Below the pieces are notes generated by a model. The model saw only the letters and a list, made by a program, of their open reading frames with translations, was not told the origin of the DNA and did no database searches. Made by a program: the position numbers and the translations under genes. A DNA stretch of 41,365 nt, taken from NCBI RefSeq assembly GCF_016901675.1, contig NZ_JACJKU010000005.1, positions 1-41,365 on the forward strand, written 5' to 3'. Positions 1 through 41,365 of the stretch are shown piece after piece. Source of the DNA: Limosilactobacillus coleohominis. Its GTDB lineage: Bacteria > Bacillota > Bacilli > Lactobacillales > Lactobacillaceae. The number at the start of each line of letters is the position of its first letter. The first letter of the stretch is position 1.

Positions 1-621
1 AGCATAATTTGGGTGAGAAGTTCTCGTCACACGGTGATACGGGAATTAAAAGACATTTAAGACATAAACACCGTACACGTCATCCTAAAAACACTAGAAA
101 ACATCAGGAGCCAAAAACTAATTATCTTTCAATTCATGATCGTCCTAAGTTTATTAATGATCGTCAACGTATTGGTGATTGGGAAATTGATACCATAATG
201 GGAAAAACAGGACATTCAGTTCTTTTAACAGTGGTTGATCGTTTAAGTCGGTTGGTTTTGATCAAAAAGATAGATCATAAGGAAACCGGTGATGTTAATC
301 AAGGATTAATAGATCTTCTAGGTTCCATTCCAAAAGAATTCGTATACCCGGGGTCGAGAGTTCCTTAGCTTGGACGAAGTCCAAGAACGCTTAGGAGTCA
401 CTATTTATTGGCCAGATCCATACTCGCCAGAACAACGTGGCACTAATGAAAATACTAATGGTCTGATTAGAGAATATTTTCCTAAAGGGTTCGATATTGA
501 TAATTACACAGAAAAGGACGTCAACTTCTGTCAGTATCAACTAAATCGACGTCCAAGAAAAGTATTAAACTATGAAACTCCATGTGAGGTATTTTTTGAA
601 GAACCGTTGCACTTAGTTTGA
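1..621 (+). pseudogene. IS30-family transposase, 5'-truncated by the window and frameshifted
   Basis: The C-terminal DDE integrase part of an IS30-family transposase. The first frame (open from the window edge to about 366) has the first catalytic Asp in the IGDWEIDTIMGKTGH motif. The second frame (in phase with position 355 to the stop at 619-621) has the ERGTNENTNGLIREYFPKG-like block with the catalytic Glu (here EQRGTNENTNGLIREYF). Between them, near 345-352, the frame jumps and the usual T-P-D-R-G block is reduced to R-G, so the second catalytic Asp is lost. A deletion of about 14 nt would explain both facts (inference). The N-terminal HTH lies outside the window. The element is almost certainly inactive and probably marks the cargo end of the mobile element. 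Confidence 0.88.
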
Positions 622-661
622 CAATTCGTCGTGCATATCTGGTAATCTCAATGATCTACTT

Positions 662-1024
662 TTAAATTTGGTTCAAAACAGCCGATAATTGGCGATGTTC
701 ACGATCAGGATTTAACGCATATTGGTTAATTTCTTGTTTAAGCAATTTAACATAATTTGGTTTAATACTCGTAATTTGAAAGTGGTTTTCCACGGCATTT
801 AGAAGGTCACTGATAGCATAATCACATCGGGACCCGCCAACAGTTGGTTGTCCATAGTTTATAGCGATTACTACTAAGTCTTTAGTGACCTGATTAATAG
901 GAAGATTGTTGTAAGTTGTATTATCGAACAGTTTGACCACTGCTCCCATCATTTCAAAGCAATCGTCCTCATCCAGGTCGAAATCAGAGTTGAATTGGTC
1001 ATTGATTTTATTTACTAAATCCAT
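662..1024 (-). CDS. hypothetical protein, mobile-element cargo
   Basis: A 120-residue protein that I do not recognise. It is acidic at the N terminus (DLDEDDCFEMM) and has no signal peptide, membrane segment or obvious catalytic motif; it looks soluble and mostly alpha-helical. The start is supported by GGGAGGT seven bases upstream of the ATG. It is the last of three leftward genes (with 1144-1626 and 1753-2178) lying between the broken IS30 and the polymerase. Each has its own ribosome binding site and they are separated by hairpins, so they may be separate transcripts. Such spots in integrated elements often hold cargo, for example defence genes, but nothing in the sequence assigns a role. 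Confidence 0.7.
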   Translation of the reverse strand: MDLVNKINDQFNSDFDLDEDDCFEMMGAVVKLFDNTTYNNLPINQVTKDLVVIAINYGQPTVGGSRCDYAISDLLNAVENHFQITSIKPNYVKLLKQEINQYALNPDREHRQLSAVLNQI

Positions 1025-1093
1025 GATTGATACCTCCCAATAATTTATTCACATGTTATTAGTTATGACTACGGTGAATTCTAGGTGCCGTTA

Positions 1094-1133
1094 AAAGAGA
1101 AGTCCTTGCACGGAGCAAGGGCTTTTTTCTTTT
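1094..1133 (-). terminator. hairpin terminator after the 1144-1626 gene
   Basis: GTCCTTGC (1102-1109) pairs with GCAAGGGC (1115-1122) around an ACGGA loop, with an A-rich flank on one side and a T-rich flank on the other. It sits directly after the stop of the leftward gene at 1144. The longer T-run is on the plus strand, so it may work in both directions. Confidence 0.6.
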
Positions 1134-1143
1134 TGTTTGAAAA

Positions 1144-1626
1144 TTAAGCAAGCTGATCTAACTTACCGCAAGACAATTCATACAGGTATCTACATTTACC
1201 AGTATCTTTGTTGTAAACGGCCTGTTGATGGATCCAGGGAGTTCCGCCAGCCTCCCATTGACCCTTTGCTAATGAACGCAATTCGTCGAACGTTCTAAAT
1301 TCAACTGTGAACTTATTACGATATTGACTTTTAAACGGATAAGATTTCGTTTTAACCAGTTCATTTAAGTCAACAATGGCTAACCGGATTCGTTCATTTT
1401 GCGTACATTTAATAGAATTGATTTGATTCAGATAATAACGACAATCGCCAACAACAATATAATTATCTTTTCCATCAAAAGTTGTTATTAAAAACTTTGA
1501 GTGGTCGTTTAGAACATCAAGTGGGGCTTTATCTTTGGCCATAAGGTAATATGAATTCCCATATTTATTTTGACGGTTACGTTGGTAGTATTGATTGATT
1601 CCTTTAGTTAACAGACTAGTCTTCAT
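1144..1626 (-). CDS. hypothetical protein, mobile-element cargo
   Basis: A 160-residue basic protein that I do not recognise. It is rich in Tyr, Asn and Lys near the N terminus (INQYYQRNRQNKYGNSYY) and contains mixed alpha/beta-looking segments such as NYIVVGDCRYYL and IRLAIVDLNEL. No membrane segment or signal peptide is seen. AAAGGAG lies nine bases upstream of the ATG, which supports the start. The 5' leader contains an imperfect hairpin (1654-1687). Its place among element genes suggests cargo; no function can be assigned. Confidence 0.7.
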   Translation of the reverse strand: MKTSLLTKGINQYYQRNRQNKYGNSYYLMAKDKAPLDVLNDHSKFLITTFDGKDNYIVVGDCRYYLNQINSIKCTQNERIRLAIVDLNELVKTKSYPFKSQYRNKFTVEFRTFDELRSLAKGQWEAGGTPWIHQQAVYNKDTGKCRYLYELSCGKLDQLA

Positions 1627-1653
1627 AAGTATTTACTCCTTTAAAACACAAAA

Positions 1654-1687
1654 AGACATAACCTCAGCTCAAGCTGAAATTATGTCT
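1654..1687 (-). repeat. imperfect inverted repeat in the leader of the 1144-1626 gene
   Basis: AGACATAA (1654-1661) and TCAGCT (1664-1669) pair with AGCTGA (1672-1677) and TTATGTCT (1680-1687). The stem has 14 pairs with one two-base internal loop. It has no clear T-run on either strand, so a leader structure or operator is more likely than a terminator. Confidence 0.5.
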
Positions 1688-1725
1688 AGTAATTAGTTAT
1701 TTATATTAATAGTAGAAATCTGCAC

Positions 1726-1754
1726 AAAAGCGGCTCCTTCACGGGGTCGTTTTT
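1726..1754 (-). terminator. hairpin terminator at the end of the 1753-2178 gene
   Basis: AAAAGCGGCTCC pairs with GGGGTCGTTTTT across a five-base loop, with several G-U pairs in the RNA. The hairpin begins at the stop codon of the leftward gene and is followed on the minus strand by a short T-run. Confidence 0.55.
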
Positions 1755-2178
1755 ACTTTAATAACAAGGCTTTAACGTGCTTGGTCAAGCGACTTTCATA
1801 GTCCAGATTATTTGATATTAGTATTTTGTCCATTTGATACGCCGCAAGGATGTATTCGACTTGATTAGCAATTTTTTCCGGATTTAGAAACTCATCAATA
1901 CTAATGTCTTCGATTCCTATCGTGTCCTCGTTGTAATGTCGTACTAACTGCAAAGCACCGAAAACACCAGGTAAGTCCACCGAATACTGCGTAAGTAGAT
2001 CATACCAATCAGCTTGCCAATTACTATCTAACGCTAGAGCAGCTTTATAGCTACCAATGATGTAGTAATCGCTATTAAACAGGCCATCGAATAAGTCACC
2101 GATATTTTTGCTGTCATCGTAATCATCCAGACTGGTTTTTATTCGATTAATGATTTCTCCACGCGTAAAGTATTTCAT
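1753..2178 (-). CDS. hypothetical small acidic protein, mobile-element cargo
   Basis: A 141-residue protein starting MKYFTRGEI. I chose the ATG at 2178 because AAAGGAG lies nine bases before it; a longer reading frame exists upstream but has no ribosome binding site. The protein is acidic and helical, with a central SDYYIIGSYKAALAL segment followed by VFGALQLVRHYNED and a NPEKIANQVEYILA block. I do not recognise a named domain. A near-perfect palindrome lies just upstream of its ribosome binding site. It is the first gene of the leftward cargo cluster and is divergent from the DNA polymerase. Confidence 0.7.
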   Translation of the reverse strand: MKYFTRGEIINRIKTSLDDYDDSKNIGDLFDGLFNSDYYIIGSYKAALALDSNWQADWYDLLTQYSVDLPGVFGALQLVRHYNEDTIGIEDISIDEFLNPEKIANQVEYILAAYQMDKILISNNLDYESRLTKHVKALLLK

Positions 2179-2193
2179 TATCCAAATTCTCCT

Positions 2194-2214
2194 TTGTGTA
2201 AATGTTTTACACAA
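2194..2214. promoter_or_regulatory. 9-bp inverted repeat, candidate operator
   Basis: TTGTGTAAA (2194-2202) and TTTACACAA (2206-2214) form a perfect inverted repeat with a 3-base spacer, directly upstream of the ribosome binding site of the 1753-2178 gene. The symmetry and position suit a dimeric repressor site. A second small hairpin, GTGGC-GACA-GCCAC, lies at 2223-2236. Confidence 0.5.
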
Positions 2215-2492
2215 GGTCAAGCGTGGCGACAGCCACCTTTGTAAAACGATTTTTAGTCATAAATTTGTAATTAACAAAATGTTAGTATTAAAAGTTTGTG
2301 CTTTTACGATGATTTTGCTAACTTAATATACAAATTAAGTAATGACGTTAATTAAAAATTTTGAGGTTAAAATTAAACTTTAAAATTTCAACTTTTTAGT
2401 CGTTTAACGGCCTTTTTTCCGTTTTATTTTTCCAGAGGTTTTTGGGTGAGCACTTTTAGATGACATACATTCTATGATTGGAACTGGAATAT
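2215..2492. other. AT-rich divergent intergenic region
   Basis: A gap of very high A+T between the cargo genes and the polymerase. I see no credible gene. It holds an inverted repeat ACTTAAT/ATTAAGT near 2320-2340 and a small hairpin followed by a T-run near 2398-2418. Several weak promoter-like matches are present, for example TTGTGC, 17 bases, TAACTT on the plus strand around 2297-2325. The polymerase promoter is probably here, but I cannot fix it. Confidence 0.4.
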
Positions 2493-2603
2493 AAAAAAGG
2501 CATTACCCACCGCCGTGGATAATGCCCAATCAGTATTCCTACAACCGTGAAGGTTGAGGAAATGATAAAACCCTATATGTGTCCAGCACCATATGTTAAA
2601 CAC
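2493..2603 (-). ncRNA. putative antisense RNA in the polymerase leader
   Basis: On the minus strand a consensus -10 box TATAAT (2615-2610) is followed about 110 bases later by a strong terminator. GGCATTA and CCAC pair with GTGG and TAATGCC (2499-2526), and six T follow at 2498-2493. Between them lies a hairpin, CAACC-TTCAC-GGTTG. No open reading frame with a ribosome binding site lies in the interval. The RNA would be antisense to the leader of the polymerase gene that starts at 2661, an arrangement like plasmid counter-transcribed RNAs. The -35 is poor, so expression is inferred, not shown. Confidence 0.5.
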
Positions 2604-2660
2604 AATTTCATTATACCTCTCTTTCACGGATAAAAATCTAAAAGAAAGAGGTGGTCGCCA

Positions 2661-5600
2661 ATGCCACGTAAAAAGATAAAGCGTGAGTTGGTGTTACAGA
2701 ATGCTCCCAACGAGTATTCGTCGCAACCATATATGGCTACAACTGCAAGGGAAAAACAACATAACCTGTTTGCGAAAGCTTATGTCTGGGAAAATTCGTT
2801 TCTCGAGCAGGTTAAACAAAAGGTAGTTCCGTTTCTTAATGAACGGTTGAAACCTTATATCAAGGAATCTGCTAAAGGTGATGCTGACTCTTTAAAAAAG
2901 TTGGTTGACCCAGTCGAATGCGTTACTTTCGGCACTGAAACCGAGCTAAAGCATTTGATCGTTATGTCAGAAGACTACTTTGAGAATTACTGTCAAATTC
3001 AGGAAAATAATAGTAAGTTGGCTACCTTATCCAAGATTTCAAGACAACAAAAAAGACTGCGTCAGCAAAATTTCGAATTATTGAACTCACAAAATAAGAT
3101 TGTTAGTTATTATCGGGAACTATTGATGTCAATGCTGTATACGTCAGATGGTTTAAAAATGCTTGGGGAAAAGCCAAAAAAGGTGATACCAACTAAAATG
3201 GTGTCACCCTTAAGTAATTATCAATCCGCTTCAAATCGCGGTTTTTGGGTGTCGCACAATTCAGTCTTAGGGATTTTGGATCCCTACTACGAAAAATCCC
3301 ACGACGATCCAAAAGAATTTCTAAGCGCACAGGTTGATTTCCTTAAGAAACTCTTCAAAGGTGTTAGCAAGCCGCGTCGAAATTATGGTGATGATGAAAA
3401 CACGATCCGTAAAGTCCGCGCGGTGGTCAGTATTGATGCGGAGTGGGATATCCACCACAAACCGCATGATAATGCTAAGGACTTAAAGTTGATTGATAAA
3501 GTTGCTGAAGAAGAATCAAATACGCCGCGCAGTTTTGATGATGTGATTAACATTGCTTTTTGTATCTGGTTTCCAGATAAGACTGGACCTGACAAGAACA
3601 AAATAGACATTGTGGGGTCAATTTTTAATCTTACTGGAGAAGGCTTTAACTTTACCAGGTTTTTTGCCTTGATTACATCTTTAATAGAGGAACGATATCC
3701 AGTTCCGCAGGGCAAACAATTAATGTTAGATCGGCTAGATATGTTGTTGACTGGTTACTTTTTGGGAGTGGATATAAGTTGCCTGAAAGGTTGGAATCTA
3801 AAGCATATGGATATTACCGTACTTCGTAAACAGTATATCTTTACTAATCATTATTTTTGCTTCAAAGTCAAAACGCCAAGTGAAGTCAATAATCGTAAAT
3901 CTGGTTGTCATATAACATTGACTATACGTGATGCTGGATTACTAGCACCAAAGGGTAATTTGGAAAGCCTTGGGGGAATTGTAGGCGTTCAAAAACTGGA
4001 TACAGAAGCCTATGACGTGAAAACTGGTCATCCTCGGGGATTTTACAAGTCACACATGAAGCAGCTACTTCATGATGATAAAGATACCTATTTAAAATAC
4101 GTTTTCCATGATGCCGAAATACCCATCAAGTTTCTACAAGCTGTAGCCAGTTCCTACCATATTAACTTTAATCACTTTAGTCAATTTCCTGTGACTACAG
4201 GACAATACGCGATGAACCAGGTTGCGGCTGAACTGAAAAAACATCCTGAACAGTCAGTTTATGATGATAAATATTCCCAAAGTGATATTAAGAAAGACCC
4301 TTTGGCTTGTGTCAAGACTGGTTACCGGGATTGCTATGAAGTGGCAAGGAAATCTTTCTTTGGCGGTTATAATGTCGCTTTCGGTTGCTTGGTCATTTAT
4401 GGAAACGTCGTGGATCTTGATTTGACTTCTGCTTATAACACTGCTGGAATTCTAATGCCCTGCCTAAATTATAATGCTAAGAAGAGCCATCAGATAACAG
4501 ATATAGGGCGTAAGTTTGTTGAGTTGAGCGAGTGCTCATATTCTTTTGATGTCATTTATCAACATTTAAAGAAACTTGCTGGTTTTCCCTTTGTAATGGG
4601 ATGCGGGGAGTTTGATATTGATTATCCTGACGATTATCAAGGCATCATCACTACTCCTATGCGTGATGGTCAAAAAGGTAAGGGCACTGGGTCACCAATT
4701 TATGTTAAACATCAGTCCAGTAATTCACTTCCATTAATTGATGTAATCAATGCTTATGAGCATGGTGCCCGCATCAAAGTACATTCGCTCTTTATCCCCG
4801 CACAAACGTGGAAGCAATTAAATGTATACGGTAAGACTCAATTTGATTTTCGCAAAAAACGTGATCTAGCAAAAAGAAAACGTGACGGTTATCCCAAAGG
4901 CAGTAGTGAATATCTTAAATACGATGGGGAACAATTATTTTGGAAGCTTGCTGGCAATGTGATTTTCGGTAAATCTGCCCAGGCTGTTACCACTAAACAA
5001 GCCCGTAATTATCAGACTAACCGCATGGAAAAAATGCCCGTAAGCAAAATCACAGACCCGCTGATTGCAAGTACATACACAAGTATTACCCGATATCTGG
5101 CTAATCACCTATATGATGCTTTACAAGAATTTTATGGTGATAACATTATACCTTTAAATATCACTACGGACGGTGAAGGGGCTGTCTTAAAACCTGGTAT
5201 TAAGTTCGACTTTGACGGTGTAAATAAGTTGTTTAATGCCAAGCTTCCGGAACATTATCGCCAGGTCTTGAAAGCTATCGGGACTAAAGCTGGATTCGAA
5301 AGGAAATTCGCGGATAGTAGTGTTGACCCAAAGGATTGGGATGACTCAACCTGGGTTTTCAATACAAAAACGCGTTTTAACGGCGCTTTAAATGGTTCAA
5401 TCAATGCCATGGCATCTATTCGTTCTAATACCTATTCGCCCAAAGAAGTATATGACTTATTAAACCAGGGCGTTATTGCAATCCACCAAAGATCTCAGCG
5501 TTTTGTTAATCTTACTGCGATGAAATACGGAACACTAAATCACAGGATGGGGTTACTTTATGTTCCAACGGTCCCTGTTTGGATAAATTTGCAGTACGAC

Positions 5601-6014
5601 TGTGCCTGCAAACCGGACCAATGGCTGTTTGATGATTGGCAAGGGTTCGGTTTCTTGACGACATTCTTTGAAGATAATGACGAACATAATAATTGGAAGA
5701 AACGTAGCAAAATCCTAACCGACCGTTTTAACATTATGCGTTCAAATGACCGATTTGATTGTTATTTGAAGACTATGGAAACATACAGCTTTGGTAACAA
5801 GAAGTCTTTGGATGATTCGGACAAGTATGATGACATGGTTTATGTGCTTAATCATATAAGTAAATCAGACAAAGCCGATCGTAAATACAAAGACAAGATT
5901 TACCGATTTAAGAAGGCAATTAAAGCAGGCGATAAGGTTGCAGTTCCATATATGTGCAAATACCGTAACCAATATTTAAATCCGTTGGACGCAACCAATG
6001 GTGATTATAGATAG
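2661..6014 (+). CDS. family B DNA polymerase, pipolin (piPolB)-like
   Basis: A 1117-residue replicative polymerase of the mobile element. An unassigned N-terminal region of about 250 residues is followed by a 3'-5' exonuclease domain with ExoI (D259-A-E261) and ExoIII (Y480-V-F-H-D484). Polymerase motif A is D587-L-T-S-A-Y592, motif B is K762-L-A-G-N-V-I-F-G770, motif C is T836-D837-G, and a KTR motif (903-905) follows where protein-primed enzymes carry K-x-Y. This layout fits the group including protein-primed polymerases and the primer-independent piPolB. The neighbouring tyrosine integrase and tRNA attachment site favour piPolB; no terminal-protein gene is apparent. The start follows GAGGTGG at a good distance. 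The Asp-Asp of the usual motif C (DTD) is replaced by T-D-G. It probably copies the excised circle; whether it self-primes is inference. Confidence 0.85.
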   Translation: MPRKKIKRELVLQNAPNEYSSQPYMATTAREKQHNLFAKAYVWENSFLEQVKQKVVPFLNERLKPYIKESAKGDADSLKKLVDPVECVTFGTETELKHLIVMSEDYFENYCQIQENNSKLATLSKISRQQKRLRQQNFELLNSQNKIVSYYRELLMSMLYTSDGLKMLGEKPKKVIPTKMVSPLSNYQSASNRGFWVSHNSVLGILDPYYEKSHDDPKEFLSAQVDFLKKLFKGVSKPRRNYGDDENTIRKVRAVVSIDAEWDIHHKPHDNAKDLKLIDKVAEEESNTPRSFDDVINIAFCIWFPDKTGPDKNKIDIVGSIFNLTGEGFNFTRFFALITSLIEERYPVPQGKQLMLDRLDMLLTGYFLGVDISCLKGWNLKHMDITVLRKQYIFTNHYFCFKVKTPSEVNNRKSGCHITLTIRDAGLLAPKGNLESLGGIVGVQKLDTEAYDVKTGHPRGFYKSHMKQLLHDDKDTYLKYVFHDAEIPIKFLQAVASSYHINFNHFSQFPVTTGQYAMNQVAAELKKHPEQSVYDDKYSQSDIKKDPLACVKTGYRDCYEVARKSFFGGYNVAFGCLVIYGNVVDLDLTSAYNTAGILMPCLNYNAKKSHQITDIGRKFVELSECSYSFDVIYQHLKKLAGFPFVMGCGEFDIDYPDDYQGIITTPMRDGQKGKGTGSPIYVKHQSSNSLPLIDVINAYEHGARIKVHSLFIPAQTWKQLNVYGKTQFDFRKKRDLAKRKRDGYPKGSSEYLKYDGEQLFWKLAGNVIFGKSAQAVTTKQARNYQTNRMEKMPVSKITDPLIASTYTSITRYLANHLYDALQEFYGDNIIPLNITTDGEGAVLKPGIKFDFDGVNKLFNAKLPEHYRQVLKAIGTKAGFERKFADSSVDPKDWDDSTWVFNTKTRFNGALNGSINAMASIRSNTYSPKEVYDLLNQGVIAIHQRSQRFVNLTAMKYGTLNHRMGLLYVPTVPVWINLQYDCACKPDQWLFDDWQGFGFLTTFFEDNDEHNNWKKRSKILTDRFNIMRSNDRFDCYLKTMETYSFGNKKSLDDSDKYDDMVYVLNHISKSDKADRKYKDKIYRFKKAIKAGDKVAVPYMCKYRNQYLNPLDATNGDYR

Positions 6015-6022
6015 GTAATAAG

Positions 6023-6052
6023 CGCTCCACATTACGTGGAGCGTATTTTTTT
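6023..6052 (+). terminator. polymerase gene terminator
   Basis: CGCTCCAC (6023-6030) pairs perfectly with GTGGAGCG (6036-6043) around a five-base loop and is followed by TATTTTTTT. It lies nine bases after the polymerase stop codon. Confidence 0.92.
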
Positions 6053-6253
6053 GAAGTGGGTGGTTTTTGGATGTCAGCAGTTGTCATTTTTGATTCTTGA
6101 TTAACATATTGGTGTTCAAGTTGTTCTAAAATAAAGTTAGAAAATAAAATAATAAAATAATTATGAATGGAAGGGCTGTGATTACTGTAATACAACGGTT
6201 AACGTTCAGAATTAACCACCATTAATTAATTATTATGAACAGCTGATTTTTAG
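6053..6253. other. AT-rich intergenic region
   Basis: About 200 bases (part of a 320-base gap) with no credible gene and no ribosome binding site. It holds an A-rich stretch (6130-6165) and short AT-rich repeats such as TTAATTAATTA. This could be a flexible control or replication region, but I see no iterons. Confidence 0.3.
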
Positions 6254-6302
6254 TTGACATAATGTAAGATCGTTTGTTGTAGCATGATATTAAAAAGATA
6301 AT
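6254..6302 (+). promoter_or_regulatory. candidate promoter of the 6337-6946 operon
   Basis: A perfect -35 TTGACA lies at 6254-6259, but only poor -10 boxes follow (TAGCAT at 20 bases). A second pair, TTGTTG (6274-6279), 17 bases, GATAAT (6297-6302), is also possible. Either would start transcription shortly before the small acidic gene. Confidence 0.4.
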
Positions 6303-6336
6303 GTCATAAGTAATCTAATTAAGCGAGGCGATGGAC

Positions 6337-6510
6337 ATGGATGACTTTGATTTAGGTCCAATTCTACCTGGAGAAGTTGTGGACTTCGAATATTACGATC
6401 CGAATGTGGCAGATGAGCAAGATGATGACAGTAAAAAGGATGAATCAGTGAAAGGAGTACTAAACGATGAAAACGAAGATGAATGTCGTATTTTTGATGA
6501 ACCTGATTAA
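6337..6510 (+). CDS. small acidic protein of unknown function
   Basis: A 57-residue, strongly acidic protein (MDDFDLGPILPGEVVDFEYY at the N terminus, then an Asp/Glu-rich tail ending CRIFDEPD). The ATG at 6337 is preferred over 6331 because GCGAGG lies eight bases before it. Its 3' end overlaps the next gene by 44 bases in another frame, and the ribosome binding site of that gene lies inside it, so the two are translationally coupled. I recognise no domain. Small acidic proteins of mobile elements can be DNA mimics or binding partners; that is only a thought, not evidence. Confidence 0.6.
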   Translation: MDDFDLGPILPGEVVDFEYYDPNVADEQDDDSKKDESVKGVLNDENEDECRIFDEPD

Positions 6511-6946
6511 TTTGGTGGGCGAAACACGGTATACGTTGGTGAGCCAATTTAACGAATTGGAAGATTACCTAAATCGAGCAGGTGAAATGATTCCCCAAAC
6601 GATTACAACGTTGGATAAATACGTAAATGGTGTTAACCAAATGATTGATCAAGGTTTGTATGAACCGGAAACAGCAAAGCGCGTTTTGATGAAGTTTGAT
6701 ACCGAATACAACATTTTAGCTGTTGATCCTGAATGGCGTGATGTGGCAAGAGAATATTGCACGTATGTTAAACGCGATATGTGTAGTTCACACAACGCAC
6801 CTGATATAGAAGACAACTTTGGTGTCAGCCTGCTTTTCGAGTATGGGAATGGCAGCCCTATGTTATCTAGGTGGGAGTTGTACGAATTTTGGAAAGTTTG
6901 GAAGAAAAAGCAATTGAATATTAATAGGAAGAAAGTGAAACAATAA
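6467..6946 (+). CDS. hypothetical protein of the element
   Basis: A 159-residue protein of unknown function. The first 40 residues include a moderately hydrophobic helix (MNVVFLMNLINLVGE) that is too polar for a clear membrane anchor. The middle contains DWREY-like acidic and aromatic segments and two Cys (REYCTYVKRDMC). The C terminus is very basic (KVWKKKQLNINRKKVKQ), which suggests nucleic acid contact. AAAGGAG lies nine bases before the ATG. It lies between the polymerase and the candidate oriT and is co-transcribed with the small acidic gene. Confidence 0.65.
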   Translation: MKTKMNVVFLMNLINLVGETRYTLVSQFNELEDYLNRAGEMIPQTITTLDKYVNGVNQMIDQGLYEPETAKRVLMKFDTEYNILAVDPEWRDVAREYCTYVKRDMCSSHNAPDIEDNFGVSLLFEYGNGSPMLSRWELYEFWKVWKKKQLNINRKKVKQ

Positions 6947-6983
6947 TGACTTTTATCAATGAAAGGATTCGTACTCCGGTGAA

Positions 6984-7086
6984 GGGGGGGCAAGGGGGTA
7001 TCCCCCTGCAAGTAGTAACGAGCTGTTTTACAGCTAAGTTTAACTACTTGCCCGCCGCTTAAAACATGTGTGACATGCAGAGCGGC
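6984..7086 (+). other. candidate origin of transfer (oriT)
   Basis: Nested inverted repeats lie immediately upstream of the mobilization genes. GGGGG (6994-6998) faces CCCCC (7002-7006). GCAAGTAGT (7008-7016) faces ACTACTTGC (7043-7051) and encloses AGCTGT/ACAGCT (7021-7035). GCCGCT (7054-7059) faces AGCGGC (7081-7086) and encloses CATGT/ACATG (7065-7077). The segment TATCCCCCTGCAAG resembles the YATCCTG|C nick region of MOBP relaxases. Position, symmetry and motif together support oriT; the nick site itself is inferred. Confidence 0.65.
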
Positions 7087-7132
7087 CCGACGAGCGTTAA
7101 TCATGTTAGTGATAGTGAGGAGGTAAATGATC

Positions 7133-7570
7133 ATGGTTGAAGATAACTTAGATCCGGAATTGGAAAATGACAACACGAAGAATCACATGGTGCAAGTACG
7201 TATGAATAATAAAGAATTTCGGAAATTTTGGTTAGTACGAAGAAAACTGAAGGCTGATAATAATTCGAGCACGTTACGTATGCTGATCAAATTGGCTGCT
7301 GATAACAATGGTGAATCGATTGAAGATGAGTTGCAGAAACAAGCATTAATGGAAGACATTAGTGCTAGCACTCAAGCGCTGTTGCGACAAATCACCGGGA
7401 TTGCAAACAACGTTAACCAGATTGCGTATGGTGTTAATAAGTTAAATTCAAATGATCCGGACAATCAACCAAGCTGGGATTGGATCGTTAAAAATGTCCA
7501 GCAAGTTAATCAGCAAGTTCCGGAACTCCACCAGTTAATTGAAACAATTAAGCAAAAGGTGGGTGCTTAA
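7133..7570 (+). CDS. MobC-like relaxosome accessory protein
   Basis: A 145-residue protein. The N-terminal half (HMVQVRMNNKEFRKF) looks like a ribbon-helix-helix DNA-binding part. The C-terminal half carries LLRQITGIANNVNQIAYGVN, the signature of the MobC mobilization family. MobC proteins bind oriT and help the relaxase to open the strands at the nick. I chose the second ATG because GAGGAGGT lies eight bases before it; the first ATG is only two bases away. It lies directly after the candidate oriT and three bases before the relaxase gene, in one operon. Confidence 0.8.
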   Translation: MVEDNLDPELENDNTKNHMVQVRMNNKEFRKFWLVRRKLKADNNSSTLRMLIKLAADNNGESIEDELQKQALMEDISASTQALLRQITGIANNVNQIAYGVNKLNSNDPDNQPSWDWIVKNVQQVNQQVPELHQLIETIKQKVGA

Positions 7571-7572
7571 AA

Positions 7573-8832
7573 ATGGTTGTATTAGAAAGCCGAGCTTGTC
7601 ATAGCAGCTACAATCGCATTTGTTATGTGCTGGAGGGATCTGCACACAATAATTCGAAAACAAATCAACGGGCACTAGCTGTTTCGGGAACCAATCTTAA
7701 TCTGTTACATGACGCAGATGGTCAGATTAGTAATGTACAATCAGCACCATATCTTGAAGAACAATTCCATCAGTCACTAAAGAAAGCATACAACCCACAC
7801 CGGCAGTACCAATGTCAATCGGTTGTTGTCTCTTTTAGTAAAAACGAATTTGATACCAGTGACTTGGCTGGACAGTCGCGACAAGCACTGAAGTTAATTC
7901 AGGGATTCGCCAGTCAATATTTTGGTGATGCGCAGTCAGTAATTTGTGTTCAATGTGACGGCCCCGGAGGGTTAAATGACGGTGATGGTAAATTACACGT
8001 CCATTTAATTGTTAATTCCGTTAAGCGTGATGGAAGGACGGTAGCAACTAACCGCTTTTCGGTTTTTCACTTACGTAAGAATTTGAATACTTATATGGAA
8101 GAGAATTTTGAAAAGGCAACTGGTCGTGAATGGAAGAATCCCTTTAGTAATAACAAAACACGGCATGATGTTGATAAGTTAGTTACCAAATCAGCATGGA
8201 ACAAACGCTTAAAACAGACTATTGATAACGTTAAATCGCAAGTCAGTAATGAGACAGATTTCAAAGCCGTTCTGCAGACTTATGGCATCACAGTTACTGA
8301 ACGCCAGAAGGGCAGAGCATGGACATACCATCAAGTTATTAAAACAGCGAAAGGGACTAAAAGGTTAAGCGTGCGTGATTTTTACCAACGGATTGATAGA
8401 CAAACCGGCAGCGTTTTATCTACACGCGGTTTGGGTGTTGGTTATACCAAGTCAGCTTTGATTAATTATTGGGAGAAACAGGTTGAAATCGAATCAGATT
8501 ATCAACCTAAATCAGTTAACAAGAATAGTAAAAGAAAGGATGATCACAATGTCAGAGAAAAAAGTAACAACGACATCAAACGATTTGAACAAGAAGTCAA
8601 CCGTCAACGCCGACAGCAAGAACACCTTCGGCAGCACGAACTTGCCACCGAAACTGAAGAAATCAACGACGAACGAACAACTGAACGAAAGCGTCAAAGC
8701 CGTCGGCAAGAAAGTCGACAATGTGTCAATCCAAATGCTGACCCAGAAGCAAGCCAAAGCACTAGTCAACAAGCAGGATTTGAAGGAGTCAACAGATTCC
8801 ATCAACCAGACGGTCCGGAACCAGGGGAATGA
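7573..8832 (+). CDS. MobA/VirD2-like relaxase (MOBP type)
   Basis: A 419-residue relaxase. The likely nucleophile Tyr is near the N terminus (SSYNRICY). The HUH metal-binding motif is H142-V-H144 within LHVHLIVNSV, and N148 completes the family pattern HxHxxxN. The catalytic domain covers roughly residues 1-200. The remainder is a charged, Gln/Arg-rich tail (RQRRQQEHLRQHEL), probably for DNA or partner binding. It should nick oriT and pilot the strand during mobilization by a helper conjugation system. No type IV secretion genes are in the window. Its last 284 bases overlap the next gene in another frame, as in ColE1 mobA/mobB. Confidence 0.85.
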   Translation: MVVLESRACHSSYNRICYVLEGSAHNNSKTNQRALAVSGTNLNLLHDADGQISNVQSAPYLEEQFHQSLKKAYNPHRQYQCQSVVVSFSKNEFDTSDLAGQSRQALKLIQGFASQYFGDAQSVICVQCDGPGGLNDGDGKLHVHLIVNSVKRDGRTVATNRFSVFHLRKNLNTYMEENFEKATGREWKNPFSNNKTRHDVDKLVTKSAWNKRLKQTIDNVKSQVSNETDFKAVLQTYGITVTERQKGRAWTYHQVIKTAKGTKRLSVRDFYQRIDRQTGSVLSTRGLGVGYTKSALINYWEKQVEIESDYQPKSVNKNSKRKDDHNVREKSNNDIKRFEQEVNRQRRQQEHLRQHELATETEEINDERTTERKRQSRRQESRQCVNPNADPEASQSTSQQAGFEGVNRFHQPDGPEPGE

Positions 8833-9463
8833 AGTCATTAAGACTGCAGTTGATACCCAAAACATCGCGTTTAATGCGGGCGTGCAAAATAACCTTAATG
8901 GTGTAAGTCAAAAGGTTGATGCTTTTCAAATCCGACTTGATAATCAGACAAGGAATATGAGCGATGTTGCCCGAACAAATGATGCTATGTACGCTGATTT
9001 AAAGGGAATGTCCGATAATATACGGAGCAACACCATATCTAATAATCGGATCGCCGGAGTAATCAAAAGTTTGCTGCTTGGTGGTATTCAAGTATCGACC
9101 ACCGATGTAACCCGTTCTGTGATTGACGACTTGAACAAGATTACCGGTTATTCGATTGATGGATTAATTAAGGACGCGGTTTACGATGAACTAGAGCGGC
9201 GGGTTAAAGACGTTAAACAAGCGCAAAAGAAGGCTGAAAAAGCTGAGAATGCCGCCAGTTTTCGTGCAAAGCAGTGTGAAAAGTATGCTGCTAAGACCGA
9301 TATGCTGGATTACAACATTAGTCGTTGTATTAACCGAGTGTTATTTGAACTATTTATTGGTTTGGCAATAGCGGCTGTGGTACCTGGCTGGTGGAAAGCA
9401 CCAGCTATCATGACGGTTGCGATAATCAGTTGGCTTTTTAACAAAGGAGTTGATAACTTATGA
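8549..9463 (+). CDS. MobB-like mobilization protein with C-terminal membrane anchor
   Basis: A 304-residue protein that starts inside the relaxase gene in another frame. I chose the ATG at 8549 (MSEKKVTT), preceded by AAAGGATG at about eight bases. The N-terminal 90 residues are Lys/Thr/Asn-rich and low complexity, partly because the DNA is also coding for the relaxase tail. The middle is helical (AQKKAEKAENAASFRAKQ, likely coiled coil). The C terminus has two hydrophobic segments (ELFIGLAIAAVVPGWW and APAIMTVAIISWLF). By architecture and overlap it resembles MobB, which anchors the relaxosome at the membrane; sequence identity to that family is not established. Confidence 0.65.
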   Translation: MSEKKVTTTSNDLNKKSTVNADSKNTFGSTNLPPKLKKSTTNEQLNESVKAVGKKVDNVSIQMLTQKQAKALVNKQDLKESTDSINQTVRNQGNEVIKTAVDTQNIAFNAGVQNNLNGVSQKVDAFQIRLDNQTRNMSDVARTNDAMYADLKGMSDNIRSNTISNNRIAGVIKSLLLGGIQVSTTDVTRSVIDDLNKITGYSIDGLIKDAVYDELERRVKDVKQAQKKAEKAENAASFRAKQCEKYAAKTDMLDYNISRCINRVLFELFIGLAIAAVVPGWWKAPAIMTVAIISWLFNKGVDNL

Positions 9464-9693
9464 TCCACATCGATTTTAAGCAAAAGGTAAACCTATTTGA
9501 CTTGAACAAGCCTTGGGGGCGCCTTATGTATCAACCAAAGCTTCATGCTTGGCGATACGAATATTCGCAAACGAAGCATGAACGTGAAAGAACTAAAGCA
9601 CTAAATAAAGGAAGAGAAAATATCAATTCCAAGTCAATTAGTGATGGTCAGATGAATAAGATGCATGGTAAGGATAATGATTTGGAACTGTAA
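9460..9693 (+). CDS. small basic protein at the end of the mobilization operon
   Basis: A 77-residue, highly charged basic protein that I do not recognise. Its ATG overlaps the stop of the preceding gene (ATGA), and AAAGGAG lies ten bases upstream, so it is translationally coupled to the MobB-like gene. Aromatic residues cluster in the middle (KLHAWRYEYSQ) and the C-terminal half is hydrophilic and probably disordered. A role in mobilization is suggested by position only. Confidence 0.6.
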   Translation: MIHIDFKQKVNLFDLNKPWGRLMYQPKLHAWRYEYSQTKHERERTKALNKGRENINSKSISDGQMNKMHGKDNDLEL

Positions 9694-9704
9694 GGTTATA
9701 CAGC

Positions 9705-9772
9705 AAACAAAAAAAGCGACTAACCCCCGTCACCAACATTGGGAAGTCGCTTCCTGACAACAAACTGTTATC
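9705..9772 (-). ncRNA. putative small antisense RNA with terminator
   Basis: A minus-strand promoter (TTTACA at 9807-9802, 17 bases, GATAAT at 9784-9779) is followed by a terminator. AAGCGACT pairs with AGTCGCTT (arms at 9745-9752 and 9714-9721), with inner CCC/GGG, and then seven T. The product would be about 70 nt and antisense to the DNA between the mobilization operon and the excisionase gene. On the plus strand the same hairpin lacks a T-run. No ribosome binding site or reading frame is present. Expression is inferred. Confidence 0.45.
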
Positions 9773-9778
9773 CCCTTC

Positions 9779-9807
9779 ATTATCATCTAGGAAAGGGTAG
9801 ATGTAAA
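9779..9807 (-). promoter_or_regulatory. minus-strand promoter over the excisionase start
   Basis: -35 TTTACA (five of six consensus bases) and -10 GATAAT with 17-base spacing on the minus strand. The -35 touches the start codon of the rightward gene at 9807, so the two transcription events would interfere with each other. Confidence 0.45.
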
Positions 9808-10007
9808 TGTTTGGGAAAGAAATTTTAAATGGCAGGCAAATCTGCAAAGCGTTAGGGATAAGCACCACTCTGCTGTATCGTCTGCTAAAGCAAGGTATGC
9901 CGTACCATCAACTATCAACGGCAAGTCGTAAGTATTACATTTTAAAAGAAGTGCAGGAATGGCTATTAAACGCCGGGTACCACCAAGAATCAAAGTGGAC
10001 AAAGTAA
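9807..10007 (+). CDS. excisionase-like HTH protein
   Basis: A 66-residue protein with a MerR/AlpA-type helix-turn-helix. It has NGRQICKALGISTTLLYRLL (helices one and two), then GMPYHQL and the beta-wing RKYYILKEVQEWL, typical of recombination directionality factors and the helix_turn_helix_17 family. GGAAAGGG lies upstream at a slightly long distance. It precedes the tyrosine integrase by 76 bases. It probably bends DNA at the attachment site to favour excision, and may also regulate the element's genes. A plain regulator remains possible. Confidence 0.75.
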   Translation: MFGKEILNGRQICKALGISTTLLYRLLKQGMPYHQLSTASRKYYILKEVQEWLLNAGYHQESKWTK

Positions 10008-10012
10008 AGGCT

Positions 10013-10070
10013 AAGGTTGTACCATTACTGGTAATCAGTAAGTACAACCTTTCCTCTTAATAAGGAAAGG
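10013..10070 (+). promoter_or_regulatory. two mutually exclusive hairpins before the integrase
   Basis: Hairpin 1 is a nearly continuous 16-bp stem. AAGGTTGTAC (10013-10022) plus TTACTG (10025-10030) pair with CAGTAA (10036-10041) plus GTACAACCTT (10042-10051). Hairpin 2 pairs CCTTTCCT (10048-10055) with AGGAAAGG (10063-10070), which contains the integrase ribosome binding site. The two share 10048-10051 and cannot form together in full. This layout suits control of integrase translation, or hairpin 1 may be a protein-binding site. Confidence 0.6.
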
Positions 10071-10083
10071 AACTGATTTAAAA

Positions 10084-11286
10084 ATGATCAAGCAAAAGAG
10101 TACAGGTAACCATGCAGGAGAATTTCAGGTACGAATTCAGCCGATTAATGAACTAACAGGAAAACGTGAGAATTGGCCTATTGGTTATGCAAAAACAAAA
10201 CGTGCTGCCAAGGCAATGGAACGTCAAATGTGGGCCGATTATCAGGATGGGCTTAATCGAGCTGATGGTAATGCTGTTTTTGCTGAACAGTTTCGCAAGT
10301 TTGTGGATAAAAGAAAAAAATCCGTTTCAGCGGTTACTTATCGTGATTGGGATTATTCTGCGGACGTAGTTGAGCATTACTTTGGGTCGGCAAAAATTAA
10401 GCAAATTAATACTGAAGCTATTGCCGATTTTGCGCGTCAGTTTGTTAAAGACCATAACACGACAGTACGTAAGTCTTCAGCGATTGATCGTCGTTTAACC
10501 CATATTCGTAGTTATTTTCAAACTATAGTTGGAAAAGTTGTTAAGAAGAATCCTGTTCCAAGAAAACCGCTTAATGTGTTTTTTCGTCGGAATGAGTTTG
10601 ATATTGGTAGCAAATGTTATGTGTTTAATGATAATGAATTGAATCTTTTAAAGGATGAAATTATTAGCGAATTAAGCAATACAGAAATTACTCGCTGGTT
10701 AACTAAGTTAGCGATTTGGATTGGTCTTGAAACAGGAATGCGGCCAGGAGAAATTCAAGCATTACGTTTCCGCAACTTGGAACAATTCAAAAATTATACT
10801 ACTTTTGTGATTGATGATAGTTGGTCTGACTATTCAAAATCTTTCAATGGTGCATTAAAGGCACGTCCTCATGGGGATTCACGCCGGTGCCTGCCAATTA
10901 GTAAGTCGCTATTAAGTTTTATTAAAGCATTTCATAAGAAACAAGTGAAATTTTTAAAGTTGCACGGGCTAAGCAACCCAGAAGACTTAGTTTTCCTTAA
11001 CATTAGGGATTATAAGTCTTCATCAAATAACCAACCGATCAATCAGCGTAGTATGAACGACATGTTAGATAAACTGTGTAAAAAAGTAGGTATCAAGTCA
11101 GAGAATGATAATATTTCCATGTATTCTTTCCGGCATACTGTATGTACTAAGTTAGCTAATAAGAAAGATATGTCGTATCCTTGGGCTGCAGCAAGAATGG
11201 GTAATTCTTTGCTAGTATTTATGAACGTTTATGTAAAAGACGATCGTGACCTAGATGACGAAATGGCAAAAAGCTGGCTTGAATAA
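10084..11286 (+). CDS. int: tyrosine recombinase (integrase)
   Basis: A 400-residue phage/ICE-type integrase. The N-terminal part (1-60) looks like an arm-site DNA-binding domain (GEFQVRIQPI...KTKRAAKAME). A SAM-like core-binding domain follows (about 65-170). The catalytic domain starts near residue 190 and carries the first Arg in TGMRPGEIQALRF. Box II is YSFRHT (Tyr in place of the first His, a common variant). A diverged MGNSL replaces the G-H motif, and the nucleophile Tyr is in MNVYVKDD. The AAAGGA ribosome binding site can be hidden in a hairpin. The gene ends 78 bases before the tRNA-derived attachment core, as expected for an integrase at the end of its element. Confidence 0.93.
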   Translation: MIKQKSTGNHAGEFQVRIQPINELTGKRENWPIGYAKTKRAAKAMERQMWADYQDGLNRADGNAVFAEQFRKFVDKRKKSVSAVTYRDWDYSADVVEHYFGSAKIKQINTEAIADFARQFVKDHNTTVRKSSAIDRRLTHIRSYFQTIVGKVVKKNPVPRKPLNVFFRRNEFDIGSKCYVFNDNELNLLKDEIISELSNTEITRWLTKLAIWIGLETGMRPGEIQALRFRNLEQFKNYTTFVIDDSWSDYSKSFNGALKARPHGDSRRCLPISKSLLSFIKAFHKKQVKFLKLHGLSNPEDLVFLNIRDYKSSSNNQPINQRSMNDMLDKLCKKVGIKSENDNISMYSFRHTVCTKLANKKDMSYPWAAARMGNSLLVFMNVYVKDDRDLDDEMAKSWLE

Positions 11287-11363
11287 GATGCACACGCTCT
11301 GCACACAGTTGGATATACTGAATGCCTGAACCGTTGATACTAAAGGATTAATTAGTTGCAACC

Positions 11364-11382
11364 TCGAATCCTCTTGGCCGCA
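11364..11382 (+). other. attachment site: tRNA 3'-end fragment (probably tRNA-Leu)
   Basis: TCGAATCCTCTTGGCCGCA matches the end of a tRNA: most of a T-loop (TTCGAAT), T-stem strand CCTCT, acceptor strand TGGCCGC and discriminator A. The upstream bases (GCAACC) do not pair with CCTCT and no cloverleaf can be built, so this is only a 3' fragment. A GCGGCC-type acceptor is typical of tRNA-Leu. A strong terminator follows, as after a real tRNA gene. This is the right attachment site; the intact tRNA and the other copy should lie left of the window. No second copy occurs within it. Confidence 0.8.
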
Positions 11383-11391
11383 CTACTATAG

Positions 11392-11430
11392 AAAAGGACT
11401 ATGACGGAAGTCATGGTCCTTTTCTTGTTT
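11392..11430 (+). terminator. terminator, originally of the tRNA gene
   Basis: AAAAGGACTATGAC (11392-11405) pairs over 14 bases (one G-U) with GTCATGGTCCTTTT (11410-11423) and is followed by CTTGTTTT. It now also ends integrase transcription before the host gpmA gene. Confidence 0.9.
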
Positions 11431-11487
11431 TCCGATAATCAAATGTTATTGAGATTCATGAATAACGGCAGTTTTTCAACTTGAAGG

Positions 11488-11496
11488 TGGTAAAAT
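11488..11496 (+). promoter_or_regulatory. extended -10 promoter of gpmA
   Basis: TGGTAAAAT is an extended -10 box. The transcript would begin near 11503, so the ATG at 11503 would have no leader; this supports the downstream start at 11524. Confidence 0.5.
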
Positions 11497-11523
11497 AAAG
11501 CCATGACGAAAGGGGAGAAAGTA

Positions 11524-12201
11524 ATGTCTACGTTAGTAATGGTTCGACATGGACAAAGTCAAGCGAACCTTGACAATGTCTTTACGGGATGGAGTGATTC
11601 TCCATTAACACCGCTGGGAATTGAGCAGGGGCATAAAGTTGGACAAGAGTTGCGAGCACGTGGTTACCTGTTTCACGATGTACACACTTCATATATGCGG
11701 CGTTCCATTATGACTGCTAACATCGTTCTGGAAGAGATTGACCAGTTATATATCCCAATTCATAAAACGTGGCGTTTAAACGAACGTCACTACGGCGCAC
11801 TTAGTGGTCAAAATAAGGCGCTTGTCAAAGAGCAGGTCGGAGCAGAGACTTTGCATCGCTGGCGTCGTGGCTATACTGAAATTCCACCGCGGTTAAAACA
11901 GCGGAAACATGAGCGACGTTATGATCGCTTGGGAGTTCAAGAACCATTAAGTGAAAGCCTTAAGATGACCTTGGAGCGGATTTTGCCTTATTGGCAGGAC
12001 CAAATTGCTCCACGACTGTTAGATAATCAAAACCAATTAATTGTCGCTCACGGAAGCTCTCTGCGGGCATTGGTTAAATACATCGAACAAGTTCCGGACG
12101 ACCAGATTGATCAAGTTGAAGTGCCTAACGGACAGCCAATCGTATACCACTTTGATGAACATCTGACACTATTAGATAAAGAAATTATAAAGGAGAACTA
12201 G
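11524..12201 (+). CDS. gpmA: 2,3-bisphosphoglycerate-dependent phosphoglycerate mutase
   Basis: Interconverts 3- and 2-phosphoglycerate in glycolysis; cytoplasmic. The 225-residue protein has the histidine-phosphatase motif LVMVRHGQSQANL with catalytic His9, the LNERHYGALSG loop, and a late VAHGSSLRAL motif with the second His. Length is close to the usual 228-230. The ATG at 11524 has GGGGAG seven bases upstream, better than the ATG at 11503. The region around 130-150 (RLKQRKHERRYDRLGVQEPLSESL) is somewhat diverged from classical GpmA, so a paralogous mutase cannot be excluded. It is followed after one base by the hydrolase gene, in one operon with it and pepN. Confidence 0.88.
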   Translation: MSTLVMVRHGQSQANLDNVFTGWSDSPLTPLGIEQGHKVGQELRARGYLFHDVHTSYMRRSIMTANIVLEEIDQLYIPIHKTWRLNERHYGALSGQNKALVKEQVGAETLHRWRRGYTEIPPRLKQRKHERRYDRLGVQEPLSESLKMTLERILPYWQDQIAPRLLDNQNQLIVAHGSSLRALVKYIEQVPDDQIDQVEVPNGQPIVYHFDEHLTLLDKEIIKEN

Positions 12202-12202
12202 C

Positions 12203-13078
12203 ATGACAATTCATGAAATTAACAACAATGCTGCCATGAAAGGCCAAGTTCGTCTGATTGAAAATGTAACATATTCAGCAGTGGATGGTGAAGCATTAAA
12301 GATGGATATTTTAGCCCCTTGGTCCCAACGATACGACTATTTGAAAAGTGATCCGCGACCATTAATTGTTTTCGTTCAAGGCAGTTCTTGGCGTCAACCC
12401 ACCATGGGAGAAGAAATTCCCCAGTTAGTTCAGTTTGTTAAGGCTGGTTATATTGTTGCGACTGTGCAACACCGAAATTCATTAGATGGTCATAGTTTTC
12501 CAGCATTTTTGCAAGATGTTAAAACTGCTATCCGCTTCTTACGGGCTCACGCTGAACAATATGCAATTGACCCTCAACGAGTAGCAATTTGGGGGACTTC
12601 TTCTGGAGCAAACGCTTCGTTATTAGTTGCTTTGACCCCTAATGATTCCCGCTATAAGACCGCTGAATATGCGGATCAGTCGGATGCAGTAAATGCAGTG
12701 GTTAGTTGCTTTGCTCCAACAGATGTTGTAGATACATTTAAAAATGCTTCTCAGGTACCAGGTTCATATATTTTACAGTACTCACTGTTTGGTACTGATC
12801 CAAGTAAGTGGGATGATATTAAGCGTCAAATGAGTCCGTTATATCAAATTAAAGACGGTCAAAAGTACCCACCATTTTTACTCTTGCATGGTGATGCTGA
12901 CAAGGTGGTTCCTTATCACCAAATGGAAGACATGTATCATGCTTTAGAAGAACATGGGGTTTCAGTAGAGGCATACCGGGTGAAGGGTGCTAATCACGAA
13001 CGAGATTTTTGGAGTCAAACAATATACGACATTGTTAAAGACTTCTTAGCACCAATTGAAAAACCAGTAGTTGAGTAA
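12203..13078 (+). CDS. alpha/beta hydrolase (BD-FAE-type esterase/lipase)
   Basis: A 291-residue serine hydrolase. The oxyanion strand is IVFVQGSSWRQP (the usual HGGGW is replaced by QGSSW). The nucleophile elbow is G-T-S133-S-G, the acid is in HGDADKVVP, and the His is in NHERDFW near the C terminus. No signal peptide, so it is likely cytoplasmic. The family includes esterases and carboxylesterases acting on acyl or feruloyl esters; the substrate cannot be told from sequence. AAAGGAG precedes the ATG. It is sandwiched between gpmA and pepN with gaps of 1 and 12 bases, clearly one transcript. Confidence 0.85.
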   Translation: MTIHEINNNAAMKGQVRLIENVTYSAVDGEALKMDILAPWSQRYDYLKSDPRPLIVFVQGSSWRQPTMGEEIPQLVQFVKAGYIVATVQHRNSLDGHSFPAFLQDVKTAIRFLRAHAEQYAIDPQRVAIWGTSSGANASLLVALTPNDSRYKTAEYADQSDAVNAVVSCFAPTDVVDTFKNASQVPGSYILQYSLFGTDPSKWDDIKRQMSPLYQIKDGQKYPPFLLLHGDADKVVPYHQMEDMYHALEEHGVSVEAYRVKGANHERDFWSQTIYDIVKDFLAPIEKPVVE

Positions 13079-13090
13079 GGAGAATATCAA

Positions 13091-15613
13091 ATGAGTAAAA
13101 GATTAGTTGAAGACTTTACACCTAATAATTACCAAATTTATTTAGATATTAATCGTCAATCAAAAATGATCAAGGGTGTCACCACGATTACTGGTCATGC
13201 TAACACCACAGAAATTGCTGTTAACCAAAAATTTTTACAAGTTGATCGGGTGCAGGTGTCCGATCAGGACGTTCCTTTTTCAGTTGATGATGATAATGAA
13301 ATCATTAAAATTACTTTACCAGCCACTGGCGAAGTAGTTGTGAAGATCACTTATCAGGCCAAACTTACTGACACAATGATGGGGATCTACCCGTCATATT
13401 ACGAGGTTAATGGTGAAAGCAAGGAATTAATTGGGACTCAGTTTGAAACGACAGCAGCTCGGCAAGCCTTTCCTTGTGTGGACGAACCAGCAGCCAAGGC
13501 GACCTTTGATTTAGCAATTAAGTTCGATGAACAGCCAGGCGAAACAATTATTGCCAATATGCCAGAAGAACGTTGCGAAGATGGTGTCCACTACTTTAAG
13601 CGGACGGTTAAAATGTCCACTTACCTAATTGCGTTTGCATTTGGTGATATGCAAAAGAAATTGACTGAAACCAAGAGCGGTGTCAAGATCGGTGTGTTTG
13701 CAACTAAGGCGCACCAGGCTAAGGAACTAGATTTTGCATTGGAAATCGCTAAGCGGGCAATTGAGTTCTATGAAGATTTCTATCAAACTCCATATCCATT
13801 GGAACACTCTTGGCAACTAGCACTGCCTGACTTCTCAGCTGGGGCAATGGAAAACTGGGGACTGGTCACTTATCGGGAAGCATATTTATTGTTAGATCCT
13901 GATAACACCACCCTTGATAATAAGCAACTGGTAGCCACTGTTATTACTCATGAATTAGCCCATCAATGGTTTGGTGATCTGGTGACAATGAACTGGTGGG
14001 ATGACCTGTGGTTAAACGAAAGTTTCGCCAACATGATGGAATACCTGTCAGTAGATGCCATTCATCCAGAATGGAAGATTTGGGAAATGTTCCAAACATC
14101 TGAAGTCCCAATGGCATTGCAACGTGACGCAACCGATGGTGTACAGCCAGTTCACGTGAACGTAGAAAGTCCTGCAGAAATTGATTCAATCTTTGACGGG
14201 GCAATTGTTTATGCCAAAGGATCGCGGATGTTAGTCATGGTACGGTCCTTATTAGGTGATGATGCATTACGGAAGGGATTGAAGAAGTACTTCACTGCTC
14301 ACCAATATGGTAATGCCAAAGGTGATGACCTCTGGGATGCCCTGGGTGAAGCATCAGGAATGCAAATTGGTGAAATTATGCATTCATGGTTGAACCAACC
14401 GGGTTACCCAGTAGTTTCTGCAAATGTAATTGATGGTCATTTGAAGTTACATCAGCAACAATTCTTTATTGGTCAAGGTCAAGATCAAGGACGGTTATGG
14501 AAGATTCCGTTAAACGCCAACTATGATGCTGCACCACAAATTATGGATCAAGCAGACCTTGATTTAGGTGATTATCAAGAGTTACGCGCTAACAATGGTC
14601 AACCATTCCGCTTAAATGTCGGTAATAATTCCCATTTCATTGTGAAGTATGATGAAACGTTATTAAACGATATTTTGGATCATGGTGAACTAGATAACAT
14701 TGCCCAATTACAATTATTGCAAGATCTGCGTTTATTAGCTGAAGGTCGCGAAATTAGCTATGCTACTCTAGTACCATTACTGCAGTGGTTTAGTAACAGT
14801 CATTTCGCAATTGTTAATGCAGCATTGTATCAAATTGCTAATTCACTAAAGAAGTTTGTGATCCCTGGTACCGCTCTTGAAGACAACTTACGCCAACTAT
14901 TTGATCAAATTAGCAAGCAACAAGTAACGCGACTCGGTTGGCAACCAGAAGCAGGGGAAAGCAATGATGATCAATTAACCAGACCATACGTACTGAGCGC
15001 TTCCTTGTATGCAAAGAATTCTGCCTCACTAAAGGCGGCACACGAATTATTTAATTCTGTTGATAAATTAGCTGAGTTGCCTGCTTCCGTTCGTCCTGCA
15101 GTCTTGCAAAACGAAGCAGAAAATTATGGTACTCCTGAACTGTTTGACAGAATGATCAGTGCCTACCAAAAAACTGCTGATCCAGGGCTTAAGAAAGATC
15201 TGTGCTTCGCAGTTACAAAGTTTACTGATCCAGAACTGTTAACCAAGGTGGTGAACGAGTTTGAAAATACTAAAGTGATCAAACCACAGGACTTACGAGC
15301 TTGGTACCGTGGTGTCCTGGCTAACCCGGCTGGTCAGCAGTTGGCATGGGATTGGTTACGAAATGAATGGGACTGGCTAGAAGTAACAGTTGGTGGTGAT
15401 ATGGAATTTGCTACTTATATCACCGTTACTGCTGGTATTTTCCATACAATAGATCGATTAAACGAATTCAAAGACTTCTTTACTCCAAAGATCAATACTC
15501 CAGGATTAACCCGTGAGATTAATATGGATATCCGCGTAATTAATAGTCGTGTTGACTTAGTAGATAACGAAAAAGACAGCGTTAATAAAGTAATTGAAAG
15601 TTCAATTCGATAA
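13091..15613 (+). CDS. pepN: aminopeptidase N (M1 family lysyl aminopeptidase)
   Basis: An 840-residue zinc metallopeptidase that removes N-terminal residues from peptides; central to peptide use by lactic acid bacteria. It shows the GAMENWG exopeptidase motif (about 251-257) and the zinc motif H287-E-L-A-H291 with E310 in LNESFA. Length is normal for lactobacillal PepN (about 844). No signal peptide: cytoplasmic. AAGGAG lies upstream of the ATG. It is the last gene of the gpmA-hydrolase-pepN transcript, ended by a bidirectional terminator shared with the convergent pepC. Confidence 0.97.
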   Translation: MSKRLVEDFTPNNYQIYLDINRQSKMIKGVTTITGHANTTEIAVNQKFLQVDRVQVSDQDVPFSVDDDNEIIKITLPATGEVVVKITYQAKLTDTMMGIYPSYYEVNGESKELIGTQFETTAARQAFPCVDEPAAKATFDLAIKFDEQPGETIIANMPEERCEDGVHYFKRTVKMSTYLIAFAFGDMQKKLTETKSGVKIGVFATKAHQAKELDFALEIAKRAIEFYEDFYQTPYPLEHSWQLALPDFSAGAMENWGLVTYREAYLLLDPDNTTLDNKQLVATVITHELAHQWFGDLVTMNWWDDLWLNESFANMMEYLSVDAIHPEWKIWEMFQTSEVPMALQRDATDGVQPVHVNVESPAEIDSIFDGAIVYAKGSRMLVMVRSLLGDDALRKGLKKYFTAHQYGNAKGDDLWDALGEASGMQIGEIMHSWLNQPGYPVVSANVIDGHLKLHQQQFFIGQGQDQGRLWKIPLNANYDAAPQIMDQADLDLGDYQELRANNGQPFRLNVGNNSHFIVKYDETLLNDILDHGELDNIAQLQLLQDLRLLAEGREISYATLVPLLQWFSNSHFAIVNAALYQIANSLKKFVIPGTALEDNLRQLFDQISKQQVTRLGWQPEAGESNDDQLTRPYVLSASLYAKNSASLKAAHELFNSVDKLAELPASVRPAVLQNEAENYGTPELFDRMISAYQKTADPGLKKDLCFAVTKFTDPELLTKVVNEFENTKVIKPQDLRAWYRGVLANPAGQQLAWDWLRNEWDWLEVTVGGDMEFATYITVTAGIFHTIDRLNEFKDFFTPKINTPGLTREINMDIRVINSRVDLVDNEKDSVNKVIESSIR

Positions 15614-15614
15614 T

Positions 15615-15678
15615 TAAAAAAGACGATATGACAGAACTATTAGTAAATCAGTTCTGGGTCATACCGTCTTTTTATTTT
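15615..15678. terminator. bidirectional terminator between pepN and pepC
   Basis: AAAAAGACG-A-TATGAC followed by AGAACT pairs with the symmetrical AGTTCT, GGTCATA, CGTCTTTTT. The flanks are A-rich and T-rich, so it serves both convergent genes. Confidence 0.9.
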
Positions 15679-15688
15679 GTATGAATAT

Positions 15689-17026
15689 TTAGGCTAATGT
15701 TCCCATTGGGTCCCATGGTTTAAGCACAACTGGTTTCTGTGCAGCAGCCTTCTGAAGGTCATCACTCAGGTACTTCTTATTAATGACTACTTGGTAACAA
15801 TATTTGTCCATCCAAGCATCGTTCATGACAAAGTAACCCTTGGTACCAACTTTTGGTCCCCATGAGTTTTCAACCTTCCACTTGGTTGGTTGGTCATCAA
15901 CGAGGTCAACTCCGGTTAGAACCATTGCGTGGTCCATCATGCTTTCACCGTAATCAAGGGCCTCGGCCTTAGTCATATCCAAATCAGTATCGAATAGTTT
16001 TGCATAATCATAAGTGTTGAGGGCCATTAATCCGTGCTTAGTGTTGGAGTACTTTACAACGTCAGAACCAAACCAAACACTTTCGCCACCCTTGAGTTGG
16101 TTAATAGCAAGTTGCTTAAAGTCCTTCATTGATAAGTTCAGGTGTTTAACTTGGCGGCCACCCACAACGTTACCTAACATGTCGATGGTGTATGTCTTGC
16201 CATATTCCTTATCAGCTGTTGGAGCTTGAATAATTGAAATGTAATCATCAAGGTTCCAGCCAACATACTTCTTAAAGAATGATTGAGGGGTTAGATTAGA
16301 ATCCCGATGAAATTCTTTATCTTTTTTAGTCCGGTATTCAAAATCAAAGGTGGTAACTGGCTTACCAAAAGCATAGGAAAGCATGCGGAAAACATTGTTA
16401 AGCATTTGCTTGCGAATCCCGTTTAGGTCATCTTCTGAAGCACCATCGTTTACCATATTACGAAGAATAACAGCATCGTGGCGCAACTGATTATTCAAAA
16501 CCGCGTTAATTTCATTGGAACGGCTTGAATTATATGATTCAGGCATGGCAGTCTTTGGAACAACACCATATTTTTCGATGAGTGCGCAGAGCATATCCCA
16601 TTGTCCACCATCTTGTTGAGGGGTTTCCATTAGCCAAGCCACTTTGCGGTCATCAATATCTAATTTGGCAGTTTTAATGACGTTTTCATAGAACCAATTA
16701 GACTTTTCAAACTTATCCCAGAAAAATGCATATGATTGAGAAAGTTCAAAGTTATCTGGAAGATTGAACTTTTGTTGCATTTCATGACGCATCGTGTTTA
16801 ATGCGGCAAACATCCAACACCGCCCAGATTGCTTTTGGTCAGTAACATCGCCAGTAGATAAGTCGATCGAAAACACGGGACTGTCATCAGCAATGGAATG
16901 CCAATTAAAGCTAGCAGCTCTAACACCATTCGTGGTCACCGCATTTTCTAAAATAGCGGAATCACGTCGATTATCATAATCTTGCGCAAAATCTTGCAAA
17001 TCATTTGCAGTAATTTCAAAACTCAC
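15689..17026 (-). CDS. pepC: aminopeptidase C (bleomycin hydrolase family, C1B)
   Basis: A 445-residue cysteine aminopeptidase of the papain superfamily, cytoplasmic and normally a self-compartmentalised hexamer. The catalytic triad is visible: C70 in QSGRCWMFAALN, H366 in DHAMVLTG, N387 in VENSWG. Translation starts at GTG, eight bases after AAAGGAGTGA. Length agrees with PepC of lactobacilli (about 440-450). The C-terminal tail that trims substrates in this family ends PMGTLA here. It is a single-gene leftward unit convergent with pepN. Confidence 0.97.
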   Translation of the reverse strand: MSFEITANDLQDFAQDYDNRRDSAILENAVTTNGVRAASFNWHSIADDSPVFSIDLSTGDVTDQKQSGRCWMFAALNTMRHEMQQKFNLPDNFELSQSYAFFWDKFEKSNWFYENVIKTAKLDIDDRKVAWLMETPQQDGGQWDMLCALIEKYGVVPKTAMPESYNSSRSNEINAVLNNQLRHDAVILRNMVNDGASEDDLNGIRKQMLNNVFRMLSYAFGKPVTTFDFEYRTKKDKEFHRDSNLTPQSFFKKYVGWNLDDYISIIQAPTADKEYGKTYTIDMLGNVVGGRQVKHLNLSMKDFKQLAINQLKGGESVWFGSDVVKYSNTKHGLMALNTYDYAKLFDTDLDMTKAEALDYGESMMDHAMVLTGVDLVDDQPTKWKVENSWGPKVGTKGYFVMNDAWMDKYCYQVVINKKYLSDDLQKAAAQKPVVLKPWDPMGTLA

Positions 17027-17075
17027 AAAAAGTCACTCCTTTAAAAGATGTTAATCACTATTATAACGTATTTAA

Positions 17076-17690
17076 TTAGTAGGGGAACGAATCCAAATTA
17101 TCTTCGGCAGTGATTTTACGAACAGCTTTAGCGGGCACACCTAATACTAAAGAATTTGCTGGCATGTCATGGGTAACCACAGCACCGGCCCCAATTACAC
17201 AGCCATCACCAATGGTAACACCGCCACAAACGGTAACGTTGCTGGCTAACCAACAATTATTGCCGATGGTAATAGGGGCACCAAATTCTAAGATTGTGAA
17301 TTGTCCATTTGTCTGTTTGCGAGCATTGCGTTGTTGCCAACGAAGTGGGTGAATTGGTGTAACCAAGCTGACATTAGGGCCAACCATTACATTGTCACCA
17401 ATGGTTACTGGGCATGTATCAAGAACGGTGAAATTAAAGTTAGCATAAAAATTCTCGCCAACCGATAGGAACCGGCCATAGTCAAAGTGAATCGGCCCTT
17501 GAAAGTAGCAGTTCTAACCATGATGCCCTAACAATTGGTCGATAATAGCGTTCCTTTGATCAGCGGCGGTATCGTAAAGTTGGTTATAGTCTTGGCACAA
17601 TTGATGTCCTCGACTGGAAAGGTGGTTTAATTCGTCTGTATCTGGTATGTAGGGTTGCCCAGATAACATCTTTTTAGTATTTTCGTCCAT
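17076..17690 (-). pseudogene. maa: sugar O-acetyltransferase (Maa/NodL type), broken by one stop codon
   Basis: The frame from ATG 17690 (with AAGGAGC upstream) to 17076 would encode 204 residues, the normal length for maltose/galactoside O-acetyltransferases. It starts MDENTKKMLSGQPYIPD and ends with left-handed beta-helix hexapeptides (ITIGNNCWLASNVTVCGG, VTIGDGCVIGAGAVV) and SLVLGVPAKAVRKI. A single in-frame TAG at 17516-17514 interrupts it at codon 59, between LLGHHG and NCYFQGPIHFDYG. One base change (from AAG or CAG) would explain it. The downstream part from 17387 is open but lacks a ribosome binding site. So it is a recent nonsense pseudogene, unless the stop is a sequencing error or is read through. 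Confidence 0.88.
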
Positions 17691-17732
17691 GTAGCTTGCT
17701 CCTTGAAAATCTTATATTTAGCGAGATTAAAA

Positions 17733-17776
17733 GGGCACGTGAAAAAAGCAGTTTACGACTTCATTTTCACGTACCC
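17733..17776 (-). terminator. rpiA terminator, palindrome family B
   Basis: GGGCACGTGAAAA (17733-17745) faces TTTTCACGTACCC (17764-17776), a 13-bp stem with one mismatch. The loop contains GTTTACGACTTC. On the minus strand the hairpin is followed by CTTTTAATC. It lies eight bases after the rpiA stop and resembles the palindromes at 36881 and 38475. Confidence 0.8.
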
Positions 17777-17783
17777 AAGGTGA

Positions 17784-18467
17784 TTATTTATTAGCGTGTA
17801 AAACTTCTGGACCGTTGTCGCGACCAACGATCACGTCATCTACCCGATTTAAGAAGAGACCATGTTCAACAACACCAACTGTATGGATTAAATCTTCAGC
17901 TAATGCGTGTGGGTCTTGGATTTGACCGACCTTAATATCAATGATGAAATTATTTTCGTCAGTCCGATACTTTTGATCGCCATCCATGCGCCATTGTGGG
18001 TTGTAACCCTTCTTTTCAAACGCATTAAAGACGTGTTGAGCTCCAAATGGGATGACTTCGACTGGGACACCAAAGTCACCAATCCGTGGAACTAACTTGG
18101 ATTGATCAACAATCCAAATTTTCTTTGTGGAGGCGTTATTAACAATTTTTTCCCATAAGAGGGCACCGCCGCCACCCTTAATTCCATTGAAATCATCATC
18201 AACTTCATCAGCACCATCGATACATACATCAATGTGATCAACGTCATCGATATCCTTAATAGTAATTCCTAAGGATTCGGCCTGTTTAGTTGTCCGATTA
18301 GAGGTGGTAACACCAACAATGTTTAAGCCTTCTTTTTGTACTCGTTCACCAAGGGCGTCAACCATGTAACGCACTGTAGATCCAGTACCAAGGCCAACAA
18401 TCATGCCATCATCAATATATTTAACGGCTTCTTTACCAACCTGTGCTTTTAATTTATTTTGATCCAT
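17784..18467 (-). CDS. rpiA: ribose-5-phosphate isomerase A
   Basis: Interconverts ribose 5-phosphate and ribulose 5-phosphate in the pentose phosphate/phosphoketolase route. The 227-residue protein has the family motifs [15 protein letters not shown] near the N terminus, [26 protein letters not shown] in the middle (the substrate-binding D-G-A-D and K-G-G-G-x-x) and SKLVPRIG. I chose ATG 18467 (MDQNKL), with AAAGGAG eight bases upstream. It overlaps closely with the end of the preceding acetyltransferase gene, whose stop lies within this ribosome binding region, so the two are translationally coupled. Confidence 0.97.
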
Positions 18468-18469
18468 CT

Positions 18470-18775
18470 TTACAACTCCTTTGAACAACGATCTTGCGGC
18501 AAGAGAAGGGATTGAGCTTCGGGATGCAACTTAAAGTATTGCTTAGCATATGGACACATAATTTTAACGGTATAGGAATGCTGGTGAGCATAATCGATAA
18601 ATTGTTCCATTAATTGAGCTGCTAATCCGTGATGACGAAAATTGGGAACCACAAAAACTCTTTCCACGACAACTCGCCGTTGCTCGCGGTCGACAAATGG
18701 GAAGCTCACTTCGCCGGCCCATTCACCGTTTTCTGTCATCGCAGTGATTTGATTAGCTTGTAGTTTGAATTCCAC
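18470..18775 (-). CDS. small GNAT-family N-acetyltransferase (YjdJ type)
   Basis: A 101-residue protein of the short GNAT_like group. It has the sequence [27 protein letters not shown], with the acetyl-CoA loop R-H-H-G-L-A (Q/RxxGxG/A), followed by [16 protein letters not shown], the typical C-P-Y-A end of the YjdJ/CG family. The start is probably GTG 18775, 11 bases after AAAGGA; TTG 18811 is less likely. The substrate is unknown. It is the first gene of the rpiA transcript and is divergent from dut. Confidence 0.82.
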
Positions 18776-18855
18776 CCTTGAACAATTCCTTTCTTGCTTG
18801 ATTTGATACAAAATAAATTGTTACTGGTTTATTAATAAAAGTCAAGCAGAGTTCA

Positions 18856-18864
18856 TGTTACAAT
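18856..18864 (+). promoter_or_regulatory. extended -10 promoter of dut-radA-yacL
   Basis: TGTTACAAT is an extended -10 box about 30 bases before the dut start. No good -35 is seen. The same TGTTAC box occurs before cysS and nusG. Confidence 0.55.
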
Positions 18865-18897
18865 AAAATGAATGAAATTTTAACGAGGTGAAAAAAG

Positions 18898-19434
18898 ATG
18901 CAACGGGGTTTTAAAGTTGTTGCAGCAAAGGCAAATGATGGTTTGCATATTCCACAACGGCAAACTAAACAGGCTGCCGGATATGATTTTGAGGCGGCAG
19001 AAGATTTTACGCTTCCATCAATTTGGAAGGGTAATTTTATCAAGGCTTTATGGAAAATCCACCAGCAAAAGCAACTTACGACGGATGAAATTACAAATGG
19101 TGACCAAAGCCTGAAACCATATTTGGTACCGACTGGGATTAAGGCTTATATGCAACCGAATGAAGTATTACTATTAGTTAACCGATCGAGTGGTCCTTTA
19201 AAGCGTCGATTAGTGCTTCCAAACGGAATTGGCGTGATTGACGCAGATTATTATGATAACCCTGCCAATGAAGGCGAAATATTTGTTCAATTAATTAATT
19301 ATGGATTGACCGATTACCACATTAAAAAGGGCGAACGAATTGCTCAAGGAATCTTTGTTCCCTATTTGACAGCAGATGATGAAGAAACACCACAAGCTGA
19401 TCGGGAAGGTGGTTTCGGCTCAACCCAAAAGTAA
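18898..19434 (+). CDS. dut: dUTP diphosphatase-like protein
   Basis: Hydrolyses dUTP to dUMP, keeping uracil out of DNA and feeding dTMP synthesis. Trimeric dUTPase motifs are present: AAGYDFEA (motif I), NRSSGPLKRRLVLPNGIGVIDADYYD (motifs II-III) and a C-terminal GGFGST (motif V, the flexible lid). At 178 residues it is longer than the usual 145-150. The excess is an insertion of about 30 residues between motifs I and II (SIWKGNFIKALWKIHQQKQL). This form is seen in lactobacilli. GAGGTG precedes the ATG. It is followed closely by radA. Confidence 0.9.
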   Translation: MQRGFKVVAAKANDGLHIPQRQTKQAAGYDFEAAEDFTLPSIWKGNFIKALWKIHQQKQLTTDEITNGDQSLKPYLVPTGIKAYMQPNEVLLLVNRSSGPLKRRLVLPNGIGVIDADYYDNPANEGEIFVQLINYGLTDYHIKKGERIAQGIFVPYLTADDEETPQADREGGFGSTQK

Positions 19435-19446
19435 AGAGGGATGAGA

Positions 19447-20820
19447 ATGGCAAAAGCCAAAACACACTATGTTTGTCAAAACTGTGGCTACATTTCACCA
19501 CGGTTTTTAGGACGGTGCCCGAATTGTGGGCAATGGAATACATTAGTTGAAGAGGTCGATCAGTCAACTGTAAAACCAGTGAAGACACCAACGACTACTT
19601 TAACTGGTATTGTTGCCAAACCGCAAAAAATTAATGAAATTGATACTCAAAAAACACCGCGGGTCAAAACAAAACTGGCCGAATTGAATCGTGTTTTAGG
19701 AGGAGGGATCGTTCCAGGATCACTGGTATTAATTGGTGGGGACCCTGGAATTGGGAAATCAACGCTTCTCTTACAGGTTTCCGGACAGCTAAGTGCAGAA
19801 GGGCACTCTGTACTATACGTTTCAGGAGAAGAAAGTGCGAACCAGATCAAAATGCGTGCTCAGCGGGTAGACGTTTCTGGCGACGACTTTTATATTTATC
19901 CTGAAACCAATATGGATAGTATTCGGGCAACGATTGATGAAATGAATCCTGAATATGTAGTGATTGACTCAGTTCAAACCATGCAGGCCACTGATGTTAC
20001 TTCAGCGATTGGTAGTGTTTCCCAAATTCGTGCGGTGACAGCACAGTTAATGCAGATTGCAAAGGGTAAAAACATTACCGTTTTCGTAGTTGGTCATGTT
20101 ACAAAGGGTGGTATCCTAGCCGGACCTAAAATTCTGGAACATATGGTGGATACGGTCTTGTATTTTGAAGGGGATCTCCACCATACCTACCGAATATTGC
20201 GTTCTGTAAAGAATCGGTTTGGTTCTACTAATGAGTTAGGCATTTTTGAAATGAATGCTAATGGACTTAAAGAAGTAGCAAATCCATCCGAGATTTTCTT
20301 GGAAGAGCGTTTAAAAGATGCCAATGGTTCAGCTGTTGTCGTGTCTTTAGAAGGAACACGACCTATTCTGGTAGAAATTCAAGCATTGATCACGCCTTCT
20401 GTTTTTGGAAATGCCCAACGAACAGCGACGGGCTTAAATCGTAACCGGGTTTCCTTGATTATGGCAGTGTTAGAAAAGCGGGCCAATCTGTTGTTGCAAA
20501 ACCAAGATGCTTATCTTAAAGCGGCTGGTGGAGTGAAATTAGATGAACCGGCAATTGATTTAGCCATAGCAGTAGCAATTGCGTCATCCTATCGTGACAA
20601 AGGAACCCGACCAACGGATGCTTTTGTTGGTGAGCTGGGGTTAACTGGCGAAATTCGTCGTGTTAATCGAATTGAACAGCGGGTGGCAGAAGCAGCTAAG
20701 TTAGGATTCAAACGGATTTTTATTCCTAAGAATAATCTCAAAAATTGGGAACCACCTAAGAATATTCAGGTCGTTGGTGTTACAACAATTGGCGAAACAT
20801 TGAAAATCGCGTTAGCATAG
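19447..20820 (+). CDS. radA: DNA repair protein RadA
   Basis: A 457-residue DnaB-like branch migration helicase used in recombinational repair and transformation. It has an N-terminal zinc finger ([19 protein letters not shown]), Walker [11 protein letters not shown], Walker [10 protein letters not shown], the RadA-specific KNRFGST, and a C-terminal Lon-protease-like domain (from about residue 270, [18 protein letters not shown]...[12 protein letters not shown]). The ATG at 19447 is favoured over 19441, since AGAGGG lies right against the latter. It is the middle gene of dut-radA-yacL. Confidence 0.97.
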
Positions 20821-20851
20821 ATAGGAGATCAAAAAGAAAGGAGGACATCAA

Positions 20852-21991
20852 ATGCGTAAAGGAATCGTTAGACTAATCTTTACAGTTTTTGGGGCCGCAA
20901 TGGGTTATTATTATCTACCGCCAGTGTGGCCAGCCATTGGGGTTAAATATAATTCAGTCTTGATGGTAATTGTTGATATTTTAATTGGTGGAATTATTTT
21001 TTGGCTGTTGTCATTAATCTCTATTGGTTGGGTCCTGAAATTGATCCAGCGAGTGGAAGATTATTTAACAAAAAAGAGTCCCATCTACCTATTTTTTGGT
21101 GCACTGTTGACAATCATTGGTTTGATCTTAGCAATTTTAATTTCTATTCCACTATGGCGGACGCATATCCCCGTAGTTAATAACATTATTCCAATTTTGC
21201 TGATGATTATCTTCAGTTACTTTGGGTTCCGAATGGGAACAACCCGTTTAGATGATTGGCGAACGTTGTTAACGCTAAAACGTGGTAATAATAAAGAACT
21301 CACCGGTAAGACGGGTGATGTTATCAAACAGCAGGATGCTAATTACCATCACTATAAAATATTGGATACCAACATCTTAATTGATGGGCGAATTTATGAT
21401 CTTGTGAAAACCGGCTTTTTGGAAGGAACATTATTAGTACCGAATTTTGTTTTGTATGAATTACAATACATAGCCGATTCTGGCGAAAGTATTAAACGGG
21501 TTCGTGGACGCCGTGGTCTAGATATTTTAAATAAACTGCGGAGTGAAAAAATTGTTCCAATTGAGATGTACGAAGGTGACTTTGAGGATATTCCAGAAGT
21601 TGACAGTAAGTTAATCACCCTAGCTAAAAAAGTTGATGGTGTGATTGTGACGAATGACTGGAACCTTAACAAAGTTATTCAGTTTCAAAATGTACAGGTA
21701 TTAAACATCAATAATCTGGCTAAATCACTACGTCCTCGGGTAATTCCGGGTGAACATCTCCACGTGACAGTCGTTAAAAAGGGTACTGAACGGCAACAGG
21801 GTGTTGCATACATGGATGATGGAACGATGGTGGTTGTTGAAGATGGGCGCTATTACATGAATGAAAACATTGAAGTTGAAGTTACCAGTGCACTGCAAAC
21901 TGATGCAGGGCGGATGATTTTTGCTCGACCGCTTCATTCTGGCAAGCCAATTGGTGAAGATGATAAGCAATCAAAAGATGATCAAGACTAA
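20852..21991 (+). CDS. yacL: PIN-TRAM membrane protein (YacL family)
   Basis: A 379-residue protein. Four hydrophobic segments lie in the first 130 residues (for example LIFTVFGAAMGYYYLPPVWP, VIVDILIGGIIFWLLSLI, LFFGALLTIIGLILAILI, IIPILLMIIFSYFGF). A PIN nuclease domain follows (LDTNILIDGRIYDL, then ELQYIAD and VIVTNDWNLNK, with conserved Asp residues). A C-terminal TRAM domain (PGEHLHVTVVKKGTE...GTMVVVEDG) suggests RNA binding. The function of this conserved family is not settled; a membrane-bound RNase is likely. A strong AAAGGAGG precedes the ATG. Confidence 0.92.
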   Translation: MRKGIVRLIFTVFGAAMGYYYLPPVWPAIGVKYNSVLMVIVDILIGGIIFWLLSLISIGWVLKLIQRVEDYLTKKSPIYLFFGALLTIIGLILAILISIPLWRTHIPVVNNIIPILLMIIFSYFGFRMGTTRLDDWRTLLTLKRGNNKELTGKTGDVIKQQDANYHHYKILDTNILIDGRIYDLVKTGFLEGTLLVPNFVLYELQYIADSGESIKRVRGRRGLDILNKLRSEKIVPIEMYEGDFEDIPEVDSKLITLAKKVDGVIVTNDWNLNKVIQFQNVQVLNINNLAKSLRPRVIPGEHLHVTVVKKGTERQQGVAYMDDGTMVVVEDGRYYMNENIEVEVTSALQTDAGRMIFARPLHSGKPIGEDDKQSKDDQD

Positions 21992-22046
21992 AGAAACTAT
22001 GTGATAAGTTCTTTAGCAGATCAAAAGGATCTATAAGGATACACAA

Positions 22047-22090
22047 AAGGCCTCAAACGTTCGGGAAAATAAACGTTTGAGGCCTTATTT
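22047..22090 (+). terminator. terminator after yacL, with a GGGA loop
   Basis: AAGGCCTCAAACGT pairs over 13-14 bases with ACGTTTGAGGCCTT around TCGGGAAAATAA, and is followed by ATTT. The T-run is short. The GGGA in its loop is shared with the hairpins that follow. Confidence 0.8.
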
Positions 22091-22093
22091 GCA

Positions 22094-22306
22094 CTTCTGA
22101 GAGTTGAAACAAAATCGGGAAAGCTTTTATTTCAATTTCAGAAGTAATTAGGAGATTTAAAGTAAAACCGTGGCTTGGGAGAACCACGGCTTCTTACGAA
22201 TATCTTTGGGGAAGATTTCGTAAAGGATATTTTTCGGTTACTATTGGGAGGAGTAATTGAAAAATAATCGGTTTCGGTTAATACGTAGTAGTTAATTTCT
22301 ACTACG
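22094..22306 (+). ncRNA. run of five stem-loops upstream of cysS, four with GGG(A/G) loops
   Basis: Five hairpins lie in 213 bases. A: CTTCTGA+TTGAAA / TTTCAA+TCAGAAG (22094-22144), apical region TCGGGAAAGC. B: CCGTGG/CCACGG (22168-22189), loop CTTGGGAGAA. C: TTACGA+ATCTT / AAGAT+TCGTAA (22194-22223), loop TGGGG. D: ATTTTTC-GG-TTACT / AGTAA-TT-GAAAAAT (22229-22265), 14 pairs, loop ATTGGGAGG. E: CGTAGTAG/CTACTACG (22284-22306), loop TTAATTT. No T-box signature (TGGNACC) and no reading frame are seen. It could be a separate small RNA or a long leader of cysS. The role is unknown; no promoter is certain. Confidence 0.55.
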
Positions 22307-22410
22307 GTTTATATATTACCAATAGATTGTGAAGAAAGTGTGACCAAAAAGTAAATAATTATTACAGTTCAAAATTTTTTCTGAGAAAAGTGAGGTCTCT
22401 GCAGTGATTA

Positions 22411-22419
22411 TGTTACTAT
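22411..22419 (+). promoter_or_regulatory. extended -10 promoter of cysS
   Basis: TGTTACTAT lies 38 bases before the cysS ATG. No convincing -35 is seen. If this is the main promoter, the hairpin run upstream is not part of the cysS transcript. Confidence 0.5.
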
Positions 22420-22456
22420 TAACTTATCAAATCAGGCCCACAAAGGAGTTTTGCAT

Positions 22457-23866
22457 ATGCTGAAAATATATAATACTTTAACACGCAAAAAAGAAGAATT
22501 TCATCCAGTCCATCCAGGTGTGGTTAATATGTATGTCTGTGGGCCAACAGTCTATAACTATATTCACATTGGCAATGCGCGGAGTGCGATTGCCTTTGAT
22601 ACTGTGCGCCGTTATTTGGAATACATTGGTTATCAGGTTAACTACGTTTCTAATTTCACAGACGTGGATGACAAGATGATAAAAGCTGCCCATGACCAAG
22701 GAATTACCGTTCCAGAACTAGCTGATAAGTATATTAAGGCATTTATGGAAGATACCAATGCCATTAATATTGAACCAGCCACGATGCATCCGCGAGCTAC
22801 GGAAAATATTCCAGAAATTATTGATTTTGTCCAAAAATTGATTGATAAGGGATACGCCTACGTTGTCGATGGAGATGTTTATTACCGAGCACGGAAATTC
22901 AAAAATTATGGTCAGTTGTCTGGACAATCAATCGACGATTTAGAGGTTGGGGCAAGTGAACACGTTAGTGCAGACGAAGTTGGTAAAAAAGAAGACCCAA
23001 TGGATTTTGCACTATGGAAGGCTGCAAAGCCAGGTGAAATTAGCTGGGATTCACCATGGGGAGCAGGTCGGCCAGGCTGGCATATTGAATGTTCAGTAAT
23101 GTCCACCAAGTATTTGGATAATACAATTGACATTCACGCTGGTGGGCAAGATCTGGAATTCCCACACCACGAAAATGAAATTGCGCAATCAGAAGCTGCT
23201 ACTGGAAAGAAGTTTGTAAACTACTGGATGCATAACGGCTTCGTTACGATTGGTAAAGACAACGAAAAAATGAGCAAGTCTTTGCATAATTTTATTACTG
23301 TTCACGACATTATTAAGCACGTTGATCCGCAAGTGCTACGGTTCTTTATGGCCACTACCCAATATCGGCGGCCAATTCAATATAGTGAAGCTAATCTAAC
23401 AGATGCTAAGAATAATTTGGAACATATCCAAAATGCTTACAATAATTTAGAATACCGTAAGAACGATGCCCACGACGGTAGTGAAATTCATGTTCAAAGC
23501 AAGTTAAGTGATTTTAAGGAACACTTTATTGAAGCAATGAATGATGATATTAATGTTCAAAACGGGATTGCGGTTGTTTATGAATTAGTGAAGTATGCCA
23601 ATGTATACGCTAAACAAGCATCAGTTAATCAAGATGACATTGCTGACATTCAAAAATTACTTCAGGAATTATTGAGTATTTTCGGGGTCAAGATTGTTGC
23701 TACTGGCCAAATTGATGATGATGCGATTCAGCAACTGATTGATCAGCGCAATGAAGCACGGCGGAACAAAGATTTTGCATTGAGTGACAAGATTAGAGAT
23801 GACTTGAAAGCTCAGGGAATTATCTTAGAAGATACCCCTCAGGGAACACGTTATAGGAAGGAATAG
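22457..23866 (+). CDS. cysS: cysteinyl-tRNA synthetase
   Basis: Charges tRNA-Cys; a class I monomer of 469 residues, normal length. The zinc-binding Cys is in [10 protein letters not shown]. The HIGH motif is HIGN, and further zinc ligands are in WHIECSVM and [13 protein letters not shown]. The KMSKS loop is [10 protein letters not shown]. The DALR anticodon-binding region follows ([16 protein letters not shown] at the C terminus is typical). ATG 22457 has AAAGGAG eight bases upstream. It leads the cysS-mrnC-rlmB transcript. In many lactobacilli gltX lies just before it; here that place is occupied by non-coding hairpins. Confidence 0.97.
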
Positions 23867-23867
23867 T

Positions 23868-24281
23868 ATGGCAAAAGCTGATTTTCAACAATTAAATGGG
23901 ATTGCACTGGCTTATCTTGGCGATGCGGTATATGAAGTATATGTTCGAGAACACTTATTAGATTTAGGAATGTCAAAGCCAAATCGTCTTCAAAAAAAGG
24001 CTACTTCGTATGTTTCTGCTAAAGCGCAAGCTGGCTTGATCAAGTTAATGGAAGATCAAGATAAGCTGACGGATGAAGAATGGGAATTTTTCAAACGTGG
24101 ACGCAATGCTAATAGCTATACACACGCCAAACATACATCAGTAATCACCTATCGGATCTCGACGGGGTTTGAAGCATTGATGGGTTACTTGAAATTATCA
24201 GGACAACAGGAACGGCTGAATGAATTATGCACTTGGTGTATTAAACAGGTCGACCTAGGAAGGATTCAATATGAACAATGA
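23868..24281 (+). CDS. mrnC: Mini-ribonuclease III
   Basis: A 137-residue RNase III-like protein without a double-stranded RNA-binding domain; it matures 23S rRNA. The signature is [18 protein letters not shown] near the N terminus (catalytic D and E), with [10 protein letters not shown] in the middle. It starts one base after the cysS stop, and its 3' end overlaps rlmB by 11 bases, so the three genes are tightly coupled. Confidence 0.95.
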
Positions 24282-25020
24282 TTCTCCAGAATTTATTATT
24301 GGCCGTCACCCTGCAGTAGCGGCTCTTAAATCAGATCAAGAAATTAATAAGGTATTTATTCAAAAAGGATTAAAAACGGATGCTATCTCGCAAATAGTGA
24401 AATTAGCTAAGGAGCGTCGCTTAGTAATTTCAAATGTTCCAAAGACTAAGTTGGATCAGATGGTAAACCATCAAAATCATCAGGGAGTTGCGTTGGCCGT
24501 AGCGGCATATAAGTATGCAACAATTGATGACTTATTTGATAATGCTGCTCGGCATGATGAGGCGCCATTCTTTTTAATTCTTGATGAATTGGCTGATCCA
24601 CACAACTTAGGGTCAATTTTGCGAACTGCCGACGCTGCTGGTGTCCATGGGATTATCATTCCTAAACGACGTGCCGTTGGACTGACCTCAGTTGTTGCTA
24701 AAACGTCGACCGGCGCAATTGAACATGTTCCAGTTGCCAGAGTTACCAACCTTATTCAAACTGCTAATGAGCTAAAAGAGCGGGGCGTATGGCTATTTGG
24801 TACTGATATGAAAGGGACAGATTACCGCCGCTGGGATGCTAAAGGTGCTGTGGCTCTTGTGATTGGTAATGAAGGTAAGGGAATTTCTTCTCTACTGAAG
24901 AAGACATGTGATGAAATGCTGACGATCCCAATGATTGGCCATGTTCAAAGTTTGAATGCGAGCGTGGCTGCCAGCCTTTTAATTTATCAAGGGTTCAGTT
25001 CTCGGCATCCTCTAAAATAA
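24271..25020 (+). CDS. rlmB: 23S rRNA (guanosine-2'-O-)-methyltransferase RlmB, SpoU/TrmH family
   Basis: A 249-residue SPOUT methyltransferase that modifies 23S rRNA (G2251 in E. coli numbering). An N-terminal substrate-binding domain ([13 protein letters not shown]...) is followed by the knot domain with motif 1 [18 protein letters not shown], motif 2 [11 protein letters not shown] and motif 3 [26 protein letters not shown] precedes the ATG within mrnC. Last gene of the cysS transcript. Confidence 0.95.
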
Positions 25021-25051
25021 TTTAAAAAAATTAAGTGCAGAATTAACAAAG

Positions 25052-25075
25052 AATAAGGGATAATGTTCCTTATCC
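25052..25075 (+). other. inverted repeat downstream of rlmB
   Basis: ATAAGG (25053-25058) faces CCTTAT (25068-25073); GGATAA/TTATCC is an alternative pairing. It lacks a T-run, so it is at best a weak terminator or 3' stabiliser of the rlmB message. Confidence 0.3.
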
Positions 25076-25100
25076 TTAGATTAGTGAAAGGTTTTACCTA

Positions 25101-25129
25101 TTGCCATTAGTCATAAAGTCTGGTAAATT
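25101..25129 (+). promoter_or_regulatory. promoter of the structured RNA and sigma factor gene
   Basis: -35 TTGCCA (25101-25106), 17 bases, -10 TAAATT (25124-25129). The predicted start, about 25136-25137, is exactly where the closing helix of the downstream RNA begins. Confidence 0.6.
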
Positions 25130-25136
25130 ATCCTAG

Positions 25137-25295
25137 ACAACAAACGAGGGTGGTCAAATTTTGCGACAGCGGAACGAAACGCAGGAGAAAAGCCACCGGT
25201 AAATCAATGTGAAAGTTAATTTGCTACCCTCCATCATGACGCTGTGATGGTGAGATGATTAGGCAACTAATTTTCAAGTGGGGGCCTTTTGTTGT
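25137..25295 (+). ncRNA. structured RNA (leader or small RNA) before the sigma factor gene
   Basis: About 160 nt that fold compactly. The ends pair (ACAACAAA 25137-25144 with TTTGTTGT 25288-25295). Inside are: GAGGGT+CAAATT (25146-25160) with AATTTG+ACCCTC (25218-25231), which encloses TGCG/CGCA; CCATCA/TGATGG (25231-25250); and ATTAG-GCAA-CTAAT (25258-25271), a GNRA tetraloop. GGTGG (25150-25154) could instead pair with CCACC (25193-25197). It matches no riboswitch family that I can recall (not T-box, FMN, TPP, SAM or cobalamin). It ends 24 bases before the sigma factor ATG. A multibranched RNA with promoter-matched ends is well supported by pairing; its role is unknown. Confidence 0.6.
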
Positions 25296-25319
25296 TAGCG
25301 AGGTTTGAGGTTGTAGTCC

Positions 25320-25901
25320 ATGAGTAAAACCCATGCTAAATCAACAGCCCAAGAAAGCTTGCTTATTGAGAAAGTGGTGGAGCATGATTCAGTAAGTTTT
25401 TCAAAACTTTATGATCAGTACTTACCATTAATTTGTAAGGTATGGTACCAATTTCATTTGACTGAATTGCCCCTTGAGGATTGGAAACAGGAAGCTGCGG
25501 TTGTGTTATATAGGACTTCCTGCTCATACTATAATCATTGCCAAAGTGTCCGTTTCTGTTGGTATTTACGGCAGGCACTATTGAATAAAATTCGTGACCT
25601 GTACCGTCAACAAGTGGCGAAGAAACGGATCCCTGTTGAAAATGTAGAGCCAATTACGGATCTACATATCGATCAACGATTAGTTGATGCCCATTTCCGT
25701 CCTGATGATGCTAGTGAGTTTCGCTATATTTATCGGCAATTCTTGCAAAGTTGTTCATTACTAGAGCGTGATGCTTTTACAATGATTAACTCTGGCCATT
25801 GCCCAGAAGAAATTGCGCACCGTTTAAGTTGCTCGCCATTATCAATACGCAGTGCTTTTGAAAGAGCACGACAAAAGTTTTTGAGATACTTATATGAATA
25901 A
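25320..25901 (+). CDS. sigH: SigH/ComX-like alternative sigma factor
   Basis: A 193-residue sigma-70 family protein. Region 2 is degenerate but recognisable (SVSFSKLYDQYLPLICKVWYQF...LEDWKQEAAVVLYR). A region 4 HTH lies at the C terminus (LLERDAFTMINSGHCPEEIAHRLSCSPLSIRSAFERARQKFLRYL). Position between rlmB and rpmG-secE-nusG is the conserved place of sigH in Firmicutes. In Lactobacillales the homologue is ComX/SigX-like and may activate competence genes; radA in this window belongs to such regulons elsewhere. The ribosome binding site (TTGAGGTTG) is weak, and translation could be controlled by the structured RNA upstream. Confidence 0.85.
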   Translation: MSKTHAKSTAQESLLIEKVVEHDSVSFSKLYDQYLPLICKVWYQFHLTELPLEDWKQEAAVVLYRTSCSYYNHCQSVRFCWYLRQALLNKIRDLYRQQVAKKRIPVENVEPITDLHIDQRLVDAHFRPDDASEFRYIYRQFLQSCSLLERDAFTMINSGHCPEEIAHRLSCSPLSIRSAFERARQKFLRYLYE

Positions 25902-25929
25902 TTAGCTCACTTTGTCTGCTTGTTTGTAG

Positions 25930-25970
25930 CAACTCCAGTCCCGGTTGTTGGATTGGAGTTGTTTTCATTT
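25930..25970 (+). terminator. terminator after sigH
   Basis: CAACTCCA (25930-25937) pairs with TGGAGTTG (25954-25961), with an inner TCC/GGA, followed by TTTTCATTTT. Confidence 0.85.
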
Positions 25971-26010
25971 TCAAAAAATGATAACCTTAAACAGTATGGA
26001 GGTGACAGTA

Positions 26011-26160
26011 ATGTCCCAGAAAAAAGTTGGATTAGAGTGCAGTAAATGTGGCACTCGTAATTATACTGTTACTGTTAACCCAGAACGAACCAAGCAACTC
26101 GAATTAAAAAAATTTTGTAAACATTGTGGTGAATATACAATTCATCGTGAAACAAGGTAG
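26011..26160 (+). CDS. rpmG: 50S ribosomal protein L33
   Basis: A 49-residue L33 of the zinc-binding type, with CSKCG near the N terminus and CKHCG near the C terminus. The ATG at 26011 has TGGAGGTG upstream; a longer reading frame in the same phase is not supported. It precedes secE, the conserved order. Two-copy rpmG systems (zinc and non-zinc) are common in lactobacilli. Confidence 0.95.
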
Positions 26161-26174
26161 TGTGGAGGCAAACA

Positions 26175-26354
26175 ATGCATTTATTCAGATTTTTAAAGAG
26201 TGTTGGTCAAGAAATGCATAAGGTTGTATGGCCAACCTGGAAAGAAAACCGGCGAGATACAGGAGTTGTTATTTCGTTGACGATCTTCTTTGTTATTTTC
26301 TTCGCATTAGTTGACTGGATCATTCAAACCGGGATGTTAGCATTTGTGAAGTAA
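26175..26354 (+). CDS. secE: preprotein translocase subunit SecE
   Basis: A 59-residue single-spanning SecE, essential part of the SecYEG channel. The amphipathic start LFRFLKSVGQEMHKVVWPTWKENRRDT (with the conserved VxWPT) is followed by one membrane helix (VVISLTIFFVIFFALVDWII). I chose ATG 26175, seven bases after GGAGG; the upstream GTG is too early. It sits between rpmG and nusG as in most Firmicutes. Confidence 0.95.
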   Translation: MHLFRFLKSVGQEMHKVVWPTWKENRRDTGVVISLTIFFVIFFALVDWIIQTGMLAFVK

Positions 26355-26358
26355 GATA

Positions 26359-26382
26359 AGGTGGTCAATGACCGCTTTTTTT
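26359..26382 (+). terminator. terminator after secE
   Basis: GTGGTC pairs with GACCGC around AAT, followed by seven T. The hairpin overlaps the -35 and spacer of the nusG promoter. Confidence 0.7.
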
Positions 26383-26390
26383 GTTACAAT
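26362..26390 (+). promoter_or_regulatory. nusG promoter
   Basis: -35 TGGTCA (four of six), 17 bases, extended -10 TGTTACAAT (TG at 26382-26383, TACAAT at 26385-26390). Transcription would start near 26397, just before a second hairpin. Confidence 0.6.
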
Positions 26391-26402
26391 GTTTGAGAAG
26401 CA

Positions 26403-26433
26403 AAACTTCGTGGTGAGCGAGGTTTTTTTATTT
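26403..26433 (+). terminator. early terminator/attenuator in the nusG leader
   Basis: AAACTTCG (26403-26410) pairs over eight bases (one G-U) with CGAGGTTT (26418-26425) around TGGTGAG, and runs into TTTTTTTATTTT. It would lie within 10 bases of the predicted 5' end of the nusG transcript and 35 bases before its start codon. Confidence 0.6.
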
Positions 26434-26467
26434 TGAACAATTTATGGATCAATAAAGGAGAATTATC

Positions 26468-27016
26468 ATGGAATCACATGAAAAGCGTTGGTACGTGCTT
26501 CATACTTATTCTGGTTATGAAAACCGGGTTAAAAGCAATTTGGAATCACGTGCACAATCAATGGGAATGCAAGATTACATTTTTCGGGTAGTGGTACCTG
26601 AAGAAACTGTCCGCACAGTTAAAGACGGCCAAGCCAAAGAAACTGAAGAAAAGACTTTCCCTGGTTATGTATTAGTTGAAATGGTAATGACTGACCAAGC
26701 ATGGTACATTGCACGAAATACCCCAGGTGTAACAGGGTTCCTTGGATCACATGGTGGTGGTTCAAAGCCAACACCACTGCTTCCTGAAGAAGTTGACCGG
26801 ATCATGAAGCGGATGGGCCAAGATGTGGCAAGAACTGATATTGATGTTAATGTTGGTGATAACATTAAGATCATCGCTGGTCCATTTGCTGATCTCACCG
26901 GGAAGGTAACCGAAGTGGACCATGAAAAGATGAAAGCAAACGTCGAAATTGAAATGTTTGGTCGTCAAACTAGTGCAGAAGTTGGATTTGACCAAATTGA
27001 TACGATGGACGATTAA
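26468..27016 (+). CDS. nusG: transcription termination/antitermination protein NusG
   Basis: A 182-residue factor that binds RNA polymerase and affects pausing and termination. The NGN domain is RWYVLHTYSGYENRVKSNLE...TFPGYVLVEMVMTDQAWYIARNTPGVTGFLG. The KOW domain is VGDNIKIIAGPFADLTGKV. Length is normal. AAAGGAG precedes the ATG. It is separated from secE by a terminator and from rplK by a promoter, so it may be a single-gene transcript. Confidence 0.97.
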   Translation: MESHEKRWYVLHTYSGYENRVKSNLESRAQSMGMQDYIFRVVVPEETVRTVKDGQAKETEEKTFPGYVLVEMVMTDQAWYIARNTPGVTGFLGSHGGGSKPTPLLPEEVDRIMKRMGQDVARTDIDVNVGDNIKIIAGPFADLTGKVTEVDHEKMKANVEIEMFGRQTSAEVGFDQIDTMDD

Positions 27017-27047
27017 TCTATCCCAAAATCTTGAATTACAAACAAAT

Positions 27048-27077
27048 TTGTGGTAAGTTATTTTAGTATGTTATAAG
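27048..27077 (+). promoter_or_regulatory. rplK-rplA promoter
   Basis: -35 TTGTGG (27048-27053), 18 bases, extended -10 TGTTATAAG (27069-27077). It drives the leader with the L1-type hairpin. Confidence 0.55.
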
Positions 27078-27082
27078 CATAC

Positions 27083-27123
27083 TGTGGGAGAGGTAAAAAA
27101 CTTACTGCCTCATCATTACCACA
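27083..27123 (+). promoter_or_regulatory. ribosomal protein leader, probable L1-binding site
   Basis: TGTGG (27083-27087) pairs with CCACA (27119-27123) and GAGG (27090-27093) with CCTC (27108-27111), with unequal internal loops. Such a stem mimics the L1-binding site of 23S rRNA and is known before rplK in many bacteria; L1 represses the operon by binding it. A second hairpin rich in GGAGG/CTCCC lies between rplK and rplA (about 27605-27640). Confidence 0.6.
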
Positions 27124-27148
27124 ACACGGACTAAGGAGGTTTTGTCTC

Positions 27149-27574
27149 GTGGCAAAAAAAGTAGCTAACGTTGTTAAGTTGCAAATTCCTGCCGGTGCAG
27201 CTACACCAGCTCCACCAGTAGGTCCTGCACTTGGACAAGCAGGTATTAACATTATGGGATTCACTAAGGAATTCAACGCACGGACCGCAGACCAAAAGGG
27301 TATGTTGATCCCAGTTGTAATTACCGTTTATGAAGATCGTTCATTCGACTTCATTACTAAGACCCCACCTGCTGCCGTATTACTTAAGAAAGCCGCTGGT
27401 GTTCAAAAGGGTTCCGGTGAACCTAACACAAAGAAGGTTGCTAAGGTAACCAAGGATCAAGTTAAGGAAATCGCCGAAACTAAGATGCAAGATCTAAACG
27501 CTGCTGATGTTGAAGCAGCTATGCGCATGATCGAAGGTACTGCACGGAGCATGGGCTTCACTGTTGAAGACTAA
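27149..27574 (+). CDS. rplK: 50S ribosomal protein L11
   Basis: A 141-residue protein of the GTPase-associated centre. Motifs are [30 protein letters not shown] at the N terminus (PxGxANPxPPVGxALG pattern) and [14 protein letters not shown] at the end. Translation starts at GTG after AAGGAGGT. First gene of the L11-L1 operon. Confidence 0.98.
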
Positions 27575-27665
27575 GCAACTGGCAGACCGGGACCTTTACT
27601 AAAGTGGAGGCTCCCAAGTGGGAGGTAAACCCGTTAGACCACATTTGCAAGGAGGAAAACACAAG

Positions 27666-28358
27666 ATGGCTAAAAAACATGGTAAGAAATACCTTGAAGC
27701 GCTGAAAAAGGTTGACAGCAAGAAAGAATACGCTGTAAACGATGCGGTTCAATTAGTAAAAGATATTGATTTTGCAAACTTTGACTCAACTGTTGAAGTT
27801 GCATTTAAGTTAAACGTTGACACAAAGCAAGCAGACCAACAATTACGTGGTGCCGTTGTTTTACCAAATGGTACTGGTAAAGATCAAACTGTAATTGTAT
27901 TTGCTAAGGGTGACAACGCACAAGCTGCTAAGGATGCTGGTGCTGACTTTGTTGGTGACCAAGACTTAGTAGAAAAGATTCAAGACGGTTGGTTAGACTT
28001 TGATGTTGCTATTGCAACTCCTGACATGATGCCACAAGTTGGTCGTTTAGGTCGGGTCTTAGGTCCTAAGGGCTTAATGCCAAACCCAAAGACTGGTACT
28101 GTGACAATGGATGTTGCTAAGGCAGTTGAAGAATCTAAGGCTGGTAAGGTTACTTACCGGACTGACCGTGACGGTAATGTTGCTGTACCATTCGGTAAGG
28201 CTTCATTTGGTACCGACAAGTTAGTTGAAAACTTGAAGACAATTGAAGATGTTGTTGTTAAGGCTCGTCCTGCTTCAGTACGTGGTACTTATGTACAACA
28301 CGCATCAATTGCTTCTACTTTTGGTCCAAGTGTTACACTTGACTTAAGTACATTTTAA
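27666..28358 (+). CDS. rplA: 50S ribosomal protein L1
   Basis: A 230-residue protein of the L1 stalk and translational repressor of its own operon. Motifs are [48 protein letters not shown] and [17 protein letters not shown] 27666 (MAKKHGKKY) follows AAGGAGG; an upstream in-frame start at 27618 is not supported. In most Firmicutes rplJ follows closely; here hemH and a transporter gene intervene on the other strand. Confidence 0.98.
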
Positions 28359-28372
28359 GCTAATTAAATCAT

Positions 28373-28406
28373 AAAAAGAGCCATCAGCGAACTGATGGCT
28401 CTTTTT
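28373..28406. terminator. bidirectional terminator between rplA and hemH
   Basis: AAAAAGAGCCATCAG pairs perfectly with CTGATGGCTCTTTTT around CGAA. The symmetry with A and T flanks lets it serve both convergent genes. Confidence 0.95.
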
Positions 28407-28429
28407 GAATGCAAATGGAAATATAATGA

Positions 28430-29362
28430 CTAGGCCTGTCCTTGAACAAGATGAACAATAAATTTGGCAAAAGCTGGATCATCATTTAATGAAGGTAACA
28501 TTGTTAGTTTTTCTCCGCCATGATCACTAAACAATTGGGCATTTTGCATCCCGTCTTCTTCTAGTGTTTCTAAACAATCAGCGACGAATGATGGTGAAAC
28601 GACTAAAACCCTTTTGGTACCTAATTGCGCCTGCTCCAATAATGATTGACTTAAGTATGGTTGCAGCCAAGGCATTGGACCAAATTTAGACTGATAGACC
28701 ATTTTAATTTGATGGTTAGGAATAACTAATCGTTTTTTTAGTTCATTAGTAGTTTGCTGTGTTTCAGATTGATATGGATCACCGGCCTTAACCATTGATT
28801 GGGGAATGCCATGATACGATATAAATAATAACTCGTAGTTGGCTTGCTGCCATGCCTTATTAATATGGTTGGCGAGCAGATTTAAATATTCTTCATTATC
28901 TGCAAAACGGTCAATAATGGGGATGTGCTCATCATATTCATGAACCTGTTCGATAATCGAATCGGTGGTGCTTTTAGTATAATGTGGGAACAGCGAAAGC
29001 ACAGTAATGTGCCGGCATTGTTGCTTCATTTGGTGTAAGGTTTCTGGAATTGATGGTTGACCATAAGTCATTGCCATCTGGACATCCCAATCAGGCAAAA
29101 GCTGTTGAACTTTATCCGTAATCCGCTTGGTATAAACCATTAATGGAGATCCTTCGTCTAACCAAATATTGCGATACAAAGATGATGAGCGTGGTGAACG
29201 AAACGGCAAAATGAAGCCTTTCAACAGTGGCTTCCATAACCAGCGAGGCATTGTCACAACGTTGGGGTCTCCAAGAAATTCTTGCAAATAGTCCCTAATA
29301 TCTTTTGTGGTTGGGGTAGCGGGTGAGCCCAAATTAACTAGGAGCAGACCGTTATCTTTCAT
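28430..29362 (-). CDS. hemH: ferrochelatase (coproporphyrin ferrochelatase type)
   Basis: Inserts iron into a porphyrin. The 310-residue protein has GLLLVNLGSPATPTTKDIRDYLQEFLGDP at the N terminus, FISYHGIPQSMVKAGDPYQSET (catalytic His in S-Y-H-G-I-P) in the middle and VVSPSFVADCLETLEE near the end (Glu). ATG 29362 follows AAGGAAG by ten bases. No other heme genes are in the window. Lactobacilli generally lack heme synthesis, so an orphan enzyme may use imported porphyrin or work in metal/porphyrin handling (inference). It lies leftward inside the ribosomal protein block, with its own terminator. Confidence 0.93.
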   Translation of the reverse strand: MKDNGLLLVNLGSPATPTTKDIRDYLQEFLGDPNVVTMPRWLWKPLLKGFILPFRSPRSSSLYRNIWLDEGSPLMVYTKRITDKVQQLLPDWDVQMAMTYGQPSIPETLHQMKQQCRHITVLSLFPHYTKSTTDSIIEQVHEYDEHIPIIDRFADNEEYLNLLANHINKAWQQANYELLFISYHGIPQSMVKAGDPYQSETQQTTNELKKRLVIPNHQIKMVYQSKFGPMPWLQPYLSQSLLEQAQLGTKRVLVVSPSFVADCLETLEEDGMQNAQLFSDHGGEKLTMLPSLNDDPAFAKFIVHLVQGQA

Positions 29363-29447
29363 TAATATCAAACTTCCTTTTAATATGATAGATTTATTTT
29401 ACAGTAAAAAGAGAAGTGACAGTCAAACACCTCATAAGCAGCAATAA

Positions 29448-29480
29448 GGGCCTAGCATTCGTTATCCGATTGCTAGGCCC
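29448..29480. repeat. palindrome family A, copy 1
   Basis: GGGCCTAGCA pairs with TGCTAGGCCC, with inner TCG/CGA, and an outer AGCAGC/GCTGCT. A closely similar palindrome is at 36832-36867 (shared CCTAG..TTCGG..CCGAA..CTAGG). It lies between the steT and hemH genes and could end steT transcription, but the T-run is short (ATTTTG on the plus strand). Confidence 0.75.
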
Positions 29481-29539
29481 CATTTTGAACGAGCTGCTTG
29501 CAATTGATGATGGTTAGACATCAGCCACAGCTGCTTAAT

Positions 29540-30877
29540 TTATTTTTGGTTCTTACGGTAAAATTTTTTAACAAAATATAGAATTGGTAATCCAACAATT
29601 ACAATTCCGATGAACAGAATAACACCACTTGGGTCATTCATTATTTCACTAACTAATACGAAGATACCACCAGCAATTGCAATTATAGGAACGAACGGGT
29701 AAAGCGGAGTCGAGAAAGGACGTTGAACGTTCTTGTTGCGTTTCCGGAGGATGAACACACCAAAGAAGGCTAATAAGTAGAAGCAGTAAACAGTAAACAC
29801 ACAGAGGTCAGATAAGTGGTCAGGATCAAAGAATACCATCATGACAAACGCTAATACAACAATAAAAATTGTTGCGGTAACAGGAGCTTTACCCTTAGGA
29901 CTGAGGTACGATAAGAATTTCGAGAAAGGAATATCTTCACGCTTAGCCATTGCATAGACAATCCGGGGGAAGGTTAACATTTTTCCATTGAGTGTTCCCA
30001 TCATGGAAATGATAATTCCTGCCGATAAAAGCTTACCACCAATTTGTCCAAAGGCTTTGGTAGCCAAATAATCGGTTGTGTTTTCGCCTAAACGATGAAT
30101 GGTTTGAGCAGGGAGAAAACGTAAGATACCAACGGTAATTAATGTATAGATAATCAAAACAGCAGTAATTCCAAAGATAATTGCTTTTGGAAGAAGTTTT
30201 TGTGGGTTCTTCATTTCACCACCAAGGTTAGCGATTAAGATCCAGCCATCGTAACCAAAGAGGGTGGCAAGAACAGCAACCCCGAATCCACCAGAAGTTT
30301 GTTGAACTTCACGAATAGTTTGTCCAAAAGCATCCTGGTGTCCCCAGAAAAGGCCAAAAATGATAATTGCAGCAATCGGAACTAATTTTCCAATTGTAGT
30401 AATGATGGAGAAAATGGCACCAACCTTATTTTCAAGTAGGTTCATAAGACCAATTAAGCCGACTGTAATGATTGCTAATGGAATTCGCCATTCGGTACCC
30501 AATCCAAAAAAGTTGGCCATTAAAATACTCATGAAGCCGGCAACCGAGGCAATAATTGCGGGACCGTAAACGATAATTTGCATCCAGCCAGCGAGGAAGC
30601 CGAGAATCCGTCCATAAATATTTTCAATATAGACATAAAGACCACCAGTATAAGGCATTTGAGCACCGATTTCTGCGACCGTTAAGCCTCCAGTCAATGT
30701 AATGACACCACCAAAGACCCATGCAAGGATTGCCATTGTCGAATTACCAGCACTATCCAAAACAGAGCCTTGTTTAAAGAAGATTCCCGAACCAATAATT
30801 GTGCCAATTACAATCGAAATCGCCGAACCAAAGCCAAGCGAACGTTTCAATTCCTCTGTGGGTTGTTTTTCCTGCAT
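29540..30877 (-). CDS. steT: APC-family amino acid exchanger, SteT-like (Ser/Thr)
   Basis: A 445-residue integral membrane transporter with about 12 hydrophobic segments. The first helix carries the APC/LAT signature IGTIIGSGIFFKQGSVL, followed by GGLTVAEIGAQMPYTGGLYVYIENIYG and WMQIIVYGPAIIAS, very close in pattern to Bacillus subtilis SteT (serine/threonine exchanger) and the L-type transporters. ATG 30877 follows GGAGG by eight bases. A serine-rich leader peptide and an attenuator precede the gene, which supports serine or threonine as substrate. It is leftward, followed by hemH after a palindrome. Confidence 0.88.
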   Translation of the reverse strand: MQEKQPTEELKRSLGFGSAISIVIGTIIGSGIFFKQGSVLDSAGNSTMAILAWVFGGVITLTGGLTVAEIGAQMPYTGGLYVYIENIYGRILGFLAGWMQIIVYGPAIIASVAGFMSILMANFFGLGTEWRIPLAIITVGLIGLMNLLENKVGAIFSIITTIGKLVPIAAIIIFGLFWGHQDAFGQTIREVQQTSGGFGVAVLATLFGYDGWILIANLGGEMKNPQKLLPKAIIFGITAVLIIYTLITVGILRFLPAQTIHRLGENTTDYLATKAFGQIGGKLLSAGIIISMMGTLNGKMLTFPRIVYAMAKREDIPFSKFLSYLSPKGKAPVTATIFIVVLAFVMMVFFDPDHLSDLCVFTVYCFYLLAFFGVFILRKRNKNVQRPFSTPLYPFVPIIAIAGGIFVLVSEIMNDPSGVILFIGIVIVGLPILYFVKKFYRKNQK

Positions 30878-30904
30878 AATAAATTCCTCCGTTTCTTTTG
30901 AACA

Positions 30905-30967
30905 CAATAAAAACCGACCCTTTCAATCAATAAGCAGTTAATAGCTTAGTGGCTGAAAGAATCGGTT
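30905..30967 (-). terminator. attenuator terminator in the steT leader
   Basis: On the minus strand AACCGA (30967-30962) and CTTTCA (30959-30954) pair with TGAAAG (30925-30920) and TCGGTT (30917-30912). A 2x2 internal loop separates them, TAAGC/GCTTA pair in the apical part, and TTTTATTG follows. It lies between a leader peptide and the steT ribosome binding site, where it must be passed to express steT. A competing pairing is possible: GGTTGAGTGA (31012-31003), the end of the leader reading frame, pairs with TCTTTCAGCC (30960-30951), which contains the 5' arm. Confidence 0.8.
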
Positions 30968-31002
30968 CATTGATTATTATTATAATTTAATGAATACCAA
31001 AA

Positions 31003-31077
31003 TCACTCAACCACAATCATAGATGATGAGGCTGAGGAAGAGGACATATTAAGCTTTGCAAGATTTAATTGTAACAT
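31003..31077 (-). CDS. serine-rich leader peptide for steT attenuation
   Basis: A 24-residue reading frame starts at ATG 31077, seven bases after a perfect AGGAGGA ribosome binding site. It ends at TGA 31003. The peptide is MLQLNLAKLN followed by MSSSSASSSMIVVE: seven Ser codons within eight (TCC TCT TCC TCA GCC TCA TCA TCT). A good promoter lies upstream and a terminator starts 36 bases after its stop. A Ser-codon run before an attenuator and a Ser/Thr exchanger gene fits classical ribosome-stalling attenuation as in trp and his leaders. It has no other visible role. The coding signal is strong, the mechanism inferred. Confidence 0.8.
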   Translation of the reverse strand: MLQLNLAKLNMSSSSASSSMIVVE

Positions 31078-31107
31078 GATAACATCCTCCTTTTTTTGAT
31101 TGACATT

Positions 31108-31136
31108 AGAATACCATTAGAAAATAATAAGCGCAA
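31108..31136 (-). promoter_or_regulatory. promoter of the leader peptide-steT transcript
   Basis: On the minus strand -35 TTGCGC (31136-31131), 17 bases, extended -10 TGGTATTCT (TATTCT at 31113-31108). A further TATAAT at 30984-30979, between leader and attenuator, has no good -35. Confidence 0.6.
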
Positions 31137-31167
31137 GTCTTTTTTCGAAAATTGTAATTAGACTTGC
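31133..31167. promoter_or_regulatory. inverted repeat shared by two divergent promoters
   Basis: GCAAGTCT (31133-31140) and AGACTTGC (31160-31167) form a perfect 8-bp inverted repeat with a 19-bp spacer. The left arm overlaps the -35 of the leftward steT promoter, and the right arm overlaps the -35 of the rightward rplJ promoter. It may be an operator for a common regulator, or only reflect symmetrical promoters. Confidence 0.5.
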
Positions 31168-31192
31168 AAAAGAAAGATTAGTTTTGTATACT
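31164..31192 (+). promoter_or_regulatory. rplJ-rplL promoter
   Basis: -35 TTGCAA (31164-31169), 17 bases, -10 TATACT (31187-31192). Both boxes are near consensus, as expected for a ribosomal protein operon. Confidence 0.85.
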
Positions 31193-31198
31193 ATCTAA

Positions 31199-31312
31199 GT
31201 GGTTAAATATGACTCTGCCTAAGACTCAGGTGGCGCAAGCCTTAATAATTACCTGCCGAGGAAGAAATGAAATGTTCCTTCTCTATGTCTGCCGGTCATA
31301 GGGATTTTTTTA
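31199..31312 (+). ncRNA. L10 ribosomal protein leader with terminator
   Basis: The leader of rplJ in Firmicutes binds L10(L12)4 and attenuates transcription. Here the hairpins include CAGGT/ACCTG with an inner GGC-GCAA-GCC (GNRA loop) and GAGGAAG/CTTCTC. They are followed by CTATG (31283-31287)/CATAG (31296-31300) and GGATTTTTTT, the terminator. The order and position match the known L10 leader family. Confidence 0.85.
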
Positions 31313-31351
31313 TAAATCCGTACCAAAATAAAATACAGGAGGTGTAATTTC

Positions 31352-31852
31352 ATGAGTGAAGCAACTATTGCTAAAAAGGCTGAAGCCGTTAAGGTTGCTA
31401 ATGGTTTGTTAACTGATGCTGAATCTGCTATCGTTGTTGACTACCGTGGTTTAACCGTTGACGAAGTTACTGACTTACGTAAGCAACTTCGTGATGCCGG
31501 TGTTAAGATGGTTGTTATCAAGAACAAGATCTTGGAACGTGCCATTGAAGGTACTGGTTATGACGACTTAAAGAGCACTTTTGTTGGTCCAACTGCAGTT
31601 GCCTTCTCAAACGAAGACCCAATTGCTCCTGCAAAGATCATGAAGAAATTTGCAGAAGACCATGATGCCCTTGAAATTAAGGGTGGATTCATTGAAAAAG
31701 ATGTTAAGACTCTTGACGAAATCAATGAATTTGCTGAATTACCAAGTCGGGACGATCTTCTTTCAATGCTTGCATCTGCATTGCAAGACCCAATGCGGAA
31801 GATCGCACGTGCCGTCAAGGCCGTTGCCGACAAGGCAGACGAAGCCGCATAA
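31352..31852 (+). CDS. rplJ: 50S ribosomal protein L10
   Basis: A 166-residue stalk base protein that binds L7/L12 dimers and represses its own operon. Motifs are [28 protein letters not shown] and [17 protein letters not shown], with a helical C-terminal tail for L12 binding. AGGAGGTG precedes the ATG. Followed by rplL after 65 bases. Confidence 0.98.
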
Positions 31853-31917
31853 TATTTGGCTTAGTATTACATTTAAACTATCAATCAAACAAGATATAAT
31901 TATTGGAGGAATTTAAA

Positions 31918-32283
31918 ATGGCTTTTGATAAGGATGCTATTATCGCTTCATTAAAAGAAGCATCAATCTCTGACCTTAACGACCTTGTTAAGGCAATCGA
32001 AGACGAATTTGACGTTTCTGCTGCTGCTCCAGTTGCAGTTGCAGGTGCTGCTGGTGGCGACGCTGCTGCTAAGGACAGCTTCACTGTTGAATTAACTGAA
32101 CCAGGTACTGCTAAGGTTAAGGTTATTAAGGCTGTTAAGGACATCACTGGTTCCGGCCTTAAGGACGCTAAGGACCTTGTTGATAACGCACCTTCTGTTA
32201 TCAAGGAAGACGCTAAGGAAGACGAAGCTAACGACATCAAGGCTAAGCTTGAAGATGCCGGTGCTACTGTTACCCTTAAGTAG
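31918..32283 (+). CDS. rplL: 50S ribosomal protein L7/L12
   Basis: A 121-residue acidic stalk protein. An N-terminal dimerisation part ([28 protein letters not shown]) and an Ala/Val hinge ([14 protein letters not shown]) are followed by the C-terminal factor-binding domain ([27 protein letters not shown]). ATG 31918 follows GGAGGAA. Codon use is strongly biased, as in highly expressed genes. Confidence 0.98.
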
Positions 32284-32300
32284 TTTCCATTACCAAAATC

Positions 32301-32330
32301 AAAAGACCACCAATTTGGTGGTCTTTTTTT
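32301..32330. terminator. bidirectional terminator between rplL and thrC
   Basis: AAAAGACCACC pairs with GGTGGTCTTTT around AATTT, with seven T on the plus strand and four A on the other side. Confidence 0.93.
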
Positions 32331-32363
32331 ATGCAAAATATTCAAACTTGTCAGTACTATTAA

Positions 32364-33854
32364 TTAAATTCCTAAAATTTTAGCAATGGTTTTTTCCATT
32401 GATGAAGGGTTGATAACCCGTTCTTCACGAGCCGTCATCTTCAAAAGTGTTTGGACATTTGAGTCTAATGGCTGGTCGATGATTGACTGTAATTCCTTAA
32501 TTGCTGGGATACCAGTCACTGCTGTTTTTTGATCGTTTAGTGCATAAATTGCGGTTTCTGGGAACTTGTATGGGCTAGCAGTAGACACAATAACATTTGG
32601 TGTTGAATCGTGCTGCTTTTGCCGATATTGGTGTGCTACATAGGATGCTACAGCAGTATGAGGGTCAATTAAATAACCGTCATCAGTATAGATACGTTTA
32701 ATTTCTGAACGAACTTCATCTTGGGTAGCAAAACCAGCAGCAAAAGTTTGATCTAATTTGGCTTTGATATCTGAGCTGACTGAGTAACTACCATCTTCTG
32801 ATAATTGTTGCATGAGGACTTGGATGGTACTTTCGTTTTCATTGGCAACGTCGAATAGTAGACGCTCCAGGTTACTAGAGACTAAGATATCCATTGCCGG
32901 AGCATTTGTAAGATGGAAAGGACGCTTACGGTTATATTGACCAGAAGTAAAGAAATCAGTAAGGACATTATTTTCATTTGAAGCACAAATTAACTTATGA
33001 ATAGGCAGGCCTAATTTTTTAGCATAGTAACCTGCTAAAATATCACCGAAATTTCCAGTAGGAACAGTAAAGTTCACTGGATCACCAGGCTTAATTGCTT
33101 GGCGGTGAACAAGTTGTCCATATGCACTAAAGTAGTACACAATTTGCGGAATAAGGCGGCCAATGTTCATTGAATTAGCAGATGAGAACTGGTAATGATT
33201 ATCCAATAACCGTTGATTAAAGCTCAAATCATTAAAAATATTTTTAACTGCTGTTTGGGCATCATCAAAGTTTCCTTCGATGGCGATAGCACTTAAATTG
33301 GTTCCTCGTTGCCCTAACATTTGCTTTAGCTGGACAGGACTAACACCACCATGGGGGTAGAATACAATAACTTGAGTGCCACTGAGATCACTGAATCCCC
33401 GCATTGAAGCAGTTCCAGTATCACCCGATGTGGCAGTTAGAATAACAATTTGATGATCATTGTGTTCGTTTTTAATCGCCTGGGTCATTAACCGGGGAAG
33501 AACTTGTAGTGCAATGTCCTTAAAGGCTAAAGTTGGGCCGTGAAATAACTCAAGATAATAATTACCATCATGAGCAACAGATAGTGGGGCAATTTGTTGC
33601 TGATCCCATTGCGAACCATAAGCATCGTTGACTACCTTATAAAGCTGGTCGTGAGTAAAATCATCGAAAAACCAGCCAAGGACCATTTCAGCAATCTCTT
33701 GATAAGTCATCTGAGATAATTTGGTAAGTGGCAATTTCACTTGTGTGAAATTGACCGGAACGTATAATCCACCATCAGGAGCAAGTCCCTTAATGACTGC
33801 TTGAGCAGAATTTAATGATTCTTTCATTTTTCCACGAGTACTTCGATATTGCAT
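32364..33854 (-). CDS. thrC: threonine synthase
   Basis: A 496-residue PLP enzyme that makes threonine from O-phosphohomoserine. The PLP lysine is in HGPTLAFKDIALQV. The phosphate-binding motifs TATSGDTGTA and VPTGNFGDILAGYYAKKLG are present, and the N-terminal YRSTRGK is typical of this family. ATG 33854 (MQYRSTRGK) follows GGGAGG; longer upstream reading has no support. It is divergent from hom-thrB, with overlapping promoters. Together the three genes form the route from aspartate semialdehyde to threonine. Confidence 0.97.
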   Translation of the reverse strand: MQYRSTRGKMKESLNSAQAVIKGLAPDGGLYVPVNFTQVKLPLTKLSQMTYQEIAEMVLGWFFDDFTHDQLYKVVNDAYGSQWDQQQIAPLSVAHDGNYYLELFHGPTLAFKDIALQVLPRLMTQAIKNEHNDHQIVILTATSGDTGTASMRGFSDLSGTQVIVFYPHGGVSPVQLKQMLGQRGTNLSAIAIEGNFDDAQTAVKNIFNDLSFNQRLLDNHYQFSSANSMNIGRLIPQIVYYFSAYGQLVHRQAIKPGDPVNFTVPTGNFGDILAGYYAKKLGLPIHKLICASNENNVLTDFFTSGQYNRKRPFHLTNAPAMDILVSSNLERLLFDVANENESTIQVLMQQLSEDGSYSVSSDIKAKLDQTFAAGFATQDEVRSEIKRIYTDDGYLIDPHTAVASYVAHQYRQKQHDSTPNVIVSTASPYKFPETAIYALNDQKTAVTGIPAIKELQSIIDQPLDSNVQTLLKMTAREERVINPSSMEKTIAKILGI

Positions 33855-33897
33855 GTGAAAGGCCTCCCTTTCTGGATTTAGTTGTTCTTTATTTGAT

Positions 33898-33927
33898 ATT
33901 GTACCTTTCAATTCGGTATGATACAAT
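33898..33927. promoter_or_regulatory. fully overlapping divergent promoters of hom-thrB and thrC
   Basis: Rightward: TTGTAC (33899-33904), 17 bases, TACAAT (33922-33927), with TG before the -10. Leftward: TTGTAT (33926-33921), 17 bases, TACAAT (33903-33898). The -35 of each overlaps the -10 of the other, in the palindrome ATTGTA...TACAAT. Polymerase can occupy only one at a time. Confidence 0.65.
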
Positions 33928-33966
33928 CGAAAAAATGAAAAAATAATGAGAAAATGGGGTGGCATT

Positions 33967-35241
33967 GTGAAAAAAATAGAAGTAGGCTTACTTGGTTTGG
34001 GAACAGTAGGCTCTGGTGTACTGCAAATGATCAGAAATAATGAAGATAAGGTTGCTAATGTCACCGGTAGTACCCTCGAAGTCAAAAAAGTTCTGGTGAA
34101 GCATCCCGAGCGCCATCAAGATGTTCAGCAAACAGTCAAGTTAACTACTGAAATTAATGATATTGTTAATGATCCTGACCTCCAAATAGTAGTGGAATTA
34201 ATCGGTGGTATTCATCCTGCCAAAGAATACATCGAAACGGCCTTACGTAATCACAAAAACGTGGTCACTGCCAATAAGGATTTAATTGCAACCTATGGAC
34301 CCGAATTAGTAAAACTAGCTCATGATAATCACTGCGATTTAATGTATGAAGCTAGTGTTGCTGGTGGGATTCCAATTTTACGGACCATCACTAATAGTTT
34401 TTCTGCGGACAAGATCACAGAAGTTAAGGGAATTGTTAACGGCACTACTAACTATATTCTGACGCAAATGGGGCAACGTGGCTGGTCATATGAGCAAGCG
34501 TTGACGGAAGCGCAGAAATTAGGCTTTGCCGAAGCTGACCCAACCAATGATGTTACTGGTAAGGACGCCGCCTATAAGATGATTATTTTAAGTCAGTTTG
34601 CTTTTGGTACTCAATTAGGACTAAACGATTTTGCGGTAACTGGGATTGATAATTTAAGCGCCTTTGATGTTCATCAAGCGAGTCAATTTGGTTACGTAAT
34701 TAAATTGGTAGGGATTGCACGAGTCATTGAAGATGGTGTCTTTGTGGAAGTCGCACCAACACTGGTTCCTAATGATCACCCATTGGCAACTATTAATAAT
34801 GAATACAACGCGGTCATGGTGACTGGACAGGCAGTTGGAGATACTTTGTTTTATGGCCCTGGAGCTGGTGGTCTGCCAACCGCTAATAGTGTTTTAAGTG
34901 ATATTACTTCTGTTACCAAGAACCTGGTTTTAAAAACAAACGGGAACTTCTTTAACAATTATCAGCGTCGTTATATTCCTGCTCCAGCTGATGAAGTTAT
35001 TTACCCATACTTCTTATCTATCACGATGCCAGATGTTCCAGGACAGATGTTAAAACTAACTCAAATTATGACGGACATTGATGCCAGTTTTAGCCAAATT
35101 ACGCAAACTGAGGCGGATGGAATGGCGCATGTGGTAATCATCACCCACGGCATGAACGAAAACCAATTGCAAGAGTTTAAGAATCGGGTTAAAGATGATT
35201 CAACTATTAAATTGGGCGCTGCCTATAAGGTTTTAAAATAG
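33967..35241 (+). CDS. hom: homoserine dehydrogenase
   Basis: Reduces aspartate semialdehyde to homoserine. The 424-residue protein has the NAD(P) motif GLLGLGTVGSGV, catalytic region KNVVTANKDLIA, GIVNGTTNYILTQM and GFAEADPTNDVTGKDAAYKM. A C-terminal ACT domain (about 345-424, SITMPDVPGQMLKLTQIM) suggests threonine feedback inhibition. I favour the GTG at 33967 (KKIEVGLLG), six bases after GGGGTGG, over the ATG 21 bases upstream, which has no ribosome binding site. It is followed by thrB after 15 bases. Confidence 0.96.
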   Translation: MKKIEVGLLGLGTVGSGVLQMIRNNEDKVANVTGSTLEVKKVLVKHPERHQDVQQTVKLTTEINDIVNDPDLQIVVELIGGIHPAKEYIETALRNHKNVVTANKDLIATYGPELVKLAHDNHCDLMYEASVAGGIPILRTITNSFSADKITEVKGIVNGTTNYILTQMGQRGWSYEQALTEAQKLGFAEADPTNDVTGKDAAYKMIILSQFAFGTQLGLNDFAVTGIDNLSAFDVHQASQFGYVIKLVGIARVIEDGVFVEVAPTLVPNDHPLATINNEYNAVMVTGQAVGDTLFYGPGAGGLPTANSVLSDITSVTKNLVLKTNGNFFNNYQRRYIPAPADEVIYPYFLSITMPDVPGQMLKLTQIMTDIDASFSQITQTEADGMAHVVIITHGMNENQLQEFKNRVKDDSTIKLGAAYKVLK

Positions 35242-35256
35242 GGAGGCAATTTTGCT

Positions 35257-36126
35257 ATGGAAATACAAGTACCAGCATCCAGTGCCAATTTAGGGCCAGG
35301 ATTTGATTCAATTGGAATTGCCGTCTCATTATATTTACATTTGCAAGATTTAGGGTCAAGTAATAAGTGGCGGGTTGATCATGATTTAGGATCCTTGCCT
35401 CATAACCAGCAAAACATGATTGTTCAAACTGCTCTTAAGTTAGCCCCCGACCTTACACCGCGCAATCTTAAAGTCGTAAGCGACATTCCTGTCACACATG
35501 GGTTAGGTAGCAGTTCTAGTGCAATTGTTGCGGGGATCGAATTAGCAAACCAATTTGCTAATTTGAATTTAAGTGCTGAAGAGAAGGTTGAAATAGCTAG
35601 TCAGATTGAAGGACATCCAGATAACGTAGCGCCTGCAATTTTAGGTGGACTAGTAGTTGGTACTAATATCGGGGATCACTTTGACGCATTTGCAGCGCCA
35701 TTGCCACCGTATGATTTAGTTGCGTATATTCCAGAATATAATTTAGCAACGAAAAAGGCCCGGGCAGTTTTGCCCAACCAGCTTGATTATCATCAAAGCA
35801 CTCACGCGAGCGCAATTGCTAATACATTAGTGGCAGCGCTATTTAAAAAAGATTATTCAGTAGCTGGTGAATTGATTGAGGCGGATGAATTTCATGAACA
35901 ATATCGGTCATCTTTGGTGCCCGAACTAGCCAAAATTCGTCAAATTAGTCATGCCAATGGAGCAGTAGCTACTTATCTGAGTGGTGCTGGGCCAACCGTG
36001 ATGACCATTATTGATTCTGAGAAGACAACCACATTTATTAATGCAGTTCGACAGGACAAGCTGAATGACCGGATAGAAGTTTTGCATCCAGATCCAGATG
36101 GAGTAGTTATTAAGCCAGAACCGTAA
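35257..36126 (+). CDS. thrB: homoserine kinase
   Basis: A 289-residue GHMP kinase that makes O-phosphohomoserine. Motifs are VPASSANLGPGFDSIGIAVSL at the N terminus, the ATP loop THGLGSSSSAIVAGI, GHPDNVAPAILGG and the late YLSGAGPTVM. GGGAGG precedes the ATG. Second gene of the hom-thrB transcript. Confidence 0.97.
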   Translation: MEIQVPASSANLGPGFDSIGIAVSLYLHLQDLGSSNKWRVDHDLGSLPHNQQNMIVQTALKLAPDLTPRNLKVVSDIPVTHGLGSSSSAIVAGIELANQFANLNLSAEEKVEIASQIEGHPDNVAPAILGGLVVGTNIGDHFDAFAAPLPPYDLVAYIPEYNLATKKARAVLPNQLDYHQSTHASAIANTLVAALFKKDYSVAGELIEADEFHEQYRSSLVPELAKIRQISHANGAVATYLSGAGPTVMTIIDSEKTTTFINAVRQDKLNDRIEVLHPDPDGVVIKPEP

Positions 36127-36146
36127 AAATTGCTAGTGGTAGTAAA

Positions 36147-36182
36147 TTGCCGATATAAATATTCTCCTGTAAAATATTTATA
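36147..36182 (+). promoter_or_regulatory. promoter with overlapping palindrome before the ywlG-like gene
   Basis: -35 TTGCCG (36147-36152), 17 bases, -10 TAAAAT (36170-36175). A perfect 10-bp inverted repeat TATAAATATT (36154-36163)/AATATTTATA (36173-36182) covers the spacer and -10, and could be an operator. Confidence 0.5.
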
Positions 36183-36198
36183 AGGCAGGTGATAATTG

Positions 36199-36768
36199 AT
36201 GACTGTAGATTTGAAACAGGTTAAATCGCAAGTAACACAAGGCGTAAATGAATTATTAGACAGTGCTAATTTATCGCAAGGTGACATTTTTGTCCTTGGT
36301 ATTTCAACGAGTGAAGTGGCAGGGGTAAAACTTAGCGGTGCACCTTCGATTGATGTTGGTCGCACGGTGATTAACACTTTGTATGATATTTTGCAGCCAC
36401 GAGGGATTGAATTAGCCGTGGAAGGGTGCGCTGAAATCAATCGAGCTTTAACAGTGGAGCGTCGGGTTGCTGAGAAACACCACTTAGAAATTGTGACGGT
36501 ATATCCTTCGATTAATGCAAGTGGTGCAGCTCAAATTGCAGCCTTTGAACGATTTGACGACCCGGTGGAGGTTGAACATATTACTGCAGATGCCGGAATG
36601 GATATTGGCGATTGTGATATTGGGATGCACGTTCGTTTTGTGCAGATTCCAGTGCGAACATCTATTGATACAGTCGGCCAGGCCCACACTCGCTATTTGC
36701 GTTCACGACCAAAATTAATAGGTGGTGCACGTGCTAAATATGAGTGGGATCCGTTTAATGAGAAGTAA
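36199..36768 (+). CDS. ywlG: YwlG/UPF0340 family protein (TIGR01440)
   Basis: A 189-residue conserved protein of unknown function in Firmicutes. Recognisable blocks are GISTSEVAGVKLSGAPSIDVGR, GIELAVEGCAEINRALTVER and GDCDIGMHVRFVQIPVRTSI, with VGQAHTRYLRSRPKLIGGARA at the C terminus. It looks cytoplasmic. In other Firmicutes it often lies near glyA/rpiB; here it follows thrB. ATG 36199 follows AGGTGAT. It probably has its own promoter. Confidence 0.9.
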   Translation: MTVDLKQVKSQVTQGVNELLDSANLSQGDIFVLGISTSEVAGVKLSGAPSIDVGRTVINTLYDILQPRGIELAVEGCAEINRALTVERRVAEKHHLEIVTVYPSINASGAAQIAAFERFDDPVEVEHITADAGMDIGDCDIGMHVRFVQIPVRTSIDTVGQAHTRYLRSRPKLIGGARAKYEWDPFNEK

Positions 36769-36831
36769 AAACAGTGACTGTGTCATTAGTCGGACTACAA
36801 TCATTAAATACGAACAGCGCAGTACAACAAT

Positions 36832-36867
36832 GGGGCCTAGAATTCGGTAAACCGAACGCTAGGCCCC
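36832..36867. repeat. palindrome family A, copy 2
   Basis: GGGGCCTAG pairs with CTAGGCCCC, with an inner TTCGGT/ACCGAA, and the outer CAACAA/TTGTTG extends it to about 50 bases. It is a close relative of the palindrome at 29448-29480. It lies after the ywlG-like gene and may act as its terminator. Confidence 0.75.
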
Positions 36868-36880
36868 TATTGTTGCTTGC

Positions 36881-36924
36881 GGGGGCGTGAAAACGAAGTC
36901 GTAAACGACTTCTGTCGCGCTCCC
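36881..36924. repeat. palindrome family B, copy 2
   Basis: GGG and GCG-like outer bases enclose a perfect GAAGTCGT/ACGACTTC (loop AA). The core GTCGTAAACGAC and flanking CGTGA are shared with the hairpins at 17733-17776 and 38475-38514. It lies after the leftward 36951-37568 gene and probably ends it, although the T-run is poor. Confidence 0.65.
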
Positions 36925-36950
36925 TGTTTTGTATTTATAGTGAGAGATGC

Positions 36951-37568
36951 CTATTTCTTTTTCTTATCATCTGCATAAACGTCAGAATAATCTGCATTTA
37001 CAGATGCACTAGCAAGAGCATCGAGGTCCACGGTAGTGTTTGGATCTCCATAAACGGTTTCAGAACCAGATAACTTTTGACCGGGCTTCATGTCCTTTAA
37101 TCCTGCAGGAATGTGAATTCGTGCAGAAATTTTATTGGCATCTAAACGCCACACAGCCACTTTACCAAGCATTTTATCAGTAAATTGCGGGTGGTTCTTA
37201 ATATAATGATCCGTCATTACATTAAGACCATGCAACATTGATTGATGATCCGTAACTTGGGTAATGATTCCCTGACCAATCACACTCTTAAACTCAGCAC
37301 TATAGTGGAACGGTTTAGGAACTAAAAGAAATTTTTGACCACCATCTAACTCAAATCCAACATGTGGATCTGCTTTTAATAATCGTCCTGTTGTGTGTGA
37401 GTCATCACCATGGAACCAAAAAGTATATTGGCCATCAATTTCTTCATAGCCGAAGTGAACGGGAGTTTGATAAATGCTTTCGCCATCATGCATTCCAATG
37501 ACGAGAACTTCCATTTCATCTAAAACTTGATTAATGTGTTCGTGATCGAAATAAGTGTCTGCTTTCAT
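36951..37568 (-). CDS. pyridoxamine 5'-phosphate oxidase family (FMN split-barrel) protein
   Basis: A 205-residue flavin-reductase-like split-barrel protein. The sequence TPVHFGYEEIDGQYTFWFHGDDSHTTGRLLKADPHVGFELD is typical of the Pyridox_ox_2 (NimA-like) group: a beta-barrel strand with cofactor-binding residues. True PdxH motifs are not seen. The C-terminal 45 residues are polar and end in DDKKKK, likely flexible. AAAGGGG precedes the ATG. The substrate is unknown. It is leftward, 49 bases after a ThiD/PdxK-family kinase, so a link to vitamin B6 is possible but not shown. Confidence 0.8.
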   Translation of the reverse strand: MKADTYFDHEHINQVLDEMEVLVIGMHDGESIYQTPVHFGYEEIDGQYTFWFHGDDSHTTGRLLKADPHVGFELDGGQKFLLVPKPFHYSAEFKSVIGQGIITQVTDHQSMLHGLNVMTDHYIKNHPQFTDKMLGKVAVWRLDANKISARIHIPAGLKDMKPGQKLSGSETVYGDPNTTVDLDALASASVNADYSDVYADDKKKK

Positions 37569-37617
37569 ATTTTCAGCCCCTTTAGTAAACGTATTAGTAT
37601 GGTTTCATTATATCAAA

Positions 37618-38427
37618 TTAATCATCTGGGTTCAGTGACCTTTGACCGGCCCAATGATTGATAGGCCCAAATTTTTTACCAATTGATAGTGGATGATGAA
37701 TCGCTACATCAACAAAGTTATTTGCCGTTTGAATAGCATTTTTAACTGGTTGTCCCTTTGCTAGTTCAGCTGTAATAATCGCAGAAAATGAATCGCCAGC
37801 TCCATTAAGTTTATTAGTTTTTACAAAATTATTATCCATCCAAAAATCCTCACCACTGGCTAATAAGACATAATTATGAATTTGAGAATCCTGCTCTGAT
37901 TCATGAGGGCCTTTAATGACAACGTTTTGAGCACCCATTTTTTGTAAATCTTGAGCAGCAATTTTAATAGCTTGTTGATTATTTAATTGGCGTCCTAATA
38001 ATTCTTGCGTTTCCACAAAATTTGGCGTCAGTACGGAAGCTAGTGGAATGATTTGATGACAAAATGCATCAAAAGTGTCGTCGCTGAGTAATCGATCTTG
38101 ACGTTTAGTAACAATAACAGGATCTACAACCAAAGTTCCAAATGTATCTTTGGAATAATATTTAGCGACCGTTTGAACGATCTCTTTGTTAGCTAGCATC
38201 CCGGTTTTAGCCGCAGTGATGTGGAATTCAGCCAGGTCTTTAAATTCTTCAGCAATAAAACTAGTAGGCATAGTCTGGCTAGCAGTAATTTCAGAAGCGT
38301 TTTCTGCAACCACGGCGGTTAATACGCCATGCCCATAAACACCATCAGCATAAAATGAATGTAAATCCGCCGCTAAACCAGCACTACCATTAGAATCATA
38401 ACCAGCAATTGACAACGCTTGTTGCAT
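37618..38427 (-). CDS. ThiD/PdxK-family kinase (hydroxymethylpyrimidine or pyridoxine kinase)
   Basis: A 269-residue ribokinase-fold kinase. N-terminal ALSIAGYDSNGSAGLAADLHSF fits the ThiD pattern (S-D-S-G-G-G-A-G-I-Q-A-D), with N and S replacing the usual G residues. DPVIVTKRQDRLL, TPNFVETQELLG and the catalytic GAGDSFSAII (Asp as base) follow. In this clade both thiamine-pyrimidine and pyridoxal kinase activities occur; the variation in the first loop leaves the substrate open. GAGGTGAC precedes the ATG. Its neighbour is a flavin split-barrel protein. Confidence 0.85.
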   Translation of the reverse strand: MQQALSIAGYDSNGSAGLAADLHSFYADGVYGHGVLTAVVAENASEITASQTMPTSFIAEEFKDLAEFHITAAKTGMLANKEIVQTVAKYYSKDTFGTLVVDPVIVTKRQDRLLSDDTFDAFCHQIIPLASVLTPNFVETQELLGRQLNNQQAIKIAAQDLQKMGAQNVVIKGPHESEQDSQIHNYVLLASGEDFWMDNNFVKTNKLNGAGDSFSAIITAELAKGQPVKNAIQTANNFVDVAIHHPLSIGKKFGPINHWAGQRSLNPDD

Positions 38428-38466
38428 TTTGTCACCTCATTTGAATATGTTGACACTACATTACCA

Positions 38467-38514
38467 TAAAAAAAGGGACGTGACAGAAATTATTAATAAC
38501 TTCTATCACGTCCC
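38467..38514 (-). terminator. adhE terminator, palindrome family B copy 3
   Basis: GGGACGTGA (38475-38483) pairs with TCACGTCCC (38506-38514), with an inner AGAA/TTCT, and on the minus strand it is followed by seven to eight T. It ends 41 bases after the adhE stop and shares its GGGACGTGACAGAA arm with other family B copies. Confidence 0.9.
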
Positions 38515-38555
38515 AGACAAGATAAGGTCAGAAGATTAACCTTGGGGAAAGTTAA

Positions 38556-41192
38556 TTATTTTTCTTGTGGTTCAACACCAGTACCGTCATAACAACGTTC
38601 CAAAAGTTCTTTTAATTGACTAACTAATGGTTCGACTGGATTCGTTGTTGTACATTGATCTTCGTATGCCAATACAGAGAGTTCGTCAACAACCTTGTCA
38701 AAGTCCTTGTGGCTTACTCCATTAGCCTTCAGGCTTAATGTAACACCACATTCATGGGCTAAGTCAATAATTTTTTGTACATAAGCTTCCATGAGTTCTT
38801 CATCGGTATCACCCTTGAGTCCTAAGAAACGTGCAATATCAGCATAGTCCTTAGTTGCGTGGTAAGTAGCGTAGTGTGGCCACATTGCTAACTTAGTTGG
38901 GCGTTGAGCGTTGAAGCGAATAACTTGTGGTAATGCAATTGCAATACACAAACCGTGTGGGAGGTCAAAAGCCCCACCCATTTTATGAGCTAGTGAGTGA
39001 TTGATTCCTAAGAATGCTTGACCAAAGGCCATCCCAGCAATTGTAGAGTAGTTGTGCATTCTTCTTCTAGCATCTTGATTACCCTTTACGGAATCAGCCA
39101 GTGTATCCATTACCCCTTTGATGGCTTGTAATGACCAACCACGAGTGTAGTCAGTGGACATTACTGAGACGTATGATTCGGTGGCGTGGCATAGTACGTC
39201 AAGACCGGTGTATGCGGTCGTCTTAGGAGGGACAGTTTCCACAAATTGAGAGTCAACGATGGCAATGTCTGGAGTTAATGCATAATCAGCTAATGGGTAC
39301 TTAACGTGGGTTTTGGAATCAGTGATAACTGAGAAACAAGTGATTTCAGAACCGGTACCTGAAGTAGTAGGGATACCAATATATTGTGCTTTGTGAGGCT
39401 TGCCAATTTGGTAAGCTCTTTTTCTAATATCCAAGTACTTTTGTTTAACACCGTTCCAGCTTGTATCTGGGTGTTCATAGAACATCCACATAGCTTTGGC
39501 GGCATCCATTGGGGAACCACCACCCAGTGCAATAATAGTATCAGGCTTAAAGTCCCGCATTAAAGCGACACCCTTATTAACTGTGTCGGTTGATGGATCT
39601 TCTTCAACTTCATCGAAAACTTGAAAATGGGTTTCTAAAGGACGTTGACGAAGTTGGTCAATAACTCGTTGAGCGTAACCACGTTTAACGGTGCCAGGAC
39701 CAGTAACGATGAAAGCCCGATTAATATTTGGGATATCTTGTAATTCCTTTAGTGAATTGCGTTGAAAGTAAACCTTGGGAGGAATCTTTACCCATTGACG
39801 ATTTTCACGCCGCTTAGCAATCACTTTGTAATTCAAAAGGTCGTAATCAGAAACGTTGTGAGAAACGGAGTTCTTACCATATGATCCGGTCCCTAAAGTT
39901 AAGGAAGGAGTCATGTTGTTGTAAATGTTACCAATACCACCAAGTGCTGATGGTGAGTTAACAATGATCCGTGAAGCACGCATTTCCAAACCGTATTGAG
40001 TTGCTAAGCTGTCGTCGGTAGTGTGGATAGCAGCGGTGTGACCTTCACCACCGTAATGGAGTAATTCTTTACACTTATCAAATGCTTCCTTGTGGGAGTG
40101 GACCCGGTACATAGTTAGCACTGGTGAGAGCTTTTCGGCAGAAAGTGGGTAATCATTACCAACACCTTCGTACTCAGCGATTAATACTTTTGTATTTTCT
40201 GGAACATTTTTCAATCCGCACATGTCGGCAATGTCATTTGCAGAACGACCGGCAATTGGACCAGCAACTTGGTGTCGTTTGGGGTCAATGAAGCCCTTAG
40301 TAAAGGTGTCGATTTCATCTGGCTTAATGAAGTAACAGTTCCACTTTTTAAGTTCTGCTTTTACTTCATCATAAATTTCATCATCAACCACAATGGAATT
40401 TTCAGAAGCACAGATCATTCCGTTATCAAATGTTTTGGAGAGGACGATGTCATAAATTGACCGTGGAATGTCAGCAGTACGTTCAATATATGCTGGACCG
40501 TTACCAGGACCAACACCAAGGGCAGGGTTACCAGAACTGTAAGCAGCCTTAACTAAACCAGGGCCCCCAGTGGCTAAGATAGTAGCAGTTTTTTCATGTT
40601 GAAGTAAATCATTAGTGGCATCACGGGAAGGTTTCGAAATCCATTGAATAACGTTCTTTGGTGCACCAGCTTCTTCAGCAGCTTTTTCAAGAATTTGTGC
40701 AGTGTGGATGGATGACTGTAATGCTTGAGGGTGCATTGAGAACACAATTGTATTCCGAGTCTTTAAAGAAATAATTGATTTAAAGATTACGGTTGAGGTT
40801 GGATTAGTGACAGGAACAACACCTGCAATAATACCGAGTGGGTCAGCAATGGTAATAGTTTGGTTTTCGTCGTCATCCTTGATGATACCAACGGTCTTGT
40901 CATGACGAATATTATTCCAAATATATTCACTGGCGTAGATATTCTTAATGGCCTTATCTTCAGCAACACCACGACCGGTTTCGTTGGCAGCCTCGATGGC
41001 TAAATCCATATGGTGTTCTTCAGCTGCAAGAGCCATTGCCTGACAAATCTTGTCAACTTGTTCTTGGGTAAAATTACGGAGTTCATTAAAGGCAACTTCA
41101 CTTTTATCCATTAAATCATCGATTTGTTTTTGGGCTTCCGCAGCCTGATCAGCTGCAGTAGTTTTAGCTACTTTCTTTTTTGTATCAGCCAT
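38556..41192 (-). CDS. adhE: bifunctional acetaldehyde-CoA/alcohol dehydrogenase
   Basis: An 878-residue enzyme that reduces acetyl-CoA to ethanol in two steps and regenerates NAD, the key ethanol branch of heterofermentation. The N-terminal aldehyde dehydrogenase half (about 1-440) has the catalytic Cys in FDNGMICASENS. The C-terminal iron alcohol dehydrogenase half (about 460-870) has GGGSPMDAAKAMW and the iron ligands D-x3-H and H-rich GINHSLAHKMGGAFDLPHG. Such proteins form spirosomes. ATG 41192 (MADTKKK) follows AAAGGAG by ten bases. It has its own promoter and terminator. Confidence 0.97.
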   Translation of the reverse strand: MADTKKKVAKTTAADQAAEAQKQIDDLMDKSEVAFNELRNFTQEQVDKICQAMALAAEEHHMDLAIEAANETGRGVAEDKAIKNIYASEYIWNNIRHDKTVGIIKDDDENQTITIADPLGIIAGVVPVTNPTSTVIFKSIISLKTRNTIVFSMHPQALQSSIHTAQILEKAAEEAGAPKNVIQWISKPSRDATNDLLQHEKTATILATGGPGLVKAAYSSGNPALGVGPGNGPAYIERTADIPRSIYDIVLSKTFDNGMICASENSIVVDDEIYDEVKAELKKWNCYFIKPDEIDTFTKGFIDPKRHQVAGPIAGRSANDIADMCGLKNVPENTKVLIAEYEGVGNDYPLSAEKLSPVLTMYRVHSHKEAFDKCKELLHYGGEGHTAAIHTTDDSLATQYGLEMRASRIIVNSPSALGGIGNIYNNMTPSLTLGTGSYGKNSVSHNVSDYDLLNYKVIAKRRENRQWVKIPPKVYFQRNSLKELQDIPNINRAFIVTGPGTVKRGYAQRVIDQLRQRPLETHFQVFDEVEEDPSTDTVNKGVALMRDFKPDTIIALGGGSPMDAAKAMWMFYEHPDTSWNGVKQKYLDIRKRAYQIGKPHKAQYIGIPTTSGTGSEITCFSVITDSKTHVKYPLADYALTPDIAIVDSQFVETVPPKTTAYTGLDVLCHATESYVSVMSTDYTRGWSLQAIKGVMDTLADSVKGNQDARRRMHNYSTIAGMAFGQAFLGINHSLAHKMGGAFDLPHGLCIAIALPQVIRFNAQRPTKLAMWPHYATYHATKDYADIARFLGLKGDTDEELMEAYVQKIIDLAHECGVTLSLKANGVSHKDFDKVVDELSVLAYEDQCTTTNPVEPLVSQLKELLERCYDGTGVEPQEK

Positions 41193-41243
41193 AGTTTCCA
41201 CTCTCCTTTAATTAAAAAAGTTTGTTAATGATTGAACAATTAC

Positions 41244-41271
41244 ATTATACAAAAGAAATTGGAGATGTAAA
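41244..41271 (-). promoter_or_regulatory. adhE promoter
   Basis: On the minus strand -35 TTTACA (41271-41266), 16 bases, -10 TATAAT (41249-41244), about 50 bases before the start codon. I see no clear Rex-type palindrome in the sequence available. The remaining bases to the window end hold no supported gene. Confidence 0.75.
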
Positions 41272-41365
41272 GAGATTTGTGAAAGAAAACACAATAGAGA
41301 GTGGACAAAGGTCTCACAAGCTTTTAAGTAAAACTGATAGGGAGATATTATGCAAGATATATAGC

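Follow-up and report, generated by a model that had tools for sequence, protein, structure and literature searches.

Attenuators of the trp, his, thr and leu type in Proteobacteria share a common layout, i.e. a short open reading frame (ORF) rich in one amino acid, mutually exclusive helices 1:2, 2:3 and 3:4, and an intrinsic terminator in front of the regulated gene. The passage of a 2013 paper that lists the amino acid attenuators in Rfam names His, Leu, Thr and Trp, with Ile/Val and Phe being described elsewhere, and serine is not in that list (PMC3766115); the choice of regulatory codons is treated in a passage of PMC1183508. For Firmicutes, passages in two studies report histidine leader peptides from the B. 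cereus group, Peptostreptococcaceae and Erysipelotrichales (PMC2965389, PMC9413887). Like the element analysed here, these are peptide attenuators where others use T-boxes, but they belong to histidine genes and to other lineages. Thus, the remark in the original prediction that amino acid genes in Firmicutes usually rely on T-boxes needs a qualifier. T-boxes are nevertheless close in function, as, according to a passage in PMC2494555, the orthologue of ykbA (a Ser/Thr exchanger gene) in the B. cereus group carries a threonine T-box, where the same kind of transporter (SteT/LAT type) is controlled by aminoacyl-tRNA supply. Unlike the element described below, T-box RNA binds the tRNA directly and without a leader ORF.

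Here, we analysed 41,365 nucleotides from Limosilactobacillus coleohominis (the window), where a leader ORF bearing a serine-codon run, a terminator and a transporter gene follow each other on the minus strand. We consider it very probable that this element is a ribosome-mediated transcription attenuator of the trp type that would sense serine via charged tRNA-Ser. It differs from the proteobacterial attenuators in its serine run, its transporter target, its Lactobacillaceae host and the lack of an Rfam match at gathering score, and compared with known attenuators its amino acid, its lineage and its target are all new. No serine leader peptide was among the matches listed in a literature search that omitted most subscription journals. 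At Rfam gathering scores, no T-box (stem I, specifier loop, antiterminator) was matched in the window, and neither Thr_leader nor any other amino acid leader was matched in the window or in the 18 loci scanned out of the 38 with a leader (see below). For the window, Rfam gives a single match, an L10_leader (31200-31319, plus strand, 71.8 bits), which is divergent from the serine leader; this RNA family also occurs near the transporter in several relatives.

Leader ORF, terminator and transporter gene

The leader ORF (MLQLNLAKLNMSSSSASSSMIVVE, stop codon TGA; 31003..31077, minus strand) was identified from the ORF list and from the serine run that it has in common with 38 of 59 named homologous loci. 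It comprises 24 codons, is preceded by AGGAGG and encodes seven serines among eight residues (SSSSASSS), the regulatory codons TCC TCT TCC TCA GCC TCA TCA TCT being located at 31021..31044 (minus strand) according to sequence and conservation. Among the 46 short ATG ORFs in the window that are preceded by a ribosome-binding site (RBS) it is the only one with at least six serines in eight residues, and in 20 dinucleotide shuffles none of 1296 such ORFs reaches this value.

On the same strand, folding yields a terminator hairpin (3:4, 30911..30968) with -27.7 kcal/mol for 30968-30911 and -25.5 kcal/mol for its inner part, followed by the U-run TTTTTATT at its foot (30906..30913). Behind it lies the putatively regulated gene (29540..30877, minus strand), which encodes a transporter of 445 residues that can be assigned to the LAT family (SteT/BasC-like) by Pfam, NCBIfam and its solved relatives. 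The Pfam match is AA_permease_2 (6.5e-57), the top NCBIfam hit is TIGR00911, an L-type transporter (192 bits, under the cut-off of 701.8), the best solved relatives are 9h76/6f2g (4e-88), and the nearest named homologue is 94% identical. Structure 6f2g is, as we assume, that of BasC, an Ala/Ser/Cys exchanger. From the family alone we infer a substrate of the serine/threonine type. Taken together, the original prediction described this arrangement correctly: the 24-codon frame with a good RBS and seven serine codons among eight was found at 31077-31003 (minus strand), the terminator is strong and carries a U-run, a SteT-like gene lies behind it, and leader, terminator and transporter are in the proposed order.

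Its description of the promoter as near-consensus was too strong. A -35-like hexamer TTGCGC (31131..31136) and an extended -10 element (TGG TATTCT, 31108..31116) can be read from the minus-strand sequence, but the resulting TTGCGC-17-TATTCT, with TGG before TATTCT, has 7/12 consensus matches, and a simple consensus scan of the window reported neither the leader promoter nor its terminator, which is why folding and conservation were used instead. As TTG..-17-TATTCT is the best box ahead of 26 of 39 leaders (the window and the 38 named loci, counted without a null model), a promoter ahead of the leader is plausible.

Serine run and alternative helices

In the 38 named loci that carry the leader arrangement the ORF with its serine run is located about 140-210 bases upstream of the transporter gene. 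The other 21 loci are without it, one of which (L066) has no upstream DNA and is thus unassessable, leaving 20 assessable loci without the element. The leader is present in every locus labelled Limosilactobacillus except for L. gastricus (L036) and in some labelled Lactobacillus, e.g. L. hamsteri (L050); by our scan, it is missing from loci of Paucilactobacillus, Liquorilactobacillus, Pediococcus, Loigolactobacillus and Fructilactobacillus, which are among the 21. A contig labelled as a Bacteroides sp. metagenome-assembled genome (L032) has a Lactobacillaceae-like locus and is probably misbinned or mislabelled.

Five codon positions encode serine in 35, 37, 38, 39 and 36 of the 39 leaders, with varying codons. 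At codons -2, -1, 0 and +3 a hand count gives 33 synonymous versus 10 non-synonymous departures from the commonest codon, switches from TCN to AGY included. Serine codons were thus found conserved with changing bases, as the original prediction had proposed to check. The good RBS and the conserved serine core could also indicate a functional small peptide, i.e. a signal or a bacteriocin, unrelated to transporter control. However, outside the Ser/Thr run, which is the part that is kept, the peptide varies widely, both termini (N and C) included, as does its length (17-25 codons), and in all 39 cases the ORF lies ahead of a terminator and a transporter gene, which makes such a role extremely improbable.

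The RNA of the region 30900-31100 is more stable than its shuffles (z -5.2). Pairing analysis places segment 1 (CTCAGCCTC, 31028..31036) within the serine codons and segment 2 (GTGGTTGAG, 31006..31014) at the end of the ORF, and the two pair to form hairpin 1:2. Segment 2 can instead pair with segment 3 (TTCTTTCAGCCACT, 30948..30961), the 5' arm of the terminator, as indicated by duplex calculation and alignment. Here, 9 of 10 positions of GGTTGAGTGA and TCTTTCAGCC pair as part of a longer duplex of -14.5 kcal/mol, and the register of this antiterminator is constant across species. An outer stem, P1, is formed by AATCAAAAA (31093..31101) and TTTTGGTA directly after the stop codon (30995..31002), as supported by duplex calculation and a species-swap test, although in the window itself it is weak (-4.4 kcal/mol). 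All these elements are on the minus strand, and in the MFE fold of the window P1 encloses both 1:2 and a helix between RBS and codon run. Thus, the layout proposed originally holds for the pairing of the leader end with the segment that contains the 5' arm, i.e. 2:3, and for the terminator, but had overlooked the protector hairpin 1:2 and P1.

Helix 1:2 shows compensatory changes. In an alignment of 31 sequences (8 near-duplicates dropped) 96.4% of its cells are paired as compared to 23.7-45.2% when the strands are slid; double changes occur in 38 cells versus 8.4 in shuffles (0/500), and five of the nine pairs change on both sides. Paired cells, double-change cells and covariation score each exceed all 500 shuffles; the number of pairs with double changes does not (54/500). 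For 2:3 79.0% of the cells are paired (33.5-55.4% when slid) with modest covariation, the number of pair types not being beyond shuffles (126/500). RNAalifold independently yields 1:2 and 3:4, and 12 of the 17 pairs have double changes, so that the compensatory changes among relatives that had been suggested as a check are found in both helices. In four similar leaders (L028, L029, L034, L037) two adjacent pairs and a codon flip together from TCN to AGC, preserving both pairing and serine. When arms are swapped between species, the energy of 1:2 changes from -15.6 to -12.0 kcal/mol and that of P1 from -6.7 to -4.7 kcal/mol, with 0/5000 permutations being as good in either case, and the loss for 2:3 is smaller (-9.9 to -9.0 kcal/mol, 12/5000); relatedness of the species is still included in these swap and shuffle statistics. 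A terminator hairpin with U-run is present for 39 of 39 leaders, the scripted bounds being imprecise in 9 of them, where they overrun the U-run or include neighbouring pairs.

The RBS of the leader (AAGGAGG, 31080..31092, minus strand) is complementary to its own serine-codon run, as indicated by sequence, swap test and MFE fold. In the window, 31081-31092 is complementary to 31037-31048, and the same holds for most of 67 leaders elsewhere, the pairing being weak in L040, L047 and L183; the complementary sequences are GGAGGTTG with CAACCTCC and GGAGGTCA with TGACCTCC. In the threonine/mixed set described below (n=29; L190, one of 30 threonine leaders, had no anchor and was dropped) the native pairing has -12.2 versus -10.2 for swapped partners (0/5000), i.e. 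RBS and codon run clearly coevolve, and in the serine set (n=39) the values are -10.7 and -10.2 (114/5000). Moreover, TCC makes up 81 of 244 leader serine codons versus 53 of 606 in window ORFs of at least 150 codons, a preference that could arise because the codon run pairs with the RBS. tRNA choice was considered as the cause of the TCC/ACC preference and rejected: 18 of the 27 tRNA-match loci in the window's genome were scanned and gave one tRNA-Ser (CGA), which is too incomplete, RBS pairing being an equal explanation.

This pairing opens another reading, namely that the element is an RNA-only switch, e.g. a hairpin bound by a protein or a ligand, and that the serine codons are a by-product of CCTCC/CTCAGCCTC pairing, since some of them lie within helices and the TCC enrichment can be explained by pairing alone. 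Yet serine is kept where CCTCC is lost (TCA TCT AGC TCA AGT TCC in L040), and all 39 leaders have their best segment-1 anchor in frame, a result obtained when the search, initially limited to in-frame anchors, was repeated with all frames allowed, whereas the offset between stop codon and segment 2 differs. In addition, the run becomes threonine in the sister elements along with the downstream gene, and at gathering scores Rfam gives no match to the element in the window and in 18 of the 38 loci. We thus regard an RNA-only switch as improbable and the serine codons as the regulatory signal of an attenuator.

Predicted switch

At the level of sequence, these comparisons establish a leader ORF, a serine run and three mutually exclusive helices (1:2, 2:3 and 3:4), and the element may well work like trp-type attenuation, whose structural features it displays as far as sequence can tell: a short ORF with an RBS and a run of the relevant codons, an intrinsic terminator between this ORF and the gene, an antiterminator 2:3 that is exclusive with the terminator, and a protector 1:2 in which segment 1 overlaps the regulatory codons, although the truncated RNA of the window folds into 2:3 instead when no ribosome is present. 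If serine is plentiful, the ribosome would reach the stop codon and cover segment 2, so that terminator 3:4 would form ahead of the transporter gene. If Ser-tRNA is short, the ribosome would stall in the serine run and hide segment 1, leaving segment 2 free to capture segment 3, and transcription would continue into the transporter gene. When the ribosome is absent, folding would favour 1:2 in most relatives, but not clearly in the window.

When the serine codons are masked by a ribosome, RNA ending before segment 4 is predicted to form 2:3 in 37 of 39 leaders; with the ribosome masked at the stop codon 2:3 forms in 0 of 39, a result that is largely built in as the mask covers segment 2. Without a ribosome, 30 of the 39 truncated RNAs fold into 1:2; 2:3 takes its place or is formed in addition in 13 of the 39, including the window. 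Once the RNA is complete, equilibrium favours the terminator in each modelled state for 38 of 39 leaders, the exception (L031) being due to a mis-set boundary in the script, and thus the decision must be made kinetically, like that of trp. Comparative genomics supports the original interpretation as serine attenuation, the response to Ser-tRNA charging, i.e. the switching itself, being a prediction.

Threonine leaders and taxonomic range

The original picture comprised the serine leader and missed a sister element: covariance-model searches revealed leaders with threonine codons (e.g. MQIYNDSIIHHLTSTSTTTTITVVE) that have the same layout and precede a ThrP-like permease, for which ThrP is the top NCBIfam hit (557-565 bits for the three proteins tested, under the cut-off of 850). 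The genome of the window itself contains a threonine-type leader (MQLHTVHLYSTSTSTKVV) before a ThrP-like permease (L108; G000:C234, 2447-2551, minus strand), and the loci found in named genomes include Pediococcus stilesii, Ligilactobacillus agilis, L. reuteri and L. vaginalis. A closer look at 21 leaders, of which 19 precede ThrP and 2 with mixed runs precede LAT homologues, showed in every case a 1:2 pairing (6-9 of 10 positions), a terminator with U-run and a 2:3 duplex of between -8 and -19 kcal/mol. Covariation lends no support to 1:2 in the threonine/mixed alignment of 19 sequences, where this helix is nearly invariant.

The leader residue tracks the type of transporter, with Thr leaders before ThrP and Ser leaders before LAT. 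A census of L067-L195 gave 81 distinct leaders passing the filter, 47 of them Thr-rich and all before ThrP homologues, and 32 Ser-rich and 2 evenly mixed, all before LAT homologues; the counts are not independent as the genomes overlap the named set. Eleven more loci were inspected by hand: eight (L177, L179, L180, L186, L086, L092, L093, L096) have a leader before an ORF that is LAT-like, judged from the start of the protein, and in the three weak matches the leader is absent. More distant LAT homologues (L118, L119, L176, L180, L186, L192; 46-51% identical where measured) have mixed Ser/Thr runs, which suggests intermediate specificity.

These mixed runs before LAT homologues in other genera bear on the signal itself, which in a genuine attenuator might be a general slow-down of translation or the joint supply of serine and threonine instead of serine specifically. 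Threonine replaces some of the serines in L038 and L041 (TSSSTTTTS, TSSSTTTS), and the threonine T-box of the ykbA orthologue would fit such a signal as well. Nevertheless, the run is nearly pure serine in the window and in most of the 39 leaders, and ThrP leaders are Thr-rich. Thus, we consider a general or joint signal rather unlikely and prefer serine as the signal of the leader in the window.

Within the genus, a covariance model of the serine leaders found matches in 44 of 50 genomes (E <=0.01), frequently at two sites. Family-wide, it hit 48 of 396 genomes from 8 of 40 genera (E <=0.001), of which 45 genomes in 6 genera remained after inspection. The three false ones (L194, L195 and L227) have, just like L193, no leader with a Ser/Thr run. 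With the model of the threonine leaders, 49 of the 396 genomes of the family, from 7 of 40 genera, gave matches, which include serine leaders. A sample across the order yielded 8 matching genomes out of 295, all within Lactobacillaceae, and one across the phylum yielded a single genome out of 398, the window's own. In the order-wide sample the serine model matched 13 of 295 genomes, four of them outside the family (L223-L226), but these have no Ser/Thr leader and look like chance or ordinary terminator matches. Seven weak matches (E >0.001; L131-L135, L140, L141) lack a leader apart from a chance ORF in L132, and matches on the opposite strand at the same places reflect hairpin symmetry. All inspected matches that hold are in Lactobacillaceae; as both models are sequence-bound, distant relatives could be missed.

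T-box-like matches, under the Rfam gathering score, precede the homologous transporter in L056 and L060-L062, in tandem in L060 and L062. Their UGGA bulge presumably points to a tRNA with U73 such as tRNA-Thr. By eye, the specifier could read ACC in L056 and L061, but L060 and L062 read otherwise, and thus we make no claim on it.

Based on these findings we think it likely that Lactobacillaceae possess a family of paired leader-peptide attenuators, serine leaders for LAT-type transporters and threonine leaders for ThrP-like permeases, which share one RNA architecture and in which the codon run, and hence the sensed amino acid, is retuned to the downstream transporter, placed at sites that are occupied by T-boxes in some relatives. 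In the absence of translation, the regulatory codons would also mask the RBS of the leader inside a three-way junction closed by the outer stem. If this is true, serine joins the amino acids sensed by leader peptides, and leader-peptide attenuators control transport in lactobacilli. The natural series of serine run, mixed run, threonine run and T-box may then reveal how the specificity of an attenuator changes or how an attenuator is swapped with a T-box, and the leaders would be a practical pointer to what the transporters carry in those gut and vaginal bacteria that depend on imported amino acids.
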